This document shows, piece after piece, positions 1 to 64,000 of a stretch of 64,000 bases of DNA. Each line of letters begins with the position of its first letter. Positions within the stretch are counted from its first letter, which is position 1. The translations under genes and the position numbers were made by a program. Under the pieces are notes generated by a model. The model saw nothing but the letters and a program-made list of their open reading frames with translations. It did not search any database and was not told where the DNA came from. The stretch lies in assembly GCF_013297935.1 (NCBI RefSeq), contig NZ_JAAFIX010000005.1, forward strand, positions 1 to 64,000. The letters are read 5' to 3'. This DNA comes from Rhodoferax sp. GTDB taxonomy: Bacteria; Pseudomonadota; Gammaproteobacteria; Burkholderiales; Burkholderiaceae_C.

Positions 1-61
1 TCGTGAGCGGATGTATCCTACCAAGCGAGCATGTAACAGTTGCGGATCAGGAGCTGAGAAA

Positions 62-1045
62 GTGGGAACGTTGCTTACAGGTGTTTGGCGCATTTCGGTC
101 CTTAGCGTCTATGCGCTGATATTTTTTCCATTGCTGGGATGCAGTAGCTCGGACCCTGATTCAGTGCCCAAGACCATCGAGGTCAGCATCAGTTCAGATG
201 GGAAACGAATTGCTGTACTGAACAACGCTGGCGAGAAACAGTCTCGTGTTCAGATCATGTATCTGGATCGCTCGGACAAGTGGTTTGATCTTCCGACTCC
301 ACCGAGAACGACGAGCATTCGGTTCGGATTGCTGGCGCACCAGTTATTGCTCACCCATTTGGACCAGGAGGCTTATTTTTCCGAACTGTCAACCATCGAT
401 CTAGGTGTGATAAGCGCAGGCCCGATCCCCAGAAAGATCCTGTTTAAAGGGGATGTACTCGCCTATCCGATCGAGGTCGAAGAAGGACGGATCTTGGTTC
501 GGCATTGCAAATTCACGCTCGTAGTTTGCCCCTGGAACCTGATTCGCGACGGCAAATTGGAGCGCGAAGTTGTATCCAGCGATCGGGTGCAGTACAGCCT
601 GCAGTACGGGCAACCTGTGGTGGTTCGTGGAAAGGGTTTCTATTGGCTGACTTACAAACAAGAAAACACCCCAGAATTCGGGCCAGACGTTCTGGCCTTC
701 TCTTTCGATGAAGGTGGTGTATTTCAACCAAAGGTTCCAGCGATAGATCATCGCTTGGATAGTGTTGCGTGTGACTACAGCGGGGCGCGATGTCTGCATG
801 CCTTCACAGAAGAAACTTCGCCAGTCTTGTTCCTGTACAACACCAAAGTATTGTTTAAGCGCGAAATCTGCAGCATCGATGGTGTTGCGGGTTGGAGTGA
901 TGGGGCCAGTCTGTCGCCGGATGGGCGCTTTGGCGTGAAGTCTCTCGCAGCTGGATTTGATAAGCCACGGCATGTGGTTTACTTCGAATTTGATCCGGCG
1001 AAATGTGAACCATCAGTGGTCAAACACATCCCACTTTCCAGGTGA
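62..1045 (+). CDS. Predicted lipoprotein, possible beta-propeller, function unknown
   Basis: Unrecognised protein. From the GTG at 62 (327 aa) it begins with a short basic segment, a hydrophobic stretch and a lipobox PLLGC with the acceptor Cys at residue 27, so it is predicted to be lipidated and sit in the periplasm or outer membrane. GTG 62 is preferred over ATG 11 because an AGGAG-like site lies just upstream and the signal peptide then starts correctly. Motifs such as SSDGKRIAV near the N-terminus and SPDGRFGV near the C-terminus resemble WD40/TolB-type propeller blades; that is inference. It is followed after about 60 bases by an unrelated membrane protein gene. Confidence 0.55.
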   Translation: MGTLLTGVWRISVLSVYALIFFPLLGCSSSDPDSVPKTIEVSISSDGKRIAVLNNAGEKQSRVQIMYLDRSDKWFDLPTPPRTTSIRFGLLAHQLLLTHLDQEAYFSELSTIDLGVISAGPIPRKILFKGDVLAYPIEVEEGRILVRHCKFTLVVCPWNLIRDGKLEREVVSSDRVQYSLQYGQPVVVRGKGFYWLTYKQENTPEFGPDVLAFSFDEGGVFQPKVPAIDHRLDSVACDYSGARCLHAFTEETSPVLFLYNTKVLFKREICSIDGVAGWSDGASLSPDGRFGVKSLAAGFDKPRHVVYFEFDPAKCEPSVVKHIPLSR

Positions 1046-1107
1046 TGGACACCTAAAATAAAATGGTTGGTGGTCCTAGAATCTCCGATCAAACAGAGGT
1101 ATTTTTT

Positions 1108-1557
1108 ATGGTTTTTCCCATGGATCCCGATACGGTGTCCCACGGTATTCAACTAGCCGTGGCGCCGGTGTTTTTGCTGACCGCCGTGTCCGGCATGATC
1201 GGGGCCGTAGCGCAGCGCTTGGCGCGCATCATCGACCGCGCACGCAATGTGGAAACCCGTATCAAGCAGTGCACCCACCCCGCTGAAGATGCCGATGGCT
1301 ATGCAGAGTTGGCCGAACTGCGCACCCGCGGTTTGTTGGCCAATACCAGCATTGCGCTGCTCACCTCGTGCGCATTTTTGATCGGCCTCACTATCGTGGT
1401 GTTGTTCCTTGGCGAGACGATCGACTTCCCCGGCCTGCGCATTTCCATCTTCAGTTTTCTGGGCGGGGTGGTGTGCTTTTTGAGTGCGCTGATCTGCTTC
1501 ATGGTCGAGACCTTCATCGCCGCCCGCCTGCTCAACTTCGGACGCAAAAAACACTGA
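1108..1557 (+). CDS. DUF2721 family membrane protein
   Basis: Small inner-membrane protein of 149 aa with no known reaction. It carries the DUF2721 hallmark: an N-terminal hydrophobic helix (IQLAVAPVFLL) followed by a basic amphipathic segment RLARIIDRARNVE, a soluble stretch, and two further hydrophobic helices near residues 80-100 and 108-132. ATG 1108 is chosen over ATG 1063 because an AGAGG site lies about 9 bases upstream and family members begin close to the first helix. It stands alone between the lipoprotein gene and the convergent molybdopterin oxidoreductase gene. Confidence 0.8.
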   Translation: MVFPMDPDTVSHGIQLAVAPVFLLTAVSGMIGAVAQRLARIIDRARNVETRIKQCTHPAEDADGYAELAELRTRGLLANTSIALLTSCAFLIGLTIVVLFLGETIDFPGLRISIFSFLGGVVCFLSALICFMVETFIAARLLNFGRKKH

Positions 1558-1569
1558 CCCTGCGCTTCT

Positions 1570-3660
1570 TCAAGACTTCTTCACGTCAACCGCGCAGTCG
1601 TAAAACGTAGGGGCCCGGCCCATGTCGGTCAGGCGCTGGCTGGTCAGCTCGTTCACATTGGTGCCATCGCGGCCCAGCTTGCGCCACCAGATGCCCAAGC
1701 CGTTGACCACACCCGGGCGTGCGCGGGCGGACACACGGGCTACACAACGGTGGGTGCCACGGGCATTGAACACCGTCACCTCATCCCCATCCGCAATGCC
1801 GCGCTGGGCCGCATCGGCCTCATGCAGTTCCACCAGCGGCTCGCCTTCGATGTCGCGCAGGCTTTTCACATTCACGAAGGTCGAGTTCAGGAAGTTGCGC
1901 GCCGGTGGCGAAATCATGGCCAGCGGGTAGGCGGGGTCCGCGCCGGCGAGTTCGTAGTTGGGCACATGGTCGGGCAGGCCATCGTCGCCACGGGCGGCTA
2001 AGCGTGCGCTGTAAAACTCGCACTTGCCGCTCGGGGTGGGGAAGCCGCCCTCGGCAAACGGGGCATCGGGCACCGGCAAGGGGGCGTAGCCCTGGCTGAG
2101 CAACAAGCCAAAGTCCACCTTGTCGCCAAACGCCGTGCGGCACAGGCTTTCGTCAGACTCGTAGAACAGCGCGTCTGTGTAGTCCATGCGCTGCGCCAGC
2201 TCACGGAAAAACTGGGTGTTGGTGCGCGCCTCGCCCAGCGGGGCGATGGCAGGGCGGTTGAGCAGGATGTCGGTGTGGCCGTAGCTGCTGTGCACGTCCC
2301 AGTGCTCCAGTTGCGTGGTGGCGGGCAACACATAGTCGGCATAGTCGGCGGTGTCGGTCTTGAAGTGCTCCAGCACTACCGTAAACAGGTCTTCACGGGC
2401 AAAGCCCTGCACGACCTTGCCAGAGTCGGGGGCCACCGCCACGGGGTTGCTGTTGTAGACGATGAGCGCCTCAATCGCCGGGCCGAACTCGGGGCTGGCA
2501 GGGCGCAGCAAATCGTCGCCAATGGTGCTCATGTTGATGGTGCGCGGGGTGCGGCCCGCCAGCAACTCGGGGCGCTCCAGCGCTGCAGTTTGTGTGGGCA
2601 CATAACCCGAGCTGGACAGCAACACGCCACCGGCCCGGTGCCGCCAGGCGCCCACCAGTGCGGGCAGGCAGGCGATGGCGCGCACCGCGTTGCCGCCGCC
2701 CCGCACCCGCTGCAGCCCGTAGTTCATGCGAATGGCCACCGGCTCGCCAGCGCGTGCTGCCTGGCCGTATTCGCGGGCCAGTTCGCGCACCTCGTCCGCG
2801 GTGATGCCACACACCTCTGCGGTGCGCTCGGGCGTCCAGAGCAGGGCGCGTTCGCGCAGGCCTTCCCAGCCCAAGGTGTGGCGGGCAATGTAATCGTGGT
2901 CCAGCCAGTCGTGGGTGATCAGCTCGTGCATCAGGCCCAGCGCCAGCGCGGCATCGGTGCCGGGGAGCAGGGCAATGTGCTGGTGGCATTTGTCGGCGGT
3001 TTCCGATTTGCGTGGGTCGATGCAGACGATGCGCGCGCCGTTGCGCTTGGCTGTTTGCACATGGCGCCAGAAGTGCACGCTACTGGCGATGGCATTGCTA
3101 CCCCAGATCAGAATGAGTTTGGACTCTGCAAAATGCTCCACCCGCATGCCGACCTTGTTGCCCAGGGTGAGGGTGAGCGCTTCGGCCCCGGCCGAGGCGC
3201 AAATGGTGCGGTCCAGACGGGCGGCGCCCAGTTGGTTGAAAAAGCGTGCGGCCAGGCCCTCGCCTTGCACCCGGCCCATGGTGCCGGCGTAGCTGTAGGG
3301 CTGGATGGCCTGCGGGTCGCGGGCGGCAATGGCAGTGAGGCGCTGGGCAATGTCGTCCAAAGCCGCGTCCCAGCTCACGGGCTCAAACTGCCCCGACCCT
3401 TTAGGTCCCACACGTTTGAGCGGGTGCAGCAGGCGCTCGGGGTGGTAGGTGCGCTCGGTGTAGCGCGAGACCTTGGTGCAAAGAGCGCCACCGGTCGCCG
3501 GGTGGTCCGGGTTGCCCTGGACCTTGATGGCCACTCCGTCTTGCACGGTCACCAGCATGGAACAAGTATCGGGGCAGTCGTGGGGGCAGGCGCCGGTGAC
3601 CCGGGTCATGGCGGGCGCGTCGGGGGCGGTGTGGGAGGTGGCGGGAGTGTCTGAGTGCAT
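1570..3660 (-). CDS. Molybdopterin-dependent oxidoreductase (BisC/FdhA-like)
   Basis: A 696-aa catalytic subunit of the DMSO reductase/formate dehydrogenase superfamily, binding bis-MGD molybdenum cofactor and one [4Fe-4S] cluster. The cluster ligands are visible at C25, C29, C33 and C61 (CPHDCPDTC, then ALCTK). Mid-protein motifs (WGSNAIASS, IDPRKSETA) fit the MGD-binding domains, and the C-terminal part carries a molydopterin-dinucleotide-binding domain (PPARNFLNSTF, FNARGTHRC). The ATG at 3660 is preferred to the open frame extending to 3801, since the cluster motif normally sits near the N-terminus. No Tat signal and no electron-transfer or membrane subunit is adjacent, so it is probably cytoplasmic. 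Substrate unknown. Confidence 0.85.
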   Translation of the reverse strand: MHSDTPATSHTAPDAPAMTRVTGACPHDCPDTCSMLVTVQDGVAIKVQGNPDHPATGGALCTKVSRYTERTYHPERLLHPLKRVGPKGSGQFEPVSWDAALDDIAQRLTAIAARDPQAIQPYSYAGTMGRVQGEGLAARFFNQLGAARLDRTICASAGAEALTLTLGNKVGMRVEHFAESKLILIWGSNAIASSVHFWRHVQTAKRNGARIVCIDPRKSETADKCHQHIALLPGTDAALALGLMHELITHDWLDHDYIARHTLGWEGLRERALLWTPERTAEVCGITADEVRELAREYGQAARAGEPVAIRMNYGLQRVRGGGNAVRAIACLPALVGAWRHRAGGVLLSSSGYVPTQTAALERPELLAGRTPRTINMSTIGDDLLRPASPEFGPAIEALIVYNSNPVAVAPDSGKVVQGFAREDLFTVVLEHFKTDTADYADYVLPATTQLEHWDVHSSYGHTDILLNRPAIAPLGEARTNTQFFRELAQRMDYTDALFYESDESLCRTAFGDKVDFGLLLSQGYAPLPVPDAPFAEGGFPTPSGKCEFYSARLAARGDDGLPDHVPNYELAGADPAYPLAMISPPARNFLNSTFVNVKSLRDIEGEPLVELHEADAAQRGIADGDEVTVFNARGTHRCVARVSARARPGVVNGLGIWWRKLGRDGTNVNELTSQRLTDMGRAPTFYDCAVDVKKS

Positions 3661-3739
3661 GGTGCGGACTTTACCGAATTGCGTATGCTCTTGCGATGAC
3701 AGGAAGCGGACATTTCTTTCCCTGCAGAGGACACTTGCT

Positions 3740-4933
3740 ATGAAACTGATAGAGCCCATCGTGGCGAACACCCCCGAAATTGCGGCCCTGCGCAAAGACA
3801 TTCATGCCCACCCGGAGCTGTGTTTCCAGGAGGTGCGCACTGCGGATGTGGTGGCCGCCAAGCTAACGGAGTGGGGCATTCCCGTCCACCGCGGCATGGG
3901 CACCACCGGGGTGGTGGGCATTGTGAAGGCCGGCACCTCCAGCCGCGCCCTGGCTCTCCGCGCCGATATGGACGCCCTGCCCATGCAGGAGTTCAATACC
4001 TTCGCCCACGCTAGCCAACACGCCGGCAAGATGCACGCCTGCGGGCACGACGGTCACACCGCCATGCTGCTGGCCGCCGCCCAGCACTTTGCCCGACATC
4101 GCAACTTTGATGGCACCGTGTACCTGGTGTTCCAGCCCGCCGAAGAGGGCGGGGGGGGCGCGCGGGAGATGATCAAAGACGGTCTGTTTGAGCAGTTCCC
4201 GGTGGAAGCCGTGTTCGGCATGCATAACTGGCCGGGCATGGCAGCAGGCACCTTCGCCGCCAGCGCAGGCCCGGTGATGGCCTCCAGCAACGAGTTCAAA
4301 ATCACCATCCGCGGCAAGGGCGGCCATGCGGCCATTCCCCACAACGCCATTGACCCCGTGGTGGTGGCTTGCCAGCTGGTGCAGGGTTTCCAGACCATCA
4401 TCAGCCGCAATGTGAAGCCTATTGATGCGGGCGTGATCTCGGTCACCATGATCAACGCCGGCGAGGCCACCAACGTGATTCCTGACCGCTGCGAGTTGCA
4501 GGGTACGGTGCGTACGTTCTCCATCGAAGTGCTGGACCTGATTGAGCGCCGCATGCGCGAGATGAGCGAGAGCCTATGCGCCGCGTTCAACACCCGCGTG
4601 GAATTTGAGTTTGTGCGCAATTACCCGCCCACCATCAACTCCGCCCGCGAAGCTGCGTTTGCTCGCCAAGTCATGGAAAGCATCGTAGGCGCCGATAAGG
4701 TGTACACCCAGGAGCCCACCATGGGCGCGGAAGATTTTTCGTTCATGCTGCAGGCCAAGCCGGGCTGCTACGCCTTTATCGGCAACGGCGATGGCGACCA
4801 CCGCACCATGGGCCATGGAGCCGGGCCTTGCACCTTGCACAACCCGAGCTACGATTTCAATGACGAATTGCTGCCCCTAGGGGCAACCTTTTGGGTGCGT
4901 TTGGCGGAAGAGTGGCTAGCGTCTGACATCTGA
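3740..4933 (+). CDS. M20 family amidohydrolase (hippurate hydrolase-like)
   Basis: Zinc or manganese amidohydrolase of peptidase family M20D, cleaving N-acyl amino acids such as hippurate or N-acetyl amino acids in the cytoplasm. The 397-aa protein shows the metal-binding set: HPEL near residue 23, ACGHDGHTAM with C101 and H103, and the catalytic PAEEGGGG with E135/E136. The dimerisation domain follows (KGGHAAIPH). Start ATG 3740 has a GCAGAGG ribosome site at 3724-3730. It is divergent from the molybdopterin oxidoreductase and 39 bases ahead of an unknown gene. The acyl substrate cannot be fixed from sequence. Confidence 0.9.
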   Translation: MKLIEPIVANTPEIAALRKDIHAHPELCFQEVRTADVVAAKLTEWGIPVHRGMGTTGVVGIVKAGTSSRALALRADMDALPMQEFNTFAHASQHAGKMHACGHDGHTAMLLAAAQHFARHRNFDGTVYLVFQPAEEGGGGAREMIKDGLFEQFPVEAVFGMHNWPGMAAGTFAASAGPVMASSNEFKITIRGKGGHAAIPHNAIDPVVVACQLVQGFQTIISRNVKPIDAGVISVTMINAGEATNVIPDRCELQGTVRTFSIEVLDLIERRMREMSESLCAAFNTRVEFEFVRNYPPTINSAREAAFARQVMESIVGADKVYTQEPTMGAEDFSFMLQAKPGCYAFIGNGDGDHRTMGHGAGPCTLHNPSYDFNDELLPLGATFWVRLAEEWLASDI

Positions 4934-4972
4934 AGTCACTATCATGAAATGTCAGTGATAACAGGGGACGCT

Positions 4973-5581
4973 ATGACCGGTTCGAGCGATGGCAATCCGC
5001 GGGAACGCGCTGTGAGTCTTCAAGCGGCTGTCCGCCGGCAGACACGGCCGGGCGAGTACCGGTACACCTTTGTGCACGACGAGTTGGAGATTGACGATCC
5101 CTCGCTCGATACGAATGGACGTTTTTTCGTGTCGCCACGGGACTACGGCTTTGTGATTCGTGGCTTCGAGGAGGGCCGCACCGCCTGGGCCCGCGACTTC
5201 TCCAACGGGACCATGCTGGTGGTGAACGCCGAAGCCCGATCCCACGTGCTGTCACCCAAAATGGCGGCGCGGGTGCTGTTTATTGCGCCGGACGGTGCTT
5301 TGCTCCAAGACACAGGGGGTGCGGGGCGTCCTGCGCAGCCGGTTCCCGAGCTGGCGACCATCCGGCTTACCTTGACGGCAACGGTTGACCTCAATGGCTT
5401 GTCGCAAGAAGCAGCACGCGCCGAGCTGATCCGCCTGGTAGATCGCGCCGTGCTGGCCGCCCAAGCTTCGCAGGGGGACGGTGTGCGGGTGTTGGAGCAT
5501 GCGTTTGACTCGGCGTCGGTGGTGTCGTCCGATACGCCGGGCTCCTCAGATACCAACTTTTCTCAGCTGCTGGACATGTAG
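4973..5581 (+). CDS. Hypothetical protein
   Basis: Unrecognised 202-aa soluble protein with no signal peptide or membrane segment. ATG 4973 is chosen because AGGGGA lies directly upstream; ATG 4949 is also in frame. The N-terminal half is mixed alpha/beta with aromatic stretches (DTNGRFFVSPRDYGFVIRGF); the C-terminal half has an alanine-rich helix (LSQEAARAELIRLVDRAVLAAQ) and a serine/aspartate-rich tail. It lies 39 bases downstream of the amidohydrolase and may be co-transcribed with it, and is convergent with coaX. Confidence 0.6.
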   Translation: MTGSSDGNPRERAVSLQAAVRRQTRPGEYRYTFVHDELEIDDPSLDTNGRFFVSPRDYGFVIRGFEEGRTAWARDFSNGTMLVVNAEARSHVLSPKMAARVLFIAPDGALLQDTGGAGRPAQPVPELATIRLTLTATVDLNGLSQEAARAELIRLVDRAVLAAQASQGDGVRVLEHAFDSASVVSSDTPGSSDTNFSQLLDM

Positions 5582-5604
5582 CCGCAGCGGGCTGCGGGGC
5601 CTTG

Positions 5605-6384
5605 TCAGGCAGCCTGTGGGGCCGGAAAGCGGACTTTCGCCATCTGCAACAGGCCGTCAAAGATCAGGTTGTCCACCAGTTCGAAAGGCCGTGTCATGCT
5701 GGGCGCCATTTTCCAACCGGCTCCGCCCGTCATGATGCAGGCGGGCTCTGCGCCGCAGTGCGCTTTGACGTGTTGCACCATGCGCTCGACAGCACCTGCA
5801 ATCGCAAAAGTGCCGCCACTGGTGAGTGCATCGCTGGTGTTGGTGGGGAACTCGCGCACATCGCCGGTGGGCACATGCAAGCCCGCTGTGCCGGACTCCA
5901 GCGCGCGGAGCATGATGCCGTGGCCGGGCAAAATCAAGCCACCCAAAAACTTGCCCTGGGCATCGACCGCCTCCACCGTCACGGCGGTCCCCACCATCAC
6001 CAACACCATGGGCCGTGCCGGGCCCTGACTCAGCATGTGGTGATAGGCACCGATCATGGCCACCCAGCGGTCCGCGCCGAGCCGGGTGGGGTGGTCGTAG
6101 CCATTGCGCAGGCCGGCTTCGCCCTCGCTGGAGACGACCCACTGGGGCACGACATCCCACAAATCCATTTGCTCTTGCACCCGGCGCTTGACGGCGTCGC
6201 CCGCCACCACGCAGCCCAGCACCTGGTCTGGTGGCGTTAGCGCGCTCCAGGCGCCATCTGCGAGCTTGTCGATGTTTTCCAAAAATTCAGCCCCCTGCGC
6301 CAGAAGGGCAGCGCCCGGCCGGGGGGAAGCGTAGTGGGCCCACTTGAGGCGTGTGTTGCCGATGTCCAGCGCGAGAAATGTCAT
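5605..6384 (-). CDS. coaX: Type III pantothenate kinase
   Basis: Catalyses ATP-dependent phosphorylation of pantothenate, the first step of coenzyme A synthesis, in the cytoplasm. The 259-aa sequence begins with the ASKHA phosphate-1 motif [10 protein letters not shown], has the pantothenate-site segment [13 protein letters not shown] and the phosphate-2/adenosine motifs [10 protein letters not shown] and GGLILPG, all in the expected CoaX order. Length is normal. It is transcribed away from icmF, whose CoA-thioester substrates depend on CoA supply; whether that adjacency means anything is open. Confidence 0.95.
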
Positions 6385-6517
6385 GGTGCCGCAAGCAGTG
6401 TCTTGATAGAGCGCACTCTACCGGATTCGGCGGCCTGTCCCGCGTACGGCGCAGGTTGTGCCTAGGTACTTACCCCCATGAGCGGTGTAAGCCGCTGTCA
6501 GGGTGATTGGTTTACAG

Positions 6518-6539
6518 TTGACGTTTACGTAAACGTCAA
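6518..6539. promoter_or_regulatory. Perfect 22-bp palindrome upstream of icmF
   Basis: Two 11-base arms, TTGACGTTTAC and GTAAACGTCAA, meet without a spacer, ending 38 bases before the icmF start codon. The core GTTTACGTAAAC resembles, from memory, operators of MerR-type LiuR regulators of branched-chain amino acid and acyl-CoA catabolism. Location and symmetry support an operator for icmF; the regulator is not encoded in this window. Confidence 0.6.
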
Positions 6540-6577
6540 TCGTGCTGCATTGCGCAGCCACTGCTTGTGAGTGCCTT

Positions 6578-9500
6578 ATGACCGACCTGTCTGCTGACTT
6601 CAAAGCCCTGGCCAACTACCGCCCCACGCACAAAGTGCGCTTCGTCACCGCGGCGAGCCTGTTTGACGGGCACGATGCGGCCATCAACATCATGCGGCGC
6701 ATCCTGCAGGGCATGGGTGCCGAGGTCATTCACCTGGGCCACAACCGCAGTGTGGACGAGGTGGTGACGGCCGCCTTGCAGGAAGATGTGCAGGGCATTG
6801 CCATCAGCTCTTACCAGGGCGGGCATGTGGAGTACTTCAAGTACATGGTGGACCTGCTCAAGGCGCGGGGTGGGGCACATATTCAAGTCTTTGGCGGCGG
6901 TGGCGGGGTGATCGTGCCGCCCGAAATCCGCGAACTGCATGCCTACGGCGTTACCCGTATCTACAGCCCCGAAGACGGGCAGCGCATGGGGCTGCAGGGC
7001 ATGATCGGCGAGATGGTGATGCGCTGCGACCAAGACATCACCGCGCTGGCCCCGACAGACCTCAACGCGATTCAAGGCCACACCGAGGCCAGTTGGCGCG
7101 CTCTCGCCCAGTTGCTGACCGCCATTGAGGCTTCTAAGCTAAATCCGGCCCTAGCCCAAGAGATACGTGCGCAAGCAGCTACTAAAAAGATAGCGACTAT
7201 CGGCATCACCGGCACCGGTGGTGCGGGCAAGTCCAGCCTGACGGATGAGCTGATCCGCCGCTTGCGGCTGGACCAGAACGACGCCTTGCGCGTCGCGGTC
7301 ATCTCCATTGACCCCAGTCGCCGTAAGAGCGGGGGGGCGCTGCTGGGCGACCGTATCCGCATGAATGCCATCTCTCCATGGCAACAAGGTTCTCGCGTGT
7401 TCATGCGCTCGCTGGCTACCCGGGACTTCGGTTCCGAAATCAGCGCCGCGCTGCCGGACGTGATTGCTGCCTGCAAGGTGGCGGGCTTTGATTTGGTGGT
7501 GGTGGAGACCTCGGGCATCGGCCAGGGCGATGCGGCGATTGCACCGCTGGTCGACGTGCCGGTGTATGTAATGACGCCCGAGTTCGGCGCCGCCAGCCAG
7601 CTCGAGAAAATCGACATGCTGGACTTTGCCGAGTTCGTGGCCATCAACAAGTTCGACCGCAAAGGTGCCAGCGACGCGCTGCGTGATGTGGCCAAACAGG
7701 TACAGCGCAACAAAGAAGCCTGGACCACGCCTACTGAGCAGATGCCGGTGTTCGGCACCATGGCCGCGCGCTTCAATGACGATGGCGTTACCGCGCTGTA
7801 CCAGGCCATGCTGCCGCGCCTCAAGGCGCTAGGCGTACCTTTGCAGGAAGGTAGCTTGCCGCGCGTGAGCGTGCGCCACAGCTCTAACCAGACGCCGGTG
7901 GTGCCCGCAGCGCGCACCCGCTACCTGGCCGAAATCAGCGACACCGTGCGCGGCTACAAAAAGCGCGCCCAAGCGCAGGCCCGCCTGGCGCGCGAAATCC
8001 AGCAACTGCGGGAGTCCGGCCGCATGTTGCAAGAGGCTAACCCCGACAAGGTCAACGCCGTCACCGCAGTCCGGGAGTTGGCGGTAGAGCGCGAAGAGCG
8101 CATGGGCGCCGCCGAGCGCAAGCTGCTGACCCAGTGGCCCGAAATGCAAAAGGCCTACGCCGGCGACGAGTACGTGGTGAAGATTCGTGACAAGGAAATC
8201 CGCACCGCACTCACCACCAAGAGCTTGAGCGGCACCACCATCCGCAAAGTGGCTTTGCCGCAGTACGAAGACCACGGCGAGATTCTCAAGTGGCTGATGC
8301 TCGACAACGTGCCCGGAAGCTACCCCTACACCGCAGGTACCTTTGCTTTCAAGCGCGAGGGCGAGGACCCGACCCGCATGTTCGCGGGCGAGGGCGATGC
8401 CTTCCGCACCAACACCCGCTTCAAGCTGCTCAGCAGCGGCATGGCGGCCAAGCGCCTGAGTACCGCGTTTGACTCTGTCACGCTCTACGGCAACGACCCT
8501 GACCCGCGCCCCGATATTTACGGCAAGGTGGGCAACAGCGGCGTGAGTATTGCTACGTTGGACGACATGAAGGTGCTCTACGACGGGTTTGATTTGTGCA
8601 ATCCGTCCACCAGTGTGTCCATGACCATCAACGGCCCGGCACCGTCCATATTGGCCATGTTTATGAACACAGCCATCGACCAGAACATCGACAAATTCAA
8701 AACCGACAACGGCCGCGAGCCCACCGATACCGAAGTCGCCAAGATCAAGGAGTGGGTGCTGGCCAATGTGCGCGGCACCGTGCAGGCCGACATCCTGAAA
8801 GAAGACCAGGGTCAGAACACCTGCATCTTCAGCACCGAGTTTTCACTCAAGGTCATGGGCGATATTGCCAGCTACTTTGTGCACCACAACGTGCGCAACT
8901 TCTACAGCGTGTCCATCAGCGGCTACCACATTGCCGAGGCCGGTGCCAACCCCATCAGCCAGCTGGCGTTCACGCTGTCCAACGGCTTTACGTTTGTCGA
9001 AGCCTATCTGGCGCGCGGCATGCACGTTGACGACTTTGCGCCCAACCTGAGCTTTTTCTTCAGCAATGGCATGGACCCGGAATACACGGTGATGGGCCGC
9101 GTGGCGCGCCGCATCTGGGCTGTGGCCATGAAAGAGAAATACGGCGCCAACGAGCGCAGCCAAAAGCTGAAGTACCACATCCAAACCAGCGGCCGCAGCC
9201 TGCACGCCCAAGAGATTCAGTTCAACGACATCCGCACCACGCTGCAGGCGCTCATCGCCATTTACGACAACTGCAACAGCCTGCACACCAACGCGTTTGA
9301 CGAGGCCATTACCACGCCCACTGAAGATTCGGTGCGCCGCGCTATGGCCATCCAACTCATCATTAACCGCGAGTGGGGCCTGGCCAAGAACGAGAACCCT
9401 TCGCAGGGCGCCTTCATCATCGAAGAGCTCACCGAGCTGGTGGAAGAGGCGGTTCTCAAAGAGTTTGAGAGCATTGCCGAGCGCGGCGGCGTGCTGGGCG

Positions 9501-9871
9501 CCATGGAAACCGGCTACCAGCGCGGCAAGATTCAGGACGAGTCCATGCACTACGAAATGCTCAAGCACACCGGCGAGCTGCCCATCATCGGGGTGAACAC
9601 CTTCCGTAACCCGCATGGCGACGCCGTGATGGACAAGCTGGAGCTGGCCCGAAGCACCGACGATGAAAAGCAAAACCAGCTCAAACGCCTGGCCGACTTC
9701 CACACCTTGCACGCAACTCAGTCGCCCGCCATGCTCAAGAAACTGCAGCAGGCCGTGATCGACAACGCCAATGTGTTTGACGTGCTGATGGACGCGGTCC
9801 GCGTGTGTTCGCTGGGCCAGATCACCAGTGCGCTGTTTGAGGTGGGCGGGCAGTACCGGCGCAATATGTAG
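6578..9871 (+). CDS. icmF: Fused isobutyryl-CoA mutase/G-protein chaperone (IcmF)
   Basis: Adenosylcobalamin-dependent mutase interconverting isobutyryl-CoA and n-butyryl-CoA, fused to its own MeaB-type GTPase chaperone. Order in the 1097-aa protein: B12-binding domain (about residues 15-150, with DGHDAAI near residue 30 supplying the cobalt-ligand His), a linker, the G-domain with P-loop GTGGAGKS starting at residue 212, a helical linker, then the large TIM-barrel mutase domain (about 550-1097). ATG 6578 is preferred to GTG 6542 because the family motif starts soon after. Residues 188-206 of the first linker are encoded by a copy of the dispersed intergenic repeat. Pivalyl-CoA mutase activity is also known for this family. 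Confidence 0.95.
7138..7194 (-). repeat. Dispersed ~57-bp repeat, copy inside icmF
   Basis: Read on the minus strand, this matches the intergenic repeat family: a GCTAT..TTTTTA..TAGCT hairpin end, then CTTGCGCA, then GGGCTAG. My ungapped comparison with the copy at 13195 gives about 40 of 57 identical bases. On the plus strand it stays in frame within icmF and encodes linker residues 188-206. Confidence 0.75.
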
Positions 9872-10008
9872 CTGCGTCGGACGATGGCAAAAAGCTCAGC
9901 CCACACCGGATGCACCTGCATGGGGCGCTTATGGTGCGTTTATTGCTAGTGACTGTGCAAGCCGTTGGAACCCGCTTGGGCGGGTGGCTCTGGAGATCGG
10001 GCCTGCAC

Positions 10009-13000
10009 ATGTTGTCAAAAATACCGCTTTGGTTGGGGCGTTTAAGCGTCGGGCGCAAACTCACGCTCATCTACCTGCTGGACTTGACGGCCGTCATTTA
10101 CGTGTCGGGCATCCTCATCCACGAAAAATACCTCGCGATTGACTTTGCCCGCAAAGAGATTGTGGGCGTCCAGTACACCGAGGCGGTGCGCCGCAGTGTG
10201 ATGGACAACATCCTGGCACCGGCTGGCACGGTGCCCGCAGCCCGCGCCGGGGCGCTTCAGGGGCTGGAGCAAGCGAAGGCGGCGTTTGACGGTGAACTCC
10301 GCACCGGTGGTGCGTCCTCCCGGCTGCACGCCACGTTGGCGGACGCAGCCGCGGCGTCTGAGCATGGCGTCCTCGTGTCGCAGGCGCGGGACCTGCTCAC
10401 GATCGTGGGCAACCAGTCCAATTTGATTCTGGACCCGGACCTGGACAGCTACTACGTGATGTCGCTGACCCTGCTGCGCTTGCCGGAGCTGCTGCAGGTC
10501 ATGCTGGACACCCATCACTTTATGAGCCACTGGGGAACGCGGGTCCCCGGCTTCAACCCCAATGCCCAGTTGTTGACTCTCCTGGGCCGGCTGGACGCCG
10601 TGCAACAGGGCCTGGAGTCAGACTACGAGCAAACCTGGTTGGCAGGCACGCCGGCTTTACAGGCGGCCCTGCGCCCGGGCCGCGATGCTATGCGCCGGTC
10701 TCTGACCGAATTCACGCGGGCGGTCCGCGATATCAACACCGGCAGTATTACCCCGGAACAGACCGCACGGCTGGACGCCAGCTTCCGCATTGCACTGCAA
10801 GACCTCTCCGGCAGCTGGCAGACCGGCCTTACCCAACTTGCAGTCTTGTTAGACCAGCGGGTGGAACAACTCTTCCATCGCATGTGGCTGCACTTGGGGA
10901 CTGCGCTGGCGCTGTTGGGCTGCATTTTGAGTCTGGTGTATCTGGTGGCCAGCCAGATCGCGAAACCTCTGCAAAGCCTGGCCCGCGTGGCCAACGATGT
11001 GCGCCTCAAGGCGGACTACAGTTTGCGTGCCGAGTGGCACAGTCGCGATGAAATCGGCCAACTGTTTGCCGCTTTCAACGGCATGTTGGCGCAGCTGGAC
11101 CGTGACCGCCTGGTGCAGCAGGAGCTAGCCGCCAGTGCCCGCGCCGCCGAAGCGCAGCGGGAGCTGGTGGAGGCGTTTCCGATTCCCATGGTGGTGACCT
11201 CGGTGCCCGACCACGAGGTGTTGCACGTCAACACCCCGGCGCGCCCCTGGCTGAGCGGCCGCACCGATGACCCGTGGCGCCACGGCCTGGAGCCGGGCGT
11301 GCGGGGGCGGTTCTTTCAGCGACTGGCGGATTTTGATGCGGTCGATGAGTTCGAGGTGCGCTGGCATGGCGGCGCCACGCCCTCGTGGGCGGTGTTGTCG
11401 GCGCGCCGGCTCAACTACCAGGGGCGCGACGCCGTGCTCACCGCCTTCACGCCCATCAACAAGCTCAAAGTGATGGAGCAGCGGCTGGAGCTGTGGGCCA
11501 AGGTGTTTGAAGCGTCCAGCGAAAGCATCATCATCATGGACGGTGCCCGCAACATCATCAGCGTGAACCAGGCCTTCTGCCGCAGCACCGGGCACGATTT
11601 GTACGAGGCACTGGGCCAGGACCTCAGTTTTGTGATGGAAACGCCGCAGGACGCGGTGTGGACGCATCTAGAAGACCACAACGACTGGCAAGGTGAAGTG
11701 CGGTTCTGCAAACAGAACGGCGACAGCTATCCCGCCTGGCTGATGGTCTCTACGGTGCACAAAAGCGCTACCAGCGGCGAGGTGGTGAACTACATCGGCA
11801 TCTCCATCGACATTACCGACCGCAAGGCCAAAGAGGAGCGCATCCGCTTCCTGGCCCAGCACGATGTGCTTACGGAGCTGCCCAACCGAGCCCTGTGCCA
11901 GCAGCGGCTGGGCGAGGCCATGGAGAGTGCGCGCCACAGTGGCGAAAAAGTGGCGGTGCTGTTTATTGACCTGGACCGGTTCAAGCTCATCAACGACACC
12001 GTGGGCCACCACATTGGCGACGGGCTGCTGCGCACCGTGGCGCGCCGCCTCAGCAGTGCAGTGCGAGCCGACGATACGGTGAGCCGCCTCGGGGGCGATG
12101 AGTTTGTGATCGTGCTGCGGCATGTGGGCGATTTGGCGGAGCTCAACGCCATGGTCAACGACCGCCTGATTCCGGCGATCCGCCAGACCGCGACGGTCGA
12201 CGGGCATGTGCTCACGGTGTCCTGCAGTGTGGGCGTCGCCCTGTTCCCCGATGATGCGCTGGACCAGGACGAGCTGATGCGCCGCGCCGATGCCGCCATG
12301 TACGAGGCCAAGTCCGCAGGGCGGGACACCGCCCGCTTCTTTTCTCCCGAGACCGATCAGCGGGTTCTGGCCCGCCAGACCATGGAGAGCCAGCTGCGCC
12401 AGGCGCTGGCGAACAACGAGTTCAGTCTGCACTTTCAGCCCCGGCTCAATGCCCGCACCCGCAAGGTGCAAGGCGCTGAAGCCCTGCTGCGCTGGAAAAA
12501 CCCGATGCTCGGGCATGTGCCGCCGGGCGAGTTCATCCAGGTGGCCGAAGAGAGCGGCCTGATCAAACCCATAGGCGCGTGGGTGTTGGCCGAGGCCTGC
12601 CGGAGCTGGATGGCGCTGGAAGCCCAAGGGGTGAGCAAGGGGCTGGAGCTCTCGGTGAATTTGTCGGTGGCCCAACTGGCCGACCCGGAGTTGGTCGATC
12701 AGCTCAGTGCCATATTGCGCGAAACCCGCATGCCGCCCGCGCAGCTGGAGTTGGAGCTCACCGAGTCGCACCTGATGGACAACCCGCTCGCCGCCCAGCA
12801 GCAGGTGGCCGCCCTCAAGGCGCTGGGGGTGCAGGTGGCTATTGACGATTTCGGCACCGGCTACTCCAGCCTGGCCTACCTCAAGCGCTTTGCGATCGAC
12901 AAACTCAAAGTGGACCAGTCTTTCGTGCTCGGCATGCTGGAAGACAGTGCCGATGCGGCCATCGTGCACGCTGTCATTGCGCTCGGCCACACGCTGGGCC

Positions 13001-13182
13001 TCAAGGTCGTGGCGGAGGGGGTGGAGAACCTGCCCACTGCCCAGACCCTCACCGCACTCGGCTGCGATGAGCTGCAAGGCTATTGCTTCAGCCGCCCGGT
13101 GCCGCTGCCCGAGTGGGTGAGCTACCTGCAAAGCCACGCCCAGCGGGAAGACCGGCGACGCCCGCCGATTTCCCCCGTTTAG
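10009..13182 (+). CDS. Membrane sensor with HAMP, PAS, GGDEF and EAL domains
   Basis: Inner-membrane cyclic-di-GMP enzyme of 1057 aa. Order: TM helix (about 14-32), periplasmic sensor region, second TM helix (about 291-316), HAMP, one or two PAS domains (the clearer at about 495-605), GGDEF domain (GGDEF at 695, inhibitory RxxD site RADD before it), EAL domain (EAL at 824). Both catalytic signatures look intact, so it could make or degrade c-di-GMP. Start is uncertain: ATG 9910, 9931 and 10009 are in frame; 10009 gives the usual short basic N-terminus before the first helix. It is followed by a repeat copy and the convergent hydrolase gene. Confidence 0.9.
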   Translation: MLSKIPLWLGRLSVGRKLTLIYLLDLTAVIYVSGILIHEKYLAIDFARKEIVGVQYTEAVRRSVMDNILAPAGTVPAARAGALQGLEQAKAAFDGELRTGGASSRLHATLADAAAASEHGVLVSQARDLLTIVGNQSNLILDPDLDSYYVMSLTLLRLPELLQVMLDTHHFMSHWGTRVPGFNPNAQLLTLLGRLDAVQQGLESDYEQTWLAGTPALQAALRPGRDAMRRSLTEFTRAVRDINTGSITPEQTARLDASFRIALQDLSGSWQTGLTQLAVLLDQRVEQLFHRMWLHLGTALALLGCILSLVYLVASQIAKPLQSLARVANDVRLKADYSLRAEWHSRDEIGQLFAAFNGMLAQLDRDRLVQQELAASARAAEAQRELVEAFPIPMVVTSVPDHEVLHVNTPARPWLSGRTDDPWRHGLEPGVRGRFFQRLADFDAVDEFEVRWHGGATPSWAVLSARRLNYQGRDAVLTAFTPINKLKVMEQRLELWAKVFEASSESIIIMDGARNIISVNQAFCRSTGHDLYEALGQDLSFVMETPQDAVWTHLEDHNDWQGEVRFCKQNGDSYPAWLMVSTVHKSATSGEVVNYIGISIDITDRKAKEERIRFLAQHDVLTELPNRALCQQRLGEAMESARHSGEKVAVLFIDLDRFKLINDTVGHHIGDGLLRTVARRLSSAVRADDTVSRLGGDEFVIVLRHVGDLAELNAMVNDRLIPAIRQTATVDGHVLTVSCSVGVALFPDDALDQDELMRRADAAMYEAKSAGRDTARFFSPETDQRVLARQTMESQLRQALANNEFSLHFQPRLNARTRKVQGAEALLRWKNPMLGHVPPGEFIQVAEESGLIKPIGAWVLAEACRSWMALEAQGVSKGLELSVNLSVAQLADPELVDQLSAILRETRMPPAQLELELTESHLMDNPLAAQQQVAALKALGVQVAIDDFGTGYSSLAYLKRFAIDKLKVDQSFVLGMLEDSADAAIVHAVIALGHTLGLKVVAEGVENLPTAQTLTALGCDELQGYCFSRPVPLPEWVSYLQSHAQREDRRRPPISPV

Positions 13183-13194
13183 CGCGAAGTGGAT

Positions 13195-13252
13195 GCTATA
13201 TTTTTAATAGCTACTCGCGCATATTCTGTATGGGCTAGAGGCTGTTTTTGCT
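13195..13252 (+). repeat. Dispersed ~57-bp repeat, intergenic copy
   Basis: Copy of the repeat family lying between the convergent stop codons of the GGDEF/EAL gene and the hydrolase gene. It begins GCTATATTTTTAATAGCT, a T-filled small hairpin that could also help end transcription, and contains CGCGCATATTCTG and GGGCTAGAGGC. Confidence 0.75.
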
Positions 13253-13263
13253 TGAAAATTGCC

Positions 13264-14121
13264 TTAAGCCGTCAGTTGCCGCTGCAGCCAGCGGCACACC
13301 GGGCTGGAGGCGTCTTCCAGCCCGTGGATCACGGTGAAGTGGTCGGCGCCTTCGATGGCGCTCAGCTCTACCGGGTTGCCCAGGGCCACTGCCGTGTTGC
13401 GGTAGGTGGTGGACTGGCGGGCGAATTCGCCGGACTCTTGGCCACCCCAGACCACCCAAGTGGGCGTAGGGCATGCGCGCAGATTGGGCGTGGGGGACTG
13501 GCGGCGGATGATGCCGGCATCCAGCTGGATCATGGGTTGCAGGTAGCTGTAGCGCAGCGGCTCCAACTCATAGAGGCCGCTGAACAGCAAGCCCGCCTTG
13601 AGCGGGTCGCGCGGCAGGCCGTAGTCGGTGTCCCAGGCGGTTTGCAAGCACATGGCACCCAGGTGGCCGCCGGCCGAGTGACCGCCCACGCCCACGCGGG
13701 TCGGGTCGCCACCGTAGTGTTGGATATTGCGCAGCGTCCAGGCCACGGCCGAGCGCACCTGTCGCGTGATCTCGTCAATCGTGACAAACGGCGCCAGCGC
13801 GTAGTTCACCACCACGGTGGTGATACCGCTGGCGTGCAGGCCCAGCGCGACGCCATGAAAGTCTTTGCTCTGGAAGGCGCGCCAGTAGCCGCCGTGGATG
13901 AACACAAAAACGGGCGCGTTGGGCTGGTCTGCCGGAAAGATGTCCAGCGTCTCATGCACGGTGGGGCCGAAGGGGATGCCGGCATGGTGCTTGAGGGTGC
14001 TACGGGCCTTGTCGGCCTGCGCGGCAAAGTGCTTGCCGGGCGCGGTCGGGTCGGACAGTGCGATGGAGGGGTTGTACTGCGCGTCAATTTGCGCCTGGGT
14101 GTCAAAGTCGCGGTAGAGCAT
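13264..14121 (-). CDS. Alpha/beta hydrolase, kynurenine formamidase/esterase-like
   Basis: Cytoplasmic serine hydrolase of 285 aa with an oxyanion-hole motif HGGYWR and nucleophile elbow GHSAGGH, the combination seen in bacterial arylformamidase-like and carboxylesterase enzymes. A C-terminal GADHF supplies the likely catalytic His. ATG 14121 is used; a TTG at 14148 overlapping the livF stop is an alternative. As the last gene of the HAAT transporter operon it may hydrolyse an ester or amide brought in by that transporter. The lack of neighbouring tryptophan-degradation genes argues against a strict kynurenine role. Confidence 0.8.
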   Translation of the reverse strand: MLYRDFDTQAQIDAQYNPSIALSDPTAPGKHFAAQADKARSTLKHHAGIPFGPTVHETLDIFPADQPNAPVFVFIHGGYWRAFQSKDFHGVALGLHASGITTVVVNYALAPFVTIDEITRQVRSAVAWTLRNIQHYGGDPTRVGVGGHSAGGHLGAMCLQTAWDTDYGLPRDPLKAGLLFSGLYELEPLRYSYLQPMIQLDAGIIRRQSPTPNLRACPTPTWVVWGGQESGEFARQSTTYRNTAVALGNPVELSAIEGADHFTVIHGLEDASSPVCRWLQRQLTA

Positions 14122-14144
14122 GGGGCTGAAGTGTCCTTGATGAA

Positions 14145-14861
14145 TCAAATGCCGACGTAGCGGTGCCAGAGTTCGGGTTGTGTGGCCAAGGTGGCTGAGT
14201 CGCCACTCCAGACCGCGCGGCCGCGCTCCATGATGGTGTGGTGGCCGGCCAGCGCAATCAGGCGCTGCACATATTTGTCGATGACCAGCACACTCTGGCC
14301 TTGGGAGCGCAGGGTGTCCAGGCAGCGCCAGATGTCTTCCCGGATGAGCGGGGCCAGGCCTTCGGTGGCTTCGTCCAGGATCAGCAGGTGCGGGTTGGTC
14401 ATGAGCGCGCGGCCGATGGCCAGCATCTGCTGCTCGCCACCCGAGAGCTGGTTCCCCATGTTGCGTGCCCGTTGCTCAAGCACCGGGAAGAGGTGGTAAA
14501 TCCGCTCCAGCGTCCATGGCTGGGCACTGGCATTGCGCCGCGCGGCAAAGGCAATCAGGTTTTCTTGCACCGTGAGGTTGGGGAAAATCTGCCGCCCCTC
14601 GGGCACCAGTGCCACGCCCATGCGGGCAATGCGGTCGGGGCTCAAGCCCTCAATGCGCTCGCCCCGGAAGCGGATGCTGCCGTTGCGCGCTGGCGTCAGC
14701 CCCAGAATGCTGCGCACCGTGGTGGTCTTGCCCATGCCGTTGCGGCCCAGCAGGGTGCAGGTGGTGCCGGCCGGGAGCTGCATGTCCAGCCCGAACAGCA
14801 CCTGGCTGTTGCCGTACGCCGTCTCCAGGCCCTGGATGTCGAGCAGGGTCTCGGTGCTCAT
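14145..14861 (-). CDS. livF: HAAT-family ABC transporter ATP-binding protein LivF-type
   Basis: One of two ATPases powering a branched-chain amino acid/amide-type (HAAT) importer. The 238-aa protein has Walker A GRNGMGKTT, signature LSGGEQQ and Walker B LLILDEATEGLAP. The usual LivF VEQN segment after Walker B is replaced by VIDKYVQRL. Start overlaps the livG stop by four bases (ATGA), indicating translational coupling. Symbol reflects subfamily; substrate may be a non-amino-acid carboxylate or amide. Confidence 0.9.
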   Translation of the reverse strand: MSTETLLDIQGLETAYGNSQVLFGLDMQLPAGTTCTLLGRNGMGKTTTVRSILGLTPARNGSIRFRGERIEGLSPDRIARMGVALVPEGRQIFPNLTVQENLIAFAARRNASAQPWTLERIYHLFPVLEQRARNMGNQLSGGEQQMLAIGRALMTNPHLLILDEATEGLAPLIREDIWRCLDTLRSQGQSVLVIDKYVQRLIALAGHHTIMERGRAVWSGDSATLATQPELWHRYVGI

Positions 14862-15634
14862 GCGCGCACCTCCGGCAAGGCTTCGTCGCCCAGGTAGGCG
14901 CGTTTCACGTCGTCACTTTGGCGAATGGCATCCGGCTGCCCGCTGGCAATCACGCGGCCGGCTACGAGCACCGAGATGGTGTCGGCCAGTTGGAACACGG
15001 CGTCCATGTCGTGCTCCACCAGCAGCAGCGTGGTCTCCGCGCGCAGCGATTGCAGCAACGCCACCATGCGCTGGGATTCGTCCGGCCCCATGCCGGCCAA
15101 GGGTTCGTCCAGCACCAGCAACTGCGGGCGGCTGGCCAGCGCCAAGCCCACCTCTAACTGCCGTTGCTCGGCATGCGACAAGGCGCCTGCCGTACGTTGC
15201 AACTGAGCCTGCAAACCTACGCGCGCTGCCACGTCTGCTGCGGCCTGCATGCGTTGGGTCTCGGTGTGTACCGGGCGCCAAAAGCGCATGCTGCTGCCCG
15301 CCACCGCCTGCAGGGCGAGGGCCAGGTTGTCTTGCACGCTCAGGCGCAAAAACACGTTGGTAATCTGGTACGAGCGAGCCAAACCGCGCTTCACACGTGC
15401 GTGCATGGGCAGGCGGGTGATGTCTGCCCCGTTGAGTAACAGGCGCCCGGAATCCGGCTGCAGCGCGCCCGAAATCTGGTGGATAAGCGTGGTTTTTCCT
15501 GCGCCATTCGGGCCAATCAAGGCATGGACTTCGCCTTGGTGTACCTGCAGGCTGGCGTGGTCGGTGGCGGTGAGCGCGCCGAAGCGCTTGACCAGCGTGT
15601 CGATCTGTAGCAAGGGGGGGGCGCCGGTGCTCAT
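14858..15634 (-). CDS. livG: HAAT-family ABC transporter ATP-binding protein LivG-type
   Basis: Second ATPase of the transporter, 258 aa from the ATG at 15634, which overlaps the livM stop as ATGA. Walker A is GPNGAGKTT, Walker B LLVLDEPLAGMGPDES, and the switch region reads LLVEHDMD. The signature loop is LSHAEQRQLE rather than the canonical LSGGQ form, which is common in LivG-like proteins. It sits in an uninterrupted operon of receptor, livH, livM, livG, livF and hydrolase. Confidence 0.9.
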   Translation of the reverse strand: MSTGAPPLLQIDTLVKRFGALTATDHASLQVHQGEVHALIGPNGAGKTTLIHQISGALQPDSGRLLLNGADITRLPMHARVKRGLARSYQITNVFLRLSVQDNLALALQAVAGSSMRFWRPVHTETQRMQAAADVAARVGLQAQLQRTAGALSHAEQRQLEVGLALASRPQLLVLDEPLAGMGPDESQRMVALLQSLRAETTLLLVEHDMDAVFQLADTISVLVAGRVIASGQPDAIRQSDDVKRAYLGDEALPEVRA

Positions 15635-16602
15635 GGCTGGCCCCGCGTCCACACGCTGCGCAGGCTGGCCAGGCCGCGCGGTGCCAGCAGCACCACAGCC
15701 AGCAACATGGCGCCCAAGCCCAGCTGCCAGTGTTCGGTGGTGTGGCCCAGCACTTCTTCAAGCAGCAGGAAAGCGGCAGCACCCAGCACGCCGCCATACA
15801 GGTGGCCCACGCCACCCAGAATCACCATCACCATCAGCATGCCGCTCTGGCTCCACTGCATCATGGACGGGCTGACAAACCCTCCCTGGTTGGCCAGCAA
15901 GGTGCCGGCCAGACCGGCCATGGCGCCCGCCAAGGTGAAGGCCGTGAGCTGCGTGCGCAGCACCGGAAAACCTAGCGCCTGCATGCGCACCGGGTTCTCG
16001 CGCAGGCCTTGCAGCACCTGGCCGAAGCGCGCGTTGAGCAGGCGCTGGGTGAACAGCAGGCACAGGGTGAGCGCACCGAGGGCCAGGTAATAGAGTGCCG
16101 TGTCGTCAGGGGCGATGCCGGCCCAGGTGTTGCGCCCGGCCAGGGGCAGGCCGTCGTCCCCGCCGTAGGTTTTGAGGGAAACGGCCAGGTAATACAGCAT
16201 TTGCGCAAAGGCCAGCGTGATCATGATGAAGTACACGCCCTGGGTACGCAGGCTGATAAAACCGATCAGGCAGGCCAGGCCCGCGCTCACTAGCATGGCA
16301 GCGGGCCAGGCAATGGCAGCAGGCACGGTGCCGTGTTGCATGAGAATGCCCACGGTGTAGGCACCCGCGCCCACAAAGGCCGCATGCCCGAAGCTCACCA
16401 AGCCGCCGAAGCCCAGAATCAGGTTCAGGCTGCTGGCCGCAAGGGCAAAAATCGCAATGCGGGTGGCCAGCGTGACGTAGAACTCGGCGTGCAAAGCTGC
16501 CGTGATCTGCGGCAGGGCCAGCATCACCAGAAACACCGGGAGTGCAGCCCGCAGGTGCAGGGTGTGGTGCAGCGAGGTGCGGGCGTTGTCGGAATCAACC
16601 AT
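15631..16602 (-). CDS. livM: HAAT-family ABC transporter permease LivM-type
   Basis: Inner-membrane permease of 323 aa with about nine hydrophobic segments. The LivM signature region LILGFGGLVSFGHAAFVGAGAY is present near residue 60. Its start overlaps the end of livH by eight bases. With LivH it forms the transmembrane path of the importer. Confidence 0.9.
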   Translation of the reverse strand: MVDSDNARTSLHHTLHLRAALPVFLVMLALPQITAALHAEFYVTLATRIAIFALAASSLNLILGFGGLVSFGHAAFVGAGAYTVGILMQHGTVPAAIAWPAAMLVSAGLACLIGFISLRTQGVYFIMITLAFAQMLYYLAVSLKTYGGDDGLPLAGRNTWAGIAPDDTALYYLALGALTLCLLFTQRLLNARFGQVLQGLRENPVRMQALGFPVLRTQLTAFTLAGAMAGLAGTLLANQGGFVSPSMMQWSQSGMLMVMVILGGVGHLYGGVLGAAAFLLLEEVLGHTTEHWQLGLGAMLLAVVLLAPRGLASLRSVWTRGQP

Positions 16603-17515
16603 GGGCAGGGAACAGGCCGCGCGGCTTGAAGAACAGAACCGCAGCCATCAACACATAAATCAAGATAGAGGCCACCGCCGGCGCCGCATCGGCTGCCAGC
16701 GCTGCGCCGAAGAGCGACTCGAACACCATGGGCAGCAGAGTGCGCCCGCCGGAGTCCACCATGCCCACCAGCAGCGCGCCCACCAGCGCGCCGCGAATGG
16801 AGCCGATACCGCCGATCACGATGACCACAAAGGCCAGAATCAGAATGCTCTCCCCCATGCCCACCTGCACCGCCAGCAGGGGCCCGAGCATGCCGCCGGC
16901 CAGCGCGCATAAAGCGGCGCCCAGCCCGAACACCGCAGTGAAAAGGCGCTGCACATTGGTGCCCATGGCCAGGGCCATGTCGCGGTTGGAGGCGCCGGCA
17001 CGGACTTGCATGCCCAGCCGGGTGCGGGTCACCAGCAGGTAGAGCAGCAAGGCGGTGGTCAGGCCCACACCGATGATGAGTAGGCGAAAAGCCGGGTAAA
17101 AAAAGCCGGGCAACAACTCCACCGGGCCCGAGAGTGCGGCCGGCGGGTTCAGCGACAGGGGCTGTGAGCCCCAGATCATGCGCACCGACTCGTTACACAT
17201 GAGCAATATGGCAAAGGTGCCCAGCACTTGGGTGACGTGGTCCCGCCGGTAGAGCCGGCGCAACACGCTCACTTCGAGCAGCACCCCGAAAATGGCAGTG
17301 CCCGCCACCCCCGCCACCAACCCCCACCAGAACGAGCCGCTGGCCTGGGTGGCTGTGGCGATCAGGTAGGCGCCCACCATATAGAGGGATCCGTGGGCCA
17401 GGTTCACCATGTCCATGATGCCGAACACCAGGGTCAACCCGGCGGCCAGCAAAAACAGCATCAGGCCGAGCTGCAGGCCGTTCAGGGCCTGCTCCAGCAG
17501 CAGAATTCCGCTCAT
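16595..17515 (-). CDS. livH: HAAT-family ABC transporter permease LivH-type
   Basis: Inner-membrane permease of 306 aa. The N-terminal segment NGLQLGLMLFLLAAGLTL followed by GIMDMVNLAHGSLYM is the LivH hallmark, and the C-terminal GGIGSIRGALVGALLVG is the conserved cytoplasmic loop for ATPase contact. It follows the receptor gene by only 16 bases. Confidence 0.9.
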   Translation of the reverse strand: MSGILLLEQALNGLQLGLMLFLLAAGLTLVFGIMDMVNLAHGSLYMVGAYLIATATQASGSFWWGLVAGVAGTAIFGVLLEVSVLRRLYRRDHVTQVLGTFAILLMCNESVRMIWGSQPLSLNPPAALSGPVELLPGFFYPAFRLLIIGVGLTTALLLYLLVTRTRLGMQVRAGASNRDMALAMGTNVQRLFTAVFGLGAALCALAGGMLGPLLAVQVGMGESILILAFVVIVIGGIGSIRGALVGALLVGMVDSGGRTLLPMVFESLFGAALAADAAPAVASILIYVLMAAVLFFKPRGLFPAHG

Positions 17516-17531
17516 GCGCGTGCGTCAGGCC

Positions 17532-18728
17532 TTAGAGGCCGGGCATCTTGCAGTTGGCGGCGTAGGCGTCGGCGTGGTTTTTGAACACGGTGCCCAGAGT
17601 GCGGTTGGTGACGCGGCCCTTGGCGTCGCGGGTAATGACGCGCAGGTAGTAGTCCTGGATGGGGAAGTGGTTGCTGTTGAACTTGAAGGCGCCCCGCACC
17701 GAGTCAAACTTGGCGGCTTCCAGTGCCTTCTTGACGGCGGCTTTGTCGTCCAGCTTGCCCTTGCTGTCGCGCACGCCGGCGTCCATCAGGCGGGCAGCGT
17801 CGTAGCCTTGGGCCGCGTACAGGGTGGGCAGGCGGCCGTATTCTTTTTCAAACTCCGCCACAAATTTCTTGTTGGCCGCGTTGTCCATGTCGTGGCCCCA
17901 CTGGCTGGTGTTGAACATGCCCAGCATGGGCTCGCCCACGGCTTTGATCACGTCCTCATCGCCCGAGAATCCGGGGCCGAACAGCGTGATGTCCTTGGAC
18001 AAGCCAGCGCCCACAAACTGCTTGATGAAGTTAATGCCCAGGCCGCCGGGCAGGAAGATGTAGACCGCGTCCGGCTTGGTGGCGCGCAGCTTGGAGAGCT
18101 CGGCGCCGTAGTCGAGCTGGTTGAGGGCGGTGTAGGTCTCGGAAGCAATCTCGCCTTTGTAGAAACGCTTGAAGCCGGTGAGGGCGTCTTTGCCTGCGGG
18201 GTAGTTGGGGGCGATCAGCGCCACGCGCTTGAAGCCTTTGTCGGTGACGGTCTTGCCCACCGCCTCATGCATGTTGTCGTTTTGGTACGAGGCACTGAAG
18301 AAGTAGGGGTTGCACTGCTCACCCGCGTATTGCGAGGGGCCGGCGTTGGCGCTGATATAGAAAGTCTTGGACTGGAAGGTGGGAGTGCCCACGGCCAGCA
18401 TGACGTTGGAGAACACGATGCCGGTCATGAAGTCGACCTTGTCGCGCTTGATCAGCCGGTCTGCGGTTTGGCGGCCCACTTCGGGGTTGGCCTGGTCATC
18501 GGCCACGATGACTTCGGCAGGGCGGCCGCCGAGCTTGCCACCGTTAAGTTTCACGGCGAGCTGAAAGCCGTCACGGATGTCCACGCCCAAACCAGCGCCG
18601 GGGCCGGACAAGGTGCTGAGCAAACCGACACGAACGGGTTCCGGGGTCTGGGCCCAGGTACCTGCTGTTGCGGCAACCAAAGCTGCGGTCAAAACCAGGC
18701 GGGAGGGGGCAAAACGGGGCAGGTGCAT
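17532..18728 (-). CDS. HAAT-family periplasmic substrate-binding protein
   Basis: Periplasmic receptor of 398 aa (Peripla_BP_6 fold) and first gene of the transporter operon. A signal peptide with cleavage near residue 26 (GTWAQ) precedes the mature start PVRVGLLSTLSGPGAGLG. Conserved segments include VADDQANPEVGRQTADRL and the late motif RVALIAPNYPAGKD. AAGGAA precedes the ATG at 18728. The ligand is not identifiable; close relatives in betaproteobacteria are often linked to aromatic or amide catabolism rather than leucine. Confidence 0.85.
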   Translation of the reverse strand: MHLPRFAPSRLVLTAALVAATAGTWAQTPEPVRVGLLSTLSGPGAGLGVDIRDGFQLAVKLNGGKLGGRPAEVIVADDQANPEVGRQTADRLIKRDKVDFMTGIVFSNVMLAVGTPTFQSKTFYISANAGPSQYAGEQCNPYFFSASYQNDNMHEAVGKTVTDKGFKRVALIAPNYPAGKDALTGFKRFYKGEIASETYTALNQLDYGAELSKLRATKPDAVYIFLPGGLGINFIKQFVGAGLSKDITLFGPGFSGDEDVIKAVGEPMLGMFNTSQWGHDMDNAANKKFVAEFEKEYGRLPTLYAAQGYDAARLMDAGVRDSKGKLDDKAAVKKALEAAKFDSVRGAFKFNSNHFPIQDYYLRVITRDAKGRVTNRTLGTVFKNHADAYAANCKMPGL

Positions 18729-18819
18729 TGCAAACTTTCCTTGAGGGGGATGGACCGGATCATTATCGGCCCAACCCTCCCTACTTTCTGCGGCACCGGC
18801 GCAGAAAGCAGTACCGCGC

Positions 18820-19056
18820 TCAGTTCAGCAGGTAGCTGTCAGCGTTGGCTTCAAAGTCTTCCGCATCGATTGCCGCGTCATAGGCGGCGCGGGCAGCCAG
18901 CGCTTCTTTGGTGTAGGGGATCAGGGGCTTGTCCAGGGGGCGCAGTTTGTGGCGGCGCAGGCCGCGCAGCTGCTGCGAGCGTTCCATGGTTTGCAGTACC
19001 AGCTCGGGCTCCATCATCAAGCTGAAGGGGTTGAGGTCGGTGGCAGTGGTTTTCAT
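18820..19056 (-). CDS. Small conserved hypothetical protein
   Basis: A 78-aa soluble protein starting at ATG 19056 with a strong GGAGAA ribosome site. It is rich in charged residues in the middle (RHKLRPLDKPLIPY) with an acidic alanine-rich C-terminus (AAIDAEDFEANADSYLLN). The frame stays open further upstream, but the ribosome site marks this start. I do not recognise a domain. It lies upstream of the transporter receptor gene on the same strand, 91 bases away. Confidence 0.6.
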   Translation of the reverse strand: MKTTATDLNPFSLMMEPELVLQTMERSQQLRGLRRHKLRPLDKPLIPYTKEALAARAAYDAAIDAEDFEANADSYLLN

Positions 19057-19174
19057 GGCAGTTCTCCGGTGAGTGGTTGCGCCGGTCATCAGACTTTGGC
19101 GCTTAGGAGAACTGTAGTCAGCCCGGCCCGAAACTGGAGTCAGGCACAGGCTGTAAGTCGTGTAGGAATTTCCC

Positions 19175-20557
<1,383 letters not shown>

Positions 20558-20574
20558 CCCCCGATTATCGGGGG
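20558..20574 (-). promoter_or_regulatory. Hairpin directly abutting the dbpA start codon
   Basis: In the dbpA mRNA, CCCCCGA-UAA-UCGGGGG forms a 7-bp stem with a 3-base loop, and its last G precedes the AUG. No other purine-rich ribosome site lies between hairpin and AUG, so the GGGGG arm is the only candidate anti-anti-SD sequence and would be buried in the stem. This suggests translational control of dbpA. Confidence 0.6.
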
Positions 20575-20608
20575 TGGGCCTGAGGGCTGATCCAGTGAAT
20601 TGCGGGCT

Positions 20609-20656
20609 GCTACTTATTTAATAGCTAGATGTCTTGTTTTTACGAGGGCTTTGGGG
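20609..20656 (+). repeat. Dispersed repeat, degenerate intergenic copy
   Basis: A diverged copy: GCTACTTATTTAATAGCTAG followed by a degenerate centre and ACGAGGGCTTTGGGGG. It lies between the divergent dbpA and RsbQ-like genes. The remaining 255-base intergenic region otherwise shows only T-rich sequence and the promoter area of the downstream operon. Confidence 0.5.
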
Positions 20657-20812
20657 GTGTTTTTCTTTTTGCTAGGGCGCATCCCGCCGCTTCTTTGTTC
20701 TTTTCTGCTCCCCGAATGCAGGCACGCTCTTGCACTGCAAGTTGTTACTACTTGACCGAAAACTAGCCTAGACTTGCGGCTCCTACAAGCGCTGAACTCC
20801 GGAGAACTACCA

Positions 20813-21619
20813 ATGGATATCTTGAAGCGAAACCACGTTAACGTGAGCGGTGAAGGCACCCAAACATTGCTCTACGCCCACGGCTTCGGCTGTAACCAGC
20901 ACATGTGGTCTCAGGTGACCCCTGCGTTTGAGGCAAGCCATCGACAGATTTTGTTCGACTATGTGGGCTGTGGCGCCTCCGATGCGAGCGCGTTTGACCC
21001 TCGCCGCTACAGCACCCTGAACGGTTACGCTCAGGATGTGCTCGATGTTTGCGATGCCCTCGGCTTGAGCTCCGGAGTCACTTTTGTGGGGCACTCAGTG
21101 AGCAGTTCCATCGGCATGTTGGCCTCCATTGCCCGCCCAAGCCTTTTTGATCGCATGATCATGGTGGGCCCGTCTCCTTGTTTTGTTAACCACGCTCCGG
21201 ACTACGCGGGCGGCTTTGAGCGTACCGACCTCGAAGGTTTGTTGGCGCTGATGGACCAGAACTACATCGGCTGGGCCAACTACCTCACCCCGGTGATCTC
21301 CGGCGAGCAAGGCGGCGGACCGGTCGCAAAAAATCTGGAGGAGAGTTTTTGCTCGACGGATCCGCTGATTGCACGCATTTTTGCCGAGGCTACTTTTTAC
21401 GCGGACAACCGGGCGGACCTGCCTCTGGTCACCTGCCCCAGTTTGATTCTGCAACACCGGTATGACGCTCTTGCACCGGTCGAGGTGGGGGAGTACTTGC
21501 ACCAGCACCTGCGCGGCAGCACGCTGCGGGTACTGGATGTGGTGGGGCATTGCAGCCACATGTCCCATCCGGCGTTGGTCGTCGATGAAATGAAAGCTTA
21601 TTTAGCGACTTCGCTGTAG
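20813..21619 (+). CDS. RsbQ-like alpha/beta hydrolase (signalling)
   Basis: A 268-aa alpha/beta hydrolase very close to Bacillus RsbQ, which activates the PAS domain of the phosphatase RsbP through an unidentified small molecule. Shared segments recalled from RsbQ include GHSV.S/G.IGMLASI, MVGPSPC, NYIGWA, FCSTDPVIAR-like and GHCxHMSHP. The triad is complete: S95 in GHSVS, D218 in RYDALAP, H246 in GHCSH. ATG 20813 has a GGAGAA site. The gene is 22 bases upstream of a PAS-GGDEF gene on the same strand, so the usual PAS partner here is a diguanylate cyclase. No RsbP, SigB or anti-sigma gene is present. Confidence 0.9.
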   Translation: MDILKRNHVNVSGEGTQTLLYAHGFGCNQHMWSQVTPAFEASHRQILFDYVGCGASDASAFDPRRYSTLNGYAQDVLDVCDALGLSSGVTFVGHSVSSSIGMLASIARPSLFDRMIMVGPSPCFVNHAPDYAGGFERTDLEGLLALMDQNYIGWANYLTPVISGEQGGGPVAKNLEESFCSTDPLIARIFAEATFYADNRADLPLVTCPSLILQHRYDALAPVEVGEYLHQHLRGSTLRVLDVVGHCSHMSHPALVVDEMKAYLATSL

Positions 21620-21641
21620 TCATGGTGACCGCCCGCGTGTC

Positions 21642-22643
21642 ATGAAGCACCTTGATTTGCTACCTAGTCCTGTGTTGGCTACCGATTTGCGGGGGAGCAT
21701 CCTGACAGCGAATCGGGATTTGTTGGCACTGGTGGGCACAGATGGGGGGGCGTGTGCGGGCCGAACTCTGGATGTTTTGATGCCGGCTGCGAGTCGCATT
21801 TTCATGCAGACCCACGTCTGGCCTATGGTGATGCGCTATGGCGCAATCCAGGAGATTTATCTTCACCTCAGCACAGCCAGCGGTGAGTCGGTCCCGGTAA
21901 TGGTGAATGCCCGCCAGGGCCGCTGGGATGAGACGGAGTGTATTTTTTGGGTTTTCTTTGTAGCGCAAGAGCGCAGCCGTTTCGAGGCTGAGCTCTTGGA
22001 CGCCCGGGGCCGTGCCCAACGCTTGGCGGCTGAGTTGTCACAGGCGAATGCCGAGTTGAACGCACTTCATCAGCAGATGTCTGAACATGCACAACATGTG
22101 GAGTCAGAAAACCGAGAGCTTTCTGCGCTAAGCCTGACCGATCCCCTGACGCAATTGGGGAACCGCCGCGCCTTGGAGCGCGCGGTGGAGCAATGGCAAA
22201 AGCAGACCCCTCAAGGCACACCCGCAGCCTTGATGATGGTCGATGCAGATCATTTCAAGAAAGTGAACGACACCTATGGTCACGATGAGGGCGACCGAGT
22301 GTTGCAGGAGTTGGGCCAACAACTCCAAGCCAGTGGCCGAGGGAGTGATCTGGTGGTGCGCTATGGTGGAGAGGAGTTTGCGATGTGGTTGCCGGGTGCC
22401 ACGCCGGACGGCGCACGTGCCGTTGCCGCGCGTACCCATGCCCTGATTGCGCAGGTGCGGGTGGGTGACCGGCCCATCTCGGTGAGCATTGGTGTCGTCT
22501 GCGCACAGCACACGCTGCACAAGGAACAAGATATGGTGTTTCTGAGTCGCATGCTCCAACAGGCGGACCTTGCGCTCTACCGGGCCAAAGCGGCAGGGCG
22601 CAATCGCACCGAATGGCACACCGGTGCTCTTGGACTCTCCTAA
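21642..22643 (+). CDS. PAS-GGDEF diguanylate cyclase, RsbQ partner
   Basis: Soluble 333-aa protein: N-terminal PAS domain (about 1-115, beginning LLPSPVLATDLRGSILTANRD), a coiled-coil linker (about 118-170), and a GGDEF domain with active-site GGEEF at 242 and an intact inhibitory site RGSD upstream. It should synthesise c-di-GMP. The PAS type and its coupling to the RsbQ-like gene parallel the RsbQ-RsbP pair of Bacillus, with cyclase output replacing PP2C phosphatase. No transmembrane segment is seen, so it is cytoplasmic. Confidence 0.9.
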   Translation: MKHLDLLPSPVLATDLRGSILTANRDLLALVGTDGGACAGRTLDVLMPAASRIFMQTHVWPMVMRYGAIQEIYLHLSTASGESVPVMVNARQGRWDETECIFWVFFVAQERSRFEAELLDARGRAQRLAAELSQANAELNALHQQMSEHAQHVESENRELSALSLTDPLTQLGNRRALERAVEQWQKQTPQGTPAALMMVDADHFKKVNDTYGHDEGDRVLQELGQQLQASGRGSDLVVRYGGEEFAMWLPGATPDGARAVAARTHALIAQVRVGDRPISVSIGVVCAQHTLHKEQDMVFLSRMLQQADLALYRAKAAGRNRTEWHTGALGLS

Positions 22644-22685
22644 AATTTGAGGATTGCGCTCAGGCGCGTTCAAAAGAGGTCGTGC

Positions 22686-24182
22686 ATGCGTTCCTGGATG
22701 GGTATGGCGCTGGTCAGCAGCGCGTTGTTGGTAGCTTGCGGCACCAATGTGGTCAACCCGGTCACCGGGCAAACCGAGCGCTCCGCCATGAGCGAGGACG
22801 CCGAGATCGCCGAAGGGGCCAAAGGCCACCAACAGGTGTTGCAGGAGTACGGGGTGGTCAACAACCCGGCACTGCAGTCCTATGTCAACGCGCTGGGGCA
22901 GCGCTTGGCGGGGCAGAGTCACCGCAGTCAGCTGCAGTGGCACTTTACGGTGCTGGACAGCCCCGAGATCAACGCCTTTGCCTTGCCCGGTGGCTATGTT
23001 TATGTCACCCGCGGCATCATGGCCTACATGGATAGCGAGGCTGATCTGGCCGGCGTCATCGGCCACGAAATTGGTCACGTCACCGCCCGCCACGGCGCAC
23101 AGCGCGCCACGAGCCAGCAGAACGCAGGCTTGGGTGTGTTTGCCGCCAGCGTGCTGGGTGCGGTGGCTGAAGCCTATGGCGTGGCAGGCGCGGGGCAGCT
23201 TGCGGGACAGGTGTCGCAAAACGTGGCGGCGGGTTACATCGCCTCCTATGGCCGCGAACAGGAGCTGCAGGCCGATGGCTTGGGCGCCGAGTACCTGTTT
23301 CGCACCCGCTACGACCCGCGCAACATGATTGACGTGATCAAGGTCCTCAAAAACCAGGAGCTCTTTGCGGCAGACCAGGCCAAGGCCGAAGGGCGCCCTG
23401 CACCCGCCAAGGGGGATTGGCTTTCATCGCACCCCAGCAACGACCAGCGCCTTGAAACCATCAGCCGCTTGGCCGCGCAATACAAAACCCAAGAGCGCTA
23501 TGACGACGAGGGCCGCGCCCGCTACCTGCAGGCCATCCAGAGCATGAACTTTGGCGACAGCCCGGAGCAGGGCCTGGTGCGGGGGCGCAATTTTTACCAT
23601 GAGTCCCTCGGCCTGGCCCTCACGGCGCCTGCAGGTTGGTATGTGCAAAACGACACCGAGCAACTGGCCTTTATCAACACCGCTCGCGATGCCGCGCTTC
23701 TGGTGCGCACGGTACCTGCCGCCGCCGGCAAGACACCGGCCGATGTCGTGCGCAACCTGCTCAAGCCGACCCAGGGCCGCTTGGAGCCCACTACTATCAA
23801 CGGGCTGCAGGCCTCTCGCTTCACCGGTGCACGGGCCGGTGCCAATGGCAGCAGCGTTGCTTTGGAGGCGACGGTCATTACCGGCCCCGGTGACCGGGTG
23901 TACTTGTTGCAGTCGACTGCCAAAGACGCCAACGCCCTGGCCCGTGCCCGCGCAGGCCTGCGCGAGGCTGAAGGCAGCTTTCGCGCATTGACAACCCAAG
24001 ACCGCGCTGCGGCCCGGCCCTGGGTCATCAAGACAGCGCCGTACCCCAAGGGTGGATTTGCCGAGCTGGCCAAAAACTCACCGATTGCGCGGCCCGAGCA
24101 GCAGCTGCGCTTGATCAACGGTTACTACGGCGGCGGCGAGCCAGCAGTCGGGCAGCCAGTTAAAGTCGTGGTCATGAAGTAA
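22686..24182 (+). CDS. M48 family metalloprotease, lipoprotein
   Basis: Zinc metalloprotease of 498 aa related to BepA/LoiP-type periplasmic proteases that help outer-membrane protein quality control. ATG 22686 follows an AGAGG site and yields a lipoprotein signal ending LLVAC. The catalytic HEIGH has H127 and H131, and the third ligand Glu lies in RELQADGLG-like sequence (GREQELQADG). A C-terminal domain after about residue 300 lacks recognisable TPRs and resembles a Tol/PrtC-like substrate domain. It is followed by a repeat copy starting at its stop codon. Confidence 0.9.
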   Translation: MRSWMGMALVSSALLVACGTNVVNPVTGQTERSAMSEDAEIAEGAKGHQQVLQEYGVVNNPALQSYVNALGQRLAGQSHRSQLQWHFTVLDSPEINAFALPGGYVYVTRGIMAYMDSEADLAGVIGHEIGHVTARHGAQRATSQQNAGLGVFAASVLGAVAEAYGVAGAGQLAGQVSQNVAAGYIASYGREQELQADGLGAEYLFRTRYDPRNMIDVIKVLKNQELFAADQAKAEGRPAPAKGDWLSSHPSNDQRLETISRLAAQYKTQERYDDEGRARYLQAIQSMNFGDSPEQGLVRGRNFYHESLGLALTAPAGWYVQNDTEQLAFINTARDAALLVRTVPAAAGKTPADVVRNLLKPTQGRLEPTTINGLQASRFTGARAGANGSSVALEATVITGPGDRVYLLQSTAKDANALARARAGLREAEGSFRALTTQDRAAARPWVIKTAPYPKGGFAELAKNSPIARPEQQLRLINGYYGGGEPAVGQPVKVVVMK

Positions 24183-24185
24183 TTT

Positions 24186-24240
24186 GCTATATTTTTAGGA
24201 GCTACTTGCGCAGTATCGGCGAGGGCTAACTGCCATTTTT
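24186..24240 (+). repeat. Dispersed ~57-bp repeat, intergenic copy
   Basis: Copy beginning three bases after the M48 protease stop codon and ending three bases before the M14 start. It reads GCTATATTTTTAGGAGCTAC then TTGCGCAGTATCGGCGAGGG. It fills the whole intergenic space, so the M14 gene has no conventional ribosome site outside it. Confidence 0.75.
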
Positions 24241-24243
24241 ATT

Positions 24244-25386
24244 ATGAATCAGCTCTACATATCTTCCCAGTTTGATGCCGGTGCTATCGACGTTGTGCGG
24301 GCCGAGGTTGCGCACGACATTCAGCTGCGCATCCGCCCTGACAGTGCTGCCGGGTTTGCCCAGTGGTTCCATTTTTGTTTGCATGGTGCGGCGGGGCAGG
24401 CGGTGACCCTGCGGTTTATCAATGCTGCGGAGTGCGCCTACCCCAAAGGTTGGGAGGGCTACCAAGTGCTCGCCAGCGAGGACCGCCAGCACTGGAGCCG
24501 CATCGACACCCACTACGACGGCAGCGTCATGACTGCCCGTTTGACCCCCCAGGGCAATGCCATTTATTTCGCCTACTTTGAGCCCTATTCGCTGGAGCAA
24601 CACCTCGACCTGTTGGCCTCTGCGGCGGCGTCCCCCTTGGTGAAGTTGCAACGCTTGGGCGGCACGGTGCAGGGGCGGGACATGTGCCTGGTGCGGGTGG
24701 CTGAGCCGCACACCCAAATGCCCGAGGAGGACAAAAAGAATATTTGGGTCATTGCCCGCCAGCACCCTGGCGAAACCATGGCGGAGTGGTTTGTCGAGGG
24801 CTTTCTGGAGCGTTTGCTGGATGCGGACGACTCAGTCAGCCGAACCCTTTTGCAGCGCTGCAATTTCTATGTGGTGCCCCATATGAACCCCGACGGCGCG
24901 GTGCTGGGCAACCTGCGCACCAATGCCGCTGGCGCCAACCTCAACCGCGAGTGGGCCGCTCCCAGCATGGAGCGCTCGCCGGAAGTGCTGCTGGTGCGTC
25001 AAGCCATGGAATCCGTGGGCGTGGACTTGTGCCTCGATGTTCATGGCGACGAGGCACTGCCCTGCAACTTTGTGGTGGGCTCCGAAGGCACCCCGGGCTA
25101 CACACCGCGCATTGCCGAGCTGGAGGACGATTTCAAAACCGCCTGGATGCGCGCCTGCCCCGATTTTCAAGATACCTTGAATTACGGCCGGGTCGCCCCC
25201 GGCCAAGCCAATATGACCCTGGCCACCAACTGGATCGCCCAGCGCTTCGGCTGTATGGCTTTGACCATCGAGATGCCCTTCAAGGACAACGTCAACCTAC
25301 CCGACCCCGCCGTGGGCTGGAGCGGCCAGCGCTCCAAAAAGCTGGGCGCGAGTGTGCTGCAGCCTTTGCTGGAGTGGTCGGTGTAG
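24244..25386 (+). CDS. M14 carboxypeptidase, cytosolic CCP/AGBL-like
   Basis: Zinc carboxypeptidase of 380 aa from the M14 subfamily that includes eukaryotic cytosolic carboxypeptidases. An N-terminal beta-rich domain (about 1-125) with the WFHF motif precedes the catalytic domain. Metal ligands H174 and E177 sit in RQHPGETMAEW, the substrate motif is NLNREW, the third His lies in LDVHGDE, and the catalytic Glu in TIEMPFKDN. There is no signal peptide, so it is cytoplasmic. Natural substrates in bacteria are unknown. Confidence 0.85.
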   Translation: MNQLYISSQFDAGAIDVVRAEVAHDIQLRIRPDSAAGFAQWFHFCLHGAAGQAVTLRFINAAECAYPKGWEGYQVLASEDRQHWSRIDTHYDGSVMTARLTPQGNAIYFAYFEPYSLEQHLDLLASAAASPLVKLQRLGGTVQGRDMCLVRVAEPHTQMPEEDKKNIWVIARQHPGETMAEWFVEGFLERLLDADDSVSRTLLQRCNFYVVPHMNPDGAVLGNLRTNAAGANLNREWAAPSMERSPEVLLVRQAMESVGVDLCLDVHGDEALPCNFVVGSEGTPGYTPRIAELEDDFKTAWMRACPDFQDTLNYGRVAPGQANMTLATNWIAQRFGCMALTIEMPFKDNVNLPDPAVGWSGQRSKKLGASVLQPLLEWSV

Positions 25387-25404
25387 ATTTGCAGTTTCCT
25401 CTGT

Positions 25405-25845
25405 TTACTTGCCGTTCACCCCGAGCAACTCCACTTCGAAAACCAGGGTGGCGTTCGGCGGAATCACACCACCGGCGCCTCGTGCGCCATAGGCAATTTC
25501 AGACGGGCAGGTAAGTTTGGCTTTGCCACCGGTTTTCATGCGCTGCACGCCTTCAGTCCAGCACGAGATCACACCATTGAGCGGCAAGTCGGCTGGCTGG
25601 CCGCGCTTGTAGGAGCTGTCGAACTCACGGCCATCCGGAAACATGCCTTTGTAATGCACCGTGACTTTGTCGGTGGCCTTGGGGCTGGTGCCTGTGCCGT
25701 CTTTGAGGCTGCGGTAGACCAAGCCACTGGCGGTCACCACTGCACCGTCTTCTTTGGCGGCTGCCGCGGTGATGGCGTTTTGTGCAAAGGCACCCTGTGC
25801 ACACAAAGCCAGAGCGATGCAGGAAATTCGGAGTTTGATTTTCAT
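25405..25845 (-). CDS. FKBP-type peptidyl-prolyl cis-trans isomerase, exported
   Basis: A 146-aa protein: signal peptide to about residue 21 (GAFAQ), then one FKBP domain. Conserved elements include VTVHYKGMFPDGREFDSS, the active-site W in CWTEGVQRM, and YGARGAGGVIPPNATLVFEVELL. It should catalyse proline isomerisation in the periplasm as a folding helper. Convergent with the carboxypeptidase gene 18 bases away. Confidence 0.93.
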   Translation of the reverse strand: MKIKLRISCIALALCAQGAFAQNAITAAAAKEDGAVVTASGLVYRSLKDGTGTSPKATDKVTVHYKGMFPDGREFDSSYKRGQPADLPLNGVISCWTEGVQRMKTGGKAKLTCPSEIAYGARGAGGVIPPNATLVFEVELLGVNGK

Positions 25846-26003
25846 AATGGCTTGTCGAGATCGTGTGAAAGAAATCAGCGGAACTACAAGGTAGCAGGAC
25901 TCGCTGAGCTGCGTACCGGAACATTATCCTTTCCCGCATTTCGTAGCGAGGGACTTTGGGTTGCACGTGCACAGATGCTGCAGGTATCTGAAAAAATGAC
26001 GCA

Positions 26004-26567
26004 ATGAAAATCCTATTGTCTAGCCTTCGTGGCCTCTTGTGGGTAGCGGTGATGTGGATGCCGGTTTTGGCAGTTCATGCGGCAGATGAAAGAAGCGAGC
26101 TCCAGCCAGGCAGTATGGTGCTGATTCGCCACGCTCTTGCAACCGGTGTGGGGGACCCGGAGCACTTTGCTCTGAATGACTGCCGGACCCAACGCAACCT
26201 GAATGACGAGGGGCGCAAACAAGCAATGCGGATCGGCGCGTACTTCCGGCAGCTCACCGTGCCTGTGACGGCGGTCTGGTCATCCCAATGGTGCAGAACT
26301 CGCGAAACAGCGGATCTGGCGTTTCCTGGAATGCGTGAGGACAAGGCTGCGTTCAACTCGTTTTTCGGAGAGCCCGACGCAGCCCCTGCACAAACGCTGG
26401 CGGCCAAGCGTTTGTTAAATGCATGGAATGGCAATGGCTTGTTGGTGGTGGTGACCCACCAGGTCAACATCACTGCGATTGCGGGTGTGGTGCCCGCGTC
26501 GGGAGAAGCGGTGGTGCTCCGGTTGCGCGATGGCGCCTGGGTGGTGTCGGGCAGGCTCACACCCTGA
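26004..26567 (+). CDS. Histidine phosphatase family protein, exported
   Basis: A 187-aa branch-2-like histidine phosphatase with a signal peptide (cleavage near VHAAD). The RHG motif appears as IRHAL with R42 and catalytic H43; the second Arg is in WSSQWCRTRETAD and the second His in VVVTHQVN. Periplasmic. Substrate unknown; relatives hydrolyse sugar or lipid-A-linked phosphates. The RHG to RHA change is common in this subgroup. Confidence 0.85.
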   Translation: MKILLSSLRGLLWVAVMWMPVLAVHAADERSELQPGSMVLIRHALATGVGDPEHFALNDCRTQRNLNDEGRKQAMRIGAYFRQLTVPVTAVWSSQWCRTRETADLAFPGMREDKAAFNSFFGEPDAAPAQTLAAKRLLNAWNGNGLLVVVTHQVNITAIAGVVPASGEAVVLRLRDGAWVVSGRLTP

Positions 26568-26672
26568 AAACGCGGCCTTTGAGCCGGGCATGGCATGGTT
26601 GTGCATCGAAAGCTGCGCGGTTCATCGTCGCTTTACATGCCTTGACTAGCATCTCCGCAAAGGAGTTTGCAC

Positions 26673-28202
26673 ATGAGTTCTCAATTGTCCCGCCGCGCAG
26701 CACTCTCGTGCCTTGCCGGTACTGCCGTGCTGATGGGCACCGCTTGCTCGACTGCCCGCCAACCTTCAGCTGCTAATACTGCAGCGGATTCCCTGCATCT
26801 GGACCCCACTCGCTTTGAGCCGCAAGCGGTATCGGTGGGCGGGCAAAGCATCGCAGTGCGCGCCTACCTTGGGGTGCTGTACATCTCCAAGCCGGTGGAC
26901 GCTGCCTATCAGGTGATGAACATCTATGTGCCGGAGGCTTACTTTCAGGGAGCCAAGGTGGCGGGCTTTGACGCCCGCACGGCGCCGGTGTTTTTCCCGA
27001 ACCAGGTGGGCGGCTACATGCCCGCCAAACCCGGCACGGCCCAAGCGGCAACCCAGGGCCCCGGAGCAGGTAAGCCTAGCACTATTGGTACAGCTTTGCT
27101 CAAGGGGTTTGTGGTCGCGTCGCCCGGCGCACGGGGGCGCACCTTGAAGGATGCCGGTGGCACCTACACCGGCAAGGCGCCGGCTGCTATCGTGGACTTG
27201 AAAGCCGCCGTGCGCTACCTGCGCTGGAATGCGGGTGTGCTGCCTGGCGACATGGAGAAAATCATCTCTAGTGGCACCAGTGCAGGAGGTGCTTTGTCTG
27301 CCTTGTTAGGTGCCAGTGGCAATTCGCCGGACTACGAGTCCTATCTGCAAACTATTGGCGCAGCCCCGGGGCGGGACGACATTTTTGCGGTGTCCGCCTA
27401 CTGCCCTATAACCAACCTTGAGCGTGCCGACGCCGCGCACGAGTGGCTGTTCAACGGGGTGAACGATTACCGCGCCATTCAAGTGAGCATGCTGGATTTC
27501 AACATGGTGCGCAAAGAGGTGGCCGGAACTCTGACACCCGCGCAAATGCAGGTTTCTAACGCGCTCAAACCGTTGTTTCCGGCCTATGTCAACAGCCTGC
27601 AACTGCGCACGCCGCAAGGGCAGGTTTTGGCGCTGGACGCCCATGGCAACGGCAGCTTCAAAGACTGGGTTGCGACTTATGTGCAAGCCTCGGCGCAAGG
27701 CCAATTGGATGCCGGCAAAGACCTGAATCAACACAGCTGGCTCACTGTCCAAGGTGGCAAGGTGCGCAGCCTCGACCTGGACGCTTTTGTGCGCTACGCC
27801 GGCCGCATGAAGCTACCCCCAGCATTCGACGCGCTGGACGCCTCCAGTGGCGAAAACAACCTGTTCGGTACCGCATCAACGGATAACCGGCATTTCACCG
27901 ATTTCTCTGTGCAGCACAGCACCGCCGGTGGCGCAGGGCGAGCGGAAGACAAGCTGGTGAAGATGATGAATGCCATGCGCTACATCGGCAGTCAGGACGC
28001 GCGCAATGCCAAGCGCTGGCGCATCCGCCACGGCACGATAGACCGTGATACCTCGCTGGCGATTCCTGTCATTCTGGCAACCGCCCTGCAAAACCAGGGC
28101 TATGCCGTCGATTTCGCCATGCCTTGGGATCAGGGCCACGCAGGCGACTACGATCTGGAGCAACTCTTTGTCTGGATGACCCAGGTCGCCAAAGCGAACT
28201 AA
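26673..28202 (+). CDS. Subtype B tannase (tannin acyl hydrolase)
   Basis: Exported serine esterase of 509 aa, strikingly similar along its length to Lactobacillus TanLp-type tannase: NIYVPEAYF, VGGYMP, RGRTLKDAGG, GTSAGGALSALLGASGNS, AYCPITNLE, WRIRHGTIDRDTS. The inferred triad is S203, D457 and H489; the D-H spacing of 32 equals that of TanLp. The N-terminus carries SRRAAL followed by a hydrophobic run ending GTAC, so a Tat signal with possible lipidation. SD AAGGAG precedes ATG 26673. It should hydrolyse gallate-type or hydroxycinnamate esters, though no gallate-degradation genes are nearby. Stop overlaps the convergent DCC gene. Confidence 0.9.
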   Translation: MSSQLSRRAALSCLAGTAVLMGTACSTARQPSAANTAADSLHLDPTRFEPQAVSVGGQSIAVRAYLGVLYISKPVDAAYQVMNIYVPEAYFQGAKVAGFDARTAPVFFPNQVGGYMPAKPGTAQAATQGPGAGKPSTIGTALLKGFVVASPGARGRTLKDAGGTYTGKAPAAIVDLKAAVRYLRWNAGVLPGDMEKIISSGTSAGGALSALLGASGNSPDYESYLQTIGAAPGRDDIFAVSAYCPITNLERADAAHEWLFNGVNDYRAIQVSMLDFNMVRKEVAGTLTPAQMQVSNALKPLFPAYVNSLQLRTPQGQVLALDAHGNGSFKDWVATYVQASAQGQLDAGKDLNQHSWLTVQGGKVRSLDLDAFVRYAGRMKLPPAFDALDASSGENNLFGTASTDNRHFTDFSVQHSTAGGAGRAEDKLVKMMNAMRYIGSQDARNAKRWRIRHGTIDRDTSLAIPVILATALQNQGYAVDFAMPWDQGHAGDYDLEQLFVWMTQVAKAN

Positions 28203-28606
28203 CGGCGAGTTTCCGCGGCGCGCATGACCTTTTGAAGTTGCGGCCGCAGATGCAGAAAGCCCCGGTAGCTGAGTTCCAGCAGTGGCGTCACACCGGGGAG
28301 TCTGCCAATGCGCCCCAACCAGCGCCAGCCCGGCATAGTGAGCCACAACTCCACAAATGCTGCGGCTCCGCTGAGCAAGCGCCCATCCGGCAGTCGCACG
28401 TGAAAGCGGGCCATCAAGCGCGCCTGTTCCTCGGGGCTCAGGCCGGCTTGTGTCCCGCTCACATCCTGCCATTGCACGGGTTGCAAAGATTCCAAGGATT
28501 GGTACATCCCGATCTCTCGGCGGCACAAAGGGCATGCGCCGTCAAACATCACGGTTAAAGCATCGCAGGACGCAGGCGAAGCGTTTTTGTCAACGGGTAC
28601 AGACAT
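28199..28606 (-). CDS. DCC family thiol-disulfide oxidoreductase-like protein (DUF393)
   Basis: A 135-aa thioredoxin-like DCC protein with the motif FDGACPLCRREI, giving a C25-x-x-C28 pair, and the conserved downstream residues (GxxAFVELWLTMPGWRWLG). Family members are assumed to have redox function; no substrate is known. ATG 28606 is used; an in-frame GTG lies two codons upstream. Its stop overlaps the tannase stop tail to tail. Confidence 0.88.
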   Translation of the reverse strand: MSVPVDKNASPASCDALTVMFDGACPLCRREIGMYQSLESLQPVQWQDVSGTQAGLSPEEQARLMARFHVRLPDGRLLSGAAAFVELWLTMPGWRWLGRIGRLPGVTPLLELSYRGFLHLRPQLQKVMRAAETRR

Positions 28607-28698
28607 GGGCACAGCCCCAACAGGCAGTCAGAAGATGCTGACGCCCGTTTGTAGCGCATCAGGACCAGCCCTTTCGCCAACGCGGGCAAATGGTGGCC

Positions 28699-29259
28699 TC
28701 AGGGTACCCGCCACTCCCACTGGTCGGCGGTGAATACAGCCCGCCGGTGACCGGTGCGCGCCAGTTCCAGCCAGTCTATGTTTTGCACCCGCAGGGTGAC
28801 GATGGCAAGGTGGTGCTGCGAGTGGTCGGGTGCCGGGTCTGTAGCGTCAGGGTTCCACGCAGCGCCCGGCGCGTTGGCCGACAGATAGTCTCCTGCAGCA
28901 GGGGATTGGCTGACGCGAGCCCACACCCCATCCACCTCGGGACCGCTACCCTGCACAGTTGCCGTGGCTTGGATCCTCAATTGCCAGCTCAGCCGCTTGC
29001 TCCAAAACACCAGCGCCACAGAGGGGGGCGCCTCCAATTCCGCAACCTTGGGACTGCGCTTGTCGGTGAAAAACTGCAACTCGGTCTGCCGCGCGTCGGC
29101 CTGCCGCAGGACCACGGTGCGGGCTTGCGGCGCACCATGTGCGTCCACCGTGGCCAGCACGGGTGTGCGCCACTCATGGTGCCGGTCTTGCACGGCCCGC
29201 TGGAGTTCTTGCCAGATGCGCTGGCGAATCTCAGTTGCGTTCAAGAGTGGTGTGTCCAC
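28699..29259 (-). CDS. PNPOx-like FMN-binding flavoprotein
   Basis: A 186-aa protein of the pyridoxamine 5'-phosphate oxidase superfamily, Alr4036-like. FMN-binding features include PQARTVVLRQ, FFTDKRSPKVAEL and VALVFWSKRLSWQLRIQATA. The true PdxH C-terminal substrate motif (RxxxRxxW-like) is only partly present (DQWEWRVP), so activity on pyridoxamine phosphate is uncertain; a generic FMN reductase or stress role is as likely. Confidence 0.8.
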   Translation of the reverse strand: MDTPLLNATEIRQRIWQELQRAVQDRHHEWRTPVLATVDAHGAPQARTVVLRQADARQTELQFFTDKRSPKVAELEAPPSVALVFWSKRLSWQLRIQATATVQGSGPEVDGVWARVSQSPAAGDYLSANAPGAAWNPDATDPAPDHSQHHLAIVTLRVQNIDWLELARTGHRRAVFTADQWEWRVP

Positions 29260-29330
29260 ACGGGTCCTCTATGAAGGTGTTATGCAGCTAAGGCCGCAAT
29301 CAGGCGCTACCCGCACCTGTGTTGGGGCTT

Positions 29331-30197
29331 TCAACGTGTTGAGCTGTTGATCTGGCTCGCCAGGCGTTGTCGGTAGGGTTTGATCAGATAGGGCGGTAGC
29401 CAACGTTCATACGAGGCGGCTAGTGCAGTGTCCGTCTGCAATGTGCTCGTCAATCGGCTGAGGTCGGCAAAAGTCTGGTCGGTGTGCGGACCCTTGGTGC
29501 AGCTAAACCGCCCGGCAATCAACGCAGTGTTTTCTGCAATGGGATAGAAATGCAAGTCGTTGAGGGCGTTGTCGTAGAAGACAGCCTCGTTGGGGTAGGC
29601 CATCGTGTAGTCAAACCGACTTTTTTGCAGCATGCCGATGAGTGATTTGGTCGAGTTGTCCTGACTGACCCTCATTACTTGGGCCGCGTTGGATTGCAAC
29701 AGCGGTTTGAGCATGTCATCAATCTTGGCGCCGTAGGCCCTGTTACCGGCGACCCCCACCCGCAGTTCGTTGTAGTCCAGAAGGTCTCGCAAGCGGATTT
29801 CGCCCGACTTGTTGAGAAAGCGTTTGAACAGGGATCGGTTTTTGGCCATGGCAACCACGCCCACGGGGTACACATAGCCGTAGGGCGCAGTAAACCGTAA
29901 GTAGGCCTCCCGCTCCGGCGTTTGGGCTGCCATCGCCGAGCAATAGGCGCCACCATTTTGGGCAAGAAAAAGGACCCTTGGCCAAGGTAGCACCTCCTCT
30001 TGAATGCGATGCTGGGGTAAAGCCTGCTGCACTTGCTTCAGCAAGGTATTCATGTAGCCGGGGTCCTTGGTGTCTTTGTCGAACATCGCCAGGGGCGGGA
30101 AATCGGCACTCAGCCAAGTGATCTCCTCGGCATAAGCCGCCCCCCCGAGTAGCGACGCACTGATGCAGCAGGCGATAGCGGGGGCTCTTTTGTTCAT
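29331..30197 (-). CDS. Periplasmic solute-binding-like protein (TIGR02285-type)
   Basis: A 288-aa exported protein starting at ATG 30197 with signal peptide ending near AAYAEE. The body resembles SBP_bac_3-type amino acid receptors (ITWLSADFPPLAMF, EVLPWPRVLFLAQ, LRVGVAGNRAYG), the TIGR02285 group. No transporter genes are adjacent, which is typical for this group; it may act as an orphan sensor or receptor. Confidence 0.75.
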   Translation of the reverse strand: MNKRAPAIACCISASLLGGAAYAEEITWLSADFPPLAMFDKDTKDPGYMNTLLKQVQQALPQHRIQEEVLPWPRVLFLAQNGGAYCSAMAAQTPEREAYLRFTAPYGYVYPVGVVAMAKNRSLFKRFLNKSGEIRLRDLLDYNELRVGVAGNRAYGAKIDDMLKPLLQSNAAQVMRVSQDNSTKSLIGMLQKSRFDYTMAYPNEAVFYDNALNDLHFYPIAENTALIAGRFSCTKGPHTDQTFADLSRLTSTLQTDTALAASYERWLPPYLIKPYRQRLASQINSSTR

Positions 30198-30574
30198 GGG
30201 AACTCGTGTGTTTCTGGTAGGCAACGACGAGACTCAGCATAACCTTAAGCCGTATTGCACCTGCGTGAGGGTTATCACTGAGCGACAGTCTGTGCATGAC
30301 TCCAATGACCCGTCCAGCGTCTTCAGTGGCCGCTGCCGGGCCTAGGACTTTCCCTAGGAAACGAGCGCAAAAGTTTCCGAAATACAGACTTTTTTGCATG
30401 TCAGGCTCTCGTCAGTTTGCTCTGAATTGCGAGGGAGGGTAGCTGTCCCTTGGCTTGTTTATGTCACTTTTTTCGTCAAAGTAGAAGTTTGCCCCCGACA
30501 GATTTAGGGCTTACCGACTTTGTGAGCTGCTTCATAGAATCCGCCGAATTCACTTGCCCAAGGAATCGGAAGCT
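30198..30574. other. Intergenic region between divergent genes
   Basis: 377 bases without a convincing gene. It must hold the promoters of the solute-binding-like gene and the small membrane protein gene. An inverted repeat CCTAGG-N6-CCTAGG lies at 30341-30358, and the 30450-30545 part is T-rich. AAGGAA at 30560 is the ribosome site of the downstream gene. No repeat-family copy is visible. Confidence 0.5.
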
Positions 30575-30871
30575 ATGTTGTTAACCGTCGTCATTGCAAA
30601 GAGCCTGGTGGAGTTATCGCTGATGTTCATCATCGGCAGATTCGTATTGGGGCTTTTGGCGGGCCCCAAGCGGGACCATAACGTTTTTTGGCAGCTGCTG
30701 GATGTGGCCTCCAAGCCTGCGCTATGGCTAACGCGCAAGGTCAGCCCGAAATTGATTTTGGATCAGCATATTCCGCTGGCCGCCGGCAGTTGGTTGCTGA
30801 TTGCATGGGTGGCGCTTGTGCAATTGAAGGTTGATATGTGTCTCTCCCTCGGAGTCAACGTATGCCAGTAA
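30575..30871 (+). CDS. Small membrane protein, unknown function
   Basis: A 98-aa protein with an N-terminal hydrophobic helix (residues about 2-26), a polar loop with GPKRDHNVFWQLLD, and a second helix near residues 68-88. I do not recognise a named family. ATG 30575 follows AAGGAA at a suitable distance. Its last ten bases overlap the start of the TPR gene, so the two are translationally coupled and probably act together at the membrane. Confidence 0.7.
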   Translation: MLLTVVIAKSLVELSLMFIIGRFVLGLLAGPKRDHNVFWQLLDVASKPALWLTRKVSPKLILDQHIPLAAGSWLLIAWVALVQLKVDMCLSLGVNVCQ

Positions 30872-31479
30872 ATCACGATGCCAGCGCGGTGGCACCGCGC
30901 ACCCCTACCCGCACGACGCTTTTGCTCTTGCGCCTGAAGGCCAAGGCGCTGTTGGTGTTGGGATTGCGCGGCCCCGCTCGGGCGGTGTTTGAAGAGATCG
31001 CGACGATCTACCCGCAGGACGTTCTGGCCATCAACAGTTTGGGCTACGACGCGCTCAATGCGGATGACCTCCCGACGGCGCTGCGTTACTTTGAGAAAGC
31101 AGTGCATTTGACGCCAGCCAGCACTCACGCGCACTTCAACCATGGCTTTGTGCTGGAGGCCCTGGGCTTCAGTGAGCGGGCAGAACATGCATTCCGGCAT
31201 GCCGTGCGCATTGACGAAAAAATGGACCGGGCCTGGTACGGGCTGGGTCTTGCCTTGGTACGACAGCGCCGATTTCCAGAAGCGATAGAAGCCTTTAAAC
31301 GCAACACGCAACTGCAGTCCATGAGTCCCTTTGCCTGGTACCAGATGGCGAGGGTGTACATGGAAATGAAACAACCCGAAGAGGCCTTGACGGTGATGCG
31401 GCACCTGAATGGTTTTGAGCCGAAAGTGGCCGCGCAGCTGGAGAGGGAGACCGGGTTGAGCCTGGGCGCAATGGATTAG
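30862..31479 (+). CDS. TPR-repeat protein
   Basis: A 205-aa protein with tandem tetratricopeptide repeats through most of its length (DVLAINSLGYDALNADDLPT, STHAHFNHGFVLEALG, DRAWYGLGLALVRQRR, PFAWYQMARVYMEMKQ), each with the expected Ala/Gly/Tyr pattern. TPR domains mediate protein binding. GGAG at 30851 sets the start, inside the end of the preceding membrane protein gene. About 80 bases separate it from the symporter operon. Confidence 0.8.
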   Translation: MPVNHDASAVAPRTPTRTTLLLLRLKAKALLVLGLRGPARAVFEEIATIYPQDVLAINSLGYDALNADDLPTALRYFEKAVHLTPASTHAHFNHGFVLEALGFSERAEHAFRHAVRIDEKMDRAWYGLGLALVRQRRFPEAIEAFKRNTQLQSMSPFAWYQMARVYMEMKQPEEALTVMRHLNGFEPKVAAQLERETGLSLGAMD

Positions 31480-31557
31480 CCGTGAGGCTGAGTTATTGCT
31501 GCTCCAAGCGAAGGAGCGAAAGAAGGTTCATCTAATTTCAATGAGAAGGAGACAAGG

Positions 31558-31821
31558 ATGCAACTCACTGAGAAGCACCGGGAATACTGGGGCAAAAACT
31601 TAAGGATCACGGGGCTCTTGCTGGCCCTGTGGTTCTTTGTCACGTTTGTGTTGGGGTACTTCGCGCGGGATTTAACGTTCAGCTTTTTCGGCTGGCCGTT
31701 TTCCTTTTGGGTCGCGGCCCAGGGCGCGCTGGTGGTGTATTGCCTGATTATTTGGTTCTACGCCCGTTACATGAACAACCTCGACAAAGAGTACGGAGTC
31801 GCCGAAGGAGAGTCCACATGA
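31558..31821 (+). CDS. DUF4212 sodium/solute symporter small subunit
   Basis: An 87-aa protein with two transmembrane helices (about 20-40 and 50-75) and the N-terminal motif KHREYWGKNLRI, ending YARYMNNLDKEYGV, diagnostic of DUF4212. It is the small partner of VC_2705-type sodium/solute symporters and overlaps that gene by four bases (ATGA). AAGGAG lies upstream of the ATG. Confidence 0.92.
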   Translation: MQLTEKHREYWGKNLRITGLLLALWFFVTFVLGYFARDLTFSFFGWPFSFWVAAQGALVVYCLIIWFYARYMNNLDKEYGVAEGEST

Positions 31822-33932
31822 GTATTTTTGCGGGTGCTGGCCAAAGCCAAAGCCAGTTTCAAAAGTCTCTGAACAAAGTCTTTGTCTGGTACGGCGGCGG
31901 CTTCGCGGCCTTCGTACTGGTGCTGGCTTTCCTGGAGCAAATGGGCATGCCCAAGGAGTACATCGGCTACGCCTTCCTGGCCGCCACGGTGTTGCTCTAT
32001 GGCGGCATCGGCGTCATGAGCCGTACCAACGATGCCGCGGAGTACTACGTGGCCGGTCGACGTGTGCCTGCTATCTACAACGGCATGGCGACCGGTTCCG
32101 ACTGGATGTCTGCGGCATCGTTCATCGGCATGGCCGGTACCCTGTACCTGACCGGCTACGGTGGCTTGGCATTTATTCTGGGTTGGACAGGCGGCTACTG
32201 CTTGGTGGCACTGTTCCTTGCGCCCTACCTGCGCAAGTTTGGTCAGTTCACTATTCCTGACTTTTTGGGTGCCCGCTACGGCGGCAACATGGCGCGCCTG
32301 ATTGGCGTGTTTGCGGCCATTCTGGTGTCGTTCGTGTACGTGGTGGCCCAAATCTTTGGTGTGGGCCTGATCACCGCCCGTCTCACCGGCTTGTCATTCG
32401 ATGTGGGTGTGTACGTCGGGCTGGCGGGGATTTTGGTGTGCTCATTCCTGGGTGGAATGCGTGCAGTGACCTGGACCCAAGTAGCGCAGTACCTCATTCT
32501 CATCGTGGCCTACATGATTCCGGTGGTCTGGTTGTCGGTGAAACACACCAACATGCCCGTGCCGCAAGTGTCGTATGGCTACTTGCTGGAAAAGGTAACC
32601 GCCAAAGAAGAGCAGCTCTTGAAAGACCCCAAGGAACTCGAAGTACGTGGAATTTTCAAAGCCCGCTCCGACGAGGCGATCGAAAAGCTGAAAGATGTAC
32701 CCGCTGCCATGGCGGCAGACAAAGCAGCGGCCACTAAAAAGCTGGATGACCTGAAGGCCGCGAATGCGCCGGAGGCTGACATCAAGGCTGCGGAAAAAGC
32801 CTTGGCCGCGCTGCCCAAGGATGAAACTGCCGCCAAGGCAGCCTACACTGCGGCCCGCACGTCCAATGCGGCCCGTGCTGCGCCTCCGTTGCGCCATGCG
32901 GAGCCTTTCCCGGGTAAGGATGATGCTGCGCGGGATGTCGCCCGCAAGAACTTCCTGGCCCTGGTGTTCTGCTTGATGATCGGTACCGCGGCCTTGCCAC
33001 ACATCCTCATGCGCTTCTACACCGTGCCTTCGGTGCGGGAGGCGCGTGAGTCGGTGGCCTGGTCCTTGTTCTTCATTTCCTTGCTTTACTTCACGGCGCC
33101 GGCCTTGGCCGTGTTGGTGAAGTTTGACATCTACACCTTGCTGGTGGGCACACCGATGGACCAACTTCCAAGTTGGATTGCACGATGGAATGTGGTGGAT
33201 CCGACGCTGATGGCGGTGTCAGACATTAACAAAGACGGCATTCTGCAACTCGCGGAAATCCGCCTGGGGGGTGACATTGTGGTGTTGGCCACGCCGGAAA
33301 TCGGAGGCTTGCCCTTCGTGATCTCGGGTCTGGTCGCCGCCGGTGGCTTGGCTGCAGCGTTGTCCACGGCCGATGGCTTGTTGCTGACTATTGCGAACGC
33401 CTTGTCCCACGACGTGTACTACAAAGTGGTGGACCCTAACGCATCCGCAACCCGCCGGGTTGCCATCTCCAAGTCCATCCTGGTGGTCGTGGCGTTGGCG
33501 GCGGCGTATGTAGCGTCTTTGCGCATGGCCGACATTTTGTTCCTCGTGTCTGCAGCGTTCTCGTTTGCGGCGGCAGCGTTCTTCCCAGCCTTGACACTGG
33601 GTATTTTCTGGAAGCGCGCCAACAAGTGGGGTGCGTCGCTGGGCATGTTGGCAGGCTTGGGCATCTCGTTCTACTACATGGTGCAAACCCATCCATGGAT
33701 GTACGGCCTGTTCCATGATCATGCAATCACCCCAGAGATTCTGAAGGCCAACACCTGGTGGGATATTGCCCCCATTTCTGCCGGTATCTTTGGTGTTCCC
33801 CTGGGCTTTGCGGTGATTATTGTGGTGTCGCTCCTCACCAAAGCGCCTGATAAAGAAGTGCAAGACTTGGTGGAGCACGTACGCTTCCCCAGCTTTGATG
33901 GCACCACCTCGCAAGGCAGTGCTGCGCACTAA
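31818..33932 (+). CDS. Sodium/solute symporter (VC_2705/ActP-like) large subunit
   Basis: A 704-aa SSS-family importer, likely for acetate or another short-chain organic acid, forming a pair with DUF4212. The signature AEYYVAGRRVPAIYNGMATGSDWMSAASFIG and the conserved PALAVLVKFDIY and GLAAALSTADGLLLT segments are present. Residues about 242-376 form a large hydrophilic loop rich in Lys, Ala, Asp and Glu, predicted helical or coiled-coil, between transmembrane segments. The true start is the ATG at 31818, not the open frame from 31629. A strong terminator follows. Confidence 0.9.
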   Translation: MSIFAGAGQSQSQFQKSLNKVFVWYGGGFAAFVLVLAFLEQMGMPKEYIGYAFLAATVLLYGGIGVMSRTNDAAEYYVAGRRVPAIYNGMATGSDWMSAASFIGMAGTLYLTGYGGLAFILGWTGGYCLVALFLAPYLRKFGQFTIPDFLGARYGGNMARLIGVFAAILVSFVYVVAQIFGVGLITARLTGLSFDVGVYVGLAGILVCSFLGGMRAVTWTQVAQYLILIVAYMIPVVWLSVKHTNMPVPQVSYGYLLEKVTAKEEQLLKDPKELEVRGIFKARSDEAIEKLKDVPAAMAADKAAATKKLDDLKAANAPEADIKAAEKALAALPKDETAAKAAYTAARTSNAARAAPPLRHAEPFPGKDDAARDVARKNFLALVFCLMIGTAALPHILMRFYTVPSVREARESVAWSLFFISLLYFTAPALAVLVKFDIYTLLVGTPMDQLPSWIARWNVVDPTLMAVSDINKDGILQLAEIRLGGDIVVLATPEIGGLPFVISGLVAAGGLAAALSTADGLLLTIANALSHDVYYKVVDPNASATRRVAISKSILVVVALAAAYVASLRMADILFLVSAAFSFAAAAFFPALTLGIFWKRANKWGASLGMLAGLGISFYYMVQTHPWMYGLFHDHAITPEILKANTWWDIAPISAGIFGVPLGFAVIIVVSLLTKAPDKEVQDLVEHVRFPSFDGTTSQGSAAH

Positions 33933-33954
33933 CTAACGCCTTCGAGCTACAACT

Positions 33955-33994
33955 AAAAAGCCCCGCAACCTACAGGTTGCGGGGCTTTTTCTTT
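33955..33994 (+). terminator. Rho-independent terminator of the symporter operon
   Basis: Long stem AAAAAGCCCCGCAACC paired with GGTTGCGGGGCTTTTT around a TACA loop, followed by further T residues. It sits 22 bases after the symporter stop codon; the A-run before the stem would also let it work from the opposite strand. Confidence 0.92.
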
Positions 33995-34000
33995 TGATGT

Positions 34001-34055
34001 GCTACAAAATTAGTAGCAATTAGCCCATGTTGCATATCGGCGGGAGGCCAATTTG
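34001..34055 (+). repeat. Dispersed repeat, divergent intergenic copy
   Basis: Begins GCTACAAAATTAGTAGCAAT, keeps the paired GCTAC/GTAGC ends, and continues TGCATATCGGCGGGAGGCCA. It lies between the symporter terminator and the htpG stop codon. It is among the more divergent members seen here. Confidence 0.55.
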
Positions 34056-34074
34056 ACCTCAAATCACTCAGGCC

Positions 34075-36066
34075 TTACACCAGCAGTGCATTCACCCGCT
34101 TCACATAGGCCGCAGGGTCCGCAGGCAATCCGCCTTCGGCCAGCAAGGCCTGGTCGAACAGAATGTGGGCCAGGTCATGGAAGTGCACGGAGCCGTCCAG
34201 CTTTTTCACCAACGAGTGCTCGGCGTTGACTTCCAGCACCGGCTTCACATCGGGCGCAGCTTGGCCGGCTTGTTTGAGCATGCGGGCCAGCTGGGTGCTC
34301 ATGCCGTCGTCTTGCACCACCAGGCAGGCAGGGCTGTCGACCAGACGGCTGGTGACGCGCACATCTTGCGCTTTGTCTTTGAGGGCTTCTTTGAGCTTGG
34401 CCAGCACCGGTTTGAAAGCCTCTGCAGCTTCTTCAGTGGCCTTCTTTTCCGCCTCGTCTTGCAGCTTGCCCAGGTCTACGGCGCCTTTGGCAACGGACTG
34501 CAACGGTGTGCCGTCGAAGTCGTGCAGGTAGTTGAGTGCCCACTCGTCCACGCGGTCGGTCATCAAGAGCACTTCAATGCCCTTTTTCTTGAACACTTCC
34601 AGCTGCGGGCTGTTTTTGGCTGCAGCTGCGTTCTCGCCGGTGATGTAGTAAATGGCCTCTTGGCCTTCCTTCATGCGCGCCTTGTAGTCCGCCAGCGAGA
34701 CGCTCACGCTGTCGGTGGTGCTGGAGGCAAAACGCAGCAACTTGGCCAGGCGCTCCTTGTTGCCAAAGTCTTCGCCCAAGCCTTCTTTGAGCACCGCGCC
34801 GAACTCGGCATAAAACTTGGTGTACTTGCCCAGGTTGGCTTCTTGCTCGGCTTTTTCTTCCGCGCTGAGCACGTCGGTGACGCCATCCGCGGCCTCAGCC
34901 GGCTTGTCGTTCTTGGCCAGGGTTTCGAGCATGGACAGCACGCGCTTGGTGTTGCCCTCGCGGATGGCTTTCACGTCGCGGCTTTCCTGCAGCAGCTCGC
35001 GGCTCACGTTCAGGGGCAGGTCGGCAGAGTCCACCACGCCCTTCACAAAGCGCAGGTAGCTCGGCAGCAGGGCTTCCGCGTCGTCCATGATGAACACACG
35101 CTTCACATACAGCTTCAGGCCGCCCTTGTGCTCGCGGTTGTACAAGTCCATGGGCGCTTTGCCGGGGATGTACAGCAGCTGGGTGTATTCGGTGCTGCCT
35201 TCCACGCGGTTGTGCGTGTGGGCCAGGGGCGCTTCAAAGTCGTGGCTGATCTGCTTGTAGAAGTCGTCGTACTGCTCTTGGGTCACGTCTTTTTTGGCGC
35301 GGCTCCAGATGGCGTTGGCCTTGTTGACGGTTTCCCACTCGCCGGTTTTGACCATGCCACCGGGCTGGCGGCCGCCGTTTTCGTCGGACGGGTTGATCAG
35401 CTCGCCGTCTTTCCACTCTTCCTTTTCCATCTGAATGGGCAGGCTGATGTGGTCGGAGTACTTGTTGATGATGCCCTTGACCTTCCAAGCCTGGGCGTAG
35501 TCAGTAGCGTCTTCGCGCAGGTGCAGGATGACGCTGGTGCCGCGGGCTTCGCGCGAAATGGCTTCTACCTCAAAGGCGCCGCCACCGCTGGCACCGCCGT
35601 CGCTCACCCAGCGCACCGCTTCATCGGCCTTCAGGCCGGCACGGCGGGATTCCACGGTGATTTTGTCGGCCACGATGAAGCCGGAGTAAAAGCCCACACC
35701 GAACTGGCCGATGAGGTTGCTGTCGGCCTTCTGGTCGCCACTGAGCTTGCTCACAAAGTCTTTGGTACCGCTCTTGGCAATCGTGCCCAGGTTGTCGATG
35801 GCTTCTTGCATCGACAGGCCAATGCCGTTGTCGGTGATGGTCAGGGTCTTGGCGTCTTTGTCAAAAGTGACTTTCACCTTCAACTCAGGGTCGGCCTCGT
35901 ACAAGCCGCTATTGTTGATGGCCTCAAAGCGCAGCTTGTCGCAAGCATCAGATGCGTTGGAGATCAACTCGCGCAAAAAAATCTCTTTGTTGGAGTAAAG
36001 CGAGTGCGTCACCAGGTGCAGCAACTGCGCCACTTCGGCCTGGAAATTCATGGTTTGCTTGGTCAT
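34075..36066 (-). CDS. htpG: Molecular chaperone HtpG (Hsp90)
   Basis: ATP-dependent cytoplasmic chaperone of 663 aa. The N-terminal ATPase domain shows [26 protein letters not shown] and [16 protein letters not shown]; the middle domain has [17 protein letters not shown] and the catalytic-loop [10 protein letters not shown]; the C-terminal dimerisation domain ends with [13 protein letters not shown]. Length is normal. Start MTKQTM at 36066 could instead be the Met six codons in. A sigma-32-like promoter is visible upstream. Confidence 0.97.
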
Positions 36067-36138
36067 TGGTCAGTCCCTCAGTCTCAAAAAAGCGATGTGC
36101 ACCGCAAGCCATGCCGCTTGCGGCGCGGACAACCCTCA

Positions 36139-36165
36139 ATTATGGGCGACGGGGTGGGTTTCAAG
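36139..36165 (-). promoter_or_regulatory. Sigma-32-like heat-shock promoter for htpG
   Basis: On the minus strand CTTGAAA is followed after 12 bases by CCCATAAT, matching the heat-shock -35 CTTGAAA and the CCCATnT core of the -10 element with slightly short spacing. It lies about 73 bases upstream of the htpG start codon, as expected for a heat-shock gene. Confidence 0.6.
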
Positions 36166-36193
36166 AGCAAGATAGATTCGCTAGCATCGAGCT

Positions 36194-36478
36194 ATGCCCA
36201 AGCCAGCCTCCCATAAAGAAGATCTCGCGCGCCTGCCTAACTTGGGCCCCAAATCCCGGTCGATGCTGATCGCCGCAGGTATCAACTCCCTGGCGGACCT
36301 GCAACGGCTGGGCTCTGTGGCAGCCTATGTGAAGGTTAATCGCCAAAGCGGTAAAGCCAGCCTGAATTTGCTGTGGGCTCTGGAGGGTGCGATCAGCGGC
36401 CTGCATTGGCAGGAAGTCGCCCGCGAGCACCGCACCAGCCTGTTGCTGGCCCTCGAAGACGCAGAGCGCTGTGCTTGA
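36194..36478 (+). CDS. TfoX/Sxy C-terminal domain protein
   Basis: A 94-aa stand-alone TfoX_C domain (LARLPNLGPKSRSMLIAAGI, TSLADLQRLG-like, LNLLWALEGAISGLHWQEV). In Sxy/TfoX proteins this helix-hairpin-helix-like domain accompanies an N-terminal domain in CRP-dependent competence control; the N-terminal domain is absent here. Its start lies about 28 bases beyond the htpG heat-shock promoter in the opposite direction. DNA-binding or protein-binding role is inferred. Confidence 0.85.
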   Translation: MPKPASHKEDLARLPNLGPKSRSMLIAAGINSLADLQRLGSVAAYVKVNRQSGKASLNLLWALEGAISGLHWQEVAREHRTSLLLALEDAERCA

Positions 36479-36496
36479 GAGGTCGTTGTGACAGGC

Positions 36497-37759
36497 TTAG
36501 GCCAGCCAATTGACCAACAACTCGCGGACCACGGGGCTGCTGAGCAATTCCATGTGGTTGAGGCGGTACACCACGGCTTGCCGGTTTTTGGGGAAGTGCA
36601 GCGACCGTGCGGCATCGTCGTGCCGGCCCAGGGCGCTGTGCAGGGGTACTAAACCGTCGCCCACCAGGCGCTCGGCCAGCAGGCTGCGCGGTTTGGCCAC
36701 GGTGGCGGCCACGGTGTAGCAGGCCACGCCTTCGGGCAGCGGCAAGTGGGTGCGTCGGTCGGGTTGTCGGCGGAAGCGGTCGTGGCCTTGCCAGTCAGAC
36801 TCATGCACCAAACCGTAGCGCAGGTCGGTGATGCCGGCACTGCGCAGCTGCCCCAGCTTGGCCAGCGGGCGCGAATACGGCGTGCTGCCTAGCACCACAT
36901 CGACCCAATTGCCCGCCCGCTCCAGCGGCGCGCCGTGGTGGGGTGTGCCCAGAAACACCATGGCTTTGAGCAAGGCACGCCAAGGGGCCGCGCCCGCATC
37001 TGCGTGGGCACACGCACTGCGCGCCACCAGCCCGCCCATGCTGTGCACCAGCACGGTGATGCTCTCTACCGGCACGGGCAACTGGGCCACCAGCTGGCTC
37101 AATGTCTCTGACAACACCGCGCCATTAACAGACACATGCAGACCGGAGTTGTAGCGCACAAAAAGAGGCGTGTAGCCATGGGCCGCTGCCAGTGCGGCTG
37201 GGTGGCTGGTGGATGTGCCGTCGGGCGCTGCATGTTCCCACTGCAGGTCGTTCATGCACAGGCCGTGCAGCACGATCAGCAGCTTGCCGTTCACGGCCTT
37301 CGGGGCCGGCATATGGCCAGGCTCCAGCACAGCACCCTTGAAGCGCAAGCTCATTGGCGTGGCCAGCGGGTTGCCGGTGGCGGCCAAGTGGTCACCCAGC
37401 ACGCCGTTGAGGGCGGCCACTACGGCCGCGCGTTGGGGGGATTCGGGGGGCTGCGCCTCGGTACTCTCCAGCATAGGGGTGAGGGCACGTAGCGCAGTGT
37501 CGGCCGTTTTCCCGACCAAACTGGTGATGCCGCGTACTGCGCTGTAGACCAAGCCGGTGAGGCCGGTGGCCTGCGGGTGGCTGCCGGTGTGGGGGCTGCT
37601 GTTGCTGCCTTTGGCGCCCAAGGTGCCGAGTACCGACTGGTGCACGCCCTCTGCCATGCGGGCCACACCCAGAGTGGCTTGGGTAGCCAGCTGGGCTGCG
37701 CCCCGCAGGTCTGTGGCGATGGCTTTGGCAGAGACTTTGGTGCGGGGCGGTGTGGGCAT
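36497..37759 (-). CDS. Alpha/beta hydrolase, PGAP1/lipase-like
   Basis: A 420-aa hydrolase. An N-terminal helical region (about 1-110) precedes the core with LIVLHGLCMNDLQW, nucleophile elbow VHSMGGLV, and LGTPHHGAPLERAG, the last typical of PGAP1-like and triacylglycerol-lipase-like enzymes. A likely catalytic His lies in YRLNHMELL near the C-terminus. No signal peptide. It is 13 bases downstream of the pseudouridine synthase gene on the same strand. Substrate unknown, possibly a lipid ester. Confidence 0.8.
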   Translation of the reverse strand: MPTPPRTKVSAKAIATDLRGAAQLATQATLGVARMAEGVHQSVLGTLGAKGSNSSPHTGSHPQATGLTGLVYSAVRGITSLVGKTADTALRALTPMLESTEAQPPESPQRAAVVAALNGVLGDHLAATGNPLATPMSLRFKGAVLEPGHMPAPKAVNGKLLIVLHGLCMNDLQWEHAAPDGTSTSHPAALAAAHGYTPLFVRYNSGLHVSVNGAVLSETLSQLVAQLPVPVESITVLVHSMGGLVARSACAHADAGAAPWRALLKAMVFLGTPHHGAPLERAGNWVDVVLGSTPYSRPLAKLGQLRSAGITDLRYGLVHESDWQGHDRFRRQPDRRTHLPLPEGVACYTVAATVAKPRSLLAERLVGDGLVPLHSALGRHDDAARSLHFPKNRQAVVYRLNHMELLSSPVVRELLVNWLA

Positions 37760-37772
37760 AAGCGCCTTGTTT

Positions 37773-38798
37773 TTAAAACTTTTCGTGTGGCTGCAGGTAG
37801 CGCCACTGGCCCACCGGCAGGTTGCCCAGCATGACCTTGCCCACGCGCACCCGTTTAAGGCCCACCACCTTCAGGCCCACCAGCTCGCACATGCGACGGA
37901 TCTGGCGCTTCTTGCCTTCGGTCAGCACAAAGCGCAGCTGCTCGGGGTTTTGCCATTCCACCTTGGCGGGCTTCAGGCGCTGGTCGTCCAGGCTCAAGCC
38001 ATGTCGCAAAAGCTGCAGCTTGTCAGCAGGGAACACGCTTTGCACATCGCTGGTGACCGGGTCGTCATCGTCCAGGCGAATCAGTTGCTGGGGCTGACCA
38101 CGGCCCGGCAAACCGGGGTAGGTGGCGGCGGGCGAATTCGCGGCGCTGGGGTTGGCCACACCGGTGTAGGCCACGCGCACCAGGTATTCTTTTTCCATCA
38201 CCGAGTCCTCGCCGATCAGCTGGCGCGCCACGCGGCCGTCTTGGGTGAGCACGAGCAGGCCGGTGGAGTCAATGTCCAGCCGGCCGGCGGGCACCAGGCT
38301 CTTGAGCTGGCTGCCGTGGAAGAAGAAGCGGGCGTTGTCATCATGCCAGCGGTTCTGGGGCTGAATGAGTTTGATGGCGGGCTCGTGCCCGTCTTCGGCC
38401 TGGCCGCTCACAATGCCCAATGGCTTGTTCAACAAGATGGTGACCTGGTTGGCCTGCTGGCCCTGGGCCTGTTTGTCGATCTCAATACGCACATCGGGCA
38501 GCACTTGCATGCCCATTTCGGCCACCTTGCCGTTGACTTTGACCCAGCCCTTGGCTATCCATTCATCGGCTTCCCGGCGGGACGCCATGCCGAGGTCGGC
38601 CATGCGCTTGTTGAGGCGCACGGTGCCGCCTGCGCCATGGGCGGCCGTGTTGCTTTGCCCCTGCGGGATGGCGCGGTTGCCCGGTGCGCGGGATGCTGCG
38701 GGGGGCGGTGCCCGGCGCGCGCCGGTGGGGGCTGCCGCGTCTTGGGCGGGCGGTGGCGCGCGGCGCAGGACGGGGCGGGGAGGAGTCTGGTCAGTCAT
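37773..38798 (-). CDS. 23S rRNA pseudouridine synthase, RluB/RluF family
   Basis: A 341-aa RsuA-family enzyme isomerising uridine in 23S rRNA. A low-complexity Pro/Ala/Arg-rich tail (1-58) precedes the S4 RNA-binding domain (about 60-105, [18 protein letters not shown]) and the catalytic domain with [14 protein letters not shown], catalytic Asp D175. The C-terminal [21 protein letters not shown] motif matches RluF/RluB rather than RluA types. Which uridine is modified cannot be decided. A repeat copy lies just upstream of the start. Confidence 0.9.
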
Positions 38799-38807
38799 GG
38801 TGCGATT

Positions 38808-38865
38808 GCTATTATTTTGAGAGCTACTTGCGCTTATTCTGCGAGGGCTAGAGGCAGATTCTGCT
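38808..38865 (+). repeat. Dispersed ~57-bp repeat, intergenic copy
   Basis: Copy between the start of the pseudouridine synthase gene and the stop of the retropepsin gene. It shows GCTATTATTTTGAGAGCTAC, TTGCGCTTATTCTGCGAGGG and CTAGAGGCAG, close to the consensus. Any promoter for the synthase must overlap it or lie inside the upstream gene. Confidence 0.75.
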
Positions 38866-38889
38866 ACTAATTGGCAGGGTGTGCCAGTG

Positions 38890-39381
38890 TTAGCGGGGTT
38901 TCAGGACCATCTGGTCTTTGCTGAGCGTGATGTCGAACTTGGACAGGAAAGTCTGGCCGAGCAGGGCTTGATTGTCGTCGCCAACCGACAAACCCACCCC
39001 GACCCGGACCCGGTTGAACTCCACAGGTCCTAAGTGAACAGCAACACCCTCCACAACGCGCCCGGGCCGGTCGCCATTGGCGGTGCGGAATGTGGTGGGG
39101 GTGCCGCCAGAGAGCCCGGCTTGGCGTGCCAATGCCTCACTCACGGTCACCAGCGAGGCGCCAGTGTCCACCAGGAACATCACGTCCTGCCCCTGGATGC
39201 GACCCGGCGCATAAAAATGCCCGTCGAGCGCGCGCTGGATGACCAGATCGCCGCTGGCTTGCACCTGAACCTGCTTGGGCCGCAGGTAATAGGTCATGCC
39301 GGCGTAAAGCAGCCCCATGACGGCGCACCAGAACAGAATGAGCGGAATCAGGCCGGTCTGACGCGGGGAGCTGCCTCGCAT
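38890..39381 (-). CDS. Retropepsin-like aspartic protease (TIGR02281 clan AA)
   Basis: A 163-aa membrane-anchored protein: one transmembrane helix (about 11-29) then a single retropepsin-like domain with catalytic motif LVDTGAS (D72) and the later hydrophobic-Gly [11 protein letters not shown]. Such single-domain proteases act as dimers. The catalytic domain would face the periplasm. Substrates unknown. Confidence 0.88.
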
Positions 39382-39401
39382 GGCGGTCGAGGGGCGGAAG
39401 A

Positions 39402-39650
39402 TCAGTTGTAAAAGGCTTCGACCTTGCCCTTGAGCTTGATGAGCAAAGGCTTGCCCTTGCGGTCTACGGTTTTGCCGGCGGGGACTTTGATCCAGCCTTC
39501 GCTGATGCAGTATTCCTCGACATCGTGACGCTCTTTGTCGTTGAAGAGGATGCCGATGTCGTGCTCAAACACGGCAGCGACATGGTGTGGGCTGCGCGGG
39601 TCGGCGCAGAGGTGGTCGGGCAGGGCGGGGCGTTCGATAGGATTTGTCAT
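39402..39650 (-). CDS. DUF3297 family protein
   Basis: An 82-aa soluble protein beginning MTNPIERPALPDHL and ending GKPLLIKLKGKVEAFY, the conserved pattern of DUF3297, found widely in proteobacteria without assigned function. ATG 39650 is the family start; upstream in-frame sequence is not coding. It is 20 bases upstream of the retropepsin gene on the same strand. Confidence 0.88.
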   Translation of the reverse strand: MTNPIERPALPDHLCADPRSPHHVAAVFEHDIGILFNDKERHDVEEYCISEGWIKVPAGKTVDRKGKPLLIKLKGKVEAFYN

Positions 39651-39687
39651 AGAGCGTATTTTCTCATTCTCGGGAGCTTGCGAGACG

Positions 39688-41688
39688 CTAGGCCCGAACT
39701 CTGGCAACAAAAGCAGCAGCCGGCATGGGTTTGGCAAACCAATAGCCCTGGTATTGCTCAATGCCTTGGGCCTGCACCCAATCCAATTGGGCTGCAGTTT
39801 CTACCCCCTCGGCCACGATCTGCAGTTGCATCAGCCGGCACATGGAGACAATGAGCTCGGCTACCGGGCGGTTGGCCATGATGTCTTGCACAAAAGTTTT
39901 GTCGACTTTCAGTACTTGGATCGGAAAACGGTTCAGATAGGCTAGGTTGGAGTAGCCTGTGCCGAAGTCGTCCACGCTGATAGAGAAGCCCATGCGCCGC
40001 AAATCGTCTAGCGTTTCGTGGGTGTGGGGCGCCACACCGAGCAACATGGATTCGGTGAGTTCCAATTCGAGGCGCGCAGGTTGCGCCGCCGTGGCTGTGA
40101 CGATGCGAGCCAGGCGGTTCAGCAACTCCGGGTCCCGGAACTGGCGGGGCGATAGGTTGATTGAAATCTTCAAGTCCAGCCCTTCATGGGCCCACTGCAC
40201 TTGCTGCCGCGCAGCTTGCTCAAACACCCAGTCCCCCAAGGCACTGATCATGCCGGTGCTCTCGCAAGTCGGAATAAAGGCGTCCGGCCCTACCAGCCCG
40301 CGCTGCGGGTGGTTCCAGCGGATCAGCGCTTCTGCCCCGCGCACCTGGCCCGTGGCTACGTCCACGCGTGGCTGGTAGTACAGCTCAAACTCTTGCCGAG
40401 TCAGGGCATGGCGCAGTTCGGTTTCCAGCTCCAGCCGCTGTTGCACGCGCTGCGCCATGGTCGATTCGAAGATGTTGAGGGCGTTGCGGCCGCTCTCTTT
40501 GGCGCTGTACATGGCGAGGTCGGCATTGCGCAGCAGCGTGTCCAATTCTTGGCCGTGTTCAGGGTAGAAGCTCACACCTACACTGGGGGTCACGATGACC
40601 TCGATGCCATGGAGCTGAATGGGCTGCGCCACGGTGCTACTGAGGCGCTGGCGCACGCGCTCGACCTCGTCGCGAATGTTGTCCGCCACCATCAGGATGA
40701 GGAACTCATCTCCGCCCAGACGGGCCACCAGGTCGCTGCCTCGGGTGATGGCCCGCAGACGCTCGGCCACCTGCACCAGCAGAGCGTCGCCCGCCGCGTG
40801 GCCCAGGGTGTCGTTGATGTCCTTGAAGTGATCGAGGTCGATGTAGATCAGTGCAGCCTCGGTAGCGCCTTCTCCCATGTCACGCAAGGTGTCGGCAAAG
40901 CGCTGCATCACATGGCTGCGGTTGGGTAGGCCGGTCAAGGAGTCGTGCCGTGCCAGGTACTGAGAATGGTCTTGCGCATGCTTGATGGCGGTGACATCGA
41001 CTTCGCTCATGAGCACTGCGTCGTGCCCGGTCACAGCATCGCGGCACAGGCGCACAGACACCTCGTGCCAGCGCAGGTTGCGGGTGGTGAGTGTGGGCAG
41101 TGTCAGCGTGGCTTCGCCGTTCAGCTCGAGCATGGCCAGCATGCGCTCCAGCGCTTCGATGTCCTGAAAGCGCTCGGCCATGCGCATGTTGAGGTTGGGC
41201 ACCGATTCGCGTGCAGCCGGGTTGCGGTAGAGCGCGCCACCTTCCCGGTCGTAGAGGGTGATCATCACAGCGGTGTGCAACAGTGCCTCGACTGATCGCA
41301 GCGCCTCGGGGCGGTCTGGTTCAATGATGCGGCTTTCGCACAGCATGGCCGTGCGTCCGTCGGACAGGCGTATTCCGCTGAGCTGCATGTTCATGGGCAC
41401 GGGCACTCCAGCAGGGTAGAGGGTCCACTGCTCGCTGAAGCAGGCGCTGTGCTGCTCAAAGTCGCTCTGGTATTGCTTGAGCCGCTTGGCGACGGAGGCC
41501 GACATGTCTGCCCCCATATCGCGGCTGCAAAGCTCCGGCAGTCCCTGCGCGCGCCAGAGGGTGAGTGCGGCATCGTTGGCCCAGTGCACCCTGCTTTTGT
41601 CGATGTCAAACACCCAGATGGGCAGGCTGATGCGCTCCAGTAAGCGGAAGTGCTGCCTGCGTGCCTCCAGCTCTTCGCTTGTCAGCAT
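39688..41688 (-). CDS. PAS-GGDEF-EAL cyclic-di-GMP signalling protein
   Basis: Cytoplasmic 666-aa protein with no transmembrane helix: N-terminal PAS-like domains (about 10-240, starting LPIWVFDIDKSRVHWAND), GGDEF domain with GGDEF at residue 325 and inhibitory RGSD just before, and an EAL domain with EAL at 453, plus DDFGTGYSNLAYL and the C-terminal EGVETAAQ. Both catalytic motifs look intact, so output direction is undecided. It is the third c-di-GMP enzyme in the window. Confidence 0.92.
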   Translation of the reverse strand: MLTSEELEARRQHFRLLERISLPIWVFDIDKSRVHWANDAALTLWRAQGLPELCSRDMGADMSASVAKRLKQYQSDFEQHSACFSEQWTLYPAGVPVPMNMQLSGIRLSDGRTAMLCESRIIEPDRPEALRSVEALLHTAVMITLYDREGGALYRNPAARESVPNLNMRMAERFQDIEALERMLAMLELNGEATLTLPTLTTRNLRWHEVSVRLCRDAVTGHDAVLMSEVDVTAIKHAQDHSQYLARHDSLTGLPNRSHVMQRFADTLRDMGEGATEAALIYIDLDHFKDINDTLGHAAGDALLVQVAERLRAITRGSDLVARLGGDEFLILMVADNIRDEVERVRQRLSSTVAQPIQLHGIEVIVTPSVGVSFYPEHGQELDTLLRNADLAMYSAKESGRNALNIFESTMAQRVQQRLELETELRHALTRQEFELYYQPRVDVATGQVRGAEALIRWNHPQRGLVGPDAFIPTCESTGMISALGDWVFEQAARQQVQWAHEGLDLKISINLSPRQFRDPELLNRLARIVTATAAQPARLELELTESMLLGVAPHTHETLDDLRRMGFSISVDDFGTGYSNLAYLNRFPIQVLKVDKTFVQDIMANRPVAELIVSMCRLMQLQIVAEGVETAAQLDWVQAQGIEQYQGYWFAKPMPAAAFVARVRA

Positions 41689-41729
41689 AGTGGTTCCTTG
41701 TCGTTGGCTCGTATCTTAGAGGAGGGGCA

Positions 41730-42473
41730 TCAGGGCACGTGGCGGGTGAATACTTTAGAGCGCAGGGCTTGTAAATCCAAGACACGCAGTCCGCCGTATT
41801 CCACCTTGATGAAGCCCTGCGCCTCCAGCGCGTTCAGCGCCTCGTTCACCCGCTGGCGGGACAAGCCGGCCAGGTAGGCCAGCTCCTGTTGGGTAATGCG
41901 CAGCACCTCACCCACGCCGGGGTACAGCACGGGGTTGAATAGCGAAGCCAAGCTGCGCGCCACCCGGATGTCGGGGTTGGTCATGCGGTCGATTTCGCGG
42001 GCGGCAATGAACTGACCCAAGCGTTCGTTGAGCTGGTTCATGACAAAGCGGTTGAAGGCAATCGAGTGGTCCAGCAGCCAATGGAAGGTGTCCACATGCA
42101 GCCCGGCCACCATGCTCTTGCGCAGGGCTTGGATGTTGTAGCGGTAGGCCTCGCGCTTGAGAGCGGTGCCTTCCCCGAACCAGCCGCCGGGTGGCACGCC
42201 GGTGAAGGTCATGGTCTGGCCCTCGGCGTTGTCGCTACTCATCTTCAGCAGGCCGTCAATCACTCCGAACCAGTAGGTCACCGGGCGTCCCATGCGGCAC
42301 AGGTATTCGCCGGCCTCGGCTTCGGCAATACGCAGGTCGTCCACGGCGCGCTCGCGGTCGGAAGGGGCCAGTAAATGGAGCCACGGAATCGCGTCCAACT
42401 CCGCCTCATTCAGGGGGCGGCGGCGCTGGTGCAGGCTGGCGTCTAGGGCAACAGGTGAACGGGTGGAGGGCAT
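41730..42473 (-). CDS. Crp/Fnr family transcriptional regulator
   Basis: A 247-aa regulator with an N-terminal cyclic-nucleotide-binding-like beta-barrel (about 25-140; VTYWFGVIDGLLKM, GGWFGEGTALK) and a C-terminal winged helix whose recognition segment reads QQELAYLAGLSRQRVNEALN. No cysteine cluster of the FNR type is visible. ATG 42473 is used; a TTG two codons upstream is possible. It is divergent from the ligase/transporter operon and is its most likely regulator. Confidence 0.88.
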   Translation of the reverse strand: MPSTRSPVALDASLHQRRRPLNEAELDAIPWLHLLAPSDRERAVDDLRIAEAEAGEYLCRMGRPVTYWFGVIDGLLKMSSDNAEGQTMTFTGVPPGGWFGEGTALKREAYRYNIQALRKSMVAGLHVDTFHWLLDHSIAFNRFVMNQLNERLGQFIAAREIDRMTNPDIRVARSLASLFNPVLYPGVGEVLRITQQELAYLAGLSRQRVNEALNALEAQGFIKVEYGGLRVLDLQALRSKVFTRHVP

Positions 42474-42547
42474 AGGCAAAGCACCGTGTAACTCGCTTGT
42501 AAGTTGCGGTTCAGCGAAGGGAAAACACCTACCGAGAAAGGCGCAAA

Positions 42548-42565
42548 TTGTCGTCCAAATGACAA
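42548..42565. promoter_or_regulatory. Candidate Crp/Fnr operator
   Basis: Inverted repeat TTGTC-N8-GACAA in the 176-base region between the divergent Crp/Fnr gene and the acyl-CoA ligase gene. Arm sequence and overall size suit a Crp/Fnr-family dimer. It is the clearest symmetric site there; assignment is inference from position. Confidence 0.5.
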
Positions 42566-42649
42566 CTCGGCGTCAAATGCAGTTCTACTATTCGACCCAT
42601 ACCAAAGTCCGCAATCGACATGCCGCGGACCATAACGAGGTGACACGCA

Positions 42650-44602
42650 ATGGCTACGCACACAACTTTTCCGCAGCTCCTGCTGCAACACGCCAGTCAG
42701 CGCCCGCAGGCCGCTGCCATGCGTGAAAAGGAATACGGCATCTGGCAATCGCTGAGCTGGGGTGACCTGGCGGTGATGGTGGAGCAGCTGGCCGCAGGCC
42801 TGCACCAGGCAGGCTTGCAGCGCGGTGAGCACATGGTGGTGGTGGGCGCCAACCGCCCCCGCTTGTACGCCACCATGCTGGCCGTTCAAAGCCTGGGCGC
42901 GGTGCCTATTCCGCTCTACCAGGACGCGGCGGCTCCCGAGTGCGTGTTCCCCATCAACAACGCCGAAGTGCGCTTTGCCTTTGCCGAAGACCAGGAGCAG
43001 GTCGACAAGCTGCTGGAGGTGCGCGAGCAGTGCCCGCAGCTCCAGCACATCTACTTTGACGACCCTCGCGGCTTGCGGAATTACGACCAACCGGGGCTGG
43101 CGGGCATGGACGAATTGCAAGCCGCCGGCAAAGCCTTCGCAGCGATTCACCCCGCCTTCTTCCGCGATGAAGTCGCCAAAATCACCCACACCGACGTGGC
43201 GGCCATGTTCTTCACCTCGGGCACTACCGGCAACCCCAAGGGCGTGGTGCACACCCACGACTCCCTGCTCAACCGGGCACGTGCAGGCGCTGAATTCGAC
43301 AAGCTCACCAGCGCCGAAGAGGTGCTGGCCTACATGCCTCCCGCGTGGATCGGTCAGAACATCTTTAGCTATGCCCAGTGGTTGTCCTGCGGCTATGTGG
43401 TGAATTGCCCTGAGAGCAGTGCCACCGCCACGATCGACCTGAAAGAGATTGGCCCGACCTATTACTTTGCGCCGCCCCGCGTGTTTGAAGGCATGCTCAC
43501 CAGCGTGATGATCCGCATGGAAGACGCGGGCAGCATCAAGCGCAACATGTTCCATTACTTCATGAACGTGGCCAAGCGCGTGGGCCCCGCGTTGATGGAC
43601 GGGCTGGAAGTGTCGGGTGCAGACCGTGCCTTGTATGCCCTTGGCAATGTGTTTGTGTATGGACCCTTGCGCAACACCCTGGGCTTGAGCCGTGTGCGCG
43701 TGGCCTACACCGCCGGTGAGGCGATCGGCCCGGATTTGTTTACCTTCTACCGCTCGATTGGCATCAACCTCAAGCAGCTCTACGGCTCTACGGAGACGGC
43801 GGTATTTGTGTGCCTGCAGCCGGACAACCAGGCCCGCGCCGACACGGTGGGCATTCCCTGCGAAGGCGTGGAGATCAAAGTGGCCGAGAACGGCGAGATT
43901 CTGGTCAAGTCGCCCGGCCTGCTCAAGGAGTACTACAAAAACCCTGCGGCGACTGCCGAGGTATTGACGGCAGACGGCTGGTACCACACCAGCGACGCCG
44001 GCTTTATTGATGCGCATGGCCACCTCAAGATCATCGACCGCGTCAAAGACGTGGGCCGCCTCAAGGGTGGTGCGTTCAACGATGCGATGTTTGCCCCCAA
44101 GTACGTGGAGAACAAGCTCAAGTTCTTCCAGCACATCAAAGAAGTGGTCGCTTATGGCGATGGCCGCGAGAAGGTGTGTGTGCTCATCAATATCGACTTT
44201 GACGCGGTGGGCAACTGGGCGGAGCGCCGCAACCTGCCTTATGCCGGCTATACCGATCTGGCCCAGAAGCCGCAGGTGTATGAGCTGATCAAAGAGTGCG
44301 TGGAAAAGGTCAACGCCGACCTGAGTGCGGATGCGCTGCTCGCTGGCAGCCAGATCAGCCGCTTCCTGGTGCTGCACAAAGAGCTGGACGCGGATGACGG
44401 CGAGTTGACCCGCACCAACAAGGTTCGCCGCGGCTTTATTGCTGACAAATACCAAGTCTTGGTCGATGCGCTGTATGAAGGCAAGACCAGCCAGTTCATC
44501 GAGACAGTGGTGAAGTTTGAGGACGGCCGCACCGGCAGCGTCAGCGCCACGCTGCGCATTGAAGACACCAAAACCTTTGCCCCTGTGAAGGCTGCAGCAT
44601 GA
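42650..44602 (+). CDS. AMP-dependent acyl-CoA ligase (long-chain-type)
   Basis: A 650-aa ATP-dependent carboxylate-CoA ligase of the long-chain/FAA1-like group. The P-loop FFTSGTTGNPKGVVH lies near residue 185, LYGSTETAVF near 377, and GWYHTSDAGF with a following IDRVKDVGRLKGG gives the adenylation and hinge motifs. GAGGTG precedes the ATG. Its last four bases overlap the following LivG-type gene (ATGA), tying substrate activation to transport. The acid may be a long-chain, aryl or branched carboxylate. Confidence 0.88.
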   Translation: MATHTTFPQLLLQHASQRPQAAAMREKEYGIWQSLSWGDLAVMVEQLAAGLHQAGLQRGEHMVVVGANRPRLYATMLAVQSLGAVPIPLYQDAAAPECVFPINNAEVRFAFAEDQEQVDKLLEVREQCPQLQHIYFDDPRGLRNYDQPGLAGMDELQAAGKAFAAIHPAFFRDEVAKITHTDVAAMFFTSGTTGNPKGVVHTHDSLLNRARAGAEFDKLTSAEEVLAYMPPAWIGQNIFSYAQWLSCGYVVNCPESSATATIDLKEIGPTYYFAPPRVFEGMLTSVMIRMEDAGSIKRNMFHYFMNVAKRVGPALMDGLEVSGADRALYALGNVFVYGPLRNTLGLSRVRVAYTAGEAIGPDLFTFYRSIGINLKQLYGSTETAVFVCLQPDNQARADTVGIPCEGVEIKVAENGEILVKSPGLLKEYYKNPAATAEVLTADGWYHTSDAGFIDAHGHLKIIDRVKDVGRLKGGAFNDAMFAPKYVENKLKFFQHIKEVVAYGDGREKVCVLINIDFDAVGNWAERRNLPYAGYTDLAQKPQVYELIKECVEKVNADLSADALLAGSQISRFLVLHKELDADDGELTRTNKVRRGFIADKYQVLVDALYEGKTSQFIETVVKFEDGRTGSVSATLRIEDTKTFAPVKAAA

Positions 44603-45384
44603 GCGATAAAAAGATAGGCGACGTCATCCTTGACGTCAAAAACATTTCCCTGCGTTTCGGGGGCGTGAAGGCGCTGACTGACATTAGCTTTGATGTGCGT
44701 GAGCACGAGATCCGCGCCATCATTGGGCCCAACGGCGCGGGCAAGAGTTCGATGCTGAACTGCATCAACGGGGTCTATGCCCCGCAGGAAGGTGCCATTA
44801 CCTTCCGCGGTCAGCAGTTCAAGCACATGGACAGCCACCAAGTGGCCACCATGGGCATAGGCCGCACTTTTCAGAATCTGGCCCTGTTCAAGGGCATGAG
44901 CGTTCTGGACAACATCATGTCGGGCCGCAACCTCAAGATCAAAAGCAACATCCTGTTGCAGGCCTTGCGCATCGGCCCGGCCGAGCGGGAAGAGATTCAG
45001 CACCGCGAAGCGGTGGAGCGCATCATCGATTTCCTGGAAATCCAGGCCTACCGCAAGACGCCTGTGGGCCAGCTGCCTTACGGCTTGCAAAAGCGGGTGG
45101 ACTTGGGCCGCGCTTTGGCAATGGAGCCCCAGGTGCTGCTGCTCGACGAACCCATGGCCGGCATGAACGTGGAAGAAAAGCAGGACATGTGCCGCTTTGT
45201 GCTCGATGTGAATGACGAGTTCGGCACCACGGTGGTGTTGATCGAACACGACATGGGGGTGGTCATGGACATCAGTGACCGCGTGGTGGTGCTCGACTAC
45301 GGCAAGAAGATCGGCGACGGCACCCCCGACGAAGTGCGCAACAACGCAGACGTGATCAGCGCCTACCTCGGCACCAGCCACTGA
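44599..45384 (+). CDS. HAAT-family ABC transporter ATP-binding protein LivG-type
   Basis: ATPase of 261 aa. Walker A GPNGAGKSS, the long LivG insertion following ALFKGMSVLDNIMSG, Walker B LLLDEPMAGMNVEEK and switch LIEHDMGVVMD are visible. The signature loop LPYGLQKRVDLGRAL is the LivG form. The gene is translationally coupled to the ligase and followed by permease genes within 15 bases. Confidence 0.92.
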   Translation: MSDKKIGDVILDVKNISLRFGGVKALTDISFDVREHEIRAIIGPNGAGKSSMLNCINGVYAPQEGAITFRGQQFKHMDSHQVATMGIGRTFQNLALFKGMSVLDNIMSGRNLKIKSNILLQALRIGPAEREEIQHREAVERIIDFLEIQAYRKTPVGQLPYGLQKRVDLGRALAMEPQVLLLDEPMAGMNVEEKQDMCRFVLDVNDEFGTTVVLIEHDMGVVMDISDRVVVLDYGKKIGDGTPDEVRNNADVISAYLGTSH

Positions 45385-45398
45385 AGGGAATGTGAATC

Positions 45399-46328
45399 AT
45401 GGGATTTTTTCTTGAAACACTGTTTGGCGGCCTTATGGCCGGCATGTTGTATGCCTTGGTGGCGCTGGGCTTTGTGCTGATTTTCAAAGCGTCCGGCGTC
45501 TTTAACTTTGCGCAAGGAGCCATGGTGCTGTTTGCGGCGCTGGCCATGGCGCGCCTCTCGGTTTGGATTCCGCAATGGCTCGGTCTGGAGAGCAAGTTCC
45601 TAGGCAATCTGCTGGCGTTCCTCGTGTCTGCAATGTTGATGTTCGTTTTGGCTTGGCTCATCGAACGCTTGGTTCTGCGGCATCTGGTGAACCAGGAGGG
45701 TGTGACCCTGCTGATGGCGACTTTGGGTATTACCTATTTCATCGACGGCGCGGGGCAGACCATTTTTGGCAGCGACATTTACAAAATCGACGTAGGCATG
45801 CCCAAAGACCCGATCTTTTTGTTTGAGTCGGTGTTCGAGGGGGGCGTGCTCGTCAATCAAGAGGACGTGATTGCTGCTGTGGTGGCTGCAGTGCTCGTGG
45901 CTGCACTGTCGCTGTTCTTCCAGAAAACCAGCACCGGCCGTGCGCTGCGTGCTGTGGCAGATGACCACCAGGCTGCCCAGAGTATCGGCATTCCGCTGAA
46001 CCGTATCTGGGTGATTGTGTGGTGCGTCGCAGGCATAACAGCGCTGGTGGCGGGAATCATTTGGGGCTCCAAACTAGGGGTTCAGTTTTCCCTGACGACT
46101 GTCGCCTTGCGTGCCCTCCCGGTGATTATTTTGGGCGGGCTCACCTCGGTACCCGGCGCGATTATTGGTGGCCTGATTATTGGCGTCGGCGAGAAGTTGT
46201 CCGAGGTCTATCTCGGCCCGATGGTGGGCGGCGGCATCGAAATCTGGTTTGCCTATGTGCTGGCGCTGGTATTCCTGTTGTTCCGGCCGCAGGGCTTGTT
46301 CGGCGAAAAAATCATTGACCGCGTCTAA
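45399..46328 (+). CDS. HAAT-family ABC transporter permease LivH-type
   Basis: A 309-aa inner-membrane permease with about eight hydrophobic segments. LivH features: GLMAGMLYALVALGFVLIF near the N-terminus, FNFAQGAMVLFAAL, and the late loop GGLTSVPGAIIGGLIIG. It lies in the operon between the LivG-type ATPase and the LivM-type permease. Confidence 0.92.
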   Translation: MGFFLETLFGGLMAGMLYALVALGFVLIFKASGVFNFAQGAMVLFAALAMARLSVWIPQWLGLESKFLGNLLAFLVSAMLMFVLAWLIERLVLRHLVNQEGVTLLMATLGITYFIDGAGQTIFGSDIYKIDVGMPKDPIFLFESVFEGGVLVNQEDVIAAVVAAVLVAALSLFFQKTSTGRALRAVADDHQAAQSIGIPLNRIWVIVWCVAGITALVAGIIWGSKLGVQFSLTTVALRALPVIILGGLTSVPGAIIGGLIIGVGEKLSEVYLGPMVGGGIEIWFAYVLALVFLLFRPQGLFGEKIIDRV

Positions 46329-46339
46329 GGAGCGACTTC

Positions 46340-47416
46340 ATGTTTTACAGAGAGAACGGTCAGTTCAAAACCAGCTACCGCGCTGACCAGCAGATTTTTC
46401 CCATCGTGCAAGACCGCTGGGGCCTCTTGGTGTTGTTAGCCATCGCCGTATTTGCGGTGCCGATGGTGGTCGACGAGTACATGTTTCGTGCCATCTTGAT
46501 TCCATTCCTTATTCTGTCTCTGGCAGCGTTGGGCGTGAATGTGCTGGTCGGCTATTGCGGGCAAATCTCGCTGGGTTCCGGTGCCTTTATGGCGGTGGGC
46601 GCCTACATGGCTTACAACACCTATGTCCGCATTGAAGGCATTCCCTTGATCGTGGCCCTGCTCAGCGGTGGCTTTTTTGCGACCTTGGTCGGTATGTTTT
46701 TTGGAATACCGAGCTTGCGGGTGAAGGGGCTGTATCTGGCGGTGGCGACTTTGGCGGCGCAGTTCTTCTGCGATTGGGCCTTCTTGCGGATCAGCTGGTT
46801 TACCAACAACAACGCATCGGGTTCTGTGTCGGTATCGAACTTGTCCATCCTGGGCTGGACGATTGACTCACCGGTCGACAAATATTTGCTGTGTCTGGCC
46901 TTCGTGGTGTTGTTTGCCCTGATGACCAAGAATCTGGTGCGTTCTGCGATCGGCCGTGAGTGGATGGCCATCCGCGACATGGACGTGGCAGCTGCGGTGA
47001 TTGGCATTCGCCCGGTGTACGCCAAGCTCAGCGCATTTGCCGTGAGCTCCTTCATCGTGGGGGTGGCAGGTGCCTTGTGGGGTTTCATTCACCTGGGTTC
47101 GTGGGAGCCCGCGGCCTTCTCGATTGATCGCTCTTTCCAGTTGTTGTTCATGGTGATCATCGGCGGCATGGGGTCCATCATGGGGAGCTTCTTCGGGGCT
47201 GCTTTCATTGTGATCCTGCCCATCTTTTTGAACCAGTTCCTGCCGGGGGTGGGCGCCCTCTTTGGCGTCAGTATTTCGACTGCGCTGGTCTCGCACACCG
47301 AGTACATGGTGTTCGGAGCCTTGATCGTCTGGTTCCTGATTGTGGAGCCGCACGGGCTGGCCAAACTCTGGTCTATCGGTAAACAAAAAATGCGTCTTTG
47401 GCCTTTCCCGCATTGA
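46340..47416 (+). CDS. HAAT-family ABC transporter permease LivM-type
   Basis: A 358-aa permease starting 11 bases after the previous stop with GGAGCG upstream. After a soluble N-terminus of about 30 residues it shows the LivM pattern NVLVGYCGQISLGSGAFMAVGAY and the cytoplasmic loop GMGSIMGSFFGAAFI. The operon order ligase, LivG, LivH, LivM, receptor, LivF, PaaK-like is continuous. Confidence 0.92.
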   Translation: MFYRENGQFKTSYRADQQIFPIVQDRWGLLVLLAIAVFAVPMVVDEYMFRAILIPFLILSLAALGVNVLVGYCGQISLGSGAFMAVGAYMAYNTYVRIEGIPLIVALLSGGFFATLVGMFFGIPSLRVKGLYLAVATLAAQFFCDWAFLRISWFTNNNASGSVSVSNLSILGWTIDSPVDKYLLCLAFVVLFALMTKNLVRSAIGREWMAIRDMDVAAAVIGIRPVYAKLSAFAVSSFIVGVAGALWGFIHLGSWEPAAFSIDRSFQLLFMVIIGGMGSIMGSFFGAAFIVILPIFLNQFLPGVGALFGVSISTALVSHTEYMVFGALIVWFLIVEPHGLAKLWSIGKQKMRLWPFPH

Positions 47417-47488
47417 GGTGTTCAGACATCTCCGCTTCTTGAAAGTCCTGCTTTCCTCTCTCGCTTCAACCAACTTAGGAGACACAAC

Positions 47489-48820
47489 ATGAAGCTTCGT
47501 CAACTCGCAATCGCCGCCAGTGTGGCTGCCGCCGGGGTGTCCGCTCTGGTGGGTACCTCGTCCGCGTTCGCCCAAGCCAAGGAGCAGTTTTTCCCTGTGC
47601 TTGTGTATCGGACAGGTGCCTATGCACCCAATGGCGTTCCCTTTGCCAATGGTTATGTGGATTACCTCAAGCTGGTCAATGCCCGCGGAGGCCTCAACGG
47701 GGTTCAGCTCTCGTTTGAAGAGTGCGAAACCGGCTATGCCACTGACCGGGGGGTTGAGTGCTACGAGCGTTTGAAAGGCAAGGGCGCCACGGTGTTCCAG
47801 CCGCTGTCAACCGGCATTACTTTTGCCCTGACCGAGAAAGCTCCCGCAGACAAGATCCCCTTGATCACGGCAGGCTACGGTCGCAGTGAATCGGCAGATG
47901 GAGGCGTTTTCAAGTGGAACTTTCCTTTGGCCGGCACCTATTGGGTGGCCGCTGACGTGTTGATTCAGCACATCGCCAAGAAAGAAGGCGGCTATGACAA
48001 GCTCAAGGGCAAGAAGATTGCCTTGGTCTATCACGACAGCCCATTCGGCAAAGAGCCGATTCCTTTGCTGCAAGAGCGCGCTGCAGCGCACGGCTTTACC
48101 CTGAGCCTGCTGCCCGTGACCCACCCCGGTGTCGAGCAGAAGGCGACCTGGCTCCAAATCCGCCAGAACCGGCCGGACTACGTGCTGAACTGGGGCTGGG
48201 GCGTCATGAACTCCACCGCGTTGAAGGAAGCACAAGCTACAGGCTATCCGCGTGAAAAGATGTACGGCGTCTGGTGGGCCGGCGCAGAGCCTGACGTGAA
48301 AGACGTCGGAGAAGGTGCTAAGGGCTACAACGCCGTGATGATGCAGCACGGTGCCGAAACCGGCGCGCCTGTCATCAAAGAGGTCTTGGACAAGCTCCAT
48401 GGCAAGGGCCAAGGCACCGGACCGAAAGAAGAGGTCGGCCAAGTGCTCTACATGCGCGGAATGATGAGCGCCATGCTGGCAGTGGAAGGCGTTCGCGCTG
48501 CCCAGGACCGTTTCGGCAAGGGAAAGGTCATGACCGGAGAGCAAGCACGCTGGGGTTATGAGAACCTGAACCTGACGCAACCCAAGTTAGATGCTTTGGG
48601 CTTCAAGGGTGTGATGCGCCCCATCTCCACCAGCTGCCAGGACCACATGGGCGCGGCGTGGGCCCGTGTTCACACCTGGAACGGTAAGTCTTTTGACTGG
48701 ACCTCCGATTGGATGCAGGCCGACGACCAGATCATCAAGCCGATGGTGAAGGCCGCCGCGGACAAGTACGCCGCTGAGAAAAAGCTCACACGCCGCGCGG
48801 GTAGCGACTGCCAGTCTTGA
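47489..48820 (+). CDS. HAAT-family periplasmic substrate-binding protein
   Basis: A 443-aa receptor with a signal peptide cleaved near SSAFAQA. The mature part follows the Peripla_BP_6 pattern (FFPVLVYRTGAYAPNG, GGLNGVQLSFEECETGY, KKIALVYHDSPFGKE). It is longer than typical LivK and belongs to the subgroup coupled with acyl-CoA ligases in betaproteobacteria. AGGAG precedes the ATG. The ligand is presumably the acid activated by the adjacent ligases; this is inference. Confidence 0.9.
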   Translation: MKLRQLAIAASVAAAGVSALVGTSSAFAQAKEQFFPVLVYRTGAYAPNGVPFANGYVDYLKLVNARGGLNGVQLSFEECETGYATDRGVECYERLKGKGATVFQPLSTGITFALTEKAPADKIPLITAGYGRSESADGGVFKWNFPLAGTYWVAADVLIQHIAKKEGGYDKLKGKKIALVYHDSPFGKEPIPLLQERAAAHGFTLSLLPVTHPGVEQKATWLQIRQNRPDYVLNWGWGVMNSTALKEAQATGYPREKMYGVWWAGAEPDVKDVGEGAKGYNAVMMQHGAETGAPVIKEVLDKLHGKGQGTGPKEEVGQVLYMRGMMSAMLAVEGVRAAQDRFGKGKVMTGEQARWGYENLNLTQPKLDALGFKGVMRPISTSCQDHMGAAWARVHTWNGKSFDWTSDWMQADDQIIKPMVKAAADKYAAEKKLTRRAGSDCQS

Positions 48821-48997
48821 GAGCACCCCCGTTGACCGCTCACTGCGTGTAGCGGTCCTTCTCCTTCAGGGGGCAACATCAGCGGCCCGGCGTAGCCGGT
48901 TCCGCGGTGTTTCTGGAAGGGTGGCTTGCTCTGTTTGCCACTCTCCAGATGAAAGCGTCGTGCATCGGGGCTTTCATCTGGTCAACAAGGCTGAGTT

Positions 48998-49807
48998 ATG
49001 GAACCGAAAAACATCGTTCTCAACGTGAATGGCATCGAGGTCATTTACAACCACGTCATCCTGGTGCTCAAGGGGGTGTCGCTGCAAGTGCCCGAAGGCG
49101 GCATTGTGGCCATCCTCGGGGGCAACGGCGCGGGCAAAACCACGACGTTGCGGGCGGTGTCTAACCTGCTTGCAGGCGAGCGCGGGGCGGTGACCAAAGG
49201 CAGTATCGAGCTGCGCGGCGAGCGCATCGAAAACCTGAGCCCTGCCGATCTGGTGCAGCGCGGCGTGGTGCAAGTCATGGAAGGGCGGCACTGCTTTGCC
49301 CACCTGACCATCGAGGAAAACCTGCTCACCGGCGGTTACACCCGCAAGAGCAAGGCCGAGGTCGCGGCCAACCTAGAGAAGGTTTACAACTATTTCCCCC
49401 GCCTCAAGACCCGCCGCACCAGCCAGGCGGCCTACACATCGGGGGGGGAGCAGCAGATGTGCGCTATCGGCCGTGCGCTCATGGCCAACCCCAGCATGGT
49501 GCTGCTCGACGAGCCCTCCATGGGCCTGGCGCCGCAGATCGTGGAAGAGGTGTTCGAGATCGTCAAAGACCTCAACGCCAAAGAAAAGGTCACCTTTCTG
49601 CTGGCCGAGCAGAACACCAATATGGCGCTGAAATACGCCGACTACGGCTACATCATGGAAAGCGGCCGCGTGGTGATGGACGGCGCAGCGGCCGACTTGC
49701 GCAGCAATGAAGACGTCAAGGAGTTCTACCTGGGCGTGGGTGGCGGCGAGCGCAAGAGCTTCAAAGATGTGAAGAGCTACAAGCGCCGCAAGCGGTGGCT
49801 GGCTTAA
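48998..49807 (+). CDS. HAAT-family ABC transporter ATP-binding protein LivF-type
   Basis: A 269-aa ATPase: Walker A GGNGAGKTT, Walker B VLLDEPSMGLAP and switch LLAEQNTNMALK. The signature loop reads YTSGGEQQM, one residue off the usual LSGGEQQ. A lysine/arginine-rich tail (SYKRRKRWLA) extends past the normal C-terminus. It is separated from the receptor gene by 177 bases that hold no visible gene. Confidence 0.92.
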   Translation: MEPKNIVLNVNGIEVIYNHVILVLKGVSLQVPEGGIVAILGGNGAGKTTTLRAVSNLLAGERGAVTKGSIELRGERIENLSPADLVQRGVVQVMEGRHCFAHLTIEENLLTGGYTRKSKAEVAANLEKVYNYFPRLKTRRTSQAAYTSGGEQQMCAIGRALMANPSMVLLDEPSMGLAPQIVEEVFEIVKDLNAKEKVTFLLAEQNTNMALKYADYGYIMESGRVVMDGAAADLRSNEDVKEFYLGVGGGERKSFKDVKSYKRRKRWLA

Positions 49808-49823
49808 GAAACATATGAAACAT

Positions 49824-49871
49824 GCCTCTAGCCCACGTAGAACGTGCGTGAGCCGCTCTTAAAAACATAGC
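49824..49871 (-). repeat. Dispersed repeat, intergenic copy
   Basis: Reverse-oriented copy between the LivF-type gene and the PaaK-like gene. Read on the minus strand: GCTATGTTTTTAAGAGCGGC, then CACGCACGTTCT and GGGCTAGAGGC. It lies inside an operon, so it is transcribed with the flanking genes. Confidence 0.7.
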
Positions 49872-49891
49872 AAATTGCTCATGGAGTCCTG

Positions 49892-51145
49892 ATGACATCC
49901 ACCTACGACGCCCTCGAAATCCGCTCGCAGGCTGACCGCCATGCTGCTCACATGGCAGCGCTGCCCCGGCAAGTGGCCCATGCGCAAGCGCACAGCCCGG
50001 CGTGGGCCGGCATTCTTGCGGGTGTGGACGCGAGCGCCATCGTGGACCGCACCGCGTTAGCGCGCTTGCCGGTGACCCGGAAGTCGGAGCTGCAAGCGCT
50101 GCAGCAGCAATCCCGCCAGCAGGGCTCAAACGCATTTGGCGGCTTCAGCGCGGTGGGCTTTGGCAGTTCTATGCGCAGGGTGTTTGCGAGCCCCGGTCCG
50201 ATTTACGAGCCTGAAGGCACCGCACCGGACTACTGGAGGATGGCGCGCGCCATTTATGCCGCCGGCTTTCGCCCCGGCGAATTGATCCACAACAGCTTCA
50301 GCTACCACTTTGTGCCGGCGGGCTCCATGATGGAAACCGGAGCCCACGCGCTGGGCTGCACCGTGTTCCCGGGGGGCACCGGTCAGACCGAGCAGCAAGT
50401 GCAAGCCATGGCGGAGTTGCAGCCTGCGGGCTACATCGGCACCCCCAGCTTTTTGAAAATTATTCTGGAGAAAGCCTTAGAGATGGGAGTGGCGCTCCCC
50501 AGCGTGACCAAAGCCATGTTTGGTGGTGAGGCGTATCCGCCCTCTTTGCGTGACTGGTTTTCCGCGCACGGGGTGGACGGCTACCAGTGCTACGCCACGG
50601 CCGACTTGGGGCTGATTGCCTATGAGACCAGCGCCCGCGAAGGCCTGGTGCTGGATGAACAGGTGATTGTGGAAATCGTGCGGCCCGGCACCGGCGACCC
50701 CGTACCCGAAGGCGAGGTGGGCGAGTTGGCGGTCACCAGCCTGAACCCGGACTACCCCTTGATCCGTTTCGGCACCGGGGACCTGTCGGCTGTGCTTGCC
50801 GGGCAGTGCCCGACCGGACGGACCAACACCCGCATCAAAGGTTGGATGGGGCGCGCAGACCAGACCACCAAGGTGCGCGGCATGTTTGTGCACCCGAAGC
50901 AGGTGGATGAAGTGGCCAAGCGTTTCCCCGAGGTGCGCAAGGCCCGCTTGGTGGTCAGCGGCGAAATGGCCAATGACCAGATGACCATGGTGCTGGAGGT
51001 TGACGGGCCACAGGAAGGCTTGGCGCTGCGGGTGGCCGATGTGGTACGCGAGGTCACCAAGTTGCGGAGCGAAGTCCGTCTGGTGCTGCCCGGAAGTCTG
51101 GCCAATGACGGCAAAGTCATTGAAGATGCACGCACCTACCAATGA
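49892..51145 (+). CDS. Phenylacetate-CoA ligase-like (PaaK family) enzyme
   Basis: A 417-aa AMP-forming ligase of the PaaK group. Recognisable regions are the N-terminal LPVTRKSELQ, the variant P-loop area FGSSMRRVFASPGP instead of the canonical SSGTTG motif, FGGEAYPPSLRDWF, and the C-terminal WMGRADQTTKVRGMFVHPKQ. The P-loop deviation is shared by PaaK-like proteins that accompany HAAT operons. Substrate is unknown; a second ligase in one operon suggests two acids or two steps. A terminator follows at 51257. Confidence 0.85.
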   Translation: MTSTYDALEIRSQADRHAAHMAALPRQVAHAQAHSPAWAGILAGVDASAIVDRTALARLPVTRKSELQALQQQSRQQGSNAFGGFSAVGFGSSMRRVFASPGPIYEPEGTAPDYWRMARAIYAAGFRPGELIHNSFSYHFVPAGSMMETGAHALGCTVFPGGTGQTEQQVQAMAELQPAGYIGTPSFLKIILEKALEMGVALPSVTKAMFGGEAYPPSLRDWFSAHGVDGYQCYATADLGLIAYETSAREGLVLDEQVIVEIVRPGTGDPVPEGEVGELAVTSLNPDYPLIRFGTGDLSAVLAGQCPTGRTNTRIKGWMGRADQTTKVRGMFVHPKQVDEVAKRFPEVRKARLVVSGEMANDQMTMVLEVDGPQEGLALRVADVVREVTKLRSEVRLVLPGSLANDGKVIEDARTYQ

Positions 51146-51256
51146 GTCCGTTTGAAGTTGATGCTGGTAAGGGTTTTCCCGAGCTGTTGAACACCACAGT
51201 TACAAGGTCTTCCCAGTCCGGCTAAATTGTCTCCAGCGAAGAAAAAAGCACCGTCA

Positions 51257-51280
51257 AAAGCCCCTCCTATGAGGGGCTTT
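51257..51280 (+). terminator. Rho-independent terminator after the ligase/transporter operon
   Basis: AAAGCCCCTC-CTAT-GAGGGGCTTT: 10-bp GC-rich stem with a 4-base loop and a short T run, 111 bases past the PaaK-like stop codon and upstream of the Bug receptor gene. Confidence 0.8.
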
Positions 51281-51340
51281 CCGTAAGACAAAGCGCGATG
51301 GTGCGCGCTAAACTGTAAGTCCATAACAGGAGACAAACCG

Positions 51341-52312
51341 ATGAAAAAATTGCTCGTTGCAAGCGCTGCTGCGCTGTCCGTTTCTGCATTTGCGCAGGCC
51401 TATCCTTCCAAACCCATCACCATCGTGGTGCCGTTCGCAGCGGGTGGTCCTACCGACCGCGTGGCCCGTGACCTGAGCGAATCGCTGCGTAAACAGCTGG
51501 GTGACGTCAGCATCATCATCGACAACTCGGCAGGCGCCGGCAGCTCCATCGGCACCAGCAAAGTGGCCAAGGCAGCACCGGATGGTTACACCTTGCTGTT
51601 GAACCACATTGCCATGGGGACTATGCCCGGCCTGCTACGCAACATGCCTTTCAAAGTGGAGTCTGACTTCGAGTACCTCGGCATGATCAACGATGTTCCG
51701 ATGACACTGATCGGCAAGCCCGATATGCCGGCCAAAACCTACAAAGAGTTGACCACCTGGATCGGCCAGAACGTTGGCAAGATCAACTTGGGCAACGCTG
51801 GTGTGGGTTCTGCATCGCATTTGTGCGGTCTGCTGTTCCAGAACGCCGTCAAGGTGGATATGACCACCGTGCCGTACAAAGGTACCGCGCCCGCAATGAC
51901 CGACTTGATCGGCGGCCAGATCGACTTGATGTGTGACCAGACCACCAACACCTCGGCGCAAATTGAAGGTAAGAAAGTCACCGCTTACGCGGTGACTACC
52001 TCCAAAACGCTGACGACGCCGGCACTCAAGTCCTTGCCCACCTTGCAAAGCCAAGGCCTGAGCAACTTTGAAGTGACCATCTGGCACGGCCTGTACGCAC
52101 CCAAAGGCACCCCTGCTGAAGTGCAGACCAAGCTGAACACGGCGTTGAAGGCTGCGTTGAAAGACCCCGAATTCATCAAGAAGCAAGAAGCTCTGGGTGC
52201 GGTGGTGGTGACTGACAAGCGTGTCGAACCCGCTGAGCACAAGAAGTTTGTGGCCGCTGAAATTGCGAAGTGGACACCGATCATCAAGGCCGCTGGCGTT
52301 TACGCGGACTGA
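51341..52312 (+). CDS. Bug/TctC-family periplasmic receptor
   Basis: A 323-aa extracytoplasmic solute receptor of the tripartite tricarboxylate transporter family. Signal peptide ends near SAFAQA; the mature protein starts YPSKPITIVVPFAAGGPTDRVAR and has the family segments AGAGSSIGTSKVAKAAPDGYTLL and MTVPYKGTAPAMTDLIGGQ-like sequence. AGGAG lies upstream. No TctA/TctB membrane genes are adjacent, as usual for expanded Bug families in betaproteobacteria. Ligand unknown, likely a carboxylate. Confidence 0.92.
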   Translation: MKKLLVASAAALSVSAFAQAYPSKPITIVVPFAAGGPTDRVARDLSESLRKQLGDVSIIIDNSAGAGSSIGTSKVAKAAPDGYTLLLNHIAMGTMPGLLRNMPFKVESDFEYLGMINDVPMTLIGKPDMPAKTYKELTTWIGQNVGKINLGNAGVGSASHLCGLLFQNAVKVDMTTVPYKGTAPAMTDLIGGQIDLMCDQTTNTSAQIEGKKVTAYAVTTSKTLTTPALKSLPTLQSQGLSNFEVTIWHGLYAPKGTPAEVQTKLNTALKAALKDPEFIKKQEALGAVVVTDKRVEPAEHKKFVAAEIAKWTPIIKAAGVYAD

Positions 52313-52348
52313 TGCTTCACTGGCGGCGGGTTGGCCCTTTGGATAGGG

Positions 52349-52681
52349 TCAAACGCCCCACACAATGTCTTTTCCAGCCGCTTGGCTGCGGCGGGCCATG
52401 TCCAGCAAGGGCATCGCCCGCTGTCGCAGACTCACACCCTCCGGGTAGGTGGCTTCTCTCCCTTGTTCTTGGGCTTCAAGCGCTGCTTGCACGCGTCGCG
52501 CTTCCTCGTGCGCAATAGCCTCTTCGAGTGCTTGAATAGCGGCCGGCATCTCTGCCGCCAGCAAAATGCCTTTGCGCAAACTCTCTTCAGTGGTGTAGCC
52601 CCAGAGGGTGAGAATTTGTCGCCCCTGAGGCTCCAGCATGATGACGTCGCTGGCAATCTTGGATTTGAACTTGTAGAGCAT
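52349..52681 (-). CDS. DUF1840 family protein
   Basis: A 110-aa soluble protein with the DUF1840 pattern MLYKFKSKIASDVIMLEP, ILTLWGYTTEESLRKGIL, and C-terminal LRQRAMPLLDMARRSQAAGKDIVWG. A betaproteobacterial family without known function. It is convergent with the Bug receptor gene and divergent from the PHA-system gene. Confidence 0.9.
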   Translation of the reverse strand: MLYKFKSKIASDVIMLEPQGRQILTLWGYTTEESLRKGILLAAEMPAAIQALEEAIAHEEARRVQAALEAQEQGREATYPEGVSLRQRAMPLLDMARRSQAAGKDIVWGV

Positions 52682-52756
52682 GGTGAGGACTGCCGGTAGT
52701 TTTATGATGCGTTCTGTTGCAATGGCAGACTAACAGCATACTGATCCGAGGACCTC

Positions 52757-53080
52757 ATGGCCGATTTACATATCTTGCGCGAACACAGCCTGGGCTTTGC
52801 CGCTGCCAGGAAAATTGCCTTCCAATGGGCTGAGCAGGCTGAAACCGAGTTCGATATGGAGTGCACCTACGTCGAAGGCGACCAGGTGGATGAAGTGATT
52901 TTCAAACGCTCCGGTGTGAGCGGCATGCTCCAAGTTACCAAAACGCGGTTCGAGCTCACGGCCAAGCTCGGGTTTTTGTTGGGTGCCTTCAAAGACAAAA
53001 TCGAGGCAGAGATTGTCAAAAACCTCGACACCTTGCTGGCGCCGAGCGCAAAGGCACCTGCCAAGACGAAAAAAAAGTAG
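52757..53080 (+). CDS. Polyhydroxyalkanoic acid system family protein
   Basis: A 107-aa protein of the TIGR02610/PHA_gran_rgn type: ADLHILREHSLGFAAARKIA, then GVSGMLQVTKTRFELTAKLGFLLG, and a Lys/Ala tail. Members are linked to PHA granules. It lies in a storage-lipid neighbourhood with a phasin, an acyl-CoA-binding protein and a WS/DGAT gene. A terminator formed partly from a repeat copy follows at once. Confidence 0.85.
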   Translation: MADLHILREHSLGFAAARKIAFQWAEQAETEFDMECTYVEGDQVDEVIFKRSGVSGMLQVTKTRFELTAKLGFLLGAFKDKIEAEIVKNLDTLLAPSAKAPAKTKKK

Positions 53081-53098
53081 CGTAAACGCTACTTTTTT
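53070..53098 (+). terminator. Terminator after the PHA-system gene, overlapping a repeat
   Basis: AGTAGCG-TAAA-CGCTACT stem followed by TTTTTT, and preceded by an A-run. The descending arm and T-tract are the first bases of the repeat copy at 53088, so the repeat supplies half of the terminator. It can also act toward the acyl-CoA-binding protein gene from the opposite strand. Confidence 0.8.
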
Positions 53099-53144
53099 GA
53101 TAGCGCCACCCGCATATTCTGCGGGGGATCAGGTCCGATTTAGC
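53088..53144 (+). repeat. Dispersed ~57-bp repeat, intergenic copy
   Basis: Begins GCTACTTTTTTGATAGCG and contains CGCATATTCTGCGGGGGATC; its end GATTTAGC reaches into the last codons of the convergent acyl-CoA-binding protein gene and includes its TAA stop (minus strand). Confidence 0.7.
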
Positions 53145-53394
53145 TCAAAGACTCAATCAGGTCGATGTACTGTTGCATGGCGTCATCATTGGAGATGCCC
53201 TTGAAGCCGTTCCAGGCGTCCCACTTGGCGCGGCCCACCATGTCGGCAAAGCCCGGCTTCTTCTCGGTGTTGTCACCGGCAGTGGCTTGCTTGTAGAGCG
53301 CGTAGATTTTCAAGAGAGTGCCGTTGTCGGGGCGCTCGCTCAGATTTTTGGAATTGGCAACAGCGGCTTCAAAAGCGGCTTTCAAATCGGCCAT
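53140..53394 (-). CDS. Acyl-CoA-binding protein (ACBP)
   Basis: An 84-aa four-helix ACBP that binds medium- and long-chain acyl-CoA in the cytoplasm. Conserved residues include LLKIYALYKQATAGD, the KPGF segment and AKWDAWNGFKGIS with the ligand-contacting Lys and Trp. Bacterial ACBPs are uncommon but known in Comamonadaceae-like genomes. It is divergent from the WS/DGAT gene and could supply its acyl-CoA. The stop lies within a repeat copy. Confidence 0.93.
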   Translation of the reverse strand: MADLKAAFEAAVANSKNLSERPDNGTLLKIYALYKQATAGDNTEKKPGFADMVGRAKWDAWNGFKGISNDDAMQQYIDLIESLS

Positions 53395-53529
53395 GGTTTT
53401 CTCCGTTTGGTGTGGTGCAGAAATCTAGGGGGAACACCCGATGCGAGCAGGTGCTTGCCCCGTATCTTAAGCGGCGATTTGCCCCCAGAATAGGCAGGTC
53501 CCCCCACACCTGTTCAGCCTGGAGAATTC

Positions 53530-55137
53530 ATGGTCACCCGAGTCATTGCCAAGAAGGTAGCGAGTCAAGCCCGCCGCAAAGTCGCAGAGACGGTGGCTCC
53601 AGTGGCTCCGGTCGCGAAAACAGTGACACGCCGTGCGCGAAAAGCGGCCGGGGTGGTTCAGAAAAATGTGGCAGATGCGGTGATCGGCTCCTTGGGTCTG
53701 CAGGGTGAGCGCATGTCCAAGGTCGATACGGCCTGGCTACGCATGGACTCCAGCGCCAACCTGATGATGATCGTGGGCGTTTGGGTCACCAAGCCGGGCC
53801 TGCCGCTCCAGGATTTGAAACAACGGGTGGAAGATCGTTTGCTGAAGTACCCGCGGTTCAAACAGCGGGTGGTGGAAGATGCCGCGGGTGCAACCTGGGT
53901 TGAGGACGCGGACTTTCAACTCGACCGCCATGTGGTGACCGAAACCTTGGCCAAAAAGCCCCGCGGCCGCGAGCAGGAGGCCTTGCAAGAGCGCCTGGCC
54001 GCGCTGACGATGGAGCCCTTGGACCGCGAGCGACCGCTGTGGCAATTTCATTTGGTCGAGAACTACAAGGGCGGGTCTGCTTTGATGGTGCGCATTCACC
54101 ACTGCATTGCAGATGGCATTGCGTTGATCTCGGTGACCCAATCGTTGGTAGACGGCGGCAGCCCGCCTCCGCAGCGCCGGGCCAAGGCCGAGCGTGCCCA
54201 AGGACTGGATGGTGCAGAGGAGTGGCTGGCCGACGCGCTGCTCAAGCCTTTTACCCATCTGGCCGTCAAGGCGTTGGGGGCGGCGGGGGACGGCGCGGTC
54301 AAATCCATGGGCTTGCTGATGGAGCCCCAGAAGGGGGTGGAGTCCGGCATGCACAACTCTGTCGATATGGCCAAGATGGCGTACCAAGTGGTGAGCGATC
54401 TGGCTGCCTTGGCCTTGATGCCCGATGACTCTCCCACCCGTCTCAAGGGGCAACCCGGGAACGCCAAGCGCGTGGCATGGTGTGCCCCCTTGCCCTTGGA
54501 AGAAGTGAAGGCCGTGGGCAAGGCGCTGAACTGCTCGATCAACGATGTGTTGCTAAGTTGCGTTGCGGGGGCAATCGGTGCCTATTTGCGCGAACAAGGC
54601 GATGTGGTGAATGGCAAAGAAATCCGCGCCATGGTGCCCGTGAACTTGCGTCCGCTGGAGCATGCTTACAAGTTGGGTAACCAGTTTGGCCTCGCGCCCT
54701 TGGTGCTGCCCATCGGGCTCGACAACCCGGTGGAGCGCGTCTATGAAGTGCGCGCCCGCATGCGCGGCCTCAAGGGCAGCATGCAGCCCTTGCTGGCTTT
54801 CGGCTTGTTGGCGGTGGCGGGCTTGCTAATCAAACCGGCCCAGGATGCGTTGCTGAGCTTGTTCTCGAAAAAAACAACGGCTGTGATGACCAATGTCCCG
54901 GGGCCTCGCGAGAAACTCAAAATTTGCGGAGCCACGATCGAGGAGAACCTGTTCTGGGTACCGCAAAGCGGTTCTGTCGGCTTGGGAGTTTCGATTTTGA
55001 GCTACGGAGGCGGCGTGCAGTTTGGGGTGGTGACCGATGCCACGCTGTGCCCCGAGCCTCAAAAAATCATCGATCAGTTTGAACCCGAGTTCGCCAAGTT
55101 GTCGATGTTGACCTTGATGCTGCCCTGGGGCGAATAG
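53530..55137 (+). CDS. Wax ester synthase/diacylglycerol acyltransferase (WS/DGAT)
   Basis: A 535-aa acyltransferase joining acyl-CoA to a fatty alcohol or diacylglycerol. The catalytic HHxxxDG motif is intact (H190, H191, D195, G196 in HHCIADG), with PLWQFHLVE before it and NDVLLSCVAGAI and the C-terminal VPGPREKL/NDVLLS-type family motifs. The family normally starts near MSKVDTAWLRMD, here residue 62; the first 61 residues form a Lys/Arg/Ala/Val-rich extension. An in-frame ATG at 53713 with AGGGTGAG upstream is an alternative start, but GGAG also serves 53530. Likely acts at lipid inclusions or the inner membrane. Confidence 0.93.
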   Translation: MVTRVIAKKVASQARRKVAETVAPVAPVAKTVTRRARKAAGVVQKNVADAVIGSLGLQGERMSKVDTAWLRMDSSANLMMIVGVWVTKPGLPLQDLKQRVEDRLLKYPRFKQRVVEDAAGATWVEDADFQLDRHVVTETLAKKPRGREQEALQERLAALTMEPLDRERPLWQFHLVENYKGGSALMVRIHHCIADGIALISVTQSLVDGGSPPPQRRAKAERAQGLDGAEEWLADALLKPFTHLAVKALGAAGDGAVKSMGLLMEPQKGVESGMHNSVDMAKMAYQVVSDLAALALMPDDSPTRLKGQPGNAKRVAWCAPLPLEEVKAVGKALNCSINDVLLSCVAGAIGAYLREQGDVVNGKEIRAMVPVNLRPLEHAYKLGNQFGLAPLVLPIGLDNPVERVYEVRARMRGLKGSMQPLLAFGLLAVAGLLIKPAQDALLSLFSKKTTAVMTNVPGPREKLKICGATIEENLFWVPQSGSVGLGVSILSYGGGVQFGVVTDATLCPEPQKIIDQFEPEFAKLSMLTLMLPWGE

Positions 55138-55920
55138 TTAGCCCGCGAGTTCGGCTTGAACTTGGAGCACGCCTAGGTGCTCCATTGCATCGATAGGGCT
55201 TACTTCGGCAGCGCGTGCGTAGAGCGCCATGGCTTCAGTCTCATAGGCCTCTGGGTCCAGCATGAGTAAGCCGCGCGCATATTCGGACAGGGCCAGGGCG
55301 GCGTGGGGGATAAGTGCAAGTCCCGCCTGAAAGTGCTGCATTGCGACATCGCGCCGGGCACCGTAGGTTATGTTTCCGATCATTGCGCCGACTTTGTCAA
55401 TCACTTCAGCATGAAAGGTTCCCAGTGCCAGATGGGCGTCGGCATGCCGGGCTTCCAGTGCAATGGCGGTTTCAAAGGCCGTTTTGATCTTGTCGCCATA
55501 GCCCTGTGCCAGGGCCCGGGCTACGCTGGTGCCTTGGCTGTAGCGGCCCAAGGCATAGCCATACAAGTAATGTGCATTGGCGTTGTCCGGATCTTCCCTC
55601 GTAGCCCGCAGAGCACGTTCTGCTGTTTCTTTGTACATGCGAAGCCGTGCGGCCTCGCTGGGCTCCAGAAAGTCTGCGTGGATCAGGCAAGCTTTGTTCA
55701 TCACCGTGGACCCTGCGGAGCCCAGAAGTCGACCGGCATGAAAAGCCGCCTCAAACTCCCCCCGGTGGTAAAGCGCCCACGCAGACAAAAGCTCTGCGTC
55801 TGAAGGGAGGGGCTCTGCATCACCCGCGTGGAGTCGCGCCCACTGGGCTGGCATATTGGCGGCGTTCAGCGCATGCAAATGCACAAACGCGTAAGGGTGC
55901 CAGTCGTGTGCGCCGGGCAT
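55138..55920 (-). CDS. TPR-like hypothetical protein
   Basis: A 260-aa soluble helical protein with degenerate TPR units (NANAHYLYGYALGRYSQG, RHADAHLALGTFHAEV, PHAALALSEYARGLLML). No signal peptide. Its ATG at 55920 overlaps the stop of the TetR gene as ATGA, making it the last gene of a patatin-TetR-TPR operon. It ends immediately against the convergent WS/DGAT gene. Function unknown; a scaffold role in lipid metabolism is speculative. Confidence 0.78.
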   Translation of the reverse strand: MPGAHDWHPYAFVHLHALNAANMPAQWARLHAGDAEPLPSDAELLSAWALYHRGEFEAAFHAGRLLGSAGSTVMNKACLIHADFLEPSEAARLRMYKETAERALRATREDPDNANAHYLYGYALGRYSQGTSVARALAQGYGDKIKTAFETAIALEARHADAHLALGTFHAEVIDKVGAMIGNITYGARRDVAMQHFQAGLALIPHAALALSEYARGLLMLDPEAYETEAMALYARAAEVSPIDAMEHLGVLQVQAELAG

Positions 55921-56576
55921 CAAGGGGCCTGGTATGCGCCGCTGAGTTGCTGCAGGTGTTGACGCTGTTGGCTTTGCAGGTAAGGCACCAGTAGGTTGAG
56001 CACGTGCTGACCGCCGCGCAACAGTGCCGCTTGGGCGCTGGCCGGTTCCAGCGCATTGCGCGGATCACGGACGTACTCAAAACTCAACCAGTAAGTCAAA
56101 ACGACCACCATGCTGGTGGCGGTGGGCTCCATTTCCCGGATGTCCATTTGCAATGCGCCGGTGCGGGCCATGCATTCCAACATTGCACGGATAGAGCGGG
56201 TCTTGTTTTTCAGGACGCTTTGAAAGTGGGTTTCTAAGCGACGGTTTTTGCTGAGCAAGTCGTTCAGGTCGCGGTACAGGAACCGGTACTGCCAGATCAG
56301 CTCAAACAAGGTGTGCATGAAGAACCATGCGTCCTCGACATCGCGCACGTTGTCGCTCGCATTGAGCAACTCGTTGAGAGCACGCTCATAACGGTCGAAG
56401 AGGGAGTTGATGAGCTCGTCTTTGGCCGGGTAGTGGTAGTAAAGGTTGCCTGGGCTGATGCCCAGCTCGGCGGAGATCAGCGTGGTCGATACATTGGGTT
56501 CGCCAAAACGGTTGAACAACTCCAGTGTGGTTTCCAAAATTCGCTCGGCGGTGCGTCTGGGCGCTTTTTTAACCAT
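55920..56576 (-). CDS. TetR/AcrR family transcriptional regulator
   Basis: A 218-aa regulator with an N-terminal TetR helix-turn-helix (RRTAERILETTLELFNRFGE then ISAELGISPGNLYYHYPAKDEL) and a helical ligand domain. The NLYYHYPAKDEL type is shared with fatty-acid-responsive TetR proteins. It lies three bases after the patatin gene and overlaps the TPR gene. It probably controls its own operon and perhaps the neighbouring wax/PHA genes. Confidence 0.92.
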   Translation of the reverse strand: MVKKAPRRTAERILETTLELFNRFGEPNVSTTLISAELGISPGNLYYHYPAKDELINSLFDRYERALNELLNASDNVRDVEDAWFFMHTLFELIWQYRFLYRDLNDLLSKNRRLETHFQSVLKNKTRSIRAMLECMARTGALQMDIREMEPTATSMVVVLTYWLSFEYVRDPRNALEPASAQAALLRGGQHVLNLLVPYLQSQQRQHLQQLSGAYQAP

Positions 56577-56579
56577 GGG

Positions 56580-57824
56580 TCAGTGCCTCAGCTTTGTCTC
56601 GTGGCGAACCACGTGTGATAAATCTTCCATAACGTCCTCCAATGTACCCAATGCCTGAACCCAGCGGGATGAGGACTTACTCGGGGCACACAGGTAGCGA
56701 TCGGTATCGTTCAGGGCCGCATGGTTCAGACTGATGCCGTGGCGGTGCAGGCGCGCAGATAGACCTGTTTGACGTTTGCGTAGCAATTGCCGTGTTTGCT
56801 GGTACGCGTGTTCCGCCAGTTGGCGGCGTTGCGCATAGCTGAAGGTGTTGGCAAGGTAGAGCTCAGGATCCCGATGATCGGGCTCGATCAGGATGATGTC
56901 GGTGTCGGGATAGGCGCTCGCGTAGTGCTTCATGCCCAGCTCCATGCGCGAATGGATCATGGAGCGAAATGTCTGGCTCATGACCGCCGGTAGCCCTCCG
57001 TCCACCATGCGCGGGATTTTGCGCTGCTGTTCCGGTATGCCTCGTTGCATCGTACGGGGCGGGTGAGGCGATGACGCATCAAAGGGTACAAGCGGGTTCA
57101 AGCAGATCAGCAGGTCCGCTCCCTCGTCCAGTGCGACTGATGCGTGCATGGTCTTTTTCATGGCACCGTCGACGTAGTACTGGTCATCAATGGTGACTGG
57201 CGGGAATAGGCCGGGTAGCGCCGAGCTGGCCTGAACCGCCTTGGAAATCGGCACATGGTCCCAGCCGGGGCTTCCGAAGGATATGGCCTGGGCACTGTCC
57301 AACTGGGTAGCTACGAGAGAGAGCTTGCAGCCGAGGGTTCGGAAGTCGTTGGTGCGCCCTGGTTTGCTAAATAGCCGGTTCAGCTGGGTGTCGATCTGTT
57401 GGTTCGAAAAAACACCGGTGGGCAGCGCCGGAGCCATTCTCTCCAGGGCACGCACGACGGAGGTCCGCCCGCGCAACATGTCCCAGCCGATAGAGGCGAG
57501 GAGTCCGGGAACCATGATGCTGCGGCGCAAAAACTCCCCGTAGGCCGGTTCCATGAGCCAAGAGGGATCAAAGTGATCACCGGAGCGTGGGTCGTTTTCG
57601 ATAAACGAAGCGCACAACTGACGCGGAGTCATGCCATTGGCGAGTGCTGCAGCGATGAAGCCACCGGCGGATACGCCGACGTAGTGATCCAAGCGGTTGA
57701 GGTTCAGGCCACTGAGGCTCTCGTCCAGTGCGCATAGGGCGCCGATCTCGTAAATGGCGCCCAGTGGCCCGCCGCCGGCTAAAGCGATGGCAATTTTGGA
57801 GTGAGGAGAGGGGCGTGCCTTCAT
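56580..57824 (-). CDS. Patatin-like phospholipase
   Basis: A 414-aa lipid acyl hydrolase with a Ser-Asp dyad: oxyanion motif AGGGPLGA, nucleophile elbow GVSAG (S52) and catalytic Asp in YVDGAMK. No signal peptide or membrane helix is clear, so it is probably cytoplasmic. Patatins of this kind act on phospholipids or on stored lipids and PHA. First gene of the patatin-TetR-TPR operon, downstream of a terminator that ends the phasin transcript. Confidence 0.92.
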   Translation of the reverse strand: MKARPSPHSKIAIALAGGGPLGAIYEIGALCALDESLSGLNLNRLDHYVGVSAGGFIAAALANGMTPRQLCASFIENDPRSGDHFDPSWLMEPAYGEFLRRSIMVPGLLASIGWDMLRGRTSVVRALERMAPALPTGVFSNQQIDTQLNRLFSKPGRTNDFRTLGCKLSLVATQLDSAQAISFGSPGWDHVPISKAVQASSALPGLFPPVTIDDQYYVDGAMKKTMHASVALDEGADLLICLNPLVPFDASSPHPPRTMQRGIPEQQRKIPRMVDGGLPAVMSQTFRSMIHSRMELGMKHYASAYPDTDIILIEPDHRDPELYLANTFSYAQRRQLAEHAYQQTRQLLRKRQTGLSARLHRHGISLNHAALNDTDRYLCAPSKSSSRWVQALGTLEDVMEDLSHVVRHETKLRH

Positions 57825-57885
57825 GCGGTGCAGTGTAGTGTTTGGATCGGCTCAAAAATGCTGCAACGCAACAGGTCTTAAGACG

Positions 57886-57909
57886 AAAAAAAGGGCGCCG
57901 TTGCGCCCT
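57886..57909 (-). terminator. Rho-independent terminator after the phasin gene
   Basis: On the minus strand AGGGCG-CAACGG-CGCCCT forms a GC-rich stem and loop followed by seven T residues. It lies 20 bases past the phasin stop and separates it from the patatin operon. Confidence 0.85.
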
Positions 57910-57929
57910 GGGTTTTGACTACAAAAGTC

Positions 57930-58523
57930 TCAAGACAGCGTTGTTCCTGCGTCGCCGGAAGCAGCTGTGGCTTTAGCTTTGGTGCTCCGCTTTACGGCGG
58001 TTTTTTTAGCGGCCGCAGGCTTGGCGAGCGGGGCCTTCTTGGCGGGGGATGCTTTTTTTGCGACCGCTTTCTTCGGGGGGGCTGCACCAGCGCTTGTTGT
58101 TGCAGCCGGTTTTTTGGAAAGCTGTTGGACAGCGGCGTTCAGAGCGTCAATGCGCTCGATGAGGCTGTTGACATCTTTTGCGGAAGGAACACCCAGCTTG
58201 TTGAGTGCTTTGGCCACGCGTTCTTCAAAAATGTTTTCCAGCTTGTCCCACTGACCGGTGGCTTTGCTGCTGATGTCGGTGGCCATAGTCGACATTTTGG
58301 AGGTGGCCTCGTTGATCTTGTCCTCTGCCACAGCCTGAGTTTTGCGCTGGATGCTGACGCCTTCTTTGACCAAGGCTTCGAAAGCTTTGCTGCCTTCGGC
58401 TTGAGCCCGTGTGAAGGCACCCAGGCCAGCCTGCCAGATTTGCTGTGCCGAGTCTTTCACAGACGCGGACAGGGGGCTGCTCGCTGCAGCGGCCGATTTG
58501 TTCTTCTGAATTTTCTTGACCAT
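57930..58523 (-). CDS. PHA granule-associated phasin family protein
   Basis: A 197-aa protein with an N-terminal helical phasin domain (about 20-135: AQQIWQAGLGAFTRAQAEGS, the coiled-coil region after it) and a C-terminal Lys/Ala/Pro-rich tail resembling histone-like PhaF tails, which can bind DNA. AAAGGAG directly precedes the ATG at 58523. It should coat PHA or other lipid granules and may tether them to the nucleoid. It is divergent from the fatty acyl-CoA reductase gene across a 220-base promoter region. Confidence 0.9.
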   Translation of the reverse strand: MVKKIQKNKSAAAASSPLSASVKDSAQQIWQAGLGAFTRAQAEGSKAFEALVKEGVSIQRKTQAVAEDKINEATSKMSTMATDISSKATGQWDKLENIFEERVAKALNKLGVPSAKDVNSLIERIDALNAAVQQLSKKPAATTSAGAAPPKKAVAKKASPAKKAPLAKPAAAKKTAVKRSTKAKATAASGDAGTTLS

Positions 58524-58695
58524 GGATGCTCCTTTGTAGTGTGTGGCGTTGCTACGAGGTCGTGGGCAGCCTCGCTCGCAGGCAACTCTAAGCTTTGTAT
58601 GTGGAGCTGTGTAGATGCATGCCACTAAGAAGCACGACCGTTCGAAAGCACAATAAATTCTCCTTAAGGGAGGCTTTGTCGGGTTTACGATGAAA

Positions 58696-58719
58696 TCCGT
58701 CAGAGCAAAGTCCGTCAGA
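58696..58719 (+). promoter_or_regulatory. Direct repeats upstream of the fatty acyl-CoA reductase gene
   Basis: TCCGTCAGA occurs twice, at 58696-58704 and 58711-58719, 15 bases start to start, ending 24 bases before the reductase ATG. The position suits a repressor or activator site; no regulator can be assigned. Confidence 0.4.
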
Positions 58720-58743
58720 ATAAATTGATTAACAGGAGCATGT

Positions 58744-60744
58744 ATGCGGTATTTCGTCACAGGGGCAACGGGTTTCATCGGCAAGCGGCTTGTCAAGAAG
58801 CTGTTGCAGCGCAAAGGTGCCACAGTGCACTTTTTAATTCGCCAGGAAAGCGAAGGCAAGGTAGCCGAGCTGCGTGAATACTGGGGTTTATTAGATGCCA
58901 AGTCGGCGGCGCGTGCCATCCCTGTGTTCGGTGATCTCAAGACAAAAAAACTGGGTGTCCCGACCGATGTCGTCAAAGGCTTAAAAGGGCAGGTGGACCA
59001 TCTCTACCATCTGGCTGCGGTCTACGATCTGGCGGCCGATGAAGAGTCGCAAATTGCAGTTAATGTGGAAGGCACGCGCAACACGATTGACTTTGCGAAG
59101 GCTATCGATGCAGGGCACTTTCACCATGTGTCTTCCATAGCGGCTGCTGGGCTGTATGAGGGAGTTTTTCGCGAAGACATGTTTGATGAGGCGGAGAACT
59201 ACGATCACCCCTATTTCATGACCAAACATGAGAGCGAAAAAATCGTCCGGCAGGACTGCAAAGTGCCGTGGTCTGTGTACCGCCCTGCCATGGTGGTGGG
59301 TGATAGCCAGACCGGCGAGATGGACAAGATTGATGGCCCTTACTACTTCTTCAAGCTGATCCAGCGCATGCGCCAGCTGCTGCCACCCTGGATGCCGACC
59401 ATCGGCCTGGAAGGCGGGCGCATCAACATCGTGCCAGTGGACTTTGTGGTGGACGCGCTGAATGTCATCAGCCACAAGGCCGGGATCGCTAAAAAGTGCT
59501 ATCACTTGGTGGACCCTGTCGGCTACCGCGTAGGCGATGTGCTGGACATTTTCAGCAAGGCGGCTCACGCACCGAAGATGAATGTGTTTGTGAATGCGGC
59601 CCTGTTGGGCTTTATCCCGCGGGGTGTAACCAAAAGCCTGATGGCCTTGGCGCCCGTGCGCCGAGTGCGCAACGCCATCATGAAGGATTTGAGCCTGCCG
59701 GAAGACATGCTTACCTTCGTGAACTACCCCACCCGCTTTGACTGCCGCGATGCCCAAGCCATGCTCAAGGGCAGCGGCGTCGAGTGCCCCAATTTGAAAG
59801 ACTACGCATGGCGTTTGTGGGACTACTGGGAGCGCCACCTTGATCCCGACTTGCATATTGACCGCTCTTTGCGCGGAACCGTTGGGGGCAAGGTAGTGTT
59901 GATTACCGGAGGGTCGTCAGGTATCGGCTTGGCGGCTGCCCACAAGTTTGCCGAAGCGGGTGCTACCACCATCATTTGCGGGCGTGACGTCGATAAGCTG
60001 GAAGAGGCATGTAAAGAAGCCAAGGCCAAGGGCTACAGCTTCGTGGCCTACCCGGCCGACATCGCCGACATGGCAGATTGCGACCGCTTTGTGCAGTTAC
60101 TGATTGAAAACCATGGTGGCGTGGATTTCCTGATCAACAACGCGGGACGCTCCATTCGCCGCGCTATCGAGTCCAGTTACGATCGATTTCACGACTACGA
60201 GCGCACCATGCAGCTCAACTATTTCGGCTGCTTGCGGGTCACGATGGGCTTCTTACCCGGCATGGTGGCAAAGAAAAAGGGCCATGTCGTCAATATCAGT
60301 TCTATCGGCGTTTTGACCAATGCACCGCGCTTCAGCGCCTATGTGGCTTCCAAAGCAGCACTGGACGCTTGGACCCGCTGTGCCTCCAGCGAGTTTGCAG
60401 ACCAAGGCATCAGCTTCACAACGATCAATATGCCTTTGGTTCGCACGCCCATGATTGCGCCGACCGGCATATACAATAACGTGCCCACGTTGTCGCCCGA
60501 ACAAGCCGCGGATATGGTGGCCGACGCCTGCATCAGCAAGCCGGTGCGCATCGCTACACGCTTGGGTATCACCGGTCAGGTGCTACATGCGCTCGTGCCC
60601 CGCATCGCCCAGATTGCTATGAACACCAGCTTCCGCATGTTCCCGGATTCATCTGCGGCCAAGGGTGCCAAGCCCGGTGAGAAGGCTAAGTTGTCACCGG
60701 AGGCCATTGCGATGCAGCAGATGATGCGGGGGATTCATTTTTAA
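58744..60744 (+). CDS. Alcohol-forming fatty acyl-CoA reductase, two SDR domains
   Basis: A 666-aa NADPH-dependent enzyme very like Marinobacter Maqu_2507-type reductases that reduce fatty acyl-CoA to fatty alcohol. The first extended-SDR domain has TGATGFIG at 7-14 and YFMTK (Y157, K161); its HLAAVYDLAADEES and ETG/DKIDGPYYFFKLI segments match the marine enzyme. The second classical-SDR domain has TGGSSGIG at 388-395, NNAGRSIRR and catalytic YVASK (Y533, K537), then FSAYVASKAALDA and MFPDSSAAKGAKPGEK near the end. AGGAG precedes the ATG. With the nearby WS/DGAT it would complete wax ester synthesis. Confidence 0.9.
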   Translation: MRYFVTGATGFIGKRLVKKLLQRKGATVHFLIRQESEGKVAELREYWGLLDAKSAARAIPVFGDLKTKKLGVPTDVVKGLKGQVDHLYHLAAVYDLAADEESQIAVNVEGTRNTIDFAKAIDAGHFHHVSSIAAAGLYEGVFREDMFDEAENYDHPYFMTKHESEKIVRQDCKVPWSVYRPAMVVGDSQTGEMDKIDGPYYFFKLIQRMRQLLPPWMPTIGLEGGRINIVPVDFVVDALNVISHKAGIAKKCYHLVDPVGYRVGDVLDIFSKAAHAPKMNVFVNAALLGFIPRGVTKSLMALAPVRRVRNAIMKDLSLPEDMLTFVNYPTRFDCRDAQAMLKGSGVECPNLKDYAWRLWDYWERHLDPDLHIDRSLRGTVGGKVVLITGGSSGIGLAAAHKFAEAGATTIICGRDVDKLEEACKEAKAKGYSFVAYPADIADMADCDRFVQLLIENHGGVDFLINNAGRSIRRAIESSYDRFHDYERTMQLNYFGCLRVTMGFLPGMVAKKKGHVVNISSIGVLTNAPRFSAYVASKAALDAWTRCASSEFADQGISFTTINMPLVRTPMIAPTGIYNNVPTLSPEQAADMVADACISKPVRIATRLGITGQVLHALVPRIAQIAMNTSFRMFPDSSAAKGAKPGEKAKLSPEAIAMQQMMRGIHF

Positions 60745-60780
60745 GTGTGGATAATCGGGCCCCATTGGGAAGAGGCCTGA

Positions 60781-61740
60781 ATGTATTCAACTGCAAAAAC
60801 CTACGTTGCCGGCCACCGCGGTATGGTCGGCAGCGCCATCGTGCGCACCCTGCTGGCCCAAGGCGTGCAGCAGCAAGACATCATCACTCGCACCCACGCC
60901 GAGCTCGACCTGTGCAACCAAGCTGCCGTGCACGCCTTCTTTGAAGCGCAAAAGCCGACCCAAGTGTATTTGGCCGCCGCCAAAGTAGGCGGCATCCACG
61001 CCAACAACACTTACCCGGCCGACTTCATCTATGACAACCTCATGATGCAGGCCAACGTCATCCACGCGGCCCACACCCACGGCGTGCAAAAGCTACTGTT
61101 CTTGGGTAGCAGTTGCATCTACCCTCGCATGGCAGCCCAGCCCATGTCTGAGAGCGCACTACTCACCGGCACCCTCGAGCCCACCAACGAACCCTACGCC
61201 ATTGCCAAAATAGCCGGCATCAAACTCTGCGAAAGCTACAGCCGCCAGCACGGGCGCGACTACCGCAGTGTCATGCCCACCAACCTCTACGGCCCCGGCG
61301 ACAACTACCATCCCCAAAACAGCCACGTCATCCCCGCACTCATCCGCCGCTTCCACGAAGCTAAGATCAGCGGCGCGGCCGAAGTCGCCATCTGGGGCAC
61401 TGGCACCCCCAAACGCGAATTTTTGTATGTGGACGATATGGCCGCCGCCAGCGTGTTTGTCATGAACCTGGCAGACACCACCTACCAAGCCAACACCACC
61501 CCCATGTGCAGCCACATCAACGTAGGCTTCGGCAGCGATGTCACCATCGCCGAGTTGGCCCACGCCGTGGGCGCCGCCGTAGGCTACACCGGCCGCATCA
61601 CCTTCGACGCCACCAAACCCGACGGCGCCCCCCGCAAATGGATGGACAGCAGCCGCCTCAACGCCCTAGGCTGGAGCGCTCGGGTAAGTTTGGAAGTGGG
61701 TCTCGAGCGAGCTTACGCTGAATCGCCCCGGGTTTACTAG
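60781..61740 (+). CDS. fcl: GDP-L-fucose synthase, C-terminus cut by an IS element
   Basis: NADPH-dependent epimerase/reductase converting GDP-4-keto-6-deoxymannose to GDP-L-fucose for surface polysaccharide. The 319-aa frame has [38 protein letters not shown], and the catalytic YAIAKIAG. Native sequence ends at about ERAYA; from 61719 the frame runs into the left inverted repeat of the IS element, which supplies the last residues and the stop. Perhaps 5-15 residues are lost, so activity is uncertain. Its coding strand is much richer in C than G, unlike the preceding genes. Confidence 0.85.
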
Positions 61741-61751
61741 ACACTTCCGAG
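61719..61751 (+). repeat. Left terminal inverted repeat of the IS3 element
   Basis: Starts TGAATCGCCCCGGGTTTAC and pairs with the right end at 62915-62947, differing at about eight of 33 positions. The stop codon of the disrupted fcl and the stop of the transposase both lie in this region. Confidence 0.85.
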
Positions 61752-62645
61752 CCGTTGGAAATAGCGTTTCTCGAACTCTACCGGGGAGATGTCGCCGGCG
61801 GTATTGTGCCGACGCTTGGGGTTGTAAAACATCTCGATGTAATTGAAGACATCGGCCCTAGCGTCTCGCCGGATGAGATATATCTGACGGCGAACGCGTT
61901 CGCGCTTGAGCAACTGGAAGAAGCTCTCGGTCGCGGCGTTGTCATGGCAGTTACCTCGACGACTCATGCTGCTGACCAAATTGTGATCGCGCAAAAAGGT
62001 TTGCCAGGCATGTCTCGTGAACTGGCACCCTTGATCTGAATGCACCAGTACTGATTCGTGGGGTTGTCTGCGCCACAACGCCATCAAGAGTGCATTGAGC
62101 ACCAAGTCTGTATCTATTCGACTGCCCATGGACCAGCCAACGACCTGTCTGGAGAACAGATCGATCACCACGGCCAGGTACAGCCAGCCTTCATGAGTAC
62201 GGATGTAGGTGATGTCCGTGACCCATGATCTATCGGGCTGATCCCGGGTGAACTGCCGGTTCAGGTGATTGGGTGGAACCACTGCAGGTTTGCCACCACC
62301 ACCTGAGCGACGCCGGTAGCCGGTTTGCGACCTGATACCTTCGCTGCGCAACAGTCGGGTGACCCGGGGCTTGCCGCATTGCTCGCCCAGGTCGCGCATA
62401 TCCAGTGTGAGTTTGCGATAGCCGTAAACGCAGCCGCTCTCCAGCCAAGCCTGCTTGAGTAGCCCCAGCAGGCGTTGGTCATCTCGACGCTTCCCACCAA
62501 TGGGCTCACGCCTCCATGCGTAGTAGCCGCTGGGGTGTACATCCATTACCGCGCACATCCTGCGCATGCTATGGGCACGTTCGTGACGCTGGATAAACGC
62601 GTACCTTACCGGGATAGCTTGGCAAAGTACGCGGCGGCTTTTTTT
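61737..62645 (-). CDS. IS3-family transposase OrfB (DDE integrase domain)
   Basis: Catalytic part of the transposase, made by -1 frameshifting from OrfA at the A7G run (62638-62645). HTH_21 region ([15 protein letters not shown]) is followed by the rve integrase core with the DDE triad: D in WVTDITYI, D in [10 protein letters not shown] in DNAATESFF. It ends with [10 protein letters not shown]...SPVEFEKRY, the normal IS3 C-terminus. No internal stop, so probably active. Confidence 0.92.
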
Positions 62646-62884
62646 AAGATGTCGCGCTCCTCGCTCACCCGCTTGAGCTCGGCCTTGAGTCTGCGTAGTT
62701 CCTCTGTTTGGGGAAACTGCTCCTTGTGCTGACCACAAGGCAATTGCTGCTCTTTGATCCACTTGTACAGACTGTGCTGACTGACACCCAATCGGGCGGA
62801 CACATCGGCCACTGGATGGCCGCGCTGCATGATCTGCTTAACCGCTTCGAACTTGAATTCTTCGGGAAATCTCTTCTGACTCAC
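62606..62884 (-). CDS. IS3-family transposase OrfA
   Basis: A 92-aa DNA-binding subunit: N-terminal helix-turn-helix (MSQKRFPEEFKFEAVKQI, VADVSARLGVSQHSLYKWI) and a leucine-zipper region ([20 protein letters not shown]) for multimerisation. The slippery A-run lies in its last codons and gives the OrfAB fusion. ATG 62884 is the usual family start. Confidence 0.92.
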   Translation of the reverse strand: MSQKRFPEEFKFEAVKQIMQRGHPVADVSARLGVSQHSLYKWIKEQQLPCGQHKEQFPQTEELRRLKAELKRVSEERDILKKAAAYFAKLSR

Positions 62885-62914
62885 ATCACCTCCTATTAGG
62901 CCTCACCTTTGAGG

Positions 62915-62947
62915 CTCAGAGGTGTCTACATAATCCGGGTCGATTCA
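62915..62947 (-). repeat. Right terminal inverted repeat of the IS3 element
   Basis: On the minus strand begins TGAATCGACCCGGATTATG and continues GTAGACACC, matching the left end. It lies 31 bases upstream of OrfA and probably carries part of its promoter. Confidence 0.85.
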
Positions 62948-63901
62948 CCAAGACCCCCACATCGACAACGCCAGCTTCAAACTGCACTACGGCGACCTCA
63001 CCGACACCAGTAACCTCACCCGCCTCATCCAGCAAGTGCAGCCCGATGACAGCTACAACCTCGGCGCCCGAAGCCACGTAGCTGTCTCATTCGAGAGTCC
63101 CGAATACGCCGCCGATGTAGACGCCTTGGGCACCATCCGCATCCTTGGCCTGGAGAAGAAAACCCGCTTCTACCAAGCCTCCACCAGCGAGCTCTACGCC
63201 CTAGTGCAGGGAATACCACAAATAGCCCCCCCTTCTACCCCCGTAGCCCGTATGCGGTGGACAAGATGTACGCCTACTGGATCACGGTCAACTACCGCGA
63301 GGCCTGCAGCATCTACGCCTGCAACGGCATCCTCTTCAACCACGAAAGCCCCCGCCGAGGCGAAACCTTCGTCGCCCGCAAAATCACCCGCGGCTTGGCC
63401 AACATTACCCAAGGATTGGAAGAATGCCTTTTCATGGGCAACATGGACGCTGTGCGAGACTGGGGCCACGCCAAAGACTACGTGCGCATGCAATGGATGC
63501 TGCTGCAGCAAGACAAGCCGCAGGACTTTGTGATCGCCACTGGCGTGCAATGCAGTGTGCGCGAATTTATCACTTGGACCGTAGCCGCCTTGGGCCTGAG
63601 CATTGAATTTAAAGGTCAGGGCGTGGAAGAACACGCCGTCATCACCGCCATCCGCAGAGATTCCGCTCCCGCACTCCGGGTGGGCCAAACCATCGTCAAG
63701 TTAGACCCACGTTACTTCCGCCCCACAGAAGTGGAAACCCTGCTGGGCCACCCGAGCAAGGCCAAGAAAGAGCTCGGTTGGGTGCCACAAATCACCGCCC
63801 AAAGCATGTGCAAAGAAATGGTGGAAGCAGATTTGGCGCAGGCCAAGCAACACGCACTGCTCAAAAAGCACGGTTACAACGTTAATGTGAGCGTCGAGTA
63901 G
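62948..63901 (+). pseudogene. gmd: GDP-mannose 4,6-dehydratase remnant, 5'-truncated and frameshifted
   Basis: Relics of gmd, which makes GDP-4-keto-6-deoxymannose for fucose and related sugars. The sequence begins inside the gene ([20 protein letters not shown]), so the N-terminal Rossmann motif is missing. Other damage: loss of about six codons between DALGT and IRILGLE; altered core motifs ([12 protein letters not shown] for the usual PDEIYNLGAQSH); a frame change in the C-run near 63226, after which the remaining protein continues in another frame from [11 protein letters not shown] to the end. Catalytic YxxxK context is destroyed by the shift. The last 99 bases of the window hold nothing recognisable. 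Confidence 0.88.
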
Positions 63902-64000
63902 ACCCCATGAGGATCACCTGGCCTGAACCGGCTACTTAGGCCCGATCAACGCGGTGCTGTCGGCGCAGCACCACTGACGTAGTGGTAACAGACCTTATTG

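Follow-up and report, generated by a model that had tools for sequence, protein, structure and literature searches.

An RsbQ-like hydrolase and a PAS-coiled coil-GGEEF diguanylate cyclase encoded side by side in Rhodoferax sp.: a further example of a known sensing module, with linkers quantised in heptads

Within the window, the 64,000-nucleotide stretch of Rhodoferax sp. DNA analysed here, a gene for an RsbQ-like alpha/beta hydrolase is followed on the same strand by a gene for a diguanylate cyclase (Table 1). Because the gap between them is only 22 bases, the arrangement suggests that both genes are carried on one transcript, and a promoter scan found no promoter-like or terminator-like sites in this gap. 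An earlier note, made from the DNA sequence alone, had described this spacing, followed by a PAS-coiled coil-GGDEF protein with intact active and inhibitory sites, and the coordinates, the AlphaFold2 model, and the motifs all agree with that description.

Table 1. Genes and features of the hydrolase-cyclase locus (positions in the window)
Feature	Position	Strand	Details and basis
Likely hydrolase ribosome-binding site, ggagaa	20801..20806	+	Read and counted by eye
RsbQ-like alpha/beta hydrolase	20813..21619	+	268 aa; ATG at 20813, TAG ending at 21619; triad S95, D218, H246
Intergenic gap, 22 bases	21620..21641	+	Sequence
PAS-coiled coil-GGEEF diguanylate cyclase	21642..22643	+	333 aa; ATG at 21642, stop ending at 22643; Pfam GGDEF, E 5.9e-42; AlphaFold2 model
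RsbP-type PAS domain, residues 1-107	21642..21962	+	Long F-alpha helix 49-66 with F54, H58, P61; AlphaFold2 and class residues
Single predicted signalling helix, residues 109-164	21966..22133	+	AlphaFold2; heptad-quantised length in relatives
I-site RxxD, R233-D236	22338..22349	+	Sequence; conservation in single-PAS cyclases
GGEEF active-site motif, residues 242-246	22365..22379	+	Sequence; conservation in single-PAS cyclases

Among solved structures, the hydrolase is closest to Bacillus subtilis RsbQ (1wom; phmmer E 7e-95), with 143 of 263 alignment columns identical, followed by Olei00960 (3qvm; phmmer E 5.5e-78), and it matches Pfam Abhydrolase_1 (E 4.2e-16). The plant proteins D14, DAD2, and KAI2 match from E 3.5e-53 by phmmer; being nearer to RsbQ than to the best D14-type protein, the hydrolase falls outside the KAI2/D14 receptor family proper. 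The catalytic triad is intact, and the claim of a close RsbQ relative with a full Ser-Asp-His triad thus held on both counts. Across 167 non-redundant relatives, the Ser and the Asp are kept in every sequence and the His in 166. The sole hydrolase with Asn in place of the catalytic His (L192) could, from its sequence, be a non-catalytic receptor. In its own genome, the window's hydrolase is single-copy at useful similarity, with a weak second match (24%, 2.3e-5).

The PAS domain of the cyclase scores below Pfam's own cut-off, but is firmly recognised by a family HMM built in this analysis and by AlphaFold2. The AlphaFold2 model, based on a 52-row alignment (mean pLDDT 93.1, pTM 0.66), places a PAS fold up to residue 107, then one unbroken helix of 56 residues, then GGDEF. 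The RxxD motif lies five residues before GGEEF, as expected of an I-site, and R233 and D236 are each conserved in at least 90% of 52 single-PAS cyclases. GGEEF and the other catalytic-core columns are invariant across the 52 rows and intact in the window's protein, and on these motifs both the active and the inhibitory site of the cyclase are predicted to be intact.

Residues of the window's PAS domain presumably stand at a constant offset of -1 from RsbP numbering, an assignment of our own that was aided by the RsbP sequence. The RsbP-PAS class was described by Nadezhdin, Brody and Price (2011, PMC3183031) by nine characteristic residues, C10, L13, L48, Q53, F55, C56, Y59, E72, and P86, and by the absence of a DIT motif. 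The window has S9, L12, M47, R52, F54, M55, H58, E71, and P85 at these positions, and its PAS domain ends in V107-A-Q-E-R, without DIT. Eight of the nine fit the consensus residue types of PMC3183031, under a symbol-to-position assignment that is again ours, the figure legend giving none; Ser for C10 does not fit. A C10A substitution had a mild effect in B. subtilis RsbP (PMC3183031).

The same paper collected 45 RsbQ/RsbP-PAS pairs whose outputs were a PPM phosphatase, a histidine kinase, or a diguanylate cyclase (the last, for example, in Psychromonas ingrahamii); in 36 of the 45, the output was preceded by a coiled coil of 21 residues or more. PSI-BLAST similarity to RsbP-PAS below 3e-18 is also part of the definition given there. 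At our locus, an RsbQ homologue lies immediately upstream of the PAS protein, the PAS domain is N-terminal, and the predicted helix is long enough for the at least 21-residue coiled coil of the 2011 definition. Since such pairs were described in 2011, the locus is a sound further example of a sensing module known from that time. It shares the whole layout with the cyclase branch of the published module, including the RsbP-type PAS without DIT, and differs in belonging to another genome and in having Ser rather than Cys at position 10. It resembles B. subtilis RsbQ-RsbP in the sequence of the hydrolase, in gene order, and in the PAS class residues, whereas the output of RsbP is a PPM phosphatase acting on RsbV-P and that of the window is a cyclase. 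The idea that the sensor half was kept while the output was exchanged for c-di-GMP synthesis is therefore supported, but it was already in print: PMC3183031 and a 2025 eLife paper (PMC12143880) both describe the module with cyclase outputs, the latter restating it with kinases and cyclases. The eLife paper also presents an AlphaFold2 model of two RsbP and two RsbQ molecules in which RsbQ sits between the PAS domains and the linkers. Beyond the 2011 paper, what is new here comprises the counts of linkage and outputs, the heptad linkers, the single-frame fusion, and the at least 12 output switches reported below.

We surveyed relatives of the hydrolase in sets of genomes that overlap and that each include the window's own genome, and found matches in 7 of 61 genomes of the genus, 36 of 250 of the family (E up to 1e-40), 15 of 349 of the order, and 20 of 398 of the phylum. 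Among named genomes, we found 70 loci, spread over Burkholderiales, Pseudomonas, Methylococcales, campylobacterial MAGs, Hymenobacter, one Sporosarcina, and others, and a fused hydrolase-PAS query matched another 28 genomes, out of 147 from the family of one relative, G839. With short duplicate stretches omitted, the total was 184 loci, which collapsed at 97% hydrolase identity to the 167 non-redundant ones. An RsbP-PAS-type domain follows the hydrolase at 152 of the 165 assessable loci, the other two ending at a contig edge. The survey of related genomes that the earlier note had called for thus showed strong conserved linkage. Counted over all 167 loci, the PAS partner is present at 95 of 99 where the hydrolase is at least 50% identical to the window's and at 57 of 68 below that. 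In 148 of the 152, PAS begins at -2 to 102 nt relative to the stop codon of the hydrolase, a closeness that goes beyond chance; L087, L109, L114, and the fused L142 fall outside this range.

Three of the 152 PAS matches score 40 bits or less and were omitted from residue and Pfam counts, leaving 149. The Pfam outputs of these partners, some of which extend past the fetched stretch, are GGDEF (83), HATPase_c (61), and EAL (12); no phosphatase family appeared among the 149 in full lists of 22 families each, with Bacillota barely sampled. Two short partners, L107 and L206, have no output domain. Among the class residues, E72 is found in 147 relatives, P62 in 145, H/Y59 in 136, and F55 in 111, and 121 of the 149 combine an aromatic residue at 55 with H/Y59, P62, and E72.

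PAS is absent at 13 of the 165 assessable loci, which counts against the sensing-module reading given below; nine of them have hydrolases at no more than 45% identity, where the edge of the family may have been crossed. In a Sulfurimonas MAG (L041), a 66% identical hydrolase is followed by a decayed PAS remnant that covers the first 32 model positions and then runs into stop codons. Two Hydrogenophaga records (L057, L058) carry orphan hydrolases, 64% identical, with no PAS within 4 kb downstream. At L063, the hydrolase has two internal stops and the downstream cyclase is intact, so some cyclases may persist without their partner.

The length of the linker between PAS and output follows a heptad rule. 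We measured cyclase linkers from L118, in the conserved Glu-Leu at the PAS end, to D167, with which the DxLT motif of GGDEF opens. The window's linker has 50 residues, and all 52 single-PAS cyclases have lengths of 1 mod 7: 15, 22, 36, 43, or 50 residues (1, 26, 1, 1, and 23 cases); a second method reproduced these counts. For kinases, we took the distance between L118 and the H-box histidine, which in 16 of the 18 with a single PAS is 30, 37, 44, 51, 58, or 79 residues, always 2 mod 7. The two off-phase kinases, L101 and L210 (54 and 63 residues), have H-box or PAS-end anchors that look doubtful; they are retained in the 16 of 18 and were left out of the tree count. On the hydrolase tree, linker length changed at least five times among cyclases and six times among kinases (16 rows). 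Two control segments inside GGDEF, with four tree changes each, are not quantised (34, 35, 37, 39, and 41 residues; 39-42 residues). That four differences in length in one class and five in the other should all be divisible by seven has, as a rough figure, a chance of about 1 in 7^9. Cyclases of 540-577 residues (for example, L051) form an architecture of their own, with extra PAS domains and a PAS-to-DxLT distance that hardly varies: it is 269 residues in 14 of 19 longer cyclases.

A similar spacing has been published for the LOV-activated diguanylate cyclases LadC, with 35 or 21 residues from the DIT Asp to the DxLT Leu (PMC10396304). Like the window's protein, these combine a PAS-family sensor, a coiled coil, GGDEF, and a whole-heptad linker; unlike it, they sense light through a flavin, have a DIT motif, and lack a partner hydrolase. 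By our own alignment, the short RsbQ-linked form measures 35 residues in the LadC convention and the window's 63. Judging from R111, E115, and L118, V107 is probably the equivalent of the DIT Asp; if so, the 63 residues are nine heptads, in phase with ordinary PAS-GGDEF proteins. From the 51 GGDEF matches in the window's 3.6-Mb genome, only one of which lies beside an RsbQ, we took 30 loci and found 15 DIT-like motifs; the distance is 21 residues in 13, 20 in one, and 112, a spurious value, in another. Of the additions to the known module, the heptad rule is the most useful: common to two output classes, it is a quantitative constraint on how the signal passes through the protein.

A quick maximum-likelihood tree of the hydrolase, with 82 cyclase-type and 62 kinase-type tips, requires no fewer than 12 switches of output between cyclase and kinase. 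The hydrolases of L158 and L159, for example, are 69% identical to the window's, yet they are paired with long kinases. In L142, from a genome (G839) of the same class as the window, hydrolase, PAS, and GGEEF are joined by a short linker in one 582-residue frame. At the fusion junction, a single in-frame stop is present in each of the related pairs L134, L186, and L187. The fusion was seen in one genome only and could be a base-calling error at one base. We found no recognisable description of a fusion of an RsbQ-PAS-type hydrolase in paper listings, and the accessible text of PMC3183031 holds no mention of heptad-quantised linkers or a fused hydrolase.

AlphaFold2 predicted the domains of fused L142 with individual confidence, but linker 281-287 is disordered and the arrangement is not fixed (pTM 0.53), so no hydrolase-PAS contact could be read from it. 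Co-variation between hydrolase and PAS over 145 pairs gave a top inter-protein score of 7.8 sd, where permuted pairings reached at most 4.9. We did not accept this as evidence of an interface because the hot columns (H215, S248, W103, E115) look clade-defining. We also set aside the idea that hydrolase and PAS evolve as one unit: in mirror-tree comparisons, distance correlations with the hydrolase were 0.813 for PAS versus 0.801 for GGDEF (partial, 0.38 versus 0.31), which does not clearly set PAS apart.

Six further genomes of the genus carry the pair. In all of them the same two peptidase genes, M48 and M14, come after it, and dbpA lies on its other side in four, the fetched stretch being too short in two. 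Five named relatives (L032-L036, some probably the same genomes) have the full order dbpA-hydrolase-cyclase-M48-M14. Thirteen genus genomes have a strong M48 match and no pair; of the 11 that can be assessed, 9 still have dbpA no more than 1.5 kb from M48. Gain or loss of the pair took place at this position on one or a few occasions. A genome of the genus without a hydrolase match (G125) was rejected as an empty site, having no match at E <= 0.001 to the M14 gene that neighbours the pair. Within the genus, we saw no sign of a mobile element around the pair, which occupies one stable place, and we therefore have no evidence for mobility. At the DNA level, a plasmid collection gave eight records with short patches only, none spanning 80% of the query.

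Taken together, the adjacent genes, the class residues, the catalytic sites, all intact, the linkage conserved among relatives, and the heptad-quantised linkers described above probably reflect an RsbQ-PAS sensing module that controls a diguanylate cyclase: the hydrolase, when occupied by its ligand, would contact PAS, shift the register of the coiled coil, and so set cyclase activity. The hydrolase would be the ligand-binding partner, its intact triad binding, and perhaps slowly cleaving, a small molecule. With ligand bound, the hydrolase would touch PAS near the F-alpha helix and where the coiled coil begins; this contact would move the helices of the cyclase dimer's parallel coiled coil into another register and thereby set GGEEF activity, with the intact I-site capping the output. 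By analogy, the mechanism would be that of B. subtilis RsbQP, with activation as its sign and a change in c-di-GMP as its outcome. The RsbQ-PAS contact was shown in B. subtilis, with cell extract found to be necessary, and is lost in F55A (PMC3183031). The earlier note overstated the precedent in saying that RsbQ activates the PAS domain of RsbP through a hydrophobic ligand; this is a hypothesis, and PMC3183031 reports no ligand or cofactor found as of 2011 and shows instead the Phe55-dependent contact. We met no later report of the signal read by RsbQ in the literature looked at.

Nadezhdin, Brody and Price put forward two models, 1 and 2, which differ in the partner that acts as primary sensor; we lean toward the hydrolase, rather than PAS, as the receptor. 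In Model 1, the hydrolase is an enzyme that hands a small product to the PAS pocket, and PAS is the primary sensor. PAS position 56 is variable among relatives (L, Y, F, H, V, M, A, or C), which counts against this version. The near-invariant triad speaks for it, but would equally fit a receptor, as D14 and KAI2 also retain their catalytic triad. The triad is, moreover, required in B. subtilis (PMC3183031), and we regard Model 1 as possible, though doubtful. It is highly improbable that an ordinary metabolic hydrolase merely sits beside a cyclase. The stability of the genus pair between dbpA and the M48 peptidase makes linkage at genus level weak evidence by itself, and the loci without PAS, mostly at low hydrolase identity, are in keeping with chance adjacency; against it stand the retention of the pair across the wider set, most of all at 50% identity or above, while kinase and cyclase outputs alternate, and the genetic proof of RsbQP function in B. 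subtilis (PMC3183031).

The kinship with plant receptors invites a further reading, in which a butenolide from plants, or one resembling theirs, is sensed by the hydrolase as a ligand of the KAI2/D14 type and c-di-GMP is thereby tied to plant contact. The kinship proposed earlier is real at the sequence level, but none of our results singles out a butenolide, or any specific ligand, as the signal. Plant KAI2/D14 share hydrolase family and triad with the window's protein and are also among the structural matches of the fused relative, but they signal through F-box and SMXL proteins, without PAS. RsbQ, itself without a known ligand, is far closer, and the relatives include sulfur-oxidising campylobacterial MAGs and Candidatus Nitrotoga, which are not plant-bound as a rule; we consider this reading very unlikely.

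More tentatively than the sensing module itself, we suggest that RsbQ-PAS might serve as a universal plug whose helical phase never varies, through which a KAI2-like ligand-gated hydrolase controls c-di-GMP or a phospho-relay, even as one polypeptide. Cyclases and kinases could be swapped freely because working linkers differ by whole heptads. If this were true, the window's pair would be a soluble receptor through which c-di-GMP answers a metabolite or diffusible cue, a bacterial counterpart of the hormone-receptor hydrolases. The cyclase-linked pair is also a convenient place to find the RsbQ signal, with easy c-di-GMP reporters and no sigma-B cascade between sensor and read-out.

Elsewhere in the window there are two further GGDEF matches, at 11854-12327 (+) and 40483-40953 (-). 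An ABC importer set at 13264-18728 (-) comprises two ATPases, two permease-like ORFs, and a periplasmic binding protein of the amino-acid type (PF13458); it adjoins an Abhydrolase_3 protein and looks like an uptake operon with a hydrolase of its own.
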